Source: an uncultured Alphaproteobacteria bacterium
Lineage (GTDB): Bacteria; Pseudomonadota; Alphaproteobacteria; UBA7887
Reading direction: 5' to 3'
Length of the DNA stretch: 52,083 nt
NCBI GenBank assembly: GCA_902562525.1
Contig: CACETT010000004.1
Coordinates: 1 to 52,083, forward strand
Below the pieces are notes generated by a model, which did not search any database, was not told the DNA's origin, and saw nothing but the letters and a program-made list of their open reading frames with translations. The position numbers were made by a program, and so were the translations under genes. Numbering within the stretch: the stretch's first letter is position 1; each line of letters starts with the position of its first letter. Shown piece after piece: positions 1 to 52,083 of this stretch.

Positions 1-404
1 GACTTGTCTTGCCTAGAGTTGCTGAAATCTTGGAGAATAGACAAAGAAAATTGGATCATGACATAGAATCTGCTGAGAGACTGCGGAATGAGGCAGCAGC
101 GGCGTTGGCGGAATATGAGGCGGCCATGCGCGATGCCGCTCTTCAAGCGGAGAATATAGTCTCGGAAGCTCGTGAGAAGCTCAAAATTGAGGCTCAGCAG
201 CGTTTGGATGCCCTGGATAGGCGTCTTGATGAACAAGCTGTGGTGAGTGAGAAAAGGTTAAATGAGTTAGGTGTAGCCGCCGAGGCAGAAGTGCGTAAGG
301 CGGCTGGGGAATTGGTGCCCCTTACTGTCAGCAAGCTCATTGGGCTTGAGGTGTCCTCTGACGAGGTAAGTCAAGCTATCCAAGCTGCTTCTGAGGGGAG
401 GTAG
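1..404 (+). CDS. atpF': ATP synthase Fo subunit b' (5' end missing)
   Basis: C-terminal part of a b-type peripheral stalk subunit of F1Fo ATP synthase. The frame is open from base 3 to the stop at 402-404, so the N-terminal membrane segment lies outside the window. The TTG at base 9 is an internal codon, not a start. What remains is a long, charged, Ala/Glu/Arg-rich helix typical of the right-handed coiled coil of b subunits. It sits immediately before a complete b subunit, the b'-b pair found in alphaproteobacteria and photosynthetic organisms. The b/b' heterodimer holds the F1 head against rotation. Calling this one b' rests on order (b' before b) and is fairly secure. Confidence 0.88.
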   Translation, partial: LVLPRVAEILENRQRKLDHDIESAERLRNEAAAALAEYEAAMRDAALQAENIVSEAREKLKIEAQQRLDALDRRLDEQAVVSEKRLNELGVAAEAEVRKAAGELVPLTVSKLIGLEVSSDEVSQAIQAASEGR

Positions 405-407
405 GAA

Positions 408-911
408 ATGGGCCATGTCCTGGAAAATCCGGAAACTTGGGTGTTGGTGGCGTTTGTAATTTTTGTTGCCTTGGTATCTAAAAAGGCCTGGAGCTTTATC
501 ACAACTAGTTTAGATGAACGAGGGCGGCGCATCGGTGCAGAACTTGAAGAGGCAGCAAGATTACGTGAGGATGCGCAGAGCCTTCTTTCGGAGTACCAGC
601 GTGATCATCGGGGCTTAGAGCAAGAAATCGCGCGCACGCTTGAACGGGCCAGAGAGGAGAGGGATTCCCTAATCTCCGTGGCTGAGGGGAGGTTGGCGAA
701 CCAACTTGCCCTAAAGGAAGCGCAAGCTGAGCAAAACCTGCTTCACGCTGAGGCTAAGATCATAGAAGAAATTCGTTCGAAAGCGTCTGATTTTACGATT
801 ATGGCTGCGCGTGAGTTGATCGGGCGGAAAACGGATTCAGAAAAATCGTCCGCTCTCATAGATAAGGCAATTAATGAGGTGGGTGAAAAACTATCAGCCA
901 GGGGCCAGTGA
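408..911 (+). CDS. atpF: ATP synthase Fo subunit b
   Basis: Complete 167-residue b subunit of the ATP synthase peripheral stalk. An N-terminal hydrophobic stretch (about residues 9-25, NPETWVLVAFVIFVALVS) anchors it in the inner membrane, followed by a long charged coiled coil to the C-terminus. The ATG is preceded by a strong ribosome-binding site (GGAGGTAGGAA) that overlaps the stop codon of the b' gene, with only three bases between the genes, so the two are translated from one message. It is the last gene of the Fo operon; the next genes run convergently. No clear intrinsic terminator is visible in the 17 bases separating it from gcvPB. Confidence 0.93.
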   Translation: MGHVLENPETWVLVAFVIFVALVSKKAWSFITTSLDERGRRIGAELEEAARLREDAQSLLSEYQRDHRGLEQEIARTLERAREERDSLISVAEGRLANQLALKEAQAEQNLLHAEAKIIEEIRSKASDFTIMAARELIGRKTDSEKSSALIDKAINEVGEKLSARGQ

Positions 912-928
912 GCACCTAACGGGCCAGT

Positions 929-2461
929 CTAAGTTGCGCTCGGCCCTGTATCTTGCAACCACCTTAGTATTGGATTTCGTGCTGCCTTAGTTTCGTCTAG
1001 CCGGCGTCGCGGAGTATGGACGGGTGCGTTTTGCAGGGCTGCAATATTTTCAGAGGTTGAGTGGTTTGCGATTGTGATCATTGCATCGATGAATTGATCA
1101 AGTATTTCCTTTGTCTCGGTCTCAGTGGGTTCAATTAACATAGCGCCATTAACGATAAGCGGGAAGTATATGGTCATGGGATGGAACCCTTGGTCGATTA
1201 GGGCCTTGGCAACATCCAAAGTTTTTAGCCCGGCTGGTTTCAGGCTTTGGTCATCGCATAGAACTTCGTGCATACACGTACCTGGGTAGGGCATTGAGTA
1301 ATGTTTATGGAGCCCTTGTCGAATATAGTTCGCATTTAGTACAGCATCCTCCGCTACTTGGCGTAGCCCGTCTCCCCCGTGGCTGATTAGATAGGAAAGG
1401 GCTCTGACAAACATTCCCATTTGGCCGTGCCATGCCCGCATTCTTCCAAAAGATTGTTGTGAGTGATCCCCCAGATGTTCAGTTATCGTAAATCCGGATG
1501 CCGACTCTTCAATCCAGGGTAATGGTGCATAAGGTGCCAAAACGGATGTCATCGCTACCGGTCCGGATCCGGGTCCGCCACCCCCATGGGGCGTGGAAAA
1601 AGTCTTATGCAAATTAAGGTGCATAATATCTATGCCCAAATCTGCCGGTTTGACCTTTCCGACGATAGCGTTGAAATTAGCTCCATCGCAATACAACAAG
1701 GCACCGGACTTATGCACGGCATCTGATATCTCCAGAATCTGTCCTTCGAATAATCCGCATGTGTTGGGGTTAGTCAGCATAACTGCTGCCACTTTGTTAT
1801 CCAGCATGTTTTCCAGAGCTTGTAGATCGAGTGTGCCAGAGTCATTGGAAGGTATGGATTTTGTCCTATAACCACACATGGTCGCTGTTGCGGGATTTGT
1901 TCCGTGGGCCGAATCAGCGACAAGCACAGTCTCTCGAGGATCGCCTTGTTTTTCGAGATAGGAGCGAATTACCATGAGCCCGCACAATTCACCTTGGGCG
2001 CCAGCGGCTGGGGATAATGCTATAGTAGGAAATCCCGTGAGTGCGGTAAGCCACTCTTCTAATTCTTTTATGAGGGCCATAGCCCCTTGCACGGTTGAGG
2101 GGGGTTGCAATGGGTGGATATTAGAAAATCCCGGTAGACGAGCAACTGCTTCGTTCAGGCGAGGGTTATGCTTCATGGTGCACGAGCCGAGCGGGTAAAG
2201 TCCAATATCGATGGCGTAGTTATTCCTACTGAGTCTAGTATAGTGACGCACTATTTCCGGTTCAGACAATCCCGGCAATCCTATTTGGTCGAGCCGTTTC
2301 AGCTTGCCAAGTCGATCTGATCTCCCGCTAATCTCCGGAAGGTCCACACCAGACCGATCTGTGGAGCCTTGTTCAAAAATAAGTGCCTCTTCGATATGAA
2401 GTCCTTTGTTGGTTGCAGTCGAAGAAATCATCTTGGTATCAGATACTATTTCTTTATTCAT
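929..2461 (-). CDS. gcvPB: glycine dehydrogenase (decarboxylating) subunit 2, P-protein beta
   Basis: PLP-binding half of the split glycine cleavage P-protein, 510 residues. It decarboxylates glycine and passes the aminomethyl group to the lipoyl arm of GcvH. The PLP lysine is in the motif LHKTF (about Lys286), followed by the glycine-rich HGGGGPG. Family landmarks such as LYPLGSCTMKHNP (about residues 88-100) are present. Its ATG overlaps the gcvPA stop by four bases (ATGA), implying translational coupling. About 40 N-terminal residues precede the conserved core, slightly longer than usual; a later start is possible but the overlap favours this one. It is the last gene of the gcv operon and converges on atpF. 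Confidence 0.95.
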   Translation of the reverse strand: MNKEIVSDTKMISSTATNKGLHIEEALIFEQGSTDRSGVDLPEISGRSDRLGKLKRLDQIGLPGLSEPEIVRHYTRLSRNNYAIDIGLYPLGSCTMKHNPRLNEAVARLPGFSNIHPLQPPSTVQGAMALIKELEEWLTALTGFPTIALSPAAGAQGELCGLMVIRSYLEKQGDPRETVLVADSAHGTNPATATMCGYRTKSIPSNDSGTLDLQALENMLDNKVAAVMLTNPNTCGLFEGQILEISDAVHKSGALLYCDGANFNAIVGKVKPADLGIDIMHLNLHKTFSTPHGGGGPGSGPVAMTSVLAPYAPLPWIEESASGFTITEHLGDHSQQSFGRMRAWHGQMGMFVRALSYLISHGGDGLRQVAEDAVLNANYIRQGLHKHYSMPYPGTCMHEVLCDDQSLKPAGLKTLDVAKALIDQGFHPMTIYFPLIVNGAMLIEPTETETKEILDQFIDAMITIANHSTSENIAALQNAPVHTPRRRLDETKAARNPILRWLQDTGPSAT

Positions 2462-3819
2462 GATAATTCCTCTGAGATGCTCTCTGCCAGCAGATTGATA
2501 TCTGAGTCACTGGTAAGTTCAGTGGCATTTACTAGCATTAGGTTGTCAAAGTCTTCGCGGTTAGGATATAGCCTTCGGATTGGCACTCCAGCCAATATTT
2601 TCTTTTGGGCTAAAGTTTCGACTAATGGTCCAGCCGGTTTTGGCAATCGTACCGTGAACTCATTAAAGTAGGTCTCATTTAGGATTTCGAGGCCGTCGAT
2701 ATTGCACAATCTGTCTGCTGTTGACATAGCTGCTTCATGGTTCAGAGTGGCGAGATGGGATAGTCCTTTTTCCCCAAGGAGGGAGAGATGAATACTAAAG
2801 GCGAGGGCGCAGAGTCCTGAGTTTGTACATATGTTGCTGGTGGCCTTTTCACGTCGAATGTGTTGCTCCCTGGTGTTGAGGGTCAGCACCCACCCTCGTT
2901 TGCCATCCAAGTCTTCAGTTTGGCCAGCTATCCTTCCTGGGGTTTGCCTTAGGTATTGGCTTTTAGTTGCAAAAAGTCCAACATATGGGCCTCCAAAGTT
3001 TAGCCCAACACCAAGAGATTGGCCCTCACCAACAACAATATCTGCCCCCATCTCACCCGGGCTTTTAAGGGCGGCTAATGCCACCGGCTCATTAAACACA
3101 ATAATTAAGAGTGCGCCTGCTTTTTTGCATTGCTCTCCCAGTTGAGAAAAGTCTCTAATCAATCCAAAAAAGTCGGGGTATTGAACTACAACACACGCTG
3201 TTTCTTTGTTAATCCGCTTTTCTAAGGCCGCTGTGTCATGATGGCCCTTAGCGGGGGCCTCAGGCCGGCTTTTCTCGATGCTTAGCTCGGAGAACTGTGC
3301 CAATGTTTCTACCACGTCACAGTAAAACGGGTGAAGGCCACCAGACAGAATAACCTTCTTTCGCTTGGTGACACGTCCAGCCATTAACACGGCTTCCGCA
3401 CAAGCTGTAGAGCCGTCATACATAGACGCATTAGCAAGCTCCATCCCAGTTAAGAGTGCGACTTGTGTTTGAAATTCAAATACAGCTTGCAGGGTTCCTT
3501 GGCTGATCTCGGGCTGGTAAGGGGTGTAAGAAGTTAAAAATTCACCGCGTTGTATGAGCGAGTCCACTGTCGCGGGAATATGATGTCGATAGGCCCCGCC
3601 GCCAAGGAAGGAAGGGGCATCACTTGCGGCTAGGTTAAGATTTGCTAGACTTTGTAGGTGGTGGGTCACCTCCAATTCTCCAGAGTGAGATGGCAGGGTG
3701 TTCGCGAAGGAAGACAGTGCAGTTTCCGGTATTTGGTCAAAAAGTTCGTTGATATTTTCAATACCTATTTTTGCCATCATAAGTTCGCGTTCGCGCTTGG
3801 TGTGAGGAAGGTATCGCAT
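2458..3819 (-). CDS. gcvPA: glycine dehydrogenase (decarboxylating) subunit 1, P-protein alpha
   Basis: N-terminal half of the split P-protein, 453 residues, starting MRYLPHT as is usual for this family. It pairs with GcvPB to form the active glycine decarboxylase. Conserved stretches such as FLGGGAYRHHIPATVD (about residues 73-88), YTPYQPEISQGTLQ and YDGSTACAEA are visible. It carries no PLP lysine, as expected. It follows gcvH by 12 bases and overlaps gcvPB by four. The two-gene form, rather than one fused chain of about 950 residues, is found in only part of the alphaproteobacteria, so it is a useful lineage marker. Confidence 0.95.
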   Translation of the reverse strand: MRYLPHTKRERELMMAKIGIENINELFDQIPETALSSFANTLPSHSGELEVTHHLQSLANLNLAASDAPSFLGGGAYRHHIPATVDSLIQRGEFLTSYTPYQPEISQGTLQAVFEFQTQVALLTGMELANASMYDGSTACAEAVLMAGRVTKRKKVILSGGLHPFYCDVVETLAQFSELSIEKSRPEAPAKGHHDTAALEKRINKETACVVVQYPDFFGLIRDFSQLGEQCKKAGALLIIVFNEPVALAALKSPGEMGADIVVGEGQSLGVGLNFGGPYVGLFATKSQYLRQTPGRIAGQTEDLDGKRGWVLTLNTREQHIRREKATSNICTNSGLCALAFSIHLSLLGEKGLSHLATLNHEAAMSTADRLCNIDGLEILNETYFNEFTVRLPKPAGPLVETLAQKKILAGVPIRRLYPNREDFDNLMLVNATELTSDSDINLLAESISEELS

Positions 3820-3831
3820 AGTCGGTGATCC

Positions 3832-4227
3832 TTAACTTAGTGAAGTTACAAAGCTCTCATATGCTGCCTCATCCATCAAACTCTCAAGCTCAGAGGGGTC
3901 TGCAAGTTCTAGAGAAAAGAACCAACCTACTTCTCGCGGGTCACTGTTGATCAACCCGGGATCATCTATGATGGTGTTGTTAATATTGATAACTTTTCCA
4001 CTGACTGGAGTAAAAAATTCACTTGCAGCTTTAACGGATTCTATTGTGGCGGCTTCATCTCCTTTTTGAACGGTTATTCCTACCTCTGGCAATTCAACAA
4101 AGACAATATCGCCAAGCTGCTCTTGGGCAAAATCCGTTATTCCAACGATCCCGATTGCATTAGTCTTCTCGCCTCCTTCTTCTAACCGAACCCATTCATG
4201 GTCCTTAGTATATTTGGCTTTTCGCAT
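3832..4227 (-). CDS. gcvH: glycine cleavage system H protein
   Basis: Lipoyl carrier of the glycine cleavage complex, 131 residues, normal length. The lipoylated lysine is in ESVKAAS (about Lys66) within the barrel hammerhead fold; the N-terminal KYTKDHEWVR and the C-terminal GWFFSLEL motif are typical. It shuttles the aminomethyl group from P-protein to T-protein and is reoxidised by a lipoamide dehydrogenase that is not encoded here. It follows gcvT by 12 bases and precedes gcvPA by 12, inside one riboswitch-controlled transcript. The ATG at 4227 is preceded by AGGAGAACC. Confidence 0.97.
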   Translation of the reverse strand: MRKAKYTKDHEWVRLEEGGEKTNAIGIVGITDFAQEQLGDIVFVELPEVGITVQKGDEAATIESVKAASEFFTPVSGKVININNTIIDDPGLINSDPREVGWFFSLELADPSELESLMDEAAYESFVTSLS

Positions 4228-4239
4228 CGAGTGGTTCTC

Positions 4240-5370
4240 CTATTTCCTAAAATAGCGATGGGGTACAAATGGCAATGAAACCTGTGTTGCCTCTATATCT
4301 TTGCCACGCACTGTGACCCAAGGGTTTTCTTTTGAGTCTAGACGCTTTCTTTCAACGTAACCAACGGCTATGGAGCGGTTGGTGGTTGGACTGAAGCTAC
4401 CACTTGTGATCTCTCCGCATTGTTCACCAGCATTGTTTTTTATAGGTGTACCCGTTCTGGCTATAGTTTTGTTCGCAATAGTTAGGGCAATCCTTCTTCG
4501 TGAGGGTCTTTCATGTAACTGTTTTAAAATCACTTTTGCTCCAGAAAAATTCGCCTCGTTTCGTCGTCGGTGATTTATGGTCCAGGACAAGCCGGCTTCA
4601 ACAGGTGTAGTATCTTCAGTTAAATCTTGCCCACATAAACTCAGCCCCGCTTCCAGTCTAAGGGTGTCCCTTGCTCCTAACCCTGCCATTCCGACTTTTT
4701 CATCGAGAAGGAGTGTTTGTGCAATATGCTGTATGCGATCTGGTGCAGCTGCTATTTCGTAACCATCTTCGCCGGTATATCCAGAGCGAGACACCCAACA
4801 GGATTGCCCGCAAATGGTTGAATACGCACCTTCCAAAAAAGATAGATCCATAGGCTCAGAGCTATAGCGCATCAAAACCTCGGATGAATCTGGCCCCTGA
4901 AGGGCAATTAGACCCTGCTTTTCTTGTTTTATAGCAATGTTTTGGGATAGGCCTCCGCGAAGGATCTCGAAGTCTTTGTCTCTATTATTAGCATTCCCAA
5001 CAATAAGGAAATTGGTGGGTGTGCGTGCGACTATCAGGTCGTCGATTATTCCTCCCTGTCTATTAGTGAACATCGTGTAGCATAGTTGACCTTGCTTTAA
5101 CTCGATAAGGTTGCCAGGAATAAGAGTTTCTAGCTCTGCTGCCAAATGCTCGAGTCCTAATGGGCTCGTAAGGGTGAACTGGCCCATGTGGGAAACATCG
5201 AACAAGGAGGCTTTCGCTCTACAATGCTTGTGCTCCGCGAGGATGCCCGCCGGGTAATTTAGTGGCATGAGAAATCCCCCGAACGGTGTCATCTTTGCGC
5301 CTAATGACAAATGAAATTCTGCCAGCGGGGAGTGCAGTAATGGGGATTTATCAGTGGGGTCTTGGCTCAA
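4240..5370 (-). CDS. gcvT: aminomethyltransferase, glycine cleavage T protein
   Basis: Transfers the methylene group from GcvH to tetrahydrofolate and releases ammonia; first gene of the gcv operon. Family features are visible: AEFHLSLGAKMTPFGGFLMPLNYP near the start (read as two overlapping blocks), FDVSHMGQ, and the C-terminal SGSFSPT and GYVERK region. The frame is open upstream to an ATG at 5523, but that extension is the translated glycine riboswitch and has no protein conservation I recognise. I place the start at the TTG at 5370, with GGAGAG four bases upstream, giving 376 residues, the usual family length. The TTG start and its position against the riboswitch need experimental confirmation; the product itself is secure. 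Confidence 0.93.
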   Translation of the reverse strand: MSQDPTDKSPLLHSPLAEFHLSLGAKMTPFGGFLMPLNYPAGILAEHKHCRAKASLFDVSHMGQFTLTSPLGLEHLAAELETLIPGNLIELKQGQLCYTMFTNRQGGIIDDLIVARTPTNFLIVGNANNRDKDFEILRGGLSQNIAIKQEKQGLIALQGPDSSEVLMRYSSEPMDLSFLEGAYSTICGQSCWVSRSGYTGEDGYEIAAAPDRIQHIAQTLLLDEKVGMAGLGARDTLRLEAGLSLCGQDLTEDTTPVEAGLSWTINHRRRNEANFSGAKVILKQLHERPSRRRIALTIANKTIARTGTPIKNNAGEQCGEITSGSFSPTTNRSIAVGYVERKRLDSKENPWVTVRGKDIEATQVSLPFVPHRYFRK

Positions 5371-5374
5371 ATTT

Positions 5375-5580
5375 CTCTCCAGAGGCTTCGACGCACAACA
5401 AACGATGGCGCCCCCTCTGTCTGAGAACCTGAGAGATTTCCCGCTGAAAAAACTCAGCGATTTACTCCTTCGGTGGGATTTGGGAGATAATGCCCCCAAA
5501 CCAGCTTTCCAGAGTTTTAACATCAGCGCGGTCCATTTGCCTGAGAGTTTCCGGGGCGGTTGCTCCTTCGGCTCTGACCT
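5375..5580 (-). promoter_or_regulatory. tandem glycine riboswitch upstream of gcvT
   Basis: Two glycine aptamers in series on the minus strand. Aptamer I spans about 5577-5509: it has GAGCCGAAGGAGCAA, then AACTCTCAGGCAAA and GGACCGCG, closing with CTCTGG. Aptamer II spans about 5487-5376: it has CACCGAAGGAGTAAA, a hairpin CGCTGA/TCAGCG, AATCTCTCAGG, CAGAGG, closing with CCTCTGGAGAG. These match the conserved blocks of the gcvT-type glycine riboswitch. The element sits between a good promoter (5616-5643) and gcvT, so it should make expression of the whole operon depend on glycine. The 3' strand of aptamer II P1 (GGAGA, pairing with TCTCC at 5487-5483) is also the probable ribosome-binding site. 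Confidence 0.93.
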
Positions 5581-5615
5581 GTATTAAGTCAGTATCTCCC
5601 GCGACGATGCTTCCT

Positions 5616-5643
5616 ATGATAGTCCGTAGCTTCACGGCGTCAA
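5616..5643 (-). promoter_or_regulatory. probable sigma-70 promoter of the gcv operon
   Basis: On the minus strand a -35 box TTGACG (5643-5638) is followed after 16 bases by a -10 box TATCAT (5621-5616). Each differs from consensus at one position. A start site near 5609 would put the riboswitch at the 5' end of the message. The spacer holds a small inverted repeat CCGT/ACGG that might bind a regulator or be chance. Confidence 0.6.
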
Positions 5644-5667
5644 CAAGAGCTCACTAAATTGTGACGT

Positions 5668-6327
5668 CTATTTAAATTTCCTCATACGGACGTATTCCAT
5701 TTGCTGCTCTGAAAGTTGAAAGCCTACCATCATTTCGTAGCCCTCAGCTTCATCCAAACGATCAATTGGGATATTCACCAAAATGCTCTCAATCAGCGTT
5801 CTTTGCACAGATAAACCCTCGCTTTCCGAAGGGATTTCCGTTTGAAAAATCGTCTTTGTGGTAATTTTACCGAATCGGTTTGTTAGTGCTACAAAGTAGG
5901 GAAGAGGCTGGATCACAGCTTGTTTTTCGGCGGAATCGGGAAGGTAGAGTATAGATATCTCCACGTCCGTTGCTAAAATGGCGAACTTCGACAGCGGGTT
6001 TTTTTCTTTTTCACTTAGATACCTAAGCCCACAGGAAATTTTTACAGTTGTAATTCTTGCGATGGGTTTTGGACTTTCCCCGCTGCTTTGTTCACTGGCC
6101 AGGAAATATGTGTCGCCATCACGCAGAATTCTAGTGGCGGGGCAAGTGACCTCCTGGGTTTCAAAAATGTTTAATTTTTCTTCTATCGCCTTTTGAGAAG
6201 GAATATAAACAGAGGAGCAGGAGGTAATGGTTAATGCAAAAGAGGCAAGGGATAATATTTTAAGCGCGTGCGCTCCCGGTTGCACCACTTTAAGTATAGC
6301 GCTTATAGACAGGCCTAAACTTGGCAT
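5668..6327 (-). CDS. putative lipoprotein of unknown function
   Basis: 219 residues. I do not recognise the family. The N-terminus has a hydrophobic signal (about residues 21-36, ALKILSLASFALTITS) ending in a lipobox-like TITSC with the lipidated cysteine at about residue 37, so the product is probably an outer- or inner-membrane lipoprotein. The rest is soluble, with beta-rich segments (for example ARITTVKISCGLRYL and ATDVEISILYLP) and no catalytic motif that I can see. The ATG at 6327 has GAGG nine bases upstream; that site is embedded in an inverted repeat (6332-6376). The 37-residue leader is long, and a start at one of two GTG codons (residues 14-15) would shorten it. The gene is upstream of and co-oriented with the gcv operon, which has its own promoter. 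Confidence 0.72.
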   Translation of the reverse strand: MPSLGLSISAILKVVQPGAHALKILSLASFALTITSCSSVYIPSQKAIEEKLNIFETQEVTCPATRILRDGDTYFLASEQSSGESPKPIARITTVKISCGLRYLSEKEKNPLSKFAILATDVEISILYLPDSAEKQAVIQPLPYFVALTNRFGKITTKTIFQTEIPSESEGLSVQRTLIESILVNIPIDRLDEAEGYEMMVGFQLSEQQMEYVRMRKFK

Positions 6328-6331
6328 TCAC

Positions 6332-6376
6332 ATGATCCTCGCCCTGTTACCCAACTATTCTTCTTGCTAGGATCAT
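6332..6376 (-). promoter_or_regulatory. inverted repeat overlapping a ribosome-binding site
   Basis: A perfect 8-base inverted repeat (ATGATCCT at 6332-6339 and AGGATCAT at 6369-6376, 29-base loop) lies just before the lipoprotein start at 6327. In the transcript the 3' arm AGGATCAT includes most of the GAGG ribosome-binding site, so the hairpin would hide it. It could equally be a DNA operator. Seen directly; the function is inference. Confidence 0.35.
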
Positions 6377-6552
6377 CGTTGCATTTTTCCAGGATATACC
6401 TTGCGCTTTTTGGCCAGCCTTTGGTAGTTAATAGGTGAACTGTATCCATGGTGCGATAATTGGGTGGGTAGAGCAATAATTTTATAAGTTGCATTAGTTC
6501 ATTAAGTGCCTTTGACGACGTCCATTAAAAGAGTTAGAGCGGTCTTGGAATA

Positions 6553-7527
6553 GTGGCTGTTTATACAAAGATAAATGATCGGGAGTTGCAAGCCTTTCTT
6601 TCCAGGTATCAGTTGGGGGAGTGCTTGGAGGTATCAGAAATTCCTGAAGGCGTTGAGAATTCTAATTATCGTTTACGGACAGAGCAGGGCTGCTTCATTC
6701 TGACAATTTTCGAGCAGCGCGTGGCTCATGAAGATCTTCCCTTTTTTATGGATTTGATGGAGTTTTTGTCTATAGAGGGAATATGTTGTCCTGTGCCTAT
6801 ATTAGCCAGGGATGGTCAGACCCTAGGTCAACTGGGCGGGAAGCCAGCAGCCGTACTGAGCCATTTGCCGGGGACCAGTATTTCTGCACCGAATCCCAGA
6901 CATTGTAGTCTGATTGGGTCCTTGCTTGCCGATGTACACAATGCGGGCCTGAACTTCTCCAGGGGACGTGCTAATAGCCTGGCGTTAAAAGATTGGCCAA
7001 TCTTATTAAAGCAAATCGGTTCCAACGGAGATTTGGTGTCGCCTGGCATTACAGCGGACTTGAAAGACGAAATTCAATATCTCTCTCGGCACTGGCCAGA
7101 AGGTCTTCCGCAGGGCATCATTCATGGTGACTTGTTTCCCGACAATGTGCTATTTGTTGATGGAAATATATCCGGTGTCATTGATTTTTATTTCTCCTGT
7201 CGAGATTTTCTGGCTTACGATCTCAGTGTCTGCCTTAATGCGTGGGCATTTGATTTTAATGGAGAGTTCAATAGGGGACGGTCTAAAGCGCTAATAAAGG
7301 GTTATTATAATAAGCGGGTTTTGACCGGCCACGAGTATGAGATGTTGCCTATTTTTTGCCGCGGGTCGGCGCTGCGGTTTTTATTGACCAGGCTCTACGA
7401 TCACATCAATGTACCGGTGGCGATGATTGGCACGACAAAAGATCCCTTAGAATATTATAAAAAACTGCTCTTTCACCGCAATGTTACCAGCGCGGCTGAC
7501 TATGGGTACTTCTATAAAAATGGCTGA
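6553..7527 (+). CDS. thrB: homoserine kinase (aminoglycoside-phosphotransferase fold)
   Basis: Phosphorylates homoserine to O-phosphohomoserine, the substrate of ThrC, in threonine synthesis. 324 residues, normal for the ThrB2-type kinases of alphaproteobacteria, which are unrelated to the GHMP-type ThrB of enterics. The kinase motif IHGDLFPDN is at about residues 190-198, with the metal-binding IDFYFS at about 210-215. The N-terminal GVENSNYR (about 33-40) is the family nucleotide-binding segment. The start is a GTG with no strong ribosome-binding site. It overlaps rnhA at its 3' end. thrC is about 6 kb away on the other strand, so the two threonine genes are near but not in one operon. Confidence 0.93.
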
Positions 7528-7972
7528 AACTGCCGCAGTAAGAATCTATACGGATGGAGCGTGTGCAGGGAATCCTGGCCCTGGGGGATGGGGAGCGTTG
7601 TTGAGTTTTTCTGGTGTGGAAAAGGAAATATTTGGTGGAGAAAGTGGGAGCACTAATAACAGGATGGAATTATTGGCAGCTATAAAGGCACTCGAGGTGT
7701 TAACCCGGCCAAGCAAAGTAAGGTTATCAACCGATTCTGTTTATTTGAAGGATGGAATTACTAAATGGATTCACAACTGGAAGTCCAATGGCTGGCGTAC
7801 TGCGGGAAAAAAGCCAGTCAAAAATGTGGATCTATGGAAACGTTTACTCGAGGTTTCTGGGCCCCATGAAATCGAGTGGGAATGGGTAAGGGGTCATTCG
7901 GGACATCCGGGCAATGAACGAGCAGATGCGTTAGCTCGCCGGGGTATCGCGGAAGGCTCCGAGCATAACTAG
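7520..7972 (+). CDS. rnhA: ribonuclease HI
   Basis: Cleaves the RNA strand of RNA-DNA hybrids. With the start at 7520 the protein has 150 residues and all catalytic residues in place: Asp12 (YTDGAC), Glu50 (NRMELL), Asp72 (STDSVY), Asp136 (NERADALA), plus the loop GHSGH (about His126). The gene overlaps the last eight bases of thrB. In-frame ATGs at 7481 and 7502 are also possible, but the family begins a few residues before VRIYTDGAC. The thrB-rnhA-peroxiredoxin neighbourhood is common in alphaproteobacteria; here the peroxiredoxin gene has the opposite orientation. Confidence 0.94.
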
Positions 7973-8065
7973 CCGATGAGAGCAGTATTGCTTTTTGCAA
8001 AACTGACCACTGTGGCAGCTGACTTGTTAGAATAGGTTTTTGCTGCCGCAGTTTAAGACCGAGAG

Positions 8066-8548
8066 CTATAGTTTAGTAAGGATGTGCTCCGCGCTGGAAT
8101 TATTAAGGCCGGGACCCTCCTCTACTTCAAGAGTTGTAACCTTTCCATCGTCTATTATCATGGCGTATCTCTGGGATCGAGTGCCGAGGCCAAAGCCGGA
8201 GCCGTCCATTGTAAGGTCGAGCAAGCGGGTTAAATCGCCATTGCCATCGCCAAGCATCATAATATCGTGGCCGGCGCTGCGATCTTTTCCCCATGCATCC
8301 ATAACGAAGGCATCATTAACTGATAAGCAGATGATTTGGTCCACTCCTTTTGCCTTTATCTCAGAGGCATGGGTAAGGAATCCAGGGACATGCTTGGCAG
8401 AGCAGGTTGGGGTGAATGCACCTGGTACGGCAAATAAGACAGTCTTCTTACCACCCAAAAGCTGGTCGGTGTCGATGTCTTCCATTCCATCAGCGCCTAA
8501 ATATTTTAGAGTAACCGAAGGCATTTTTTCTCCGACTTTGATGGGCAT
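8066..8548 (-). CDS. peroxiredoxin, Prx5/AhpE-like (redoxin family)
   Basis: Thiol peroxidase of 160 residues. The peroxidatic cysteine is Cys49 in PGAFTPTCS, the hallmark of the Prx5 group; a second cysteine is at about 74 (IICLSVND). The enzyme reduces hydrogen and alkyl peroxides, probably with glutathione/glutaredoxin or thioredoxin. A strong ribosome-binding site (GTAGGAGAGAAAAG) precedes the ATG at 8548. It converges on rnhA. Downstream, GTGGCAGC (8012-8019) and GCTGCCGC (8042-8049) could form a hairpin with a 22-base loop between the two genes, too loose to call a terminator. Confidence 0.93.
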   Translation of the reverse strand: MPIKVGEKMPSVTLKYLGADGMEDIDTDQLLGGKKTVLFAVPGAFTPTCSAKHVPGFLTHASEIKAKGVDQIICLSVNDAFVMDAWGKDRSAGHDIMMLGDGNGDLTRLLDLTMDGSGFGLGTRSQRYAMIIDDGKVTTLEVEEGPGLNNSSAEHILTKL

Positions 8549-8712
8549 CTTTTCTCTCCTACGTGTTTTATAATGTCTTAATAGAGGAATAGACCTCGCT
8601 GGAACGTACAGTATCAGTCAATTGCTTTTCACTAAAGGTCCCAGCAGCTATGATACTAATGTTCGTTACGAGGCTAGCATAGCGTTTGTTAACGGGGAGC
8701 GCACTTCTTACC

Positions 8713-10860
8713 TCACTCTTCCGCAAATGTCCCCGCCCCCCGCGCCATTTCTAGTGCAAGTGATATGTCCGTTTTTCTCAATAATTCTGGCAACACTGCT
8801 CCAGTAGGCGCTGCGATCCCATATACGGCATTAAATGGGATTCCAAATCGGTTAAAGCTAAACAGATAATTTTGGATATCGGGGTTTCTTTTTGTCCAAT
8901 CGCCTTGCATTTTCACGATATCTGGAGAATCCAGCAAATTTATAATCTCAGTACTATCCAAAACCAGTGCTTTGTTTATTTTACAGGTTAGGCACCAGTC
9001 CGCTGTTATGTCCACAAAGACAATTTTCCCAGAATTAACAAGGTCCGAAATTTTACTCTCATCTAGTTCAATCCAACCGGATTGTTGTGAATTAGAGGTA
9101 GATTCTAGGTCCTTTTCTTCAGGGGGGGCGGTGATTACGAATACTAGCATACTGCATCCGCCAATTGCTAAGGTTAGGGTGCGCAGCAAAACGCTTTTTT
9201 TGCCCGTTATTGAGGATGCAAACTTCAAACTTGTCCCACAGACAAAAGCAATTGTGCCGATGAGAAAAGCTAGGTTTATAGTGGTTTGCTGTGCCAGAAT
9301 CGCGAGTAACCATACAGCCGTTGCCACTAGAATAAATCCTAGAATGATACGAAGTTGGATCATCCACCTACCAGGTCGAGGTAGCTTACCCACCAAATTA
9401 GGGCTCGCCGCAAGAAGTATGTAAGGCGCGGCCATTCCTAGACCCAGCATGCTAAATATCAGAAGTATTTCCGTGGCCCCCTGACTGAGAGCAAAGCTGA
9501 TGGAGGTGCCTACAAAAGGCGCTGAACATGGGGTGGCCATTAGCGTAGCAAATGCGCCTGTAAAAAAACTTTGAGAGAGCCATTTTGTTCTTTCTTGGCT
9601 ATTCGGGCTTCCCTGTGGGCTGTTTGAGTAGGATGGCAAGCCAATTTCAAAGAACCCGAATAAATTACACGAAAAAATTGTTAGTATTAAGACTAATGAC
9701 ACTAGGAAAAGTGGTTCTTGGAATTGCATGCCCCATCCGACGGAGTTTCCTAAATTTCTTAATAGAATCGTGCCTAATGCAAGAATTAGGTAAGAGAATA
9801 GAATTCCCCCAACCGAAGCTAGGAAGCTCAAGCGTATTTTTAGTCTACTTTGGCCGACATTCTGTAAAACGCTAAGAATTTTTATTGACAGAACAGGCAA
9901 CACACATGGCATGAGGTTTAGAATCAGGCCACCAATGAGTGCAGTAAATAAAATACTGAGTAGTGCCAGACTATTTTGTTTTGGGTCTGTCTGGGCTACC
10001 GCTTCTATCTTGTGAGAGAACTCCTTGGCAGACCCGGCATCGACCAATGTAATCAGAAGTTCGAAGTTTTGTAGATTATTCCCTTTCACACTTGATACAG
10101 GCACCGAGAATTTAGCCTTCAAGGAGGAATTTGCAAGGGACATCGTTTCCGTACCAAACCGGTAAGCCGCTTGTCCTTCAAGAAATATAGAGGGGTCAAT
10201 GAAGGGGCTTTGGCGAGTGACATTAATTATAAGGGTGCCTTCATTGTCAGTCTCTGGAATATAGATTGAGTCAATATCCACAATGGAATCGTTAGCTGCA
10301 ATGGGCACCTTTCCTTCGAATTTTTCAATTAGTTGGGCGTATTGTGTTGGCCGTTGGTGACCGGGTGCTATCGCCATCTCCAGCTGCGTTGATACGGGTA
10401 TGCAAATTGTTTTGCAAACTTGGTAGTCTATTTTTAATCTAAGCCCCAAAGATCTGAGGGAGTCTTTCGCTTTGGCAATTATCGGGAAAACGACATGTTC
10501 TGTGTATCCAATAGTTGTAAGGTTGTTGCCTTCATCGAAACGTTGCGGCCAGGGCCATTTCATTTCTAGAAATTCGAGGTTAACGGATCGCGACCCGTCT
10601 ATGATTGGCGGGGAGCCAGCATCGCCAGGGCTTCTCCAATAGATCTTCCAACCTGGCTTCAGGGAAAACTCCAAACCTAAATTAATATCAGTTCCGTTGC
10701 CAATTCCTGATGTGCCAGAAATTAATCTGACCTCTGCAAATTCGCGTGAATCCCACTCTGAAGAAATCCCCCCATCCGATCTTGCTGTATTCCCAAAGGC
10801 TATACAAATAAGCAAAGAGCCCAAGAAGGACGTACATATGTAGTTTAACGAATGCTTCAT
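8713..10860 (-). CDS. thiol:disulfide interchange protein, DsbD/ScsB type
   Basis: 715-residue inner-membrane electron carrier that moves reducing equivalents from cytoplasmic thioredoxin to the periplasm. Order: signal peptide (about 1-27), periplasmic N-terminal domain with an extra CKTIC pair, a central block of about eight membrane segments carrying the cysteines of LMPCVLP and TPCSAPF, then a periplasmic thioredoxin domain with Cys623-Leu-Thr-Cys626 (ADWCLTCK) and the cis-proline in FGIPF. The long N-terminal domain resembles ScsB/DipZ-type proteins more than E. coli DsbD. It lies upstream of and co-oriented with the peroxiredoxin, 165 bases apart. Likely clients are cytochrome c maturation or oxidase assembly factors. 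Confidence 0.9.
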   Translation of the reverse strand: MKHSLNYICTSFLGSLLICIAFGNTARSDGGISSEWDSREFAEVRLISGTSGIGNGTDINLGLEFSLKPGWKIYWRSPGDAGSPPIIDGSRSVNLEFLEMKWPWPQRFDEGNNLTTIGYTEHVVFPIIAKAKDSLRSLGLRLKIDYQVCKTICIPVSTQLEMAIAPGHQRPTQYAQLIEKFEGKVPIAANDSIVDIDSIYIPETDNEGTLIINVTRQSPFIDPSIFLEGQAAYRFGTETMSLANSSLKAKFSVPVSSVKGNNLQNFELLITLVDAGSAKEFSHKIEAVAQTDPKQNSLALLSILFTALIGGLILNLMPCVLPVLSIKILSVLQNVGQSRLKIRLSFLASVGGILFSYLILALGTILLRNLGNSVGWGMQFQEPLFLVSLVLILTIFSCNLFGFFEIGLPSYSNSPQGSPNSQERTKWLSQSFFTGAFATLMATPCSAPFVGTSISFALSQGATEILLIFSMLGLGMAAPYILLAASPNLVGKLPRPGRWMIQLRIILGFILVATAVWLLAILAQQTTINLAFLIGTIAFVCGTSLKFASSITGKKSVLLRTLTLAIGGCSMLVFVITAPPEEKDLESTSNSQQSGWIELDESKISDLVNSGKIVFVDITADWCLTCKINKALVLDSTEIINLLDSPDIVKMQGDWTKRNPDIQNYLFSFNRFGIPFNAVYGIAAPTGAVLPELLRKTDISLALEMARGAGTFAEE

Positions 10861-10970
10861 TATGATTAAAATAACGTCGTGAATGTAGTGCGTGGAACTG
10901 GCATGGTGCTGAATATGTCCTTATATTATTTTTTATAACTACCAATATTTATACGAAAAGCATAACCGAA

Positions 10971-11549
10971 ATGATCGAAATGGAGCACCAACATCAAGGG
11001 TATTTGGCCGGGCGGCTCCTCATTGCTTTGCCGGCAATGCTAGACCCACGGTTTTCTCAAAGTGTCATATATTTATGCAGTCATAATGAGCGCGGGGCAA
11101 TGGGGCTAATTGTAAACCAGATTATGGACACAGTAAATTTTTGTGACATGTTGACGGCAATGAATATTAAGGTCGACCATGCCCAACCAAAAAGGCAGGT
11201 CCATTTTGGTGGCCCTGTCGAGGCAGAGCGCGGGTTCGTTTTGCATAGCGCAGATTACAGTTGTGAGGGAACTTTGGAAATCAAAGATGGAGTGAGCCTG
11301 ACGGCGACAAGAGATGTTCTTCAACTTATTGCATCTGGAACCGGCCCTAAGAATTCCCTCTTTGCCTTAGGTTATGCGGGATGGGGACCGGGACAGCTTG
11401 ATGCGGAGATTCAGGGAAACAGCTGGATGTTTGGTGTGCCAGAGACAGAAATTTTGTTTGGTAAGAAGCATGCTCAGAAGTGGTCCCTTGCGACCTCTAG
11501 GGCTGGAATAGATATTAGTGCATTGTCTAGTGAGAGCGGTAATGCCTAG
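10971..11549 (+). CDS. yqgE: YqgE/AlgH family protein
   Basis: Conserved protein of the DUF179 (YqgE/AlgH) family, 192 residues including a few before the conserved LAGRLLIALPAMLDPRF. Other family signatures: YLCSHNERGAMGLIVN, FGGPVEAERGFVLH, and FALGYAGWGPGQLDAEI near the C-terminus. The biochemical role is not established. The start could be the ATG at 10971 or 10980; neither has a strong ribosome-binding site. It is divergent from dsbD (110 bases) and convergent with the GNAT gene. Confidence 0.9.
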   Translation: MIEMEHQHQGYLAGRLLIALPAMLDPRFSQSVIYLCSHNERGAMGLIVNQIMDTVNFCDMLTAMNIKVDHAQPKRQVHFGGPVEAERGFVLHSADYSCEGTLEIKDGVSLTATRDVLQLIASGTGPKNSLFALGYAGWGPGQLDAEIQGNSWMFGVPETEILFGKKHAQKWSLATSRAGIDISALSSESGNA

Positions 11550-11571
11550 AGTGATAGGCAGGTCACCTGCT

Positions 11572-12255
11572 TTAATTTTGTGCGGCAGATGGTGAGGTTT
11601 CAAAGCGCTTGCCGTTGATCCGCCTTGTACGGTTTTTCTTTTCTTGGTGAATTGCTGGGATTGGTTCAATTTTAGTATCGGTTTCAAGAAGGCCAAATAA
11701 AACATGATCTTGCCAAGCACCATTTATCTTTAAATATCTTCGTGCAAACCCTTCTTTACGGAATCCTACCTTTTTTAGAAGTGCGTGACTTGCCACGTTG
11801 TTAGGAAGGCAAGCGGCTTCAATGCGGTGGATTTTCAGTCTCAAAAAGATTATAGGAAGCAGTCCGGAAAGGGCCTCTGTCATATACCCCTTACAGGCAT
11901 AATTTTGTCCCACCCAATAACCAATACTGCAGCTTTGTGCCACACCCCTCCGAACATCGTTTATAGCAACTCCGCCTATTAAGGCACGGTCCTCGTCCCT
12001 AAACACCAGAAAAGTGTAGCCAAGGTCCGTATTGCTATGAAGGGCATGTGCCTTCAGTCGCCGAAAATAAGCTTTTCTAGTTAGAGAGTCAGAGGGCCAG
12101 GTTGGCTCCCATGGTCGCAGAAATTGTTGACTATCTCTCCTGAGCTCTAGCCATTTCCGGCAATCCCGGCGTTGAGGTGGCCTCATATATACTCGGCCGG
12201 CCCTTATGGGGTTTCCCTTGATTGCTTCAGATAGTGATTTGAATAAGGCAATCAT
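11572..12255 (-). CDS. GNAT N-acetyltransferase, RimJ/RimL type
   Basis: 227-residue acetyltransferase of the GNAT superfamily. The RimJ/RimL signature is visible: RPPQRRDCRKWLELR near the N-terminus, the acetyl-CoA loop region IGYWVGQNYACKGYMTEAL, and the C-terminal NNVASHALLKKVGFRKEGFA. RimJ acetylates the N-terminus of ribosomal protein S5, but the family also has other targets, so the substrate is open. The start codon overlaps the tusA stop by four bases. It is the last gene of the thrC-M16-tusA-GNAT operon. Roughly 30 C-terminal residues are basic and of low conservation. Confidence 0.88.
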   Translation of the reverse strand: MIALFKSLSEAIKGNPIRAGRVYMRPPQRRDCRKWLELRRDSQQFLRPWEPTWPSDSLTRKAYFRRLKAHALHSNTDLGYTFLVFRDEDRALIGGVAINDVRRGVAQSCSIGYWVGQNYACKGYMTEALSGLLPIIFLRLKIHRIEAACLPNNVASHALLKKVGFRKEGFARRYLKINGAWQDHVLFGLLETDTKIEPIPAIHQEKKNRTRRINGKRFETSPSAAQN

Positions 12256-12500
12256 TTTTTTACCTTTATGCGAAACCTGTATTCACCTTCTTCTTTTACA
12301 CATTCTTCAAGAGAATGTCCTGTTACTTGGCAAAACGTTTCAAAATCAGCAACTGAACTTGGGTCAGTGGCTACCACAACTAACACCTCTTCGGGTGATA
12401 ATTTTTTAATAAATTTTTTGGTTTTTAGCACCGGCAGAGGACAGAGTAAATTTCTCACGTCAAGATTGTAGATTGAATCGGAGCTGTTTGTGGGTTTCAT
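12252..12500 (-). CDS. TusA-like sulfur carrier protein
   Basis: 82-residue member of the TusA/SirA/YedF family. The conserved CPLPVLK motif places the sulfur-accepting cysteine at Cys20. Such proteins carry persulfide sulfur, for example for tRNA thiouridine or molybdopterin. The gene overlaps its neighbours by four bases on both sides (ATGA), so it is co-translated with the M16 protease gene and the GNAT gene. Which sulfur pathway it serves cannot be told from this context. Confidence 0.92.
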   Translation of the reverse strand: MKPTNSSDSIYNLDVRNLLCPLPVLKTKKFIKKLSPEEVLVVVATDPSSVADFETFCQVTGHSLEECVKEEGEYRFRIKVKK

Positions 12501-13771
12501 ATTTGGAGGCCCGCTTGAAATTTCGCGAATTGATCACTATCGGTTTTAGGGCCTAATGTAGTCATGGTTGGGCATCCACGGGACAAGATTTTTTGTATCA
12601 CTCGTTTTAGTTGTTGTGAGTCTACAGCGTCAATTTGCTTTATGATTTCCTCATGCGATAGAGGCCTTCCAAATAGTAATACTTGTCGGGCCAATTGGCC
12701 GCATCTTGAGGATGTGCTTTCTAGTGACATTAATAAACCCGACTTGAGTTGCGCGCAGGCGCGTGAAGTTTCTGTATTTGTTATATGTTTAGTGACTTCT
12801 TTCAATTCATGGCATACGGTTTCCACAAGTTCATTAGTTGCTTCTTCATTTGTCCCAGCATAAATACCGAACAGGCCACCATCTGCATAGCTTGTCGCGA
12901 AGGAGTAAACAGAGTATGCCAAACCTTTCTCTTCCCTAATTTTCTGAAATAATCTAGATGACATGCCGCCACCAAACAGGACGGAAAAAACCTGAAGAGC
13001 GTAGTAGTCTTCGTCGTCATATGCTAAACCGTCAAATCCCAACACAACATGCATTTGATCTAGATCACGCTGTTCTTGAACAAAGCCCCCCACATATTCC
13101 GCTTGATCAAGTTCTTGGTCCGGTAGACGGCTCCTTTTCTGGAAAAAATTGGCCGCCAAATCCACAAGATCCTCGTGCTTAAGGTTGCCAGCGGCCGACA
13201 CTACCATTTTGTCCGGGGTGTATTGGTTCTCCATATAGTCCGAGAGAGATTTAGGGGAAAAAGCTCGCACATTTTGGGCAGTTCCTAAGATAGGGCGGCC
13301 GATAGGCTGATCCGGGTAAGCCAATTCCTGGAACTGATCAAAAATGATATCATCTGGTGTATCACGCGTTTGTCCCATTTCCTGAATTACTACTTCTTTT
13401 TCCTTGGCTAATTCGTCTTCAGAAAAAGTTGGGTTTTCTAAAATATCGGAGAGAATTTCTGTGGCGAGAGGGAGGTCTTGCCTGAGTACTTTAGCATAGT
13501 ATGCTGTCTGCTCTTTCGAAGTGTATGCATTCAAATGGCCGCCCACATTCTCAATTTCCTCCGCAATATCCCGAGCTGTGCGGGTGGTGGTGCCTTTGAA
13601 GGCCATATGCTCAAGAAGGTGAGAAATGCCATTGTTGTTTTTTGTCTCGTGGCGGGAGCCGGCATTAACCCATACGCCGACCGAAGCAGTCTCCAAGGTG
13701 CTGGTTGATTCACTGATAATGCGCATACCGTTCTCGAGAGTGCTCAACTGTACCGATTCACGTGTTTCCAT
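12497..13771 (-). CDS. M16-family zinc metallopeptidase (processing-peptidase-like)
   Basis: 424-residue pitrilysin-family protease resembling the beta subunit of mitochondrial processing peptidase. The inverted zinc motif HLLEH is at residues 51-55 (His51, Glu54, His55), with the distal glutamate in KEKEVVIQEM. The glycine-rich LFGGGMSSRLFQKIREEKGLAYSVYS block (read as two parts, about 262-290) of the second domain is intact. It lies 15 bases downstream of thrC; the pairing thrC-M16 is conserved in many alphaproteobacteria and was probably present in the mitochondrial ancestor. Its natural bacterial substrate is unknown. Confidence 0.94.
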   Translation of the reverse strand: METRESVQLSTLENGMRIISESTSTLETASVGVWVNAGSRHETKNNNGISHLLEHMAFKGTTTRTARDIAEEIENVGGHLNAYTSKEQTAYYAKVLRQDLPLATEILSDILENPTFSEDELAKEKEVVIQEMGQTRDTPDDIIFDQFQELAYPDQPIGRPILGTAQNVRAFSPKSLSDYMENQYTPDKMVVSAAGNLKHEDLVDLAANFFQKRSRLPDQELDQAEYVGGFVQEQRDLDQMHVVLGFDGLAYDDEDYYALQVFSVLFGGGMSSRLFQKIREEKGLAYSVYSFATSYADGGLFGIYAGTNEEATNELVETVCHELKEVTKHITNTETSRACAQLKSGLLMSLESTSSRCGQLARQVLLFGRPLSHEEIIKQIDAVDSQQLKRVIQKILSRGCPTMTTLGPKTDSDQFAKFQAGLQI

Positions 13772-13786
13772 ATTTTTTCCAAAAAG

Positions 13787-15184
13787 TTAAATTTTGTGAG
13801 AACGCCTACTGCGTTGACGGATATAGGATTGAATTTTTAGAATTTCACATTCCAATATATCGTATCTTTCCTTTGATTCCAAAGCAGATAGCAGTCGATC
13901 TGGGATTGACGGCCTTTTGCCGGTTGCTTTCATCACGGATTCAGAGAATTTGGCTGGATGGGCTGTCGCTAGGCATACCATGGGTCCAATCTCTCTGTAA
14001 GTAGATTTTCTGGCAGCCGCCGTTCCTACCGCAGTATGGGGGTCAATGAGATTGCCTGTCTCACTGTAAACAAGCTCCATTTCTCCTAATGTTTCTGCTT
14101 CATCGATGGATGAGCTAGAAAAGAACTTTCTGGCACACTCCATATGGTTGGATGTTATGGTGAATTTTCCATCATCCTTCAGCGCTTCCATGTTTTGGCA
14201 GAGTGCATGGTGGTCCCTTCCTTGTAATTCGAAGAGATACCGTTCGAAGTTGCTTGCGACTTGGATGTCCATACTTGGGGATATTCCGGGTATAACAGAT
14301 TCTGTCTGGTAAGTGCCTGTGGTCAATACCCGGTGGAGGATATCGTTTTGGTTGGTGGCTACAAGAAGCTCCTTGCTGGGGAGGCCAGTGCGTTTTGCAA
14401 CGTAGGCTGCGTATATATTGCCAAAGTTTCCTGTTGGCACAGAAAAGGCTAGAAGCTTATTTCTCAACTTCATGAATGCTGCGTAATAATACACTACTTG
14501 AACCATCACACGTGCCCAGTTAATTGAGTTAACAGCAGCGAGAGATAGTTCTTTATTGAAGTGGGGGTCCCCAAACATTTCCTTTACTAGGCTCTGGCAA
14601 TCATCAAAAGTACCTTTCACCGCTATATTGTGGATGTTAGCAGCGTCGACAGATGTCATCTGCCTTCTTTGGACTTCTGAGACCCTTCCCAAAGGATGAA
14701 GCATGAAAAGGTCAATATTTTGGCGGTTCTTGCATGCTTCAATAGCGGCAGAACCAGTATCGCCAGAAGTCGCGCCTATGACAGTAATGTGTTCGCCTTT
14801 TTGCGAAAGAACGTGATCGAACATTCTGCTGACTACTTGGAGTGCGAAATCTTTAAAGGATAGAGTTGGGCCGTGAAATAGTTCGAGAAGCCAAAGGGAA
14901 GGTCCTATTTCAACTAGCGGTGCGACTTCTTCACAGCAAAATTCTGAGTAAGCTTCGGAGGTAATATTTTGAAGGGTTGGATCGTCTATGTCCTGACCTA
15001 TAAAAGGTTTTAATATTTGCGCTGCTAGGTTGGCATAGCCGAGCTTAAGCGAAGCTAGATCGTCTGGTCGTATCTTTGGCCATTCCGACGGCACATAAAG
15101 TCCCCCATCGGGTGCAAGGCCCCTGAGCAAGGTCTCATTGAAGCCCAAGATCTCATTGGTATTGCGAGTGCTGATGTAGTTCAC
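13787..15184 (-). CDS. thrC: threonine synthase
   Basis: PLP enzyme that converts O-phosphohomoserine to threonine. I place the start at the GTG at 15184, preceded by GGGAGAGAGC, giving 465 residues beginning MNYISTRN, the family norm. The frame stays open to an ATG at 15280, but those 32 residues (rich in Cys and Gln) are not conserved. The PLP lysine is in LSFKDFALQ (about Lys111), and the phosphate-binding GATSGDTGSAA lies further on. It is the first gene of a four-gene operon (thrC-M16-tusA-GNAT). Confidence 0.95.
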   Translation of the reverse strand: MNYISTRNTNEILGFNETLLRGLAPDGGLYVPSEWPKIRPDDLASLKLGYANLAAQILKPFIGQDIDDPTLQNITSEAYSEFCCEEVAPLVEIGPSLWLLELFHGPTLSFKDFALQVVSRMFDHVLSQKGEHITVIGATSGDTGSAAIEACKNRQNIDLFMLHPLGRVSEVQRRQMTSVDAANIHNIAVKGTFDDCQSLVKEMFGDPHFNKELSLAAVNSINWARVMVQVVYYYAAFMKLRNKLLAFSVPTGNFGNIYAAYVAKRTGLPSKELLVATNQNDILHRVLTTGTYQTESVIPGISPSMDIQVASNFERYLFELQGRDHHALCQNMEALKDDGKFTITSNHMECARKFFSSSSIDEAETLGEMELVYSETGNLIDPHTAVGTAAARKSTYREIGPMVCLATAHPAKFSESVMKATGKRPSIPDRLLSALESKERYDILECEILKIQSYIRQRSRRSHKI

Positions 15185-15338
15185 GCTCTCTCCCATGTTG
15201 CATTGCTCTCCCGCCTGTGTGGGGGCATTTTTTCCGTCTCTATCTTGTTGACAATACCCGCACATGTGGCTTCGACTCAATACACACCTTATTGTACCGT
15301 ACAGGTTGTTTTGATGAGAACAAGAGTGGATTAACGGC

Positions 15339-16268
15339 GTGCCTCAGGGTAGTAAAAATAGGCCTAAGAAGGCTTTGGTTGTTTTAAATCCGGTGGCGGG
15401 CAACCGCGATCAGACGTTGTCTGATCTGGTTTTGCAGAAACTAAGCTCTTTAGGTTGGGAGATTTGCATTCGTGAGACTTCTGGCATCGGGGACGCGGAG
15501 ATCATTGCATCAAAGATCAGTGGGGGCAATTTTGCGTTTGACCTAATAATTGTATCAGGTGGAGATGGCACCATAAATGAGGTTGTGAACGGGTTACTCG
15601 GAGGGGGAAGGCTGGACATCCCCATTGGTGTAATCCCGGCGGGAACTGTGAACTTACTTGCTAGCGAACTCGGCCTAAAGAATTCTGTGCCATCCATAGT
15701 GGACGCTCTTTTGGGTGAAACCAAGCGATCGATTTCTTTGGGCGAGGTTATAGGTAGGGACGGCGAACGTGTGTTTCTGATGACCGCTGGGGTTGGCTTT
15801 GACGCAAATGCCATTTCGCGTTTATCTATGAGTATCAAGAAACTCCATGGAAAAACCGCATATGCTTTGGCAGGGTTAATGGAGTATCTGCTGGGCTCGT
15901 TTCCAAAATATAAAGTTATCCTCGGGGGAAAGGAATACACCGTAGGTTCAGTTTTGCTCGCAAATGGGAAATATTACGGTGGTCGCATGGTTTGGGCTCC
16001 TAAGGCTGAAGTTGGCGAACCTGGATTGCAAATTGGGTTGTTCAGGACCCTGGGTCGACTAACCTTGCCGATCTACGTGCTTGGAATGATGTTTGGTTTT
16101 TTATCCAAGCTCAAAGGTTTCCACATAATTGATGCAGACGAAATTATTGTAGAAGGGCCCAGGGGGCGCCCGGTTCAAATAGATGGTGATCTACTTGCCC
16201 GGTTGCCGGTACGTATCCGGGTGGCCCGAGACAAGGTCAATATCTATGCTGCCCACTCCCGGAAGTAA
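15339..16268 (+). CDS. diacylglycerol/lipid kinase family protein
   Basis: 309-residue kinase of the DAGK catalytic superfamily (YegS/DgkB/BmrU-like). The nucleotide-binding loop GGDGTINEVVNGL is at about residues 74-86, preceded by LNPVAG (about 16-21). The segment IPAGTVNLLASELGL and the C-terminal VQIDGDLL are also family features. Substrate is probably a membrane lipid such as diacylglycerol, but sphingosine- or phosphatidylglycerol-type lipids cannot be excluded. Start is a GTG with a weak ribosome-binding site. It is divergent from thrC and almost touches pmbA convergently (five bases). Confidence 0.87.
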   Translation: MPQGSKNRPKKALVVLNPVAGNRDQTLSDLVLQKLSSLGWEICIRETSGIGDAEIIASKISGGNFAFDLIIVSGGDGTINEVVNGLLGGGRLDIPIGVIPAGTVNLLASELGLKNSVPSIVDALLGETKRSISLGEVIGRDGERVFLMTAGVGFDANAISRLSMSIKKLHGKTAYALAGLMEYLLGSFPKYKVILGGKEYTVGSVLLANGKYYGGRMVWAPKAEVGEPGLQIGLFRTLGRLTLPIYVLGMMFGFLSKLKGFHIIDADEIIVEGPRGRPVQIDGDLLARLPVRIRVARDKVNIYAAHSRK

Positions 16269-16273
16269 TAGCG

Positions 16274-17617
16274 CTAAGTTCCGGCAACAGTCATACCGTC
16301 TACTCGAATAGTGGGAGCGTTGGTTGAATATTTGAAAGATAGGTCATCCGCCGCCGTCAGGTTGGCAAACATGTCGAGTATGTTACCAGCTACTGTCATT
16401 TCATTGACAGGAAATGCAATATCCCCATTTTCGATCCAGAACCCAGAGGCTCCTCTGCTGTAATCCCCGGTCAGACTATTAAAGCTCATTCCCATCATTT
16501 CGGTTATGTAGAAACCGTTCTTAACTTCTGCAATGAGCTCTTCTCTACTGATTTGTCCTTTCATCATATAGAGGTTGCTTGGTCCCGGGCTAGGGGCGCT
16601 CGATGGTCCGCGGATAGCGTGGCCGGTGCTATCTAGGCCTAATTGGTTGGCAGACCGTGTGTCCATGAGCCAAGTGGTCAGGACGCCCTTATCAACCACC
16701 ATTCTCGTTTTGCCAATACAGCCTTCACCATCAAAGGGACGGGAGGCGAGTCCTCTCGAGCGGTGTGGGTCATCACAAATGGAGACCGTCTCAGGGAAGA
16801 TTTTTTCCATCAACTTGTCTTTAAGAACGCTGGTGCCCCGAGCGATGGATGCTCCAGAAATAAGTCCCGATAGCAGGCGGGGTAGCCCACCTGACAGCCT
16901 TGGGTCAAAGATAACCGGGGCTTGTTGGCTTTTGACTTTTTGTGGATTCTGTCGTGCGACCGCTTTTTCTCCAGCGCTTCTCCCAATAGCCGAGGGTGCC
17001 ATGAGGTCTTCAAAGAAACGGGTCGAAGAATATTCATAGTCCCTCTCCATTCCCGTATCCTGCCCGGCTATCACGGAGACGGATGCACCAAAATTAGTTA
17101 CTGAATACTCGTCCGCAAAGCCGGCGGAACTAGCCAATGCAATATGGCCTTTATTCTTAGTTGCTTCTGCGCCTTCCGAATTTGTTACCCCTTCCACCGA
17201 GCGGGCTGCGTCTTCGGTATCTGCTGCCAGATCAAATAGGTCTTCTGGAGAAATTTCTCTTGGGTCATTTAGTTGGAGATCAGTCTGGGTTATTGGGGAA
17301 GAGTCGGTTGAAGGAATTTCGCAATATGGATCTGCTGGCGCATTTCGGGCCATGGTGATCGCTCGATCTATTAGGTCCTGCAGAGTTGAAGTTTTTAAGT
17401 CTGTGGAGGATACAATTGCTTGTCCCTTTCCCACCAAAGTTCTAAGGCCAAGATCATGGGATTCTTCTCTTTCAACGCCCTCCTTTTTGCCAAGGCGCCA
17501 CGAAACGCTGAGAGACTCCGATTCAAATATTATGGCGTCGGCAGCATCTGCCCCAGCCTTACGGGCCCTTGCGATAAGGTCAGTCAGGAGCCCCTTTTTC
17601 GATTCTTGCATTCGCAT
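16274..17617 (-). CDS. pmbA: TldE/PmbA family metalloprotease subunit
   Basis: 447-residue TldE (PmbA) homologue. The N-terminal VSWRLGKKEGVEREE region and the C-terminal GDYSRGASGFWIENGDIAFPV and NEMTVAGN motifs are typical. It lacks the HExxxH zinc motif, as TldE proteins do, and forms a heterodimer with TldD that degrades or trims unfolded or modified peptides. The tldD partner is at 24263-25702, about 7 kb away with the same orientation. GGAAAG lies about nine bases before the ATG at 17617. Confidence 0.93.
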   Translation of the reverse strand: MRMQESKKGLLTDLIARARKAGADAADAIIFESESLSVSWRLGKKEGVEREESHDLGLRTLVGKGQAIVSSTDLKTSTLQDLIDRAITMARNAPADPYCEIPSTDSSPITQTDLQLNDPREISPEDLFDLAADTEDAARSVEGVTNSEGAEATKNKGHIALASSAGFADEYSVTNFGASVSVIAGQDTGMERDYEYSSTRFFEDLMAPSAIGRSAGEKAVARQNPQKVKSQQAPVIFDPRLSGGLPRLLSGLISGASIARGTSVLKDKLMEKIFPETVSICDDPHRSRGLASRPFDGEGCIGKTRMVVDKGVLTTWLMDTRSANQLGLDSTGHAIRGPSSAPSPGPSNLYMMKGQISREELIAEVKNGFYITEMMGMSFNSLTGDYSRGASGFWIENGDIAFPVNEMTVAGNILDMFANLTAADDLSFKYSTNAPTIRVDGMTVAGT

Positions 17618-17705
17618 TTACTAAACTTTCCATCAGTTATCTGGAAACCGAGTAGGGGTGAAGCACAACCTCGAGCCGGGGAACCCCTATTCTAGTGTCC
17701 GGATG

Positions 17706-18377
17706 TCACTCTATAATAAAGTGTTCTCGGGTTAGCATGAGATTTTGGGAGGTTGTTTCTGTAAAGTTTGCACCGTCTGCGAGAGTGGATTCATATTCCG
17801 GAGTACCAATGCTCGTCTTCATTTTATCCACCGAGTCGAACCAGGTGATTCCTATGCCATCCCAGGAAGGTTTGGGTTTTCGATTGTAGCCGGCTAATTT
17901 TGTGTGGGATTGCACGTATCGGCGTACAATGGAAATTTCATTTGCAAGAGGCCCGTGGACATTCTTCCAGTAAGTTTGGAAATCTTGAGCACTCATTCCA
18001 TTCTTACGGGTAACAAGCCCTATGCTTTTGATGCCATCTTTTGGGATTTTTCCGTCTTTTATAACATGTTCTTCAGTAAGGAGTAGAGAGGTGTTCTTTG
18101 GATCAATGAAGTTGGTTTCGTCCTCTGTCACGGCTTTGTACGCATCTGATTTTGCCATGGAGCGCAGCGCCTCAGTGTTGTCCACCCATATCTCCGCAAG
18201 GCCATCATAGATCAATTCACCTTTCCTGTACCCACCGAGGAGTGGATGGGATTGCACATACCGTTTCACAAGCGGGAGCTTTCGTACAATATCGGCGTGC
18301 TTGCCGAGCCAATATTTTTGGAATGTTTCTACCTCCATTCCCTGCATACGCTTCACCAATGTACAGGCCTTTAGCAT
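17706..18377 (-). CDS. tandem EthD-domain protein
   Basis: About 223 residues from the ATG at 18377, which follows GAGAGGAAAT. Two copies of an EthD-type dimeric alpha/beta-barrel unit in a row: the first has MEVETFQKYWLGKHADIV and VKRYVQSHPLLGGYRKG, the second has MSAQDFQTYWKNVHGPLA and VRRYVQSHTKLAGYNRK. Each ends with an EH segment (TEEHVIKDG, TREHFIIE). EthD was named from ether-degradation clusters; the domain occurs in many uncharacterised proteins and in some dehydratases or monooxygenases. The duplication would let one chain form a barrel by itself. It follows ubiD by about 75 bases on the same strand. Function unknown. Confidence 0.82.
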   Translation of the reverse strand: MLKACTLVKRMQGMEVETFQKYWLGKHADIVRKLPLVKRYVQSHPLLGGYRKGELIYDGLAEIWVDNTEALRSMAKSDAYKAVTEDETNFIDPKNTSLLLTEEHVIKDGKIPKDGIKSIGLVTRKNGMSAQDFQTYWKNVHGPLANEISIVRRYVQSHTKLAGYNRKPKPSWDGIGITWFDSVDKMKTSIGTPEYESTLADGANFTETTSQNLMLTREHFIIE

Positions 18378-18451
18378 ATTTCCTCTCCCAAGTCCCCGCG
18401 GCAATAATCAAACGGATTGGCGCTATTACAAACTAGAATTGGACTTATAGA

Positions 18452-19969
18452 CTAGTTTGCGTCGCTCTCCCATATTGATTTTGCTTCGCCAGGAAGCCCG
18501 TATTCAGCCCATCTTTTGCTCACTTTATCAATCGTATTTCTTTCCATAATTATTTTGGTTCCCCACTCCCTGTTAGTTTCAGGAGGAATCTTGTTTGTGG
18601 CATCAAGTCCCATCTTTCCACCTAAACCAGATTCGGGACTGGCAAAATCAAGATAATCAATAGGAGTGTTTTCAAGGAGGGTGGTGTCGCGTACTGGGTC
18701 CATTCTTGTAGAAATTGCCCAGATAACGTCTTTCCAGTCCTTCACATTAATATCGTCATCAACGATGACGACCATTTTCGTATATAGAAATTGGCGCAGG
18801 AAAGACCACACTCCCATCATTACTCTTTTGGCCTGTCCTGCATAGCTTTTCTTAATGGAAACGACGGCAATTCTATAGCTGCAGCCCTCAGGTGGGAGCC
18901 AAAAATCGACAATCTCTGGAAATTGTTGGACCATTAGGGGAACAAAAAGCTCATTCAGCGATTCACCTAGTATGCTGGGTTCATCAGGGGGCCTGCCTGT
19001 GAAAGTAGAGAGATATATTGGTTTTTGACGGGTGGTTATGGTGCTTACCGTAAAGACGGGAAATTTCTCTATCGAATTGTAATACCCTGTGTGATCGCCA
19101 AAAGGACCCTCATCTCTGAAGTCCTCCAAAGATACATGCCCTTCTAGGACGATTTCTGCAGTGGAAGGCACCTTTAATGGCACGGATTGACATTCGACAA
19201 GTTCAGTTCGTTTTCCTCTTAGGAGACCCGCAAATTGATACTCGGACATTGTGTCAGGTATGGGCGCTACAGCGGCCAGTATAGTCGCGGGGTCTGCGCC
19301 GATTACAACTGCCGCTGGGAGTGGCTCGGATTTTTTTTGCGACCATTCTCTGAAGTGTTGAGCGCCTCCCCTGTGTTTTAACCAACGCATGAGTGTCTGG
19401 TTCTTCCCAATCACCTGCATGCGATAAATCCCCAAGTTAAATTTCTCCGCGGGCGTGCCAGGATCGGTTGAGGTCACCACCAATGGCCATGTAATTAGGG
19501 GTGCAGGCTCGTTTGGCCAGCAGGTTTGTACCGGTAGCGTTGATAGATCAACATCCTTTCCGGTTATAATTTTTTCGTGGATGGGCCCATGACGCAAAAC
19601 TCGAGGTTTCATGGTCATCGCGGCCTTAAGAAGTGGTAGCATTTCGGCAGCTTTTTTCCATCCATCAGGTGGCTCAGGATGACGCATCAGGGCTAGTGCT
19701 TCGCCCAATTGCCGAAGTTCCTGGGGTTCTTTTCCCATGCCCCAAGCCACGCGGTTTTTAGTCCCAAAAAGATTGGCTAGAACGGGCATTTCAAAAGGTC
19801 CATTTGGCCCAACCACGTTCTCAAATAGTACAGCAGGGCCACCCTGAGCCAATAAGCGGGTCTGAATCTCTGTAATTTCTAGTTCAGGCGAAACTTGTGC
19901 AGAAACTCTAACGAGTTCTTTCTTATTTTCTAAGAAAGATAAAAATTCACCTAAGCTTGCGTATGGCAT
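18452..19969 (-). CDS. ubiD: UbiD-family decarboxylase
   Basis: 505-residue prenylated-FMN-dependent decarboxylase. In ubiquinone synthesis UbiD removes the carboxylate of 3-octaprenyl-4-hydroxybenzoate. Family segments include [17 protein letters not shown] near residue 75, [19 protein letters not shown] in the middle and [18 protein letters not shown]. Length fits the family. It follows ubiA on the same strand by 75 bases, which supports the ubiquinone role; the ubiX partner that makes prenylated FMN is not here. AGGAAAA lies before the ATG at 19969. Confidence 0.94.
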
Positions 19970-20044
19970 TAATGTTTTCCTAGACCAAAATTAATATACT
20001 CTGAGCTCAGCATCAAAATTTGTGCCAAGGTATTTCGTGCCAGT

Positions 20045-20920
20045 TTAGCCAGTAACAAATCCTATAAAAATTATCGCAGCAAAGCTATTGTTGGACTGAA
20101 ACATTGTAAGGCAGCTTTTTGGATCATCCAAGTTCACCTTTTGGATTTGCCAAACCAGATGTAGGCCGCCCGCCACTAGTCCGACAAAGGCGGGCCAAGT
20201 AAGGCCAGCTAGCTCCACCGAGATATAGAGGCAAAGTAGAGATAAGGCGTAGAATAGGGCAATTATTGGTTTGCTTTTCGTTCCTAATCGTAAAGCGGAA
20301 GATTTGACACCAATTAAAATGTCAGAATTCTTGTCTTGGTGGGCATAAATTGTGTCATAACCAAGCGTCCAGAATACCCCAGATATGTAAAGAGCGATCG
20401 CCCAAGGATAAATTTGGCCTGCCACAGCGGCACTGCTGAGGAGCGCCCCCCAGTTAAAAGTAAAGCCTAGCCAGAGTTGCGGCCACCAGGTGATCCTTTT
20501 CATAAATGGGTATAAAAGGACGAGCGGAACAGCCGCCACGCCAACCCAGATGGCTGTTTTGTTGAATTGAGTTAAGACCGTTAACCCGAGAATGCAAAGA
20601 ATGATTAATAGCAGAACTGCATGGCTGATTGGGACCTCTCGGCTGGCCAGCGGTCGGTTCTTAGTTCGGTTGACCTGACGATCAAAATCGCGGTCCGCAA
20701 TATCGTTGATAATGCAGCCTGCACTTCGCATGCATAATGTGCCCAGAAGAAATAGGAACAAAAATAATGGCAGAGATTCATAGCTCACATCAGAAATAGC
20801 TAGCCCCAGCCAACATGGCCAAAGCAAAAGCCAATAACCGATTGGGGCATCGGCCCGCATTAGGCGCAAATAGGGGAGAGACTTGCGCCAGTAAGGTATG
20901 TAATAAGGATGGTTTGTCAT
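20045..20920 (-). CDS. ubiA: 4-hydroxybenzoate polyprenyltransferase
   Basis: 291-residue integral membrane prenyltransferase that attaches the isoprenoid tail to 4-hydroxybenzoate in ubiquinone synthesis. The first aspartate motif NDIADRDFD is at about residues 72-80 and the second, YDTIYAHQDKNSD, at about 188-200. Some eight or nine hydrophobic segments are visible. It is followed by ubiD in the same direction and divergent from rsmE-gshA. No strong ribosome-binding site is seen before the ATG at 20920. Confidence 0.95.
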   Translation of the reverse strand: MTNHPYYIPYWRKSLPYLRLMRADAPIGYWLLLWPCWLGLAISDVSYESLPLFLFLFLLGTLCMRSAGCIINDIADRDFDRQVNRTKNRPLASREVPISHAVLLLIILCILGLTVLTQFNKTAIWVGVAAVPLVLLYPFMKRITWWPQLWLGFTFNWGALLSSAAVAGQIYPWAIALYISGVFWTLGYDTIYAHQDKNSDILIGVKSSALRLGTKSKPIIALFYALSLLCLYISVELAGLTWPAFVGLVAGGLHLVWQIQKVNLDDPKSCLTMFQSNNSFAAIIFIGFVTG

Positions 20921-21026
20921 TGGATAATTGGGCCGCGAAGGTTAGTTAGGTGAACATTTTCGGGAAAGTGTAACATGGTATTCAACCTGAATACTCGCAA
21001 CCTCTTTATTTTGCTTTTAGCCAACG

Positions 21027-21779
21027 ATGGCAAGTAGCCCCCAAGTTGCGGTGGCTACTCGTCTTTGGGTAGCCGCTAGTATAGGTAAGGGGGAGATTAT
21101 TTCAGCTCCTGCCCCCCAAAGCCATTATCTAAGGCATGTCCTAAAAATTTCAGACGGGGGGCGAATAGCTGTTTTTAACGGTTCCGATGGAGAGTGGCTT
21201 GCAGAGGTTAGGTTTTCTGGTCGTAAAGGTTGCAGCTTGCTTCCAATAAGTCTTACCCGACCACAAGTCGTTGAAGAAGGTCCTTGGTTATTGTTTGCGC
21301 CAGTAAAAAAATATCGGCTGGACTTTCTGGTGCAAAAATCGGTTGAACTGGGGGTCCAGCTTATTCGTCCCGTCCAGACGCGCCGAACAATAGTCCGTCG
21401 AGTAGCCAAAAAACGCATTTTAGCAAATGCTATTGAGGCAGCGGAGCAATGTGGGCGCGTAACCCTTCCGGAGGTTGCTGATTTTAGCCCTTTGTCAGAG
21501 GTGATGTTGAGTTGGCCGCAAGGTCGGACACTATTCTGGGGAGATGAAAGTGGTGGGGGTATTCCAGCCTTAAGAGCGTTCCACCCCGACTTGACTAAAG
21601 CGGCATTTCTAATCGGGCCGGAGGGCGGCTTTGAAGAAAGTGAAAGGGAGTTTTTAACTGCACAAGCTTTTACTAAGGCTATAGATTTGGGTCCACGAAT
21701 ACTCCGTTCTGATACGGCGGGCTTGATGGCACTATCGCTGTGGCAGGGGGCATGCAGTTCGACAGGGCACGGCTTCTAA
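21027..21779 (+). CDS. rsmE: 16S rRNA (uracil(1498)-N(3))-methyltransferase
   Basis: 250-residue SPOUT-class methyltransferase that methylates U1498 of 16S rRNA. An N-terminal PUA-like part has the motif HYLRHVLK (about 33-40); the SPOUT domain has EQCGR (about 140-144), the SAM-binding IGPEGGFEESE (about 196-206) and LGPRILRSDTA. The ATG at 21027 lacks a good ribosome-binding site, and about ten residues precede the usual start, so a later start cannot be excluded. It precedes gshA by 77 bases, a known alphaproteobacterial order. Confidence 0.95.
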   Translation: MASSPQVAVATRLWVAASIGKGEIISAPAPQSHYLRHVLKISDGGRIAVFNGSDGEWLAEVRFSGRKGCSLLPISLTRPQVVEEGPWLLFAPVKKYRLDFLVQKSVELGVQLIRPVQTRRTIVRRVAKKRILANAIEAAEQCGRVTLPEVADFSPLSEVMLSWPQGRTLFWGDESGGGIPALRAFHPDLTKAAFLIGPEGGFEESEREFLTAQAFTKAIDLGPRILRSDTAGLMALSLWQGACSSTGHGF

Positions 21780-21856
21780 GGGCATTTTGAGATCACTAGT
21801 TGGCCTTGGGCTAAATCCCAGATATACAGGCCTTATCGTTTATTTATCCCCGAAGA

Positions 21857-23230
21857 ATGGAAGATGGGATGGCAGCAGATACTATAGCTGATGAGTTGAT
21901 TTCTGATCGAGCTAGTTTGATAGAATACCTAGAAAGTGGCTGCAAGCCTCGGAGTGAGTGGGGCATTGGCACGGAGCACGAAAAAATCGGTTACCAGTTA
22001 TCGGATCTTTCTCCTTTACCGTATGGTGGAAACAATGGAATCCGAGCCATGCTGCAGGGTTTAGAGCGGTTTGGCTGGAAGCCAATCCTGGAGGGGGATA
22101 ATATTATAGGCCTCACTATGGAGGGACAGTCCATAAGTCTGGAGCCCGGAGGTCAATTTGAGCTTTCAGGGGCCATATTAAAAAATATTCATGAGACGTG
22201 CGCTGAGGTTAATGCTCATCTCTCTCAAGTGCGAGAAGTAGCCAGTGACCTGAAGGTAGGTTTTATTGGAATCGGAATGCAACCTAAGTGGGGGCGCGAG
22301 CAAATTCCAGTGATGCCCAAACAACGTTATGACATCATGCGTGCTTATATGCCAAAGAAAGGGAGGCATGGACTGGATATGATGTTGCGAACTTGCACTG
22401 TTCAGGTCAATCTAGATTTTGAGAGCGAGATTGACATGGTGAAAAAGTTCCGGGTTGCTCTTGCTTTACAGCCTATAGCGACGGCGCTGTTTGCAAACTC
22501 ACCATTTGTTGATGGCCGGCCAAGCGGCTATCTAAGCACTCGGTCCAATGCTTGGTTCAATACGGACCCTGACCGATGTGAAATCCCACAATTTGTTTTT
22601 GAAACAGGTATGGGCTTTGAGAGATACGTCGATTTTGCCCTAGACGTCCCCATGTATTTTGTCTTCAGGGATGGCTGTTATTTGGACGTAAGCGGGCAAT
22701 CCTTTCGTGATTTTTTGAAGGGAAAATTACCAGGCCTACCAGGTGAAATGCCCACGTTGAAGGATTGGTCGGATCACTTAACCACTATATTCACAGAAGT
22801 GCGGTTGAAGCAATTTCTAGAAATGCGCGGGGCAGACGCTGGTCCCTGGAACCAGTTATGTGCGTTGCCGGCTCTTTGGGTTGGGTTACTATACGATTCG
22901 ACGAGCTTGGATCAGGCATGGGATATCATTGCGGATTGGAGTTTTGAGGAGGTGCGGGAATTGAGAGGCGAAGCGGGTGTAAATGGGATGGCCGGCTCAT
23001 TCCGGGGGATGCCGGTGCGTGAGTTGGCAAAGAAGGTAGTAGAGTTGGCGCGGGAGGGTCTTGGTCGGAGAGGTTGTGTGGATAATGCCGGAACTGATGA
23101 AACGGGTTTCTTAGTTCCGCTCGCTAAGGTAGCCCAGTCAGGGAGAACGTTAAGTGACGAACTTTTAGACTTATATCATGGGGCTTGGAATGAAACGGTA
23201 GATCCTGTTTTCAAAGAGTTTGCATACTGA
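21857..23230 (+). CDS. gshA: glutamate-cysteine ligase (plant/alphaproteobacterial type)
   Basis: First enzyme of glutathione synthesis, 457 residues. It belongs to the GCS2-type family shared by alphaproteobacteria and plants, not the E. coli type. Markers: GTEHEKIGY near residue 38, LEPGGQFELSGA, RTCTVQVNLDFESE, YLSTRSNAWFNTDP, and the C-terminal DETGFL. A second in-frame ATG at 21869 is an equally plausible start. It follows rsmE; the downstream substrate-binding-like gene begins 76 bases later and may be co-transcribed. Confidence 0.95.
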   Translation: MEDGMAADTIADELISDRASLIEYLESGCKPRSEWGIGTEHEKIGYQLSDLSPLPYGGNNGIRAMLQGLERFGWKPILEGDNIIGLTMEGQSISLEPGGQFELSGAILKNIHETCAEVNAHLSQVREVASDLKVGFIGIGMQPKWGREQIPVMPKQRYDIMRAYMPKKGRHGLDMMLRTCTVQVNLDFESEIDMVKKFRVALALQPIATALFANSPFVDGRPSGYLSTRSNAWFNTDPDRCEIPQFVFETGMGFERYVDFALDVPMYFVFRDGCYLDVSGQSFRDFLKGKLPGLPGEMPTLKDWSDHLTTIFTEVRLKQFLEMRGADAGPWNQLCALPALWVGLLYDSTSLDQAWDIIADWSFEEVRELRGEAGVNGMAGSFRGMPVRELAKKVVELAREGLGRRGCVDNAGTDETGFLVPLAKVAQSGRTLSDELLDLYHGAWNETVDPVFKEFAY

Positions 23231-23305
23231 AGATGATATCAATTGGGGAAAGGCCCTGGGGCCTTGAAGCTGGTTGTTGATTAATTCACTGGGGTGGGTA
23301 GGCAC

Positions 23306-24193
23306 ATGGAGCATATTAGAATTGAGTTTTCCAGATTTTCCGCGTTTTACAGTCCATTGATTTTGACTATGGCAGGTGGCTTTTTGGACCGTGAGGGGCT
23401 TAAACATAGTTTCAGTGTGTCTACCCCAGAGAGAACGGCTATGAGCGCTATCTTGGGTGGCGCTGTGGATGTAGCACAGTCTGCAGTCTCGGCAGCGTTT
23501 GGAGCAGCGATTGATGGACGCAAGCCCGATGTCGTACATTTCGCACAGATCAACGAGACGGATGGTTTCTTTATATTTGGGCGCGACAACGAATCCAATT
23601 TTTCTTGGTCTCATCTGGTAGGAAAGGATGTTTTGGTGGATCATGGTGGACAGCCGATGGCTATGTTTCGATACGGTTGCCTAAAATCAGGTTTAGACGA
23701 TAGCAAAATAAATTTTATTGACGCGGGCTCTCCAGAGGAGATGGAGGTCGCATTCCGCTCCGGAGTGGGTGATTATATACATGCTCAGGGTCCACTTCCT
23801 CAACAATTCGAGGAGGATGGGCTTGGCCAGATAGTTGCCTCGGTAGGTAAGGCAATTGGTCCGGTTGCATTTTCCACGCTGGCCGCTAAGGAGGAATGGC
23901 TGAAAACTGATGTGGCTATGGCCTTCATGCGCGCCTACAGGATGGCAAGGGAATTGGCTATTACGGGTTCACCGGAGGAAATTGCGCGACTGGAAGCTGA
24001 GTTTTTTCCAGAAATTCATATCGAAGCCCTTGCCAACACGGTTCGATTTTATCAACAGCTTGGTTGTTGGAGTCCGCATCTAGAAATCACCCAACAAGCA
24101 TTCGAAGTCGCAGTAGACGTTTTTCTTCACTCTAAGGTCATTTCCGAACGCCCGGCCTACGACTTGGCTGTTTATCCTGTTCCAACGATATAG
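23306..24193 (+). CDS. orphan NMT1/THI5-like substrate-binding protein without signal peptide
   Basis: About 295 residues from the ATG at 23306 (GGGTAGG just upstream; a GTG at 23294 is the longer alternative). It resembles periplasmic binding proteins of the NMT1/SsuA group: PLILTMAGGFLDREGL near the N-terminus, a GGAVDVAQSA segment, and a mid-protein LVGKDVLVDHGGQP. No hydrophobic signal sequence is present and no ABC permease or ATPase is adjacent, so it may act in the cytoplasm as a binding protein or enzyme. It lacks the Cys-rich motif I would expect of a THI5-type pyrimidine synthase. Substrate unknown. Confidence 0.75.
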   Translation: MEHIRIEFSRFSAFYSPLILTMAGGFLDREGLKHSFSVSTPERTAMSAILGGAVDVAQSAVSAAFGAAIDGRKPDVVHFAQINETDGFFIFGRDNESNFSWSHLVGKDVLVDHGGQPMAMFRYGCLKSGLDDSKINFIDAGSPEEMEVAFRSGVGDYIHAQGPLPQQFEEDGLGQIVASVGKAIGPVAFSTLAAKEEWLKTDVAMAFMRAYRMARELAITGSPEEIARLEAEFFPEIHIEALANTVRFYQQLGCWSPHLEITQQAFEVAVDVFLHSKVISERPAYDLAVYPVPTI

Positions 24194-24262
24194 GACGAGC
24201 TCGTTTTGGTCATTTAGCCGCTGCCCACGTAACTGCGTAGAGGGTTCGCCGAGAGCAATAGT

Positions 24263-25702
24263 TCAATCTCCGGCCTCAGTCCCTCCAACTGTGAGCCCAT
24301 CTATTAAGAGGGTTGGTTGCCCTACTCCCACGGGGACGCCTTGGCCATTTTTTCCACAGGTACCAATGCCAGGATCCAGTTCCATATCGTTACCTACGGC
24401 CTTTACGTTTTTAAGGACTTCAAAGCCGCTACCAATGAGAGTTGCCCCTTTCACGGGCGCGCCTATTTTTCCATTGTCTATCTTGTATGCTTCGGAAGCT
24501 GAGAACACAAATTTACCATTCGTAATATCAACTTGGCCACCCCCGAAGTTTACTGCATACAATCCGTTTTTGACGGAATTAATGATATCCTGAGGGTTCT
24601 CGTTGCCGGCTTGCATTATTGTATTTCGCATTCGTGGCATGGGTTGATGAGCAAAGCTTTGACGGCGACCATTGCCGGTAGAGTCGGTGCCCATCAATTT
24701 TGCATTTGTCCTATCCTGCATATAGCCCACTAGGATCCCATTCTCAATCAGAGTAGTGCATTGCGTGGGGGTGCCTTCGTCATCTATAGACAAAGATCCA
24801 CGGCGGTTTCCAATAGTTCCGTCATCTACTACCGTAACCGATGGAGCTGCAACGCGTTCACCCATGAGGCCAGAAAAAACACTTGTCCCTTTTCTGTTGA
24901 AGTCCCCTTCAAGGCCGTGACCTATTGCCTCATGCAGCAGTATGCCTGGCCAGCCAGATCCCAGAACAACTTGCATTTCACCTGCAGGGGCTGGCTCAGC
25001 CTCTAAGAGAATTTTGGCTTGCCGATAGGCCTCATCCACGTGCTTTTGCCAAGTGTCCTCTTGTAGAAAAGACTTATACGAAAAACGTCCGCCTGAACCA
25101 TAGCTTCCACTCTCCATATTATCGCCATCACTAACTACAACGGAGACGCTAAGTCTTACTAGCGGGCGAATATCGCCGGTGAGTTCCCCGCCAGCCCTCA
25201 GTATTTCCACTGCTTGCCAGTTGCCGGTCAGCGAGGCCATCACCTGCTGCACTTGAGGGTCTTTGGCTCGAGCATATGCATCAATTTCCTGTAGCAATTT
25301 CACCTTCTTCTCAAAAGGCACCTGTTGCAAAGGGTTTGCGTCGGAATACAGTTGCTGGTTTGTTGTGGGAGGGGCACTAGCCATTACGCCCCCTGCGCCA
25401 GTTTTGACAGTTTTTACGGTGTTTCCTGCGCGGCGAACGGCGGCCTCACTCAATTCTGACGCATGGCCGTATCCAGTGCACTCGCCTGCAACCGCCCGCA
25501 AGCCGAATCCCTGGGATGTGTCAAAACTTGCCGCCTTTAATTTGCTGTCGTCAAAAGAGAAGCTCTCAGATTGCTTATATTCCAAAAATAATTCGCCATC
25601 ATCCGATCCGGCCAAAGCATCGTCGACGACGGATTCGAGTCTTGTCTGGTCCAGGTCGGTATTGTCAAAGAATAATTTATTTAGCCGGGCGATATCTGTC
25701 AT
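24263..25702 (-). CDS. tldD: metalloprotease TldD
   Basis: 479-residue catalytic subunit of the TldD/TldE protease. The zinc motif HEAIGH is at residues 257-262, with a conserved cysteine in GTCGKNGQG near residue 455 as the likely third ligand. Other family segments: GFGLRAVAG, FSGLMGERVAAP, RRGSLSIDDEGTP. It partners with PmbA/TldE (16274-17617). AGGAAGAG precedes the ATG at 25702. It is convergent with the binding-protein gene and divergent from the LLM oxidoreductase. Known roles include CcdA antitoxin and microcin/RiPP maturation; no peptide precursor is visible nearby. Confidence 0.95.
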   Translation of the reverse strand: MTDIARLNKLFFDNTDLDQTRLESVVDDALAGSDDGELFLEYKQSESFSFDDSKLKAASFDTSQGFGLRAVAGECTGYGHASELSEAAVRRAGNTVKTVKTGAGGVMASAPPTTNQQLYSDANPLQQVPFEKKVKLLQEIDAYARAKDPQVQQVMASLTGNWQAVEILRAGGELTGDIRPLVRLSVSVVVSDGDNMESGSYGSGGRFSYKSFLQEDTWQKHVDEAYRQAKILLEAEPAPAGEMQVVLGSGWPGILLHEAIGHGLEGDFNRKGTSVFSGLMGERVAAPSVTVVDDGTIGNRRGSLSIDDEGTPTQCTTLIENGILVGYMQDRTNAKLMGTDSTGNGRRQSFAHQPMPRMRNTIMQAGNENPQDIINSVKNGLYAVNFGGGQVDITNGKFVFSASEAYKIDNGKIGAPVKGATLIGSGFEVLKNVKAVGNDMELDPGIGTCGKNGQGVPVGVGQPTLLIDGLTVGGTEAGD

Positions 25703-25842
25703 TTATACTCTTCCTAAGACTGTAGGTAACTGCCTTTGTGCTGACTTGAGTATAGTGTATTTTGGTTTTCTACAACTTCCAATTTCTTCGTTTTTGACGA
25801 GGTATATTTGGATACCCATTAAATTTGATAGCGGTGGAAGTA

Positions 25843-26814
25843 ATGGCGCTCTTATTGGAAGATACAGTCAGTTTTGGGGTCCAAGGCATATTCAGGAGGA
25901 CGGGCAACTCCGCCGCGCCTTGGATTCCGGATCTGGAGGATGCCAAGGGTCTAGTTAGATTGGTTGACGACTTGGGCTTTGATTCAATGTGGGTTGGGGA
26001 TCATGTGGCTTTCCCAGTACCTATTATGGATTCTATTTCTCAATTAGCTTGGGCAGCAGCCCTGAGTGACCGTATGACATTTGGCACAGCGATATATCTC
26101 TTGCCGCTGAGACATCCCACTCCGGTAGCAAAACAGATCGCTGCCTTAGATCACCTTTGTGGAGGCCGATTAGTTTTTGGGGTGGGGGTTGGGGGTGAAT
26201 TTCCCATGGAGTTCAAAGCTTGTGGTGTTGATGTATCCCAACGTGGTCGCCTTATGGATGAGAGTTTGGAAGTGCTGAAGAAACTGTGGCGACCAGGCAC
26301 AGCGAGCCATAGCGGAGCCAGTTTATCATTTTCCGAGATTGAGCTATTGCCCAAACCACTTCAAGAAGGAGGCCCTCCAGTATGGGCTGGTGGTCGATCT
26401 GATGTTGCTTTGAACCGAGCTGGGCGAGTATGCGATGGGTATATATCTTACGTTGTAACCCCCAAAATGTTTCGGGATTCCTTAGACAAGATTTCTAGCG
26501 CTGCTGAGGCGGTGGACCGTGACGTTGGAACTTTTGGAACTGGCCATCTATTGTTCCTTAGGATTGATAATGAGTATGAGAAGGCATTAGACACCGCGAG
26601 CGCTTTTTTGAGCGAGAGGTACGGAATGGATTTCAGGCGAGCCGCTGAAAAGTATTGTGCCCTGGGTTCCCCGGATGCGATAGCGAGCCGCATGCAAGAG
26701 TATATCGACGCCGGCATTCGCCATTTTGTGTTGGATTTTCTGGGGCCTAGCGAAGATTACATGGAACAAATCGAAAGGTTTGCATCTGATGTGCGACCTC
26801 TGATTCGTTGTTAA
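25843..26814 (+). CDS. LLM-class flavin-dependent oxidoreductase
   Basis: About 323 residues from the ATG at 25843, which has GGTGGAAG just upstream; the ATG at 25825 is less likely. It has the bacterial-luciferase-like TIM barrel: LVDDLGFDSMWVGDHV, the LPLRHPTPVAKQIAALDHL segment and GGRLVFGVGVGGEFPMEF, then PPVWAGGRSDVALNRAG. It most resembles proteins annotated as probable F420-dependent oxidoreductases, but FMN is at least as likely. Substrate unknown. It stands alone between tldD and the cytochrome oxidase operon. Confidence 0.87.
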   Translation: MALLLEDTVSFGVQGIFRRTGNSAAPWIPDLEDAKGLVRLVDDLGFDSMWVGDHVAFPVPIMDSISQLAWAAALSDRMTFGTAIYLLPLRHPTPVAKQIAALDHLCGGRLVFGVGVGGEFPMEFKACGVDVSQRGRLMDESLEVLKKLWRPGTASHSGASLSFSEIELLPKPLQEGGPPVWAGGRSDVALNRAGRVCDGYISYVVTPKMFRDSLDKISSAAEAVDRDVGTFGTGHLLFLRIDNEYEKALDTASAFLSERYGMDFRRAAEKYCALGSPDAIASRMQEYIDAGIRHFVLDFLGPSEDYMEQIERFASDVRPLIRC

Positions 26815-27258
26815 CTATCTGAGTTTCAAGCCGTCCACATTGGCTGAGTAGTTTCTGCGGAGCCCTGGTAAAAGGCGTCAAGGTGCCAAGATAATGCATT
26901 AATGACTGGGAGAGATCCAAATCCTCCGATAAAATGACCAAAACTTCAGAGTCGGGGTTGATGCTTGGCAGTGGCGGTAGCGTGTTGGGTGGTCTGTGAA
27001 CGGCTTGTTTGTAGGCAATTCGCAGTATTCAAGGCTGTTACGGTAGGTTTTTATGGGGGCCGTTCTCTAGTATTGTTATTGGCATAGTTCTTGAGCTCTG
27101 GTCTAAAGGGTTGATTATGGGCTCCCTCGCTGTATATGTTGTGTCTGAGAAGGGGTTGAGTGCTAAATCCACCCCTTTGAGTATTAGTATTGGGATAGAA
27201 CGCTGTCTCAGACGGCGGCGATGGTTGTTTGGGGACCAGTGGAAAGGTATTAGTGAGT
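26815..27258 (+). promoter_or_regulatory. 444-base non-coding region upstream of the cytochrome oxidase operon
   Basis: No convincing gene lies here; the short open frames on both strands lack ribosome-binding sites and family resemblance. The region should hold the promoter of the ctaC operon, but I cannot point to a good -35/-10 pair. Its most structured part is a nested inverted repeat: GTCTGAG (27143-27149) with CTCAGAC (27207-27213), enclosing AAGGGGT (27150-27156) with ACCCCTT (27171-27177). It ends about 45 bases before the ctaC start, so it would be in the mRNA leader. Confidence 0.5.
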
Positions 27259-28116
27259 ATGTTTATGAAAAACATCCTGCCCGGATTAACAGCTCTTGTA
27301 GCGACGATAATGGTGCCGGGAACGCAAGCGTGGGCCAACGCAGAAACAGGACAGCCGTTTGATTGGCAGTTGGGTTTTCAGAGGGCTGCGTCGCCCGTTA
27401 TGGAAGCGATAGCTACTCTCCATAATCAGGTGCTAATTCTTATAACTATAATAACCCTGTTTGTTTTGGGGCTGCTTATCTATGTAGCTATAAAATTTAA
27501 TGCTAAGGCTAATCCTAACCCGTCAAAGGTGACGCATAACACGTTGATAGAGGTTCTGTGGACAGCAATCCCGATAGTGATTCTGGTGGTGATGGCGGTT
27601 CCAAGTTTTAAGCTTCTGTATTATCAGGACACTGTGCCGGAAAAAGTTGATTTGACCATTAAGGCCACCGCATACCAATGGTTCTGGAGTTACGAATACA
27701 CTGATGCTGGTTTTGAATTCGATGCGTTTAAGATGGAGCAGGAAGACGCAGAGGAAGAGGGTGAGCCCTACCTTTTGGCAACTGATACAAAGGTCGTTGT
27801 CCCCGTTGGAAAAGTCGTGAGGGTTCAGCTGATCGCTGCAGATGTAATTCATGCGTGGGCCGTGCCAGCCCTTGGCGTCAAAATGGACGCTTACCCAGGA
27901 CGATTGAATGAGTTGTGGTTTCAAGTAGATGAGCCGGGTGTTTATTATGGCCAATGTTCAGAACTGTGTGGTCAAGGTCATGCTTTTATGCCAATTGCTG
28001 TGGAGGCGATGGACGAAGCAGATTATCAGGAGTGGTTAGCCGAGGCTTATGATGAATATGCTAGGGTGAGGTCAGATGTAGACGTTGCCGCGGCTCAAAT
28101 AGATACGACACGGTAA
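27259..28116 (+). CDS. ctaC: cytochrome c oxidase subunit II
   Basis: 285 residues from the ATG at 27259 (GGAAAGG upstream; the ATG at 27265 is also possible). A cleavable signal ends near TQAWA, followed by two transmembrane helices and a periplasmic cupredoxin domain. The binuclear CuA ligands are intact: about His198, then Cys233 and Cys237 (CSELCGQGH), His241 and Met244. The aromatic YQWFWSYEY near 140 is the electron entry site from cytochrome c. It opens an operon of about ten genes and is 27 bases from ctaD. Confidence 0.95.
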   Translation: MFMKNILPGLTALVATIMVPGTQAWANAETGQPFDWQLGFQRAASPVMEAIATLHNQVLILITIITLFVLGLLIYVAIKFNAKANPNPSKVTHNTLIEVLWTAIPIVILVVMAVPSFKLLYYQDTVPEKVDLTIKATAYQWFWSYEYTDAGFEFDAFKMEQEDAEEEGEPYLLATDTKVVVPVGKVVRVQLIAADVIHAWAVPALGVKMDAYPGRLNELWFQVDEPGVYYGQCSELCGQGHAFMPIAVEAMDEADYQEWLAEAYDEYARVRSDVDVAAAQIDTTR

Positions 28117-28128
28117 CAAGCGAGTTAG

Positions 28129-29751
<1,623 letters not shown>

Positions 29752-29780
29752 ATGTTGTCGGATTTTCTCGGAGAGTGTTG

Positions 29781-30716
29781 ATGGCTGATGGTGCGGTGAG
29801 GGAGATACATTCGCCGATATCATTGGCGTCTGCCGCCAATCTCTCGGATTACTTTGCCCTATTGAAACCGCGAGTGATGTCGTTAGTGGTTTTTACTGGG
29901 CTTGTCGGGATGTTTTTATCTCCGGCAACGATCCACCCGGTTCTGGCCATAACAGCGCTGTTTTGTATTGCGGTCGGGGCCGGGGCTTCTGGAGCAATCA
30001 ATATGTGGTTTGATCGCGATATTGATTTCAAGATGGAGCGTACCCGCAATCGGCCTATACCTTCCGGTCGAGTGAGCCCGGGTTCAGCGTTGGGTATTGG
30101 TGTGTGGCTTTCCTTTGGATCTGTCACCTTGATGGGCTTGGCGGCTAATTGGGTGGCAGCCGCACTTCTTGCATTTACGATTTTTTTCTATGTTTTTGTT
30201 TATACCATGTGGTTAAAGAGGCGCACGCCCCAGAATATTGTGATCGGAGGTGCGGCGGGCGCGCTCCCTCCAGTGGTGGGTTGGGCTGCCACATCGGGTG
30301 ATGTCACATTGTTACCTATTACATTATTTGCCATTATTTTTCTTTGGACGCCGCCCCATTTTTGGGCCTTAGCGATAACACGGGCAGAGGAGTATAAGGA
30401 GGCTAATGTGCCAATGCTTCCCGTGGTAGCTGGTTCAAGGAGGACTAGAAGTCAAATTTTTTGGTATAGCTTGCTACTTGTGGCATGCTCTTTTGGGCCA
30501 GTTTTTTTTGGGTTTAGTGGTCTTGTGTATGGTGCTATTGCGTTGATCCTAGGCTTAGGGTTTTTGGCGTTAGCCTTCTTCGTTTTTATTTCCGAAAGTT
30601 ATGAATCCTGCCGACGGTTGTTTGGATATTCTATTTTTTATCTGTTTGTTGTTTTTCTGGGATTGAGCATTGACCATATGGTCAGTATATCTTCCCTCAG
30701 TCTCAGTGTGGTTTGA
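29781..30716 (+). CDS. ctaB: protoheme IX farnesyltransferase (heme O synthase)
   Basis: Converts heme B to heme O by adding a farnesyl tail, the first step to heme A for the oxidase. About 311 residues from the ATG at 29781, which follows CGGAGAGTGTTG. UbiA-family membrane protein: NMWFDRDIDFKMERTRNRP carries the first aspartate motif and the conserved arginines; HFWALAITRAEEYKEANVPM is the heme O synthase signature. It lies 29 bases after ctaD and 7 bases before the small membrane protein gene. Confidence 0.96.
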   Translation: MADGAVREIHSPISLASAANLSDYFALLKPRVMSLVVFTGLVGMFLSPATIHPVLAITALFCIAVGAGASGAINMWFDRDIDFKMERTRNRPIPSGRVSPGSALGIGVWLSFGSVTLMGLAANWVAAALLAFTIFFYVFVYTMWLKRRTPQNIVIGGAAGALPPVVGWAATSGDVTLLPITLFAIIFLWTPPHFWALAITRAEEYKEANVPMLPVVAGSRRTRSQIFWYSLLLVACSFGPVFFGFSGLVYGAIALILGLGFLALAFFVFISESYESCRRLFGYSIFYLFVVFLGLSIDHMVSISSLSLSVV

Positions 30717-30723
30717 ATTTACT

Positions 30724-30852
30724 ATGCCATTACATGACCTTCATCGGCGGCAAAAACTTAAGAATCTGGCAATTGGTTTGATGCTCGCGGGTTTGGTTGT
30801 CATGTTTTTTCTTATAACCCTAGCGAAATTAAATCCGGAGCCCGGGCAATGA
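30724..30852 (+). CDS. small membrane protein of the oxidase operon (CoxF-like)
   Basis: 42-residue protein with a basic N-terminus (HDLHRRQKLKN) and one transmembrane helix (about residues 15-33, AIGLMLAGLVVMFFLITLA). Proteins of this size and pattern, RRxKxRN followed by a helix and a TxxKL end, sit between ctaB and ctaG in many alphaproteobacterial oxidase operons, where they are called CoxF. It is probably an assembly or stability factor; its exact role is not established. Its stop overlaps the ctaG ATG by four bases (ATGA), which argues that it is translated. Confidence 0.8.
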   Translation: MPLHDLHRRQKLKNLAIGLMLAGLVVMFFLITLAKLNPEPGQ

Positions 30853-31424
30853 GTAGGGATAAGAGGGCTGTGGCCACGGCGGCGAGCCTTGTGGGGCTTG
30901 TTGTAGGCATGGTGACACTGTCTTATGCATCGGTTCCTTTGTATGATCTTTTTTGCAGGGTGACAGGTTACGGTGGAACTACACAGGTGGCAGCGGGAAT
31001 GCCTCCTGCTTTGGGGAATAGGGAGTTGACGGTGCGGTTTAACGCCGATGTCAATCGTGATTTGCCTTGGGAGTTCGAACCGGTTGATGGAAGGGTTGTT
31101 GTAAGAGTAGGTGAGCCAACTTTAGCTTTCTATCGTGTTACCAATCTCAGCGATGAGACAATCACCGGCACGGCGACCTATAACGTTACGCCTCTTCGTG
31201 TCGGAAACTATTTTTCAAAAATTGACTGTTTTTGCTTTGAGCAACAAAAGTTAGCGCCTGGTGAGAGCGTGGATCTCCCCGTCAGTTTTTTTGTGGAAAA
31301 GTCGATAGAATCCGATCCGGATATGGAAGGTATTAACACGGTAACCCTTTCTTATACGTTTTTCGAGTTGAAGAAGAGAGTGGCTGTGGAAGATGTGGGC
31401 CCAGAGGAGGGTCGACGTCTTTAA
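30849..31424 (+). CDS. ctaG: cytochrome c oxidase assembly protein CtaG/Cox11
   Basis: 191-residue copper chaperone that delivers copper to the CuB site of subunit I. One N-terminal transmembrane anchor (about residues 8-28), then a periplasmic immunoglobulin-like domain. The copper-binding CFCF is at residues 127-130 (Cys127, Cys129), followed by EQQKLAPGE; the juxtamembrane SVPLYDLFCRVTGYGGT is also diagnostic and carries the third conserved cysteine. It overlaps the preceding small gene and is 63 bases before ctaE. Confidence 0.96.
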   Translation: MSRDKRAVATAASLVGLVVGMVTLSYASVPLYDLFCRVTGYGGTTQVAAGMPPALGNRELTVRFNADVNRDLPWEFEPVDGRVVVRVGEPTLAFYRVTNLSDETITGTATYNVTPLRVGNYFSKIDCFCFEQQKLAPGESVDLPVSFFVEKSIESDPDMEGINTVTLSYTFFELKKRVAVEDVGPEEGRRL

Positions 31425-31487
31425 TGGCGAGATAATAGTTGTGGATATGATTAAAAAGCGTTGGTTCCTAGTAGGAGATTTGAGCTC

Positions 31488-32309
31488 ATGACCGATACCG
31501 CGAAACATCCTTATCATTTGGTGGACCCAAGTCCTTGGCCAGCCCTTGGTGCCTTGGCTGCCCTTTGTTTGGCAGGTGGCTTAGTTCTTTATATGCACGA
31601 GATAGCTGGTGGCGTGGCACTGACTTCTATAGGTGGGGTTTTGACCCTCTTGACTATGGTGGTGTGGTGGCGAGATGTCATTAGGGAGGCTACATATGAG
31701 GGGCATCATACCCCTATAGTACAGTTGGGAATGCGGTATGGGATGGTGCTGTTTATTGCATCTGAGGTAATGTTTTTTGTTGCGTGGTTTTGGGCTTTCT
31801 TTGATGCGAGCCTCTTTGCGGGAGAAGCAAAGTTAGTTGATCGCGTTGCCTTTACTGGCGGAGAGTGGCCGCCACAAGGTGTAGAGGTATTAGACCCGTT
31901 CCATCTTCCACTTCTCAATACTATTATTCTCTTAACATCAGGGGCGACGGTGACCTGGGCGCATCATGCATTACGTGAGGGTAACACAGGGCATGTAAGA
32001 TTGGGTCTGTGGCTTACCGTTTTGCTGGGGGCCACTTTCACAGGCGTGCAAGCTTACGAATATGGTCACGCCGCTTTTGGCTTTACTGATGGTATTTATT
32101 CGTCAACATTTTTCATGGCTACTGGCTTCCATGGAGCCCACGTACTTATTGGTACGGTCTTTCTCTGTGTTTGCTTGGGAAGGTCCTACCGGGATCACTT
32201 TAAGCCAGACCATCACTTCGGTTTTGAGGCCGCCGCATGGTATTGGCATTTTGTCGATGTAGTTTGGCTGTTTTTGTTTTTCTGCATTTATTGGTGGGGT
32301 GGCAGCTGA
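31488..32309 (+). CDS. ctaE: cytochrome c oxidase subunit III
   Basis: About 273 residues from the ATG at 31488, preceded by AGGAGATTTGAGCTC; an upstream TTG at 31461 is less likely. Seven-helix subunit III: it begins KHPYHLVDPSPWP, with WWRDVIREATYEGHHTP, the conserved membrane-embedded glutamate in SEVMFFVAWFWAFFDASL, and the C-terminal WYWHFVDVVWLFLF. It stabilises the proton uptake path of subunit I. It is in the same operon as the other oxidase genes. Confidence 0.96.
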   Translation: MTDTAKHPYHLVDPSPWPALGALAALCLAGGLVLYMHEIAGGVALTSIGGVLTLLTMVVWWRDVIREATYEGHHTPIVQLGMRYGMVLFIASEVMFFVAWFWAFFDASLFAGEAKLVDRVAFTGGEWPPQGVEVLDPFHLPLLNTIILLTSGATVTWAHHALREGNTGHVRLGLWLTVLLGATFTGVQAYEYGHAAFGFTDGIYSSTFFMATGFHGAHVLIGTVFLCVCLGRSYRDHFKPDHHFGFEAAAWYWHFVDVVWLFLFFCIYWWGGS

Positions 32310-32336
32310 GCAAGGCGTTCTTTTCTTAGGAAGGTG

Positions 32337-32711
32337 ATGGCCAGAAAATCGGTCAGCCAGATATCTTTGGTTAGGGTCAGTTTAACTTGCAAATGCCCCC
32401 AATGTGGACGGGGGCATTTGTTTGTGGGGCTCCTGGAAATGGCTGAAGAATGTGAAGAATGTCATCTGCAATTTAATTCTGAACAGCTAGGGGACGGGGC
32501 TGCGGCGTTTATCGTTTTAATTCTAGGGATCGTGTTAGTCGGTGCCGCCATATTTCTTGAAACAATGGTCTCCCCGTCCATCTGGGTCCATTTATGTTTG
32601 TGGACGCCTGCAAGTATCTTGGGCTCGATAGTGTTATTACGGCCTTTCAAAGCATTGATGTTGGGTCTCCACTATAAGCATGGATTGTTGCCAACCACTA
32701 AGGAAAAATAA
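32337..32711 (+). CDS. DUF983 membrane protein
   Basis: About 124 residues, start at the ATG at 32337 after AGGAAGGTG. Two cysteine pairs (CKCPQCGRG and CEECHLQF) form a probable zinc ribbon, followed by two transmembrane helices. DUF983 proteins are regularly encoded between ctaE and surf1 in alphaproteobacteria, so a role in oxidase assembly is likely, but no mechanism is known. It lies 27 bases after ctaE and 5 before surf1. Confidence 0.9.
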   Translation: MARKSVSQISLVRVSLTCKCPQCGRGHLFVGLLEMAEECEECHLQFNSEQLGDGAAAFIVLILGIVLVGAAIFLETMVSPSIWVHLCLWTPASILGSIVLLRPFKALMLGLHYKHGLLPTTKEK

Positions 32712-32716
32712 TTTCG

Positions 32717-33436
32717 ATGGGTCACCCGATGCAAGCGTTGCGTAATGGAATTAATGGACGGCTATTCTCGATGCTATGTTTCTCCTTATGTGCGATTGTA
32801 GTGCTTTTATCATTAGGTGTTTGGCAATTGGATCGTTTGGAATGGAAGAGGTCCTTGATTGCTCTGGTAGAGGAACGCCAAGGACTCGAGGTCGCTCCTT
32901 TGAACACACTTTACGGTCTTGAAAGATTTTCTGATCAAAGCTATCGGCGTGTGAGCGTGGAGGGAGTATTTCTCAATGAGCATTCATTTCTTCTTTCGCC
33001 AAGGATATATAGCAAACAATCTGGATCACATTTGGTAACCCCATTGCGGCTTTTGGATAATAATGTAGTGACGGTAGATAGAGGTTGGGTGCCACAAAAA
33101 TATATACTGGAAGGTGTTGATGGCGAGGAAGTGGTTTCGATCCAGGCAACTATTAGGGAGCCTTTGAAGCAGAAGCTGTTTACGCCCAACAACGATCTGT
33201 TGAAGGATCAATGGTACTGGATGGATCTTGATGCGATTTCCAAGAAAGTAGGAGTTACCGTTTTGCCGATTGTGTTAGAGCAAACCCAGGTAGGTGGTAA
33301 AAATACCTTTCCCGTCAGAAATCAGACAGTGGTTTCCTGGTCTAACAATCATCTCCAGTATGCATTAACTTGGTTTGGTCTCGCTTTCGTGTTTCTTGCT
33401 AGTTCAGTCACCTATTTTTTCAAGCATCGTACATAG
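32717..33436 (+). CDS. surf1: SURF1-family oxidase assembly protein
   Basis: 239-residue Surf1/Shy1 homologue that helps insert heme a into subunit I. Two transmembrane helices, one near residues 15-35 and one near 210-230, bracket a periplasmic domain. Markers: LGVWQLDRLEWKRSLI, VDRGWVPQ in the middle and the C-terminal NNHLQYALTWFGLA. Length fits the family. It sits between DUF983 and ctaA with gaps of 5 and 6 bases. The start at 32717 is an ATG with a weak ribosome-binding site. Confidence 0.94.
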   Translation: MGHPMQALRNGINGRLFSMLCFSLCAIVVLLSLGVWQLDRLEWKRSLIALVEERQGLEVAPLNTLYGLERFSDQSYRRVSVEGVFLNEHSFLLSPRIYSKQSGSHLVTPLRLLDNNVVTVDRGWVPQKYILEGVDGEEVVSIQATIREPLKQKLFTPNNDLLKDQWYWMDLDAISKKVGVTVLPIVLEQTQVGGKNTFPVRNQTVVSWSNNHLQYALTWFGLAFVFLASSVTYFFKHRT

Positions 33437-33442
33437 CTGAAA

Positions 33443-34360
33443 GTGGGGTTTGTGACTTTCTTTAAATCGAGTTCATTATTAGCGACTGTCTCTGCAGCGT
33501 CGGTAGTGGCAATTTTTGTGCAAATTATGCTGGGAGCGGTAACCCGTTTGATGGGAGCGGGGCTTTCCTGTCCGGATTGGCCCCTCTGCTATGGATTGTG
33601 GATACCTCTTCCTTCCATGTTATCAGCATTGCCGAATTTGGATTACACATATTCGCAGATACTTATGGAATGGACCCACCGAGCGAATGCCGCAGTTGTG
33701 TTGGCGCCCTTAATCTGTTGGATGGCATTTTTGAGCTGGAAGTCCAGACAAAGCTCTCCTGTTTGCTGGGGGCTCGGTGCGTTCGCGTTGCTCCTGCTCC
33801 TTGTTCAGTCAGCAGTTGGTGGGTTTACGGTGTTTGATCGAAATAGTCCTTGGTCGGTGGCAGTGCATCTGTCGTTGGCATCTCTGCTATTAGCTACCAC
33901 CGTGTCGATATTTAAAATTGCGCGACTTGGCGGTGTGGCTGTTGTAGAGAAGACGGTGGCCGTACCATTTTTACTTTCCTTGATTGTATTAGTAACGATT
34001 ATTTCTGGGGCAGTAGTCGCTAAGTCAGGTTCGACATTAGCTTGTGGGGGTTGGCCATTGTGTAATGGCGTATTGGGTCCTGACTTTGAGGATAGAGGCC
34101 AAGTCTTGCATTTTGCCCACCGTCTTCTAGCTCTTATGTCTGTGTTAGGGATAGTTGCGGCAGCGTTCTACATGCGAGCGCTCCGGCATCCTGCGATGCT
34201 TTCAGTTATTCAGGTATTTATGGGGCTTCTCGTTATATGGGTTTACAATGCGGGGACGTTTGGCTCACACGTTCTCGTAGGGGCTCTGCACCAGTTATTT
34301 GCACTTGTAATCTTTGCTTCTTTAATTTGGGCATTCTGGCGCCCCGACGCGCCGAGATAG
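33443..34360 (+). CDS. ctaA: heme A synthase, CtaA/Cox15
   Basis: Oxidises the C8 methyl of heme O to a formyl group to give heme A. 305 residues with eight predicted helices in two repeats; conserved histidines in MEWTHRANAA and HFAHRLLALM and the later GALHQLFAL are the heme ligands. Cysteine pairs occur in both halves: GLSCPDWPLC and LACGGWPLCNG. The start is a GTG with little upstream signal. It completes the set of heme A synthesis genes in one operon and is 3 bases before the carboxypeptidase gene. Confidence 0.93.
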   Translation: MGFVTFFKSSSLLATVSAASVVAIFVQIMLGAVTRLMGAGLSCPDWPLCYGLWIPLPSMLSALPNLDYTYSQILMEWTHRANAAVVLAPLICWMAFLSWKSRQSSPVCWGLGAFALLLLLVQSAVGGFTVFDRNSPWSVAVHLSLASLLLATTVSIFKIARLGGVAVVEKTVAVPFLLSLIVLVTIISGAVVAKSGSTLACGGWPLCNGVLGPDFEDRGQVLHFAHRLLALMSVLGIVAAAFYMRALRHPAMLSVIQVFMGLLVIWVYNAGTFGSHVLVGALHQLFALVIFASLIWAFWRPDAPR

Positions 34361-34363
34361 GCT

Positions 34364-35860
34364 ATGGGAATGGGCAAGCCAAGTTCCTATGCGGAACTAG
34401 AGGATCGATTCTCCCGGATTGCGTTAGTGCGGGAGAGTAGCGCTATACTTTCTTGGGACTGGGCTACAATGATGCCGGTAGGGGCAGCGAAAGCGAGAGC
34501 GGCCCAGCTTGCGGAACTAGAAAAAATTTCTCATGAACGTCTGGTGGATCCTAAAATGAAGGATCTGTTGGCTCGCGCGGAGCAGGAGCCGGATGTCCAA
34601 TCAGATATGTGGTTGGCCTCCAACTTAGCTCAAATGAGGCAGCAGTGGATGAACGCGAATGCGTTGTCATCAAAGTTCGTAGAATCACTTGCTACAACTA
34701 CTTCTGCGTGTGAGTTGGCTTGGCGCTCGGCTCGTGAAAGTGCAAATTTTTCTGAGATTATCCCGCAGTTCTCTGCAGTAGTGGACTTGGTGCGCCAAAA
34801 GGCTCTTTCTTTATCTGAGAGTTTTGGCGCGAGCCCATATGATTGTTTGCTGCACCAATACGAACAAAATTTGACAGAGCGTGATGTTGATAGCTTGTTT
34901 TCAGACCTTTTGGAATTTCTTCCAAGCGTTCTTTGCAACGCGTTGGATGAGCATGGTAGGTCGAGCTCTTTCAAGGGACGTTTCCCGATTGGCGCTCAGG
35001 AGCTCCTCAACAGGAAAATTATGGAAATAATTGGCTTTCCTTTTGAGAGTGGTCGACTGGACACAAGCCATCATCCGTTTTCAGGAGGCGGCCCCGAAGA
35101 TCTACGAATTACTACCCGTTACGATGATCAGGATTTCACTTCTTCCTTCATGGCGGTGTTGCATGAGACGGGCCACGCTTTATATGAATACGGCCTTCCA
35201 GAAAGATGGAGGGGCCAGCCAGTAGGAGAGGCCCTTGGGATGGTTATTCATGAGAGTCAATCACTCCTTATAGAGATGCAGGTATGTCGCTCTAAAGAGT
35301 TTGTCGAGTTAATTACACCTCATATTCGAGAAGCTTTTGGGGGCCGTTTGCTTGATCTAGATGAAGATCAACTCAGAGCCGTTCTTTGCAAGGTGGAGCC
35401 GGGATGTATAAGAGTCGAGGCTGATGAGGTGACATATCCTTTTCATATTATTTTGAGATATAGGCTCGAGAGGCTATTGATTGATGGGGAGTTGAAGGTT
35501 GAAGATTTGCCAAGTGCTTGGCGGGAAGGAATGAGAGAGTTGCTGGACATTGAACCAGCGGATGATGCCGCGGGGTGTTTGCAAGACATTCATTGGTACG
35601 GAGGGGATTTCGGCTACTTTCCCACTTATACCTTGGGTGCTCTGGCAGCGGCGCAACTGTTTTCTGCTGCGGTGGTGAAAAATACAGATATATTGCCCAG
35701 CATTCGGGTAGGTAACTTTAAACCTTTGTTGCAATGGTTGGATGTTAATGTCCATTCGCTGGGATGCTCATTATCAGCATTTTCCTTGATTGAAAGAGCA
35801 ACAGATGCCCCTTTGTCAACCAAGTCATTTGAGAAGCATCTTCGGGCTCGCTATTGTTAG
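34364..35860 (+). CDS. carboxypeptidase Taq (M32 family metallopeptidase)
   Basis: 498-residue metallocarboxypeptidase. The zinc motif HETGH is at residues 267-271 (AVLHETGHALYEYGLP), with the downstream HESQSLLIE glutamate. Family segments SWDWATMMPVGA near the start and HHPFSGGGPEDLRITTRYD are intact. It removes C-terminal amino acids other than proline. Only three bases separate it from ctaA, so it appears to be the last gene of the oxidase operon, with which it has no obvious functional link; it ends convergent with the FMN reductase gene. Confidence 0.93.
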   Translation: MGMGKPSSYAELEDRFSRIALVRESSAILSWDWATMMPVGAAKARAAQLAELEKISHERLVDPKMKDLLARAEQEPDVQSDMWLASNLAQMRQQWMNANALSSKFVESLATTTSACELAWRSARESANFSEIIPQFSAVVDLVRQKALSLSESFGASPYDCLLHQYEQNLTERDVDSLFSDLLEFLPSVLCNALDEHGRSSSFKGRFPIGAQELLNRKIMEIIGFPFESGRLDTSHHPFSGGGPEDLRITTRYDDQDFTSSFMAVLHETGHALYEYGLPERWRGQPVGEALGMVIHESQSLLIEMQVCRSKEFVELITPHIREAFGGRLLDLDEDQLRAVLCKVEPGCIRVEADEVTYPFHIILRYRLERLLIDGELKVEDLPSAWREGMRELLDIEPADDAAGCLQDIHWYGGDFGYFPTYTLGALAAAQLFSAAVVKNTDILPSIRVGNFKPLLQWLDVNVHSLGCSLSAFSLIERATDAPLSTKSFEKHLRARYC

Positions 35861-35884
35861 GAGAGGGCTAAATTAGCTCTTGGC

Positions 35885-36466
35885 TCAGTCAAGTTTTTGG
35901 ACAAACAATGTAAGTTTAACGCCTAGATCGAAGATTCTCTGGTGTTGGGACTCTTCACTGAGAGCTCCATCGTCCTTAAAGGCGTTGTGGGCACCGGGGA
36001 CGGATGCTTGGTCAGGGAGGACTATCATCTGGATGTTGGTTAATATCTGCCGGAGTTGGGTGAGGCCCCTTACTCCGCCAAGCGCCCCTGGTGAGGCGCT
36101 CATTATCACTGCTTTCTTCCCAGCAAAGGCCCTAAGCCGTTCTTCTCCGGCAACTGGTCGAGATATCCAGTCGATGGCATTCTTCAGTACCGCCGAATAC
36201 CCCCCATTGTATTCAGGAGAGGCAATTAGAAAACCATCACAATTGATCATGAGAGATTTTAGGTCCTGAACTGCATTAGGTAGTCCCTGCTTCTCTTCTA
36301 AATCCCCATTGTATAGGGGCATTGGAAAATCGGCTAAGTTGATGTTTGTTACTTCGGCACCAGCGCTCCTTGCCCCATCGGCAGCGATTCCTACAAGTTT
36401 CTTGTTCCAGGATTTAACTCTGCTGCTTCCTGATAAGGCAATAATTTTTGGCGATGTTTTGTTCAC
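35885..36466 (-). CDS. NADPH-dependent FMN reductase family protein
   Basis: 193-residue flavodoxin-like flavoprotein. The phosphate loop is ALSGSSRVKSWNKKL (about residues 10-24); SPEYNGGYSAVLKNAIDW is the family flavin-binding segment, and VIMSASPGALGGVRG follows. Such enzymes reduce FMN, quinones, chromate or azo dyes with NAD(P)H. The start is a GTG with GGAG about eleven bases upstream. It follows the desaturase gene by 100 bases on the same strand. Confidence 0.9.
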   Translation of the reverse strand: MNKTSPKIIALSGSSRVKSWNKKLVGIAADGARSAGAEVTNINLADFPMPLYNGDLEEKQGLPNAVQDLKSLMINCDGFLIASPEYNGGYSAVLKNAIDWISRPVAGEERLRAFAGKKAVIMSASPGALGGVRGLTQLRQILTNIQMIVLPDQASVPGAHNAFKDDGALSEESQHQRIFDLGVKLTLFVQKLD

Positions 36467-36565
36467 TGTGCGATTGCTCCAATTAGCCCTTGTTTACCTC
36501 TTTAAAGGAACGTTTGAGATAGGTTGAGTTGTTAACTATTTTCATCATTAAATAGGCATATAAGT

Positions 36566-37546
36566 TTAGGGATTGGAAAAAATTAGGCGCAGTGTTGTGC
36601 GGATGTTTCTATATTCAGCACCTTTCATTGTTTGTGCCTTCGACAATAATTGGTGAAATTTTGGTAAGTTATACTGTGGGATGGAAGGGTACATATGATG
36701 CTCCAAATGGTAGTTAACATTATGGGGGAAGAGGTTCCAAATCAAGAATTTGGGGCCAGTATTTGTCCTTGAAGAGGAAAGTGGAGAAATAATATTACTT
36801 ACAGCCCCGTGTTCACAGATTGCACGAAGGCGCAAAATAGCAGGCACTATTGTTAACAAAGGTAAAATCCAACAAAGAATAAAGAATAGAGCTAGTTCAT
36901 TTATGAACGCAAGCGTTCCTGTCGTGATGTATACTAGAGTGGTGAGTGCTAAGTCTTGGTTGCGTCCACGCCGGAGTAAACTGCCAGATAAGCTTGAATC
37001 TAAAGGTAAGTTAGGTGATATCCGCCAAAAATAGGCATAGGTCTTTAGAAAAGTGATGCCTGATAAATCTCGGGAAAGCTTTTTGAAAAGATGGAGAAAG
37101 CCTTCGGGGTAACCGGATTGAAGGGGGAGATCAGGGTCCTCTTTTTGGTAAAGGTGGCTATGATGTTTAAAATGTAGGTTCCTGTAGCGCTGGAAAGATA
37201 TGCATATAATTGCCCCTAAAAGTCTTCCCATTGCATCATTCAGTATCCGATTTGAGAATAGCCGAAAGTGAGTTGCTTCGTGCACTAGGACGAATACGGC
37301 GTGCTGTCGAGTGCCGATAAAAACTAGGATAATTACAGTTACTACCGGGTGGTCTAGATACAAGCAGAGCAAGATAGAGAATGTTAATGCTGTGAGTGTT
37401 TCTACAACGGAGAGAAGGGCAGCCCTGTTGTTTATACGGCTAAGTTCTTTAATTTTTTCTGGTGCTATGTAATGGGTGAAAATGCGGCTCCCTATATCGG
37501 CTTCATCCTCGAGAAATTGGCTGCTATTAATTTGTGACGGGTCCAT
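36566..37546 (-). CDS. membrane fatty acid desaturase
   Basis: 326-residue diiron membrane desaturase/hydroxylase. All three histidine boxes are present: HEATH at residues 89-93, HFKHH at 125-129, and HLEHH at 280-284, separated by hydrophobic segments. It introduces a double bond, or a hydroxyl, into lipid acyl chains or a carotenoid/sterol-like substrate using oxygen; the substrate cannot be told from sequence. AAAGG precedes the ATG at 37546. It follows the DUF4389 gene by 18 bases, so the two are probably co-transcribed. Confidence 0.9.
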   Translation of the reverse strand: MDPSQINSSQFLEDEADIGSRIFTHYIAPEKIKELSRINNRAALLSVVETLTALTFSILLCLYLDHPVVTVIILVFIGTRQHAVFVLVHEATHFRLFSNRILNDAMGRLLGAIICISFQRYRNLHFKHHSHLYQKEDPDLPLQSGYPEGFLHLFKKLSRDLSGITFLKTYAYFWRISPNLPLDSSLSGSLLRRGRNQDLALTTLVYITTGTLAFINELALFFILCWILPLLTIVPAILRLRAICEHGAVSNIISPLSSSRTNTGPKFLIWNLFPHNVNYHLEHHMYPSIPQYNLPKFHQLLSKAQTMKGAEYRNIRTTLRLIFSNP

Positions 37547-37564
37547 ACACCTTTATCCAAAACA

Positions 37565-37894
37565 CTACTTCTCCAGTGTCGTATTATGCGTGTTGTTCTC
37601 TTCATCAGACCCGGGAAGAGCCGAAAATGGAAAGGGAACTGTGTCCACTTCAAAGGAAAGAAACTGCAGGACCTGTGTAAGATATGTATTTATTCGAGAG
37701 GCAAAATAGCGGAGGTTGTTATTTCTCTGCCCGTTTATAATTGCCAGAATAAATTGGACCACGGAGAGAAAGTACACAAATAAAAGGGCCACATAGGCTA
37801 TTAGTCCGAAAAGAACCATATACAGTGCCCTCTGCCACGCTGGAGGGTTAGTGACTATCATGGTTGGTGAGTTGGTGCTCTTATTTTCTGGCAA
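37565..37894 (-). CDS. DUF4389 membrane protein
   Basis: 109 residues. A hydrophobic block (about 24-55, including LFGLIAYVALLFVYFLSVVQ) is followed by the DUF4389 signature: NLRYFASRINTYLTQVLQFL, then FEVDTVPFPFSALPG. Its role is unknown. The start appears to be a TTG with GGAGAAAGC upstream. It precedes the desaturase by 18 bases, which hints at a link to membrane lipids. Confidence 0.83.
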   Translation of the reverse strand: MPENKSTNSPTMIVTNPPAWQRALYMVLFGLIAYVALLFVYFLSVVQFILAIINGQRNNNLRYFASRINTYLTQVLQFLSFEVDTVPFPFSALPGSDEENNTHNTTLEK

Positions 37895-37983
37895 TTCGCT
37901 TTCTCCATCTGCTCTTTCATCTTCTGACTATCATGGCCCCAGGGTGCTAGCTTTGGCAAGGCCAGCTGTGGGCACCTTGGAGG

Positions 37984-38487
37984 CTATAAAGATCTTTTTT
38001 GCTGCAACCCCATTGTTCGGCTAAGTCCCGCTGGTTTCTCTAGTTTCTGGTGGGCGGTTTTTAGCCTATTCAGCTGTTCTAGAGAGGCGTCTGGGATGGG
38101 CGCAGCCCTTCGCTTTGATTGGCTGACGTGGAGAGTTACTAGTTCATTGGTAGCTGCCATAAAGTTTTTTGATTCGTGGTACATGGCATGGGCGTAGTGT
38201 ATTCGTTTTTGATCATAGTCAAAGACAAAGGTATCAAACCTCAATTTATCACCCTCTCTCACTTCTTGTAGGTAGCTAATATGGCCTTCCAAGGTGAACG
38301 TAGTCCCATCAGTTTGGTTAGAGTAATTTTCTCCTAAGCCTAGAACATCGAAGAAGGCATCTGTGGCATGGTCAAATAGTAGTAAGTAATATGCCATATT
38401 GAGGTGCCCATTGTAGTCTATCCATTTTTCCTGGACTTGTTCTCTATGAACCTGAAGCGGCTCGTTATCATCTGTTCTCTGCGACAT
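37984..38487 (-). CDS. hotdog-fold acyl-CoA thioesterase
   Basis: 167 residues with the 4-hydroxybenzoyl-CoA thioesterase-like hotdog pattern: VQEKWIDYNGHLNMAYYLLL near the N-terminus, then FTLEGHISYLQEVREGDKL. The sequence resembles the stand-alone thioesterases, and the C-terminal domain, associated with L-carnitine dehydrogenase, but no carnitine genes are nearby, so the substrate is open. It is divergent from the FAD-linked oxidase gene across a 201-base region containing a perfect palindrome. Confidence 0.83.
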   Translation of the reverse strand: MSQRTDDNEPLQVHREQVQEKWIDYNGHLNMAYYLLLFDHATDAFFDVLGLGENYSNQTDGTTFTLEGHISYLQEVREGDKLRFDTFVFDYDQKRIHYAHAMYHESKNFMAATNELVTLHVSQSKRRAAPIPDASLEQLNRLKTAHQKLEKPAGLSRTMGLQQKRSL

Positions 38488-38559
38488 TTTTACCGGTTAT
38501 TTCAATGATTGTGGGATGTTCCTATAATTTGCACCATTTCTTTTGCAATGGCATGCATA

Positions 38560-38574
38560 TTTAGTCAAACTAAA
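38560..38574. promoter_or_regulatory. perfect palindrome in a divergent promoter region
   Basis: TTTAGT-CAA-ACTAAA, two perfect 6-base arms with a 3-base centre, lies 73 bases from the thioesterase start and 115 bases from the FAD-oxidase start. Its size and symmetry suit a dimeric regulator such as a GntR- or TetR-type protein. No regulator gene is nearby. The repeat is seen; the operator role is inference. Confidence 0.35.
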
Positions 38575-38688
38575 GTTCTCGGGAGGCGGAATCACGGGGT
38601 TATCCAGTACAGCAAGGGGCACCATCAGGAGGTCATCTAGCAGGTCAGTATTATTAATCAAATCATTTTTGGTGTGAAGGAAAATGGG

Positions 38689-40095
38689 ATGTCGGAGTTG
38701 AAAAAGCTAAGCAAGGTAGACTTTGGTTCTCCAGAAAAAGTTATTGAGATTCTGAAGGCGTATTTCGGCGACCGGTTGACCACCTCTCTTGCTGTTCGAG
38801 AGCGCCATGGGACTGACGAGTCGTTTCACGCACCTCGAAGTCCTGACGCTGTGGTATTCGCTTGCAGCACCGAAGATGTGCAGTATGCCGTTAAAGTGTG
38901 TTCCAAGCATCAAGTTCCCATAATTGCATACGGCACTGGTACTTCCCTAGAGGGGCATGTAGCAGCGTTATATGGAGGGATATGCATTGATTTGTCACAG
39001 ATGAATGAGGTGGTCTCAGTAAATTCTGAAGATCTTGATTGTACGGTGCAGGCTGGTGTTACCCGTAAACAGTTGAACGAATACTTGAGGGATATGGGGT
39101 TATTTTTCCCCGTTGATCCTGGGGCAGACGCTTCAATTGGCGGCATGGCGTCAACCCGGGCAAGTGGAACCAACGCGGTGCGGTATGGAACCATGCGAGA
39201 GGCTGTGATGTCATTAAAAGTAGTTTTGGCAGACGGCAGGATTATCCGCACGGCAACTCGGAGCAGAAAGTCCTCAGCTGGATATGATTTGACCAGGCTG
39301 TTTGTGGGATCTGAAGGGACGCTGGGCATCATTACCGAAATCACACTGCGACTGCACGGTATCCCGGAGGCTATCTCGGCGGCAATCTGTTCCTTTCCTT
39401 CAATAGATGATGCGGTAGGTTCGGTCATAGAGACTATTCAGTTGGGAATCCCGGTAGCCCGAATTGAATTGCTAGATGACGCGACGATGATGGGAGTTAA
39501 CTCCTTTTCGAAAACTGATTATCCAGTATCTCACACCTTATTTTATGAATTTCATGGAAGCCAAACTAGTGTTGAAGAGCATTCTAGGCAGGCTCAGGAT
39601 ATAGCTGCTGGCTTTGGTGGTGGGGATTTTAAATGGGAAACCAAGGCAGAGGACAGGAATCGCTTGTGGCAGGCCCGGCATGATGCTCTCTACGCTATGA
39701 ATGCGCTGCGACCTGGTTCAAAACCAATGGTGACCGATGTGTGCGTTCCCATTTCCCAGTTGGCACAATGTATTAGCGAAACTAAGGCTGACATAGAGTG
39801 CTCCTCAATAATGGCTCCAATAGCTGGGCATGCAGGTGACGGTAATTTTCATGTAGTATATTTGGTTGATACCGATTCTCACGGTGAGTTGAAGGAAGCA
39901 GGAGATATGCACGACAGGCTAGTCGCCAGAGCACTTGCACTCGGAGGGACTTGTACAGGAGAGCACGGTATAGGATATGGGAAAATTGACTTTCTTAACG
40001 CGGAACTTGGTGAGGGGGTAAGCGTAATGCGTTCCATTAAGCTTGCGTTAGATCCAAATAATATTATGAATCCAGGAAAAATCATAAACGTGTAG
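38689..40095 (+). CDS. FAD-linked oxidase (glycolate/D-lactate dehydrogenase GlcD-like)
   Basis: About 468 residues from the ATG at 38689 (AAGGAAAATGGG upstream; a GTG at 38674 is the alternative). FAD-binding type 4 fold: VPIIAYGTGTSLEGH and the ASIGGMASTRASGTNAVRYG segment hold FAD; the C-terminal GHAGDGNFH and CTGEHGIGYGK are signatures of the D-2-hydroxyacid oxidase group. Homologues oxidise D-lactate, glycolate or D-2-hydroxyglutarate and pass electrons to quinone or cytochrome c. No glcE or glcF follows, so a single-subunit D-lactate dehydrogenase is the best guess. Confidence 0.88.
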   Translation: MSELKKLSKVDFGSPEKVIEILKAYFGDRLTTSLAVRERHGTDESFHAPRSPDAVVFACSTEDVQYAVKVCSKHQVPIIAYGTGTSLEGHVAALYGGICIDLSQMNEVVSVNSEDLDCTVQAGVTRKQLNEYLRDMGLFFPVDPGADASIGGMASTRASGTNAVRYGTMREAVMSLKVVLADGRIIRTATRSRKSSAGYDLTRLFVGSEGTLGIITEITLRLHGIPEAISAAICSFPSIDDAVGSVIETIQLGIPVARIELLDDATMMGVNSFSKTDYPVSHTLFYEFHGSQTSVEEHSRQAQDIAAGFGGGDFKWETKAEDRNRLWQARHDALYAMNALRPGSKPMVTDVCVPISQLAQCISETKADIECSSIMAPIAGHAGDGNFHVVYLVDTDSHGELKEAGDMHDRLVARALALGGTCTGEHGIGYGKIDFLNAELGEGVSVMRSIKLALDPNNIMNPGKIINV

Positions 40096-40144
40096 TTTTT
40101 CTGAAGTTGCACTAGCTGGGAAAGTTAAGGAAAGAGGGTTTTCA

Positions 40145-41650
40145 GTGCGCGAAAATATCGATGAACTATATGCTGGAGGGTTCACCTTTGATAATACGTT
40201 CTCCCGCCTTCCTGAGCGATTTTATACCCGTCTCGCACCAACTCCAGTTTCCTCCCCAAAAGTTATCAAGGTAAACGAGGAATTGGCCGAAATTTTGGGT
40301 CTTGATCCCGAGGCTCTGGGGGGTCGTGTTGGTGCCAACATACTAAGTGGAAATTGTGTGCCGGAGGGATCGGAGCCCTTGGCAATGGTTTATGCGGGCC
40401 ATCAATTTGGAGGCTGGGTGCCACAACTTGGGGATGGGAGAGCTATTTTGTTGGGCGAAATAGTGGGGCGCGATGACGTAAGGCGAGATATTCAGTTGAA
40501 AGGTGCTGGGCCTACCCCGTATTCGCGTAGCGGCGATGGCAGAGCTGCCTTGGGGCCCGTTCTGCGGGAATACATTTTGAGTGAAGCAATGTGGCGGCTG
40601 GGGATTGCAACCACCCGATCACTCGCTGCTGTTGATACAGGTGATACAGTTCTTCGTGAAGAGGAGCTTCCAGGAGCGATTGTGGTCCGTGTAGCCGAGA
40701 GTCATATTCGGGTTGGTACTTTCCAATTTTTTTCGTCGCGATCAGATATTGTGGGTCTGAAAGCATTAGCTGATTATGTGATTGAGAGACACTTTCCCAG
40801 TATAGATAATGTGGATGGCAAATACGAAGCCTTGCTGGAGGAGGTAGTGAAGCGGCAGGCTAGCCTTATTGCACATTGGCAACTAATTGGATTCATTCAC
40901 GGTGTAATGAATACAGACAATACCTCGGTCGTGGGCGAAACAATCGACTATGGTCCGTGTGCATTTATGGATAGCTATGACCCTAAAAAGGTTTTTAGCT
41001 CAATTGATCAATTTGGACGCTATGCTTATAGCAATCAGCCTGGAATTGGCTACTGGAATATTGGGTGCTTTGGGCAGACATTGCTGCCATTGATTGAGGG
41101 GGGTAAAAAATCAGCTCTGGATAGGGTTCAGAAAATAGTGGCTAAGTACCCAGAGTTGTTTGGGGAGGCCTATTTAGTGGGGTTCAAAAAAAAGCTTGGG
41201 TTACGAAAGCAACTGGATGGTGATGAAATGCTTGGTCAGGATTTGTTGCAAGAGATGGCAGAAGAAGGGCTGGATTATACCGTGACCTTCCGGCACCTAA
41301 CTTCATATCATGGTTCAAATGCCGCTAGGGTCGCAGCGGCACAACATTTTTTTGGGGTCTCTAAAGGGCTTAAGGATTGGATTGCGCGATGGTCTCGGAG
41401 ATTGCAGGAGGATTGGGTAGGCAGCCATGGTTGGGAGACAGTTATGGGGTCAGAAAATCCTGTGTATATTCCAAGAAATCATCTTGTCGAAGAGGCAATC
41501 AAATATGCAGTGAGCGAAAATGATTATACCTACTTTCATAAACTTGTAGGAGTTCTTGAAAATCCATACGAAGAGGTCATGTCCTCGGCTAAATATGGGC
41601 TGCCCCCGGAGCCGCACGAAGAGGTCAAGGCGACGTTTTGTGGAACATAG
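40145..41650 (+). CDS. selO: protein adenylyltransferase SelO (YdiU)
   Basis: 501-residue pseudokinase-fold enzyme that transfers AMP to Ser, Thr or Tyr of target proteins. Markers: YAGHQFGGWVPQLGDGRA, KGAGPTPYSRSGDGRAALG, SEAMWRLGIATTRSLA, and the active-site HGVMNTDNT followed by DYGPCAFMD. The protein ends FCGT, with a cysteine close to the end where animal homologues carry selenocysteine; here it is an ordinary Cys codon. The start is a GTG with AGAGGG upstream. SelO is linked to redox stress and S-glutathionylation. It is convergent with the TPP enzyme. Confidence 0.95.
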   Translation: MRENIDELYAGGFTFDNTFSRLPERFYTRLAPTPVSSPKVIKVNEELAEILGLDPEALGGRVGANILSGNCVPEGSEPLAMVYAGHQFGGWVPQLGDGRAILLGEIVGRDDVRRDIQLKGAGPTPYSRSGDGRAALGPVLREYILSEAMWRLGIATTRSLAAVDTGDTVLREEELPGAIVVRVAESHIRVGTFQFFSSRSDIVGLKALADYVIERHFPSIDNVDGKYEALLEEVVKRQASLIAHWQLIGFIHGVMNTDNTSVVGETIDYGPCAFMDSYDPKKVFSSIDQFGRYAYSNQPGIGYWNIGCFGQTLLPLIEGGKKSALDRVQKIVAKYPELFGEAYLVGFKKKLGLRKQLDGDEMLGQDLLQEMAEEGLDYTVTFRHLTSYHGSNAARVAAAQHFFGVSKGLKDWIARWSRRLQEDWVGSHGWETVMGSENPVYIPRNHLVEEAIKYAVSENDYTYFHKLVGVLENPYEEVMSSAKYGLPPEPHEEVKATFCGT

Positions 41651-41695
41651 GGTTGCAGATTGAAAAACTCACTTTTGGATCTTTTAAGGATTGGT

Positions 41696-43360
41696 TTAGA
41701 TCGGTATTTCTATATTGCCTAACCGGGCTGTTAATTTGCGGTTTTCCCTATAGTCTACTGGTACGGCGATAATTGCAGGGCCCTCTTGTTGGAAGGCCTC
41801 CTCTAGCGACGTCGGGAGCTGATCTACTGCTGTAAGCGCTTTCCCCCACATTCCATACGCCTCTGCCAATTTCTCAAAGTCGGGATTATTAAATTCTAAA
41901 TCCGAATGCTTCCCAGAAAATTGGTCCTGTTGTTTCCATTTGATCAAACCGTACTCGCCATCCACCCACACCATAGCAACTATATTTAATTTTTTCCGTA
42001 CTGCTGTTTCTAGATCCTGGGCGTTCATACTAAAGCCGGCATCACCATTGATGGATAGGATCTTTCTGTCGGGCAAAGCTATTTTGGCCCCTATGGACCC
42101 TGGCATCGCAAATCCCATTGAACAAAAACCATTTGAAATCAGACAAGTATTAGGTTGGAAACATTGGTAGTAACGTGATATCCACATCTTGTGTGCGCCC
42201 ACATCTGATAGAAGTATGTCATTCGGCCCCAAAAAATTTCGCACCTCATATAAGATTTTCTGGGGTTTCATTGGAAAACACTGATCGTTCATTTCAGCCA
42301 AAAAGTCGTGGGTTAGGGTGGCTCTGAGATCTTTTCTGGATTTTATATCAAAGAGTGGCAGTGGCCTTTCTTTTCTCGATTCTAACGCTTGGTTGAGTTG
42401 CCAGAGCCCATCCGCCAAGTCGCCGACAATTTCTACTGAGGGTGCGTAGTCGCGGTCCACCTCAGCGGGCCAAAAATCCATATGGATGATTTTCTTTTGT
42501 GACTGATTGGTTCTGTTCCAGGCTTTGGGTGCGTATTCCACAAGATCGTATCCACAAGAAATGATAAGATCTGCGCTATCAAAGGCGAGGTTATTGTAGT
42601 CCCCCGTTCCTAGGCCAATCGTATACAAGCAATGTTCGTCATCCATAGGAATTGCGCCTTTTCCCATAAAAGTGTTTACGACTCCGGCTCCAATGTTGTG
42701 GGCGAGTTTAGTTAATTGTTTGGCGGCCCTTTTTCTAATGGCGCCGTTCCCGGCTAAAATAATGGGACTCTTGGAGCTATAAATTAATTCAGCTGCCTGT
42801 GCTACGGATTTGTGATCGGCTGCTGGGCGTCGGACTTTTATTGGTTTCATTGGCTTATCTTGGATGTCTTTCTTGGCCACATCTTCAGGAAGTTCAATGA
42901 CGCACACTCCAGGCTTTTCCGTCTCCGAAAGTTTAAAAGCTTTGCGGATAACCTCGGTTATATTTTCCGGCGCGAGGACAGAGACCGACCACTTGGTTAT
43001 GGGCTCGCACATCCGAATTGCATCCATTATTTGATGACTTTCTTTGTGTTGGCGAGTGGTTGACCCTTGGCCTACGATGGCAACAACAGGGGCTCTGTCC
43101 ATATTTGCATCAGCTAGTCCAGTGAGAAGATTTGTAACCCCTGGTCCAAGGGTGGCAAGGCAGACGCCAGCTTTACCTGTCAGGCGACCGTATGCGTCAG
43201 CGGCAAAAGCTGCCGCTTGTTCGTGTCGACAAAGTACAAAGTCAATTGGGGAATTGATAAGAGAGATCATTAGGTCTGCATTTTCTTCTCCAGGAACTCC
43301 AAAAATACGCTCCACACCTTCGTTTTCCAGGCATTTAACAAACAAATCTGACGCTTTCAT
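41696..43360 (-). CDS. acetolactate-synthase-like thiamine-diphosphate enzyme
   Basis: 554-residue TPP-dependent enzyme of the acetohydroxyacid synthase/POX family. The PYR domain has FGVPGEENADLM and the catalytic glutamate in CRHEQAAAFAADAYGR; the PP domain has GDAGFSMNAQDLETA (GDG-like cofactor motif with the distal Asn). No regulatory subunit gene (ilvH) follows, and family members of this kind include catabolic acetolactate synthases and other TPP lyases, so the exact reaction is uncertain. GGAGGTCC precedes the ATG. A 12-base palindrome lies 22 bases upstream of the start. Confidence 0.88.
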   Translation of the reverse strand: MKASDLFVKCLENEGVERIFGVPGEENADLMISLINSPIDFVLCRHEQAAAFAADAYGRLTGKAGVCLATLGPGVTNLLTGLADANMDRAPVVAIVGQGSTTRQHKESHQIMDAIRMCEPITKWSVSVLAPENITEVIRKAFKLSETEKPGVCVIELPEDVAKKDIQDKPMKPIKVRRPAADHKSVAQAAELIYSSKSPIILAGNGAIRKRAAKQLTKLAHNIGAGVVNTFMGKGAIPMDDEHCLYTIGLGTGDYNNLAFDSADLIISCGYDLVEYAPKAWNRTNQSQKKIIHMDFWPAEVDRDYAPSVEIVGDLADGLWQLNQALESRKERPLPLFDIKSRKDLRATLTHDFLAEMNDQCFPMKPQKILYEVRNFLGPNDILLSDVGAHKMWISRYYQCFQPNTCLISNGFCSMGFAMPGSIGAKIALPDRKILSINGDAGFSMNAQDLETAVRKKLNIVAMVWVDGEYGLIKWKQQDQFSGKHSDLEFNNPDFEKLAEAYGMWGKALTAVDQLPTSLEEAFQQEGPAIIAVPVDYRENRKLTARLGNIEIPI

Positions 43361-43690
43361 TGGACCTCCAAATTTCGGCGGTAACGGCCGTTAAATTATG
43401 ATATTAAACTTATTATCTCCAGCAGGTTTCCCCAAAACGCGGGGCAGCCAAATTTTTGAACTAGGGCCTTAGGTTAACCAATAGAAAAAAGTATGGCATC
43501 TTTAATTTTTTATGTCGCGCTTTACCAATCTAAACTTGTCCGGCATACAGTCTTGAGACATTCTGTTTGGCCTCAGGTTAGCACATGCCAATCGGATTAA
43601 TTCAGCGAAGTCAGTTTGGAGATAAATTCGCCTATTCGGCGACTTTATTATAACGCCATAATTTTGCCACGTTTTCGGAAATAATCAATT
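43361..43690. promoter_or_regulatory. 330-base divergent intergenic region with palindrome
   Basis: No gene is visible between the TPP enzyme and the AsmA gene. It must hold both promoters. It contains a perfect 12-base palindrome TAACGGCCGTTA (43382-43393) close to the TPP enzyme start, a looser repeat TTGGC/GCCAA near 43570-43595, and CGCC/GGCG flanking TATT just before a TATAAC-like box near 43650 that could serve the AsmA gene. None is proven. Confidence 0.45.
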
Positions 43691-46600
43691 GTGGGGAACG
43701 CTTTGAAGATTATCTTATATACCGGGACCGGGCTTTTTGTGTTTTGTGTTGGCTTTGTGTTGATAGTCCCTGGTTTAATGGACTGGAATCAATATAAAGG
43801 CCAAATAGTTGATAGGGTTGCTTACGAGCTGGGTAGGGAGTTTGCCGTATCCGGGGACATTTCACTTTCTGTGATTCCCAAAACAAAATTTTCTTTAAAG
43901 GGGGTTCATATCGGCAGTATCGAAGGCGCCGTTGTTCCTCATATGGCCGAGGTCCATTCAGTTGATGTCGAGGTTGCTTTCGTACCCTTGTTAATGGGGT
44001 CTATTCAAATAATGCGGGTTATTTTGGTCGAACCCACAATAGTTTTGGAAAGGCTTGCTGACGGTCGCACCAACTGGGTTTGGGATGAAAGTAAGAACGC
44101 GGGCTCACGGCTATTCTCCGGTAAATTTTTGGCAGATATTTCGCTTGAGGAGGTTGTGATTTCAGCTGGGAATTTTGAATATGTAGATGCTCCTAACGGT
44201 CACAGGTATCAGATTCAGGACGTCAATTTAAGCATGTCTGCACCCAGTTTGAGCGGGCCATTCCAGTTTAATGGAGTGTTAAGAGCCTTCGGTAGTGAAG
44301 TTTTGGTTGAATCAATTTTGGTGGAGGTAAGTCCTCAGAATGATATCTTGACGCGAGGGCAAATAAGATCGCAGGGGCTCCAGTTAAAATATTCCGCTAG
44401 CTCAAACACTAATGCCGAAGGCGTTTCTTCTTGGGTAGGTGCCCTTAAAGTTTATCCAGATGGAGGGAATAGGTTGCCCGCAGGCTGGTCCAAGTTGCAG
44501 GAGATTTTACTTGGCACCAAGGCCATCGACCCAGAATTGTTTCAATTTTCTTCTGACTTTAGTTGGCAAGGCGGCGTGTTGGATATTTCAGAATCGGAAT
44601 TCCGTTTAGGTGAGTTAAAGGGTAGTGCTGTTGGTTCTTTGGGGTCTAATAGAGTTAGCGGACGAGTTAATTTGGGTCGTCTCAATCTGGACAGGGTTCT
44701 CAACTCTGAGATTTCTTTGGGAGATGAACAAATAGCGGTTGAGTTGGTGTCGAAGGTTGTTGACTTGATATCAAGTTTGTCTAACAGACCAAGTTTGGTT
44801 GCGGATGTAATATTGGTTGCGGATGCGATCCAATACAAGGGTGAGGTAATTAGAAATGTGGTTGTGGATGCAGGTATTAATGATGGGGTAATAAGGTTAA
44901 ATCAATGTTCTGTTAGGCTTCCCGGGGCGTCCTCTCTTGCTTTGGAGGGGCAGTTCTATTTGGAGCAGGACATCCCAGGTTTCCTTGGGACAGCCCGGGG
45001 AAGCTCTGATAACCTTCGAGCTTTGCTTAAGTGGCTATCTGTGGAACTAGATTCATTATCAGGGGAGCGGTTGAGGCGGTTATTGTTTTCAACAAAAATT
45101 CAGGGAACACTAACATCGGGCAATCTTACAGATGTCGATCTACAATTGGATACCAGCCTGATACGAGGCGGTGTTGCTTATGCAGTTTCCAATGGCCGGG
45201 TTGGTCTGGGAATAGGCCTTCACGTAGATCAGTTAGACCTTGATGCGTATCGCTCCCAGGTTTTCCCGCGTGAGGGTGATGTTGCCTCTGACAGTAACCC
45301 CTACATCACAATTTTGTCGGCCTTTGATGCTGATTTTGATGTTCGGCTTGACGAAGTGACCGCCAATGGCATGCCTGTTTCAGGTGTTATCCTAAATGGT
45401 TTGTGGCAGCAGGATGATCTGGATGTTCGAGAGATTGCTGTTCGAGAGTTTTTAGGTTCGTCTATTAAATTCACTGGTATGGTGAGTGATCTCTTCTTAA
45501 ATCCTTCTATTCAGGGTTCCTTTAGTGGAAGTGCCAAAAGGTTGGGCTCTTTGGCGAGAGTTTTTCCAGAAATTAATGGGCTTCCGCAATTTCTTTTGGG
45601 CCCGATAGCAGCAGAACTGGCAGTCCAAGGCGACTTGGAGCAAATGACAATGGATGGAGTCGTTGAGCTTCTGGAAAGCCAGATCGCTCTACAGGGTAGT
45701 ATTGTGGATGTTCTGAAAACTCGAAGGATAGACGTGTCGGCGGAAGTGGGGGTAGCTAGTTTGGCTGAGTTTGGAGCGCTCTTGTCGAATTACGATATTG
45801 CAGTGCCAGAGGTAGTTTTAGGAGCCGAAATTCCCGTTACCCTTAGTGCTGACGTTGCTGGGGTGGTTCCCAACTTCGATGTGGGGGCTATTGCGATGGT
45901 AGGTGATGGTTTTCTGCAGGCGACGGGTACTCTCACAAAAATTGACCGAACCTTTAAGTATGACGTGTATGGGGATTTTACCCACTCAAATATAGGTGAT
46001 TTCTTGGAGATTTTCTGGAGAGAACCGCTGCCTGGTTTCCTAAAGGCTGATGCAGAAACTGCAGTTGATTTGCACTTTAATGGCGGGCCCGCCAACTTTA
46101 ATTGGGAGGGGGGCATCGCCAGGGGGGATCTCAATATCGCCGGGTTTGGCAACTATGATGCCGGGGAGAATGAAATGTCTTTTGTTATAGAGCACCCAGA
46201 CATGCCGACATTTATATCTGAGCTCGGGGTCAACGAAGGCGGCAGTCTTTCGGATGGTCCAATTGGCTTTTCAATTATATTGCAAGGCGGGTTGGATGGT
46301 ATAAAAATCCCGGACCTTGAAGTGACCACACCGGCTAGTGATCTTCATGGGAATCTTGCCGTTCATACAAATGGCAACGAGCACAAATTGCTTGGGTCCT
46401 TCACTTCCAGGAATTTGGATCTCAATGAATTATCTGCCTTACTTGCCGTAATGGAGGCCGGAAATTATGAGGTCTCTAGTCACGCAGATAAGGGAGCCGT
46501 GTCATCATTGGCTGAACCAGTTCTGGATGGATATGACCCAGTTGGTTGGGGCAGTTTATCTGCCGATATTATTTTGAAAGTGGCCAACATGAGAGGTCTA

Positions 46601-47527
46601 GGGCAGACATTCGAGAATGTTGATGCAAAGTTAAATGTGACACCAAATTCCATCAATATTGTGAATTTCTTGGGTCTTTGGGGAGGTGGAAATTTTAATG
46701 TCGAGGGGGTCTTGGCAAGGGAGCCGGATCCTAGTTTTGATGTCACCTTCTCTCTGGAGGAGGCCGATTTAAGTGAGGTGTTAGCAAGCTATGATGGCTT
46801 CGGTCCCCTTTCGGGTCGGGTGACACTGCAAGCCAGTTTGACAGGACAAGGTGGAGATAAAGAACAGAGAATAAAAACATTGTCGGGGAATGGCCGGATA
46901 ACCGGAGACGCAGGAGGAACTATAACGGGAATTAGTTTTCACGAGTTTTTGGAGAAATCGCGTAACCTAGATCAAGTGGGTGATTTTATCGATCTGGTTC
47001 CCACAATTTTAGGTGAGGGGCAAACATTATTTACCGGTTTCAAGGGAAATTTTGAAGCCGATAAAGGAAAAATTAAAACAGAAGACCTGGTGTTTGTTTT
47101 GGATGAGGGAACGGCTAATGTTTCGGGACTTATAGATTTGGGGGCGTGGACGCAGGATCTAGAGGTGAAGACTATTTTGGCCGACCATGACCTTCCCCTG
47201 CCCATTACACTGTATATTGAGGGCGAGTTGGGAGCGCCGGATGTGGGCGTGCGTGTCACAGAGTTAGAAAGCTATTTGCGATCAATTTTTCATGAGGTCC
47301 AAGGTGTTTCGGAGGATATCCAAGGAATAGTTAACGATGTAGAGGATATCAGTTTGGAACAAACTCTGGAGGGGGCTAATCCTATAGGGGCTGCGGAGGA
47401 TTTAATTGAGCAACTTATTGACGGGGGTTCTGCTGAGCAATCGGACCCTATCGAAGATAACCTAACACCTAACCAAGTGGAGGATACTGAGTTCCGCGAT
47501 CTTTTACAGGAACTGTTGCAGGATTGA
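43691..47527 (+). CDS. large AsmA-family protein
   Basis: 1278-residue envelope protein with one N-terminal transmembrane helix (about residues 5-26) and a very long periplasmic region of repeated beta-rich segments. The N-terminal DWNQYKGQIVDRVAYELGRE followed by VSGDISLSVIPKTKFSLKGV is the AsmA signature, and the C-terminal part (about 1080-1210, with FTGFKGNFEADKGKI and LEVKTI) is an AsmA_2-type domain. AsmA-like proteins are thought to form grooves that carry phospholipids between inner and outer membranes. The final 70 residues are acidic and helical. Start is uncertain: GTG at 43691 or TTG at 43703, which would begin MKIILYTG. No frame break seen. Confidence 0.88.
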   Translation: MGNALKIILYTGTGLFVFCVGFVLIVPGLMDWNQYKGQIVDRVAYELGREFAVSGDISLSVIPKTKFSLKGVHIGSIEGAVVPHMAEVHSVDVEVAFVPLLMGSIQIMRVILVEPTIVLERLADGRTNWVWDESKNAGSRLFSGKFLADISLEEVVISAGNFEYVDAPNGHRYQIQDVNLSMSAPSLSGPFQFNGVLRAFGSEVLVESILVEVSPQNDILTRGQIRSQGLQLKYSASSNTNAEGVSSWVGALKVYPDGGNRLPAGWSKLQEILLGTKAIDPELFQFSSDFSWQGGVLDISESEFRLGELKGSAVGSLGSNRVSGRVNLGRLNLDRVLNSEISLGDEQIAVELVSKVVDLISSLSNRPSLVADVILVADAIQYKGEVIRNVVVDAGINDGVIRLNQCSVRLPGASSLALEGQFYLEQDIPGFLGTARGSSDNLRALLKWLSVELDSLSGERLRRLLFSTKIQGTLTSGNLTDVDLQLDTSLIRGGVAYAVSNGRVGLGIGLHVDQLDLDAYRSQVFPREGDVASDSNPYITILSAFDADFDVRLDEVTANGMPVSGVILNGLWQQDDLDVREIAVREFLGSSIKFTGMVSDLFLNPSIQGSFSGSAKRLGSLARVFPEINGLPQFLLGPIAAELAVQGDLEQMTMDGVVELLESQIALQGSIVDVLKTRRIDVSAEVGVASLAEFGALLSNYDIAVPEVVLGAEIPVTLSADVAGVVPNFDVGAIAMVGDGFLQATGTLTKIDRTFKYDVYGDFTHSNIGDFLEIFWREPLPGFLKADAETAVDLHFNGGPANFNWEGGIARGDLNIAGFGNYDAGENEMSFVIEHPDMPTFISELGVNEGGSLSDGPIGFSIILQGGLDGIKIPDLEVTTPASDLHGNLAVHTNGNEHKLLGSFTSRNLDLNELSALLAVMEAGNYEVSSHADKGAVSSLAEPVLDGYDPVGWGSLSADIILKVANMRGLGQTFENVDAKLNVTPNSINIVNFLGLWGGGNFNVEGVLAREPDPSFDVTFSLEEADLSEVLASYDGFGPLSGRVTLQASLTGQGGDKEQRIKTLSGNGRITGDAGGTITGISFHEFLEKSRNLDQVGDFIDLVPTILGEGQTLFTGFKGNFEADKGKIKTEDLVFVLDEGTANVSGLIDLGAWTQDLEVKTILADHDLPLPITLYIEGELGAPDVGVRVTELESYLRSIFHEVQGVSEDIQGIVNDVEDISLEQTLEGANPIGAAEDLIEQLIDGGSAEQSDPIEDNLTPNQVEDTEFRDLLQELLQD

Positions 47528-47637
47528 AGGTTGTGCGAAATTATGGGTCGGTAGAATTTGCGCCAGACTGGTTGAATTTTCGGAGGCATAGAGCATGCAT
47601 TGGTGGCTTACTTTCCCGGAACTCCCCCTTTTTTAGG

Positions 47638-47668
47638 TTGTCATCTTCTTAGATTCTTGTGCTATCCT
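47638..47668 (+). promoter_or_regulatory. possible promoter of the small exported protein gene
   Basis: TTGTCA (47638-47643) is followed after 19 bases by TATCCT (47663-47668) with TGTG just before it, resembling an extended -10. It lies 24 bases before the ATG at 47692. Spacer is longer than ideal, so this is tentative. Confidence 0.35.
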
Positions 47669-47691
47669 CTGTCGCGATGCTAGGAGGTATA

Positions 47692-48111
47692 ATGAAAAAA
47701 ATAATTTACTTGGGTTCGATAATTTGGCTGTTGTTTGCCGTTCTACCTGTGGTGGCGGAGGATTGCGGGCTAAGGCCAGATAAACCGCAGTTACCAGATG
47801 GAAAAATAGCAGGCCCCGAAGAGATGAAAGATGGTTTGGACTCGACAGGGGAGTATACTTCGGCTCTGGAGAAATACGCCTCCTGTTTGGTTGCTTTAGC
47901 CCAAAAGAATGAGGATGAGCTTGGCAGATTGTTACAAGAAATATCTTCTGCAGAAAAAGCCCTACATGAGACTGTTGATTTGGTTCGGTCCATTGAGGGT
48001 CGCCGGGATAGTTTAATAAGTGAGGCGCAAGCAGCGGTTGAGGAAAGAAATGTGTTGGTTCAAGAATGGAACGAAGCAGCCCAATTGTTTAAGGCACGGT
48101 TAGAGGATTAA
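47692..48111 (+). CDS. small exported coiled-coil protein of unknown function
   Basis: 139 residues from the ATG at 47692, chosen because AGGAGGTATA immediately precedes it. A clear Sec signal peptide (MKKIIYLGSIIWLLFAVLPVVAED read as K-rich start, hydrophobic core, cleavage after VVA) leads to an acidic periplasmic protein. About residues 55-135 form a long amphipathic helix with heptad character (AQKNEDELGRLLQEISSAEK and on). Two cysteines, one near the mature N-terminus and one near residue 60, could form a disulfide. I do not recognise the family. It follows the AsmA gene by about 165 bases with its own ribosome-binding site. Confidence 0.8.
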   Translation: MKKIIYLGSIIWLLFAVLPVVAEDCGLRPDKPQLPDGKIAGPEEMKDGLDSTGEYTSALEKYASCLVALAQKNEDELGRLLQEISSAEKALHETVDLVRSIEGRRDSLISEAQAAVEERNVLVQEWNEAAQLFKARLED

Positions 48112-48140
48112 AATTTTGTTAGAAAAACGTGATTTGGCTG

Positions 48141-49760
48141 TTAAGCCTCGCGAGGTTGAGAGAAAAAGTCATTGCCCTTGTCGTCTACTATTATGAAAGC
48201 GGGAAAGCCCTCTACCTCAATCTTCCAAACAGCCTCCATGCCCAGATCTTCATAGGCAATACATTCCACACTCTTTATACAGTCGTTGGCTAGGCGAGCG
48301 CCAGGCCCGCCTATGGAGCCCAAGTAAAAACCCCCATATTTCTGGCAACTATTTTTTACGCTGGCTGTCCGATTCCCCTTCGCTAGCATAACAAGGGATG
48401 CCCCCATTTTTTGAAAGGGTTCGACAAAAGGGTCCATACGGGCAGCCGTAGTGGGGCCAAAGGAGCCGGTTGCATAGCCTGTTGGGGTCTTGGCGGGGCC
48501 CGCATAATAAATGCAATGATTTTTGAAGTAATCAGGAAGCGAACCCCCTGCGTCGAGTAAGGCTTGTAGACGAGCATGTGCTGCATCTCTAGCAACAATC
48601 ATAGGCCCTGAAAGAGAAATACGAGTTTTAATCGGATACTTTGATAAGGTGGCCCGGATTTCCCTCATCGGTTTGTTCAGGTCAATCTCAACTACCGGCT
48701 CCTCGGAGGTGCTTTCGGGTGCATCTGGCAAATAGGATTCGGGATTGGATTCAAGTTGTTCAAGGAAGACGCCTGCACTAGTTATTTTTCCGAGAGCTTG
48801 ACGGTCTGCGGAGCATGAAACGCCGATCCCGATGGGCAGGCTGGCGCCGTGTCGAGGCAGGCGGATTGCTCGAACATCGTGACAGAAATATTTCCCACCG
48901 AACTGAGCGCCAATCCCAAAGGACTCAGTGAGTTTTTGAAGTTTGTTTTCTAACCCGACATCACGGTAGGCATGTCCTGAAGAACTCCCTTGCAACGGAA
49001 GGTTATCCAAATATCTGCAGCTCGCTAATTTTACGGTTTTTAAATTGAGTTCAGCCGTAGTGCCCCCAATTACCACGGCTAGGTGATAGGGAGGGCATGC
49101 TGCTGTCCCCAAGGAACGCAACTTTTGGTCTAAAAAATCAATCAGTTTCTGGGGATGTAAACGGGCGGGGCTTTCCTGAAATAAAAAAGTTTTATTGGCA
49201 GAGCCGCCACCTTTTGCCACAAAAAGAAATTCGTAATTTTGTCCAGGCTTATTATATATATCGATCTGAGCGGGAAGGTTGCTCTTGGTGTTTACCTCAT
49301 CAAAAAGACTCAGTGGTGCTACCTGGCTAAACCGGAGATTCAAATCTCTATATGCCTCAAATACCCCTCTACTTATAAACTCTTCATCATTAAACCCGGT
49401 CCATATTTGTTGACCTTTCGTGCACATGGCTATTGCAGTGCCAGTGTCTTGACACATGGGTAAGATTCCAGCGGCAGAGATATTGGCATTCTTAATCAGT
49501 TCCAGGGCAACAAATTTATCATTTTTGGAGGCCGCGGGATCGGCCAGGATTTTTGCCAGTTGTTCAAGGTGGCTCGAACGAAGCAGATGAGATATATCTC
49601 GAATTGCTTCAGAAGCCAGCAAGGTTAGTGCTTCTGGTCTAACTTTCAAAATGTCTTGGCCCTCAAATTTAGCAGAACTCACAAATTCATTTGTCAATTG
49701 GCGGTACTTTGTGGTGTCCGGTCCAAGGGGGAAAAGTTCTTGAAACAAAAAGTCGGTCAT
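48141..49760 (-). CDS. class I fumarate hydratase
   Basis: Iron-sulfur fumarase interconverting fumarate and malate in the TCA cycle. I choose the ATG at 49760, giving 539 residues beginning [20 protein letters not shown], which fits the family; the frame stays open to an ATG at 49880, but those 40 residues are not conserved. A cluster-ligand cysteine lies in [10 protein letters not shown] (about Cys103). Further markers: [27 protein letters not shown], and the beta-domain segments [20 protein letters not shown] and [17 protein letters not shown]. It lies downstream of sspB on the same strand, about 158 bases away. Confidence 0.93.
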
Positions 49761-49918
49761 GTTGAATGTGTCTCTTGAAGGGGGTTTATTTTTGGCTTTA
49801 CTAAGTTGGTTTTTTCCGTCTAATTCTCTTCCTTCAAACTGTGGAAAGATATGGGCATAGGCTTTGATAAAATTGAACATGAATTGTATTAATTGAGGTC
49901 AGGGGCATTAATAGATGC

Positions 49919-50383
49919 CTATGTTTTCCGAAAATTATCTAATTCTACTACTTTTTCAATTTTCGCTTCACTTTCACCAACTGTGGTTTCCTCTGCGGTA
50001 ACAGCCTCGTCAAAGGCTCGACTGCTATCTTCCCCCACAAATTGCAAGGTAAATTCCGCAAGGGGATCGGCAAAGCCTGTTAGTGCTTTTGTCGGGATTA
50101 CTAACTTATGGGGAATTTTATTAAAATTTAGTGTCACACTAAAGCCTTCGTTGGTAACTGCCAAATCCCAGAATTGATTTTGCAAAACTATCGTCATTTC
50201 ATCGGGGAATTGTTGCTTAAGATCAGCCCCGATTTTGGTTTCTGGCAACGCCGTCAAAAAGGAAATATACAAGTGGTGCCCTGGAGGCAGTCCATCTTCA
50301 GCGACGGACCTCAGAGTGCGTAACACGACTTGTCTGAGGGCGTCATTTACCATTTTTTTGTAATCTAATTTATTTTCTGTCAT
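49919..50383 (-). CDS. sspB: ClpXP adaptor protein SspB (alphaproteobacterial type)
   Basis: 154 residues. SspB binds the ssrA tag on proteins released by tmRNA and tethers them to ClpX for degradation by ClpP. The alpha-type pattern is clear: LDYKKMVNDALRQVVLRTL at the start, GHHLYISFLTALPETKI, then a tag-binding beta domain (FSVTLNFNKIPHKLVIPTKA, FADPLAEFTLQF), an acidic linker, and a C-terminal VELDNFRKT likely to be the ClpX-binding tail. Its start is only about 20 bases from the 3' end of the ssrA gene on the same strand, leaving little space for a separate promoter. There is no strong ribosome-binding site (AGAGC only). Confidence 0.92.
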   Translation of the reverse strand: MTENKLDYKKMVNDALRQVVLRTLRSVAEDGLPPGHHLYISFLTALPETKIGADLKQQFPDEMTIVLQNQFWDLAVTNEGFSVTLNFNKIPHKLVIPTKALTGFADPLAEFTLQFVGEDSSRAFDEAVTAEETTVGESEAKIEKVVELDNFRKT

Positions 50384-50404
50384 GTTAGCTCTGACGTTTT
50401 GGTT

Positions 50405-50695
50405 TATGTGGAGGGCTTCTGTTGCCCGGCGCCCCCCGAACCGCGCTTACCTAGTAATACTAAGCAGCAAGTGCCATTTCATTATCATTGGCAATTGTGT
50501 TTTTGACCCGGTAACGGTGGTATCATGCCGAGCAAAAACCATATCTTTATTGCCCATGTCGAACCTGGTTCGCCCCCATAAAGTACACGCTACGCAGCGC
50601 GAAAACGAAGACTTATGGTGGAGGCGCCGGGTACTGCCCCCGGGTCCATGCAGCCTATTCCATATGGCGTTTATCGCTATAGTCGGATGACCGAC
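50405..50695 (-). ncRNA. ssrA: two-piece (circularly permuted) tmRNA
   Basis: Permuted tmRNA read on the minus strand. The acceptor piece comes first (about 50695-50616): it ends CGCCTCC-A-CCA, with CCA encoded at 50618-50616. A 38-base intervening segment (50615-50578) follows, then the coding piece from GGGGGCG at 50577. GGGGGCG pairs with CGCCTCC in a 7-bp acceptor stem including the G3-U70 pair needed by alanyl-tRNA synthetase. A T-arm CCGGG/CCCGG has a 7-base loop. A P2-like helix joins the pieces (ATATGG at 50544-50539 with CCATAT at 50667-50662). The resume codon GCC at 50492 opens the tag ANDNEMALAA, ending at TAG (50462-50460). The exact 5' and 3' ends are estimates. Confidence 0.95.
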
Positions 50696-50700
50696 CCCCC

Positions 50701-50706
50701 AATATA
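50701..50706 (-). promoter_or_regulatory. possible -10 box of ssrA
   Basis: TATATT on the minus strand, followed by GGGGG and then the hairpin GTCGG-TCAT-CCGAC (50695-50682), which would be the 5' end of the precursor. Only the -10 box is persuasive; the -35 region (TTTCAA near 50729-50724) is poor. Confidence 0.4.
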
Positions 50707-50853
50707 TGCCTTATCAAGAAATATTGAAAGCCTATGCTTGGCGCAAACTTGGGGAATGAGGAGACAACGGATCTCTTTGTTGGCGAGTGTTTCGAAGCCT
50801 GGTACTGTGTTGGGAAATCTAGGCTCAATGTGTATTGATGTGAAGGATACCCT

Positions 50854-51783
50854 ATGACTGAAGATAATGGGGCGCCCGATGGGCAACCAAAAGGAGTTAT
50901 GACGCGGAGGGTTACTGTTTCCGCCCTTGAGGAGTACTTGTACAAGCCTTTACAGGTGCTTGATCATGGCTTTGTCCGTCTCATTGATTACATGGGTGAT
51001 GATAACGCTGTGGTCCAGGCGGCCCGTGTTTCTTATGGTTCGGGGACTAAACAGGTTAGGGAAGACCGGGGTTTAATCCGGTATCTCATGCGTCACCGGC
51101 ACACAACCCCATTCGAAATGTGTGAAATTAAATTCCACATCAAGCTTCCAATTTTTGTTGCTCGTCAATGGGTAAGACACCGCACAGCAAATATAAATGA
51201 ATACTCTGCCCGGTATTCCTATTTGGATAAGGAATTTTATATACCGCAACCGCAGCACCTAGCCACTCAATCTTCCATCAATCGGCAGGGGCGAGGCTCT
51301 GTGTTGGAGGGGCATGAAGCAGCCAGAGTTCTTAATTTGTTACAAGAAGATGCAAACAGAGCTCATGATCACTATGTGGAAATGATGAATGAAGATGAGA
51401 ATGGAGAAGTCCTCAGGCAGGACCGCCATGGGCTGGCCCGCGAGCTTGCGAGGATGAATTTAAGCCTCAATTTTTATACGCAGTGGTACTGGAAGGTAAA
51501 TTTACATAATTTAATGCATTTTCTTGCTTTGCGCGCTGACCCCCATGCCCAATATGAAATCCGTGCCTATGCCTCAGTAATGTTAAAGATTCTTAAAGAC
51601 TGGGTGCCACATGTGTATGAAGCATTTATTGATTACAGAGTTAATGCGTTTGAGTTATCTCAGCCCGCCCTATCGGTCTTGAGAAAATTAGTCGGGGGTA
51701 AGCCGATTGACCAGAAGGGTAGTGGTTTATCCCCCAGGGAGTGGCGCGAGCTAATGCTGGCCTTAGGACTTGAAAAGACTTAA
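50854..51783 (+). CDS. thyX: flavin-dependent thymidylate synthase
   Basis: Makes dTMP from dUMP with methylene-THF, FAD and NADPH. 309 residues, normal length. The ThyX motif appears as [13 protein letters not shown] (residues 108-120); the usual first serine of RHRxxS is Asn here, a variant I recall from other alphaproteobacteria. The C-terminal half has [21 protein letters not shown], the usual FAD/dUMP-binding segment (read in two parts). AAGGA precedes the ATG at 50854. It is divergent from ssrA-sspB, which it faces across about 150 bases. Confidence 0.95.
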
Positions 51784-51838
51784 TTGATAGGGGAAGCCCT
51801 TAGGATAATGATGTTCCTTTATACGGATCTTTGCACTG

Positions 51839-52083
51839 TTAATCCATGGTCTCTATTGTAGGGGGAGTGTTTAAATTATGGGAACTGTCCACCTTTTCGG
51901 CCACCTTCTTCCCTATTTCCATGAAGGTTTTTCCGTGAAGTGAGCCCGGATCTGATACGCTTATAGGTATCCCTCCATCTGATCCCACCCGTACTCCAAT
52001 ATCTAGTGGCAATTCGCCAAGAAAATCGACGTTAAGTTTTTGGGCCCATTCACGCGCACCGCCGTGGCTGAAAATTTCAGAGC
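51839..52083 (-). CDS. Mrp/ApbC-type iron-sulfur carrier ATPase (partial, 3' end)
   Basis: The last 80 or so codons of a minus-strand gene whose 5' part is beyond the window; the stop TAA is at 51841-51839. The visible part, including EIFSHGGARE, FLGELPLDIGVRVGSDGG and the following IPISVSDPGS, matches the C-terminus of Mrp/NBP35-family P-loop ATPases that assemble Fe-S clusters. The nucleotide-binding loop lies outside. It converges on thyX. Confidence 0.87.
   Translation of the reverse strand, partial: SEIFSHGGAREWAQKLNVDFLGELPLDIGVRVGSDGGIPISVSDPGSLHGKTFMEIGKKVAEKVDSSHNLNTPPTIETMD

Follow-up and report, generated by a model that had tools for sequence, protein, structure and literature searches.

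Organization of the ssrA-sspB locus

The window (the whole 52,083-nt stretch of DNA that was analyzed) carries on its minus strand a circularly permuted, two-piece tmRNA gene, ssrA, followed on the same strand by sspB, which encodes the alphaproteobacterial SspB adaptor. tmRNA is the ribosome-rescue RNA, and nearly all alphaproteobacteria carry it as a split, circularly permuted gene; the two-piece ssrA is reportedly due to Keiler et al. (2000), with Caulobacter crescentus as the type case.

All parts of the gene lie on the minus strand. A conserved, promoter-like segment (50696 to 50733) lies within the Rfam alpha_tmRNA match and contains CTTTCA and, after an 18-nt gap, TATATT at 50706-50701; TATAT is invariant in an alignment of nine genomes of the window's order. 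Judging from its sequence, this segment may serve as the promoter. The TATATT box is absent from the list returned by a promoter scan, the consensus of which is of the E. coli type. The precursor 5' end forms a leader hairpin, GTCGG-TCAT-CCGAC (50682 to 50695, from the structure line of RF01849), with all five pairs kept in 9/9 genomes of the order. The acceptor piece (50616 to 50681; ARAGORN, Rfam) holds the 5' strands of the joining helices, the T arm CCGGG-GGCAGTA-CCCGG (50643-50627), and CGCCTCC-A-CCA (50626-50616), so that the CCA end is encoded. It is followed by an intervening spacer of exactly 38 nt (50615-50578), which would be removed and which holds a hairpin at 50601-50586. The coding piece GGGCAACAGAAGCCCTCCAC (50407 to 50577; ARAGORN, Rfam, alignment) begins with the acceptor strand GGGGGCG (50577-50571) and continues through the 3' strands of the joining helices, a PK1-like region, the tag frame, and a PK2-like end. 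The tag frame (50460 to 50492), GCC AAT GAT AAT GAA ATG GCA CTT GCT GCT TAG, encodes ANDNEMALAA and is supported by ARAGORN and by the alignment of relatives.

The initial annotation, made from the sequence alone, had proposed this order of pieces, the CCA end, and the 38-base spacer, all of which we could read directly, and had placed the tag in the same GCC-to-TAG frame, from which ARAGORN derived the same tag. Its interval of 50405-50695 agrees with the transcribed part of the gene, from the leader hairpin at 50695 to a 3' end at about 50407, and the fragments of about 80 and 170 bases that it expected correspond to predicted pieces of ~80 nt (50695-50616) and ~171 nt (50577-50407). Its warning that gene finders could stumble here was fair, as spurious open reading frames of 102 amino acids (plus strand) and 96 amino acids (minus strand) lie over the tmRNA gene. 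There is a precedent in Pelagibacter, the tmRNA of which was hard to find because the gene is permuted and was overlapped by a mis-started thyX (PMC2704228, excerpt). In the window, thyX (50854-51783, plus strand) lies upstream of the tmRNA gene and is divergent from it, as in many relatives.

Identity of the RNA gene

At this locus, ARAGORN called a permuted tmRNA with the tag ANDNEMALAA. The covariance search with the alphaproteobacterial model that the initial annotation had recommended gave a match on the minus strand (Rfam alpha_tmRNA, RF01849; 50733-50407, 247.2 bits, E = 1.1e-70) that covers the full model (positions 1 to 355) and far exceeds the gathering score of 50 bits. The tmRNA_permuted model (RF04321), which includes betaproteobacterial and cyanobacterial forms, also matched (149.9 bits; cutoff, 47). 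The tRNA-like domain is matched over the full length of this second model, yet the score is lower than that from the alpha-specific model, as its authors expect (PMC11915505, excerpt). Two Rfam models, ARAGORN, and the pair counts given below thus agree on the circularly permuted two-piece tmRNA that had been proposed.

A scan of both strands of the 52-kb window with a degenerate ANDN....AA* frame pattern gave one match, and the window's genome, a 1.43-Mb draft that is 63% complete, contains one alpha_tmRNA match. The same genome has one smpB (PF01668 match, 157-amino-acid frame, contig C18). Matches to alpha_tmRNA were obtained in 9/9 genomes of the window's order and in 266 of 289 genomes sampled across the Alphaproteobacteria. 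Chance is not a realistic explanation of the ARAGORN and Rfam matches at the window locus. The locus is almost certainly the one ssrA gene that this marine alphaproteobacterium has, and its circularly permuted form is the standard one for the class. It shares with RF01849 members the acceptor-spacer-coding order, G3-U70, the encoded CCA, the joining helices, the upstream box, and a tag of the form ANDN...AA, and it is an ordinary member of this known RNA family. As a gene it merely confirms an annotation.

The peptide tag in the context of the class

The tag of the window has 10 residues, whereas 12 is the commonest length among RF01849 members, and the initial annotation hinted that it was unusual in being short and in containing EM. 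This suggestion did not hold up in a census of 139 alphaproteobacterial loci (71 families sampled), from which 126 tags were readable; most of these loci are best-scoring matches, so the tag counts are not unbiased frequencies. Tags of 10 residues numbered 36/126 and came from 20 families, ANDNEMALAA itself occurred 11 times in six families, and EM was the commonest filler of 10-residue tags (14/36). Nearly all tags began with ANDN (119/126), and every one ended with AA (126/126). By SspB comparison, the closest named relatives include two genomes from marine metagenomes, MarineAlpha9_Bin6 (tag ANDNQLALAA) and MarineAlpha9_Bin7 (tag ANDNELALAA).

The AANDN end of the tag is bound by SspB and the ALAA end by ClpX, according to work on E. 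coli and Caulobacter, and the variable stretch of the tags falls between these two ends. A tag that is a lineage-specific oddity signaling an altered degradation pathway might be suspected from its 10 residues, fewer than the 12 found in 59/126 tags of the census. Such a departure is nevertheless very unlikely, given the spread of identical and equally long tags over several families, the retention of both the AANDN and ALAA ends, and the adaptor gene next door. The window tag is also as long as that of E. coli, AANDENYALAA, which consists of 10 encoded residues plus alanine (PMC8138137, excerpt). Neither ANDNEMALAA nor three related tags were mentioned in the literature searched, an absence that carries little weight, as tags are recorded mainly in databases.

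Much longer tags of 20 to 25 residues were found at two loci of family f21 (L019 and L104) and one of family f14 (L027), e.g., ANSNKAPVANFNRAYAAVAA. In these the ANxN motif seems to be doubled, so that, from their sequence, they might offer two SspB sites.

Conserved pairing and covariation

The acceptor stem GGGGGCG/CGCCUCC has seven pairs, of which the third is the G-U pair G3-U70 noted in the initial annotation, and it is kept in 9/9 genomes of the order. Over 32 pairs from the tRNA-like domain, the leader hairpin, and the joining helices, 99.0% of the paired cells are kept when the nine genomes are aligned, and pairing falls to 38 to 47% when the partner is slid by 1 to 3 columns. Six pairs show two-sided changes across the nine genomes, a number reached in 0/500 shuffles. 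All of this covariation lies in the two joining helices, with two pairs in AGCGA/TTGCT and four in GCCATAT/ATATGGT, bearing out the helix that had been proposed to link the pieces. Covariation confined to the helices that hold separate pieces together is what a two-piece RNA requires; the acceptor and T stems do not vary and thus, by covariation, speak neither for nor against the structure. The spacer is not conserved in sequence within the order and ranges there from 28 to 39 nt, as expected for a segment that is removed.

Visual inspection of the alignment shows complementary segments at 50530-50500 and 50440-50411 that may represent PK1 and PK2, the pseudoknots on either side of the tag in this family. 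When the coding piece was folded by itself, the result was a pseudoknot-free fold, which is uninformative about the real structure and was set aside.

These observations bear on whether the gene is intact. A decayed ssrA that has kept the family signature and lost its function is highly improbable: the model match is full length, the tag frame and the acceptor and T stems are intact, and the joining helices carry compensatory changes. The copy is the only one in the draft, the incompleteness of which is all that could be set on the other side, with nothing specific in favor of decay. The order's other genomes have the gene in the same place, beside sspB. That the region codes for a protein instead, in the overlapping 102- or 96-amino-acid frame, can be dismissed for practical purposes, as conservation tracks the RNA pairing and the tmRNA model, and the covariance matches and pair counts refute it.

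Linkage of ssrA and sspB

The neighboring sspB (49919 to 50383, minus strand) encodes a protein of 154 amino acids that matches Pfam SspB (PF04386, E = 2e-37); it had no match in NCBIfam. The protein is homologous over nearly its full length to SspB of known structure, PDB 2nys and Caulobacter SspB 2qas/2qaz (E ≤ 4e-27; about 4e-27 for 2qas/2qaz). Its C terminus, ...VVELDNFRKT, resembles the ...V.LD.FRK tail of Agrobacterium SspB (2nys), and by sequence it is a possible ClpX-binding tail. No functional difference from these proteins is apparent in the sequence.

The sspB ATG (50383) and the tmRNA end (50407) are separated by 23 nt, and no terminator-like site was found in a scan of this gap. 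From the short spacing and the absence of a terminator, cotranscription may be inferred, and the simplest reading is that ssrA and sspB probably share one primary transcript. The arrangement recurs widely. Among 60 relatives, 52 had both genes, and in 40 of these sspB lies downstream of ssrA on the same strand at less than 1 kb, with a gap of at most 217 nt in 39 of the 40 adjoining cases. In a larger set, sspB lies within 300 nt of ssrA at 98 loci from 59 families. If the linkage is truly conserved, a single promoter would govern both tagging and tag recognition across most of the class.

The adjacency of ssrA and sspB may already be known, as may the coupling of tag length to post-tag length described below. 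We saw no published statement of the adjacency in the titles, abstracts, and passages searched; one may be contained in Lessner et al. (2007), reportedly the key paper and the first to describe alphaproteobacterial SspB.

Another SspB came from a contig filed under Verrucomicrobiales (L061; CAJWKQ010000262.1), where SspB is 90% and fumarase 94% identical to the window's proteins. To judge by these identities, it is probably a mis-binned contig from a near relative of the window's genome.

Two forms of the RNA

Across the class, tags of 10 to 11 residues go with ~40 nt of RNA after the tag, and tags of 12 to 13 residues mostly with ~75 nt. The same division runs through the window's own family, where the genera g1, g4, and g5 have 10-residue tags, the genera g2 and g3 have 12-residue tags, and the post-tag RNA is ~33 nt shorter in the former than in the latter; the window tmRNA likewise has ~33 nt less post-tag RNA than family members with 12-residue tags. 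Both its 10-residue tag and its short post-tag segment are common to many other families. Within one family, the loci L001, L016, L022, L026, L029, L032, and L033 have a short tag together with ~33 nt less post-tag RNA than L005 and L006.

To quantify this, a tag was scored as short at ≤11 residues and a post-tag segment as short at ≤48 nt to the AACAGAA motif, and each combination was counted once per family. Class-wide, short tags with short segments (28) and long tags with long segments (32) far outnumbered long tags with short segments (8) and short tags with long segments (2). The coupling is strong at the family level (Fisher P = 3e-10, uncorrected for kinship), and the test stays uncorrected for relatedness because a kinship-free test on the SspB tree yielded three independent pairs, too few to decide. 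The SspB protein tree is poorly resolved: the best tree has 23 label changes, of which supported branches force only 2. The short form may have arisen once or a few times long ago, or repeatedly.

We tentatively suggest, at a chance that we rate as somewhat below even, that in most alphaproteobacteria ssrA and sspB form one transcription unit, in which tmRNA maturation also frees the sspB message, and that there are two forms of the RNA, which differ through joint change in tag length and post-tag structure, the window having the short form. Coupled shortening, if true, would be a natural experiment both on the dispensable portion of tmRNA and on the spacing of the SspB and ClpX sites.

Proposed route from transcript to degradation

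The gene identity, piece order, pairing, and adjoining sspB observed directly at the locus invite comparison with the family, in which tRNA-processing enzymes trim one transcript to give two RNAs that act as one tmRNA with SmpB (PMC3985003 and PMC11915505, excerpts); for the family, an excerpt of PMC3985003 cites Keiler et al. (2000) and Lessner et al. (2007). By analogy, processing, charging, tagging, and degradation in this genome would proceed as follows. The acceptor piece, the 38-nt spacer, and the coding piece would be transcribed together in that order. Removal of the spacer by tRNA-processing enzymes would leave two RNAs, held to each other by pairing in the acceptor stem and the P2-like helices. 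The acceptor piece would be charged with alanine, as directed by G3-U70, and the RNA and SmpB would enter stalled ribosomes, where translation would resume at GCC and rescued proteins would end in A-ANDNEMALAA. SspB, the product of the gene 23 nt downstream, would presumably bind their AANDN end and ClpX their ALAA end, leading to degradation by ClpXP.

A second structured RNA in the window

Elsewhere in the window, a glycine riboswitch (RF00504, 64 bits; 5519-5611, minus strand) lies upstream of a gene resembling gcvT and of two genes for gcvP-like subunits. It is followed by a weaker, second aptamer-like segment (~5510-5400), as in tandem glycine riboswitches.
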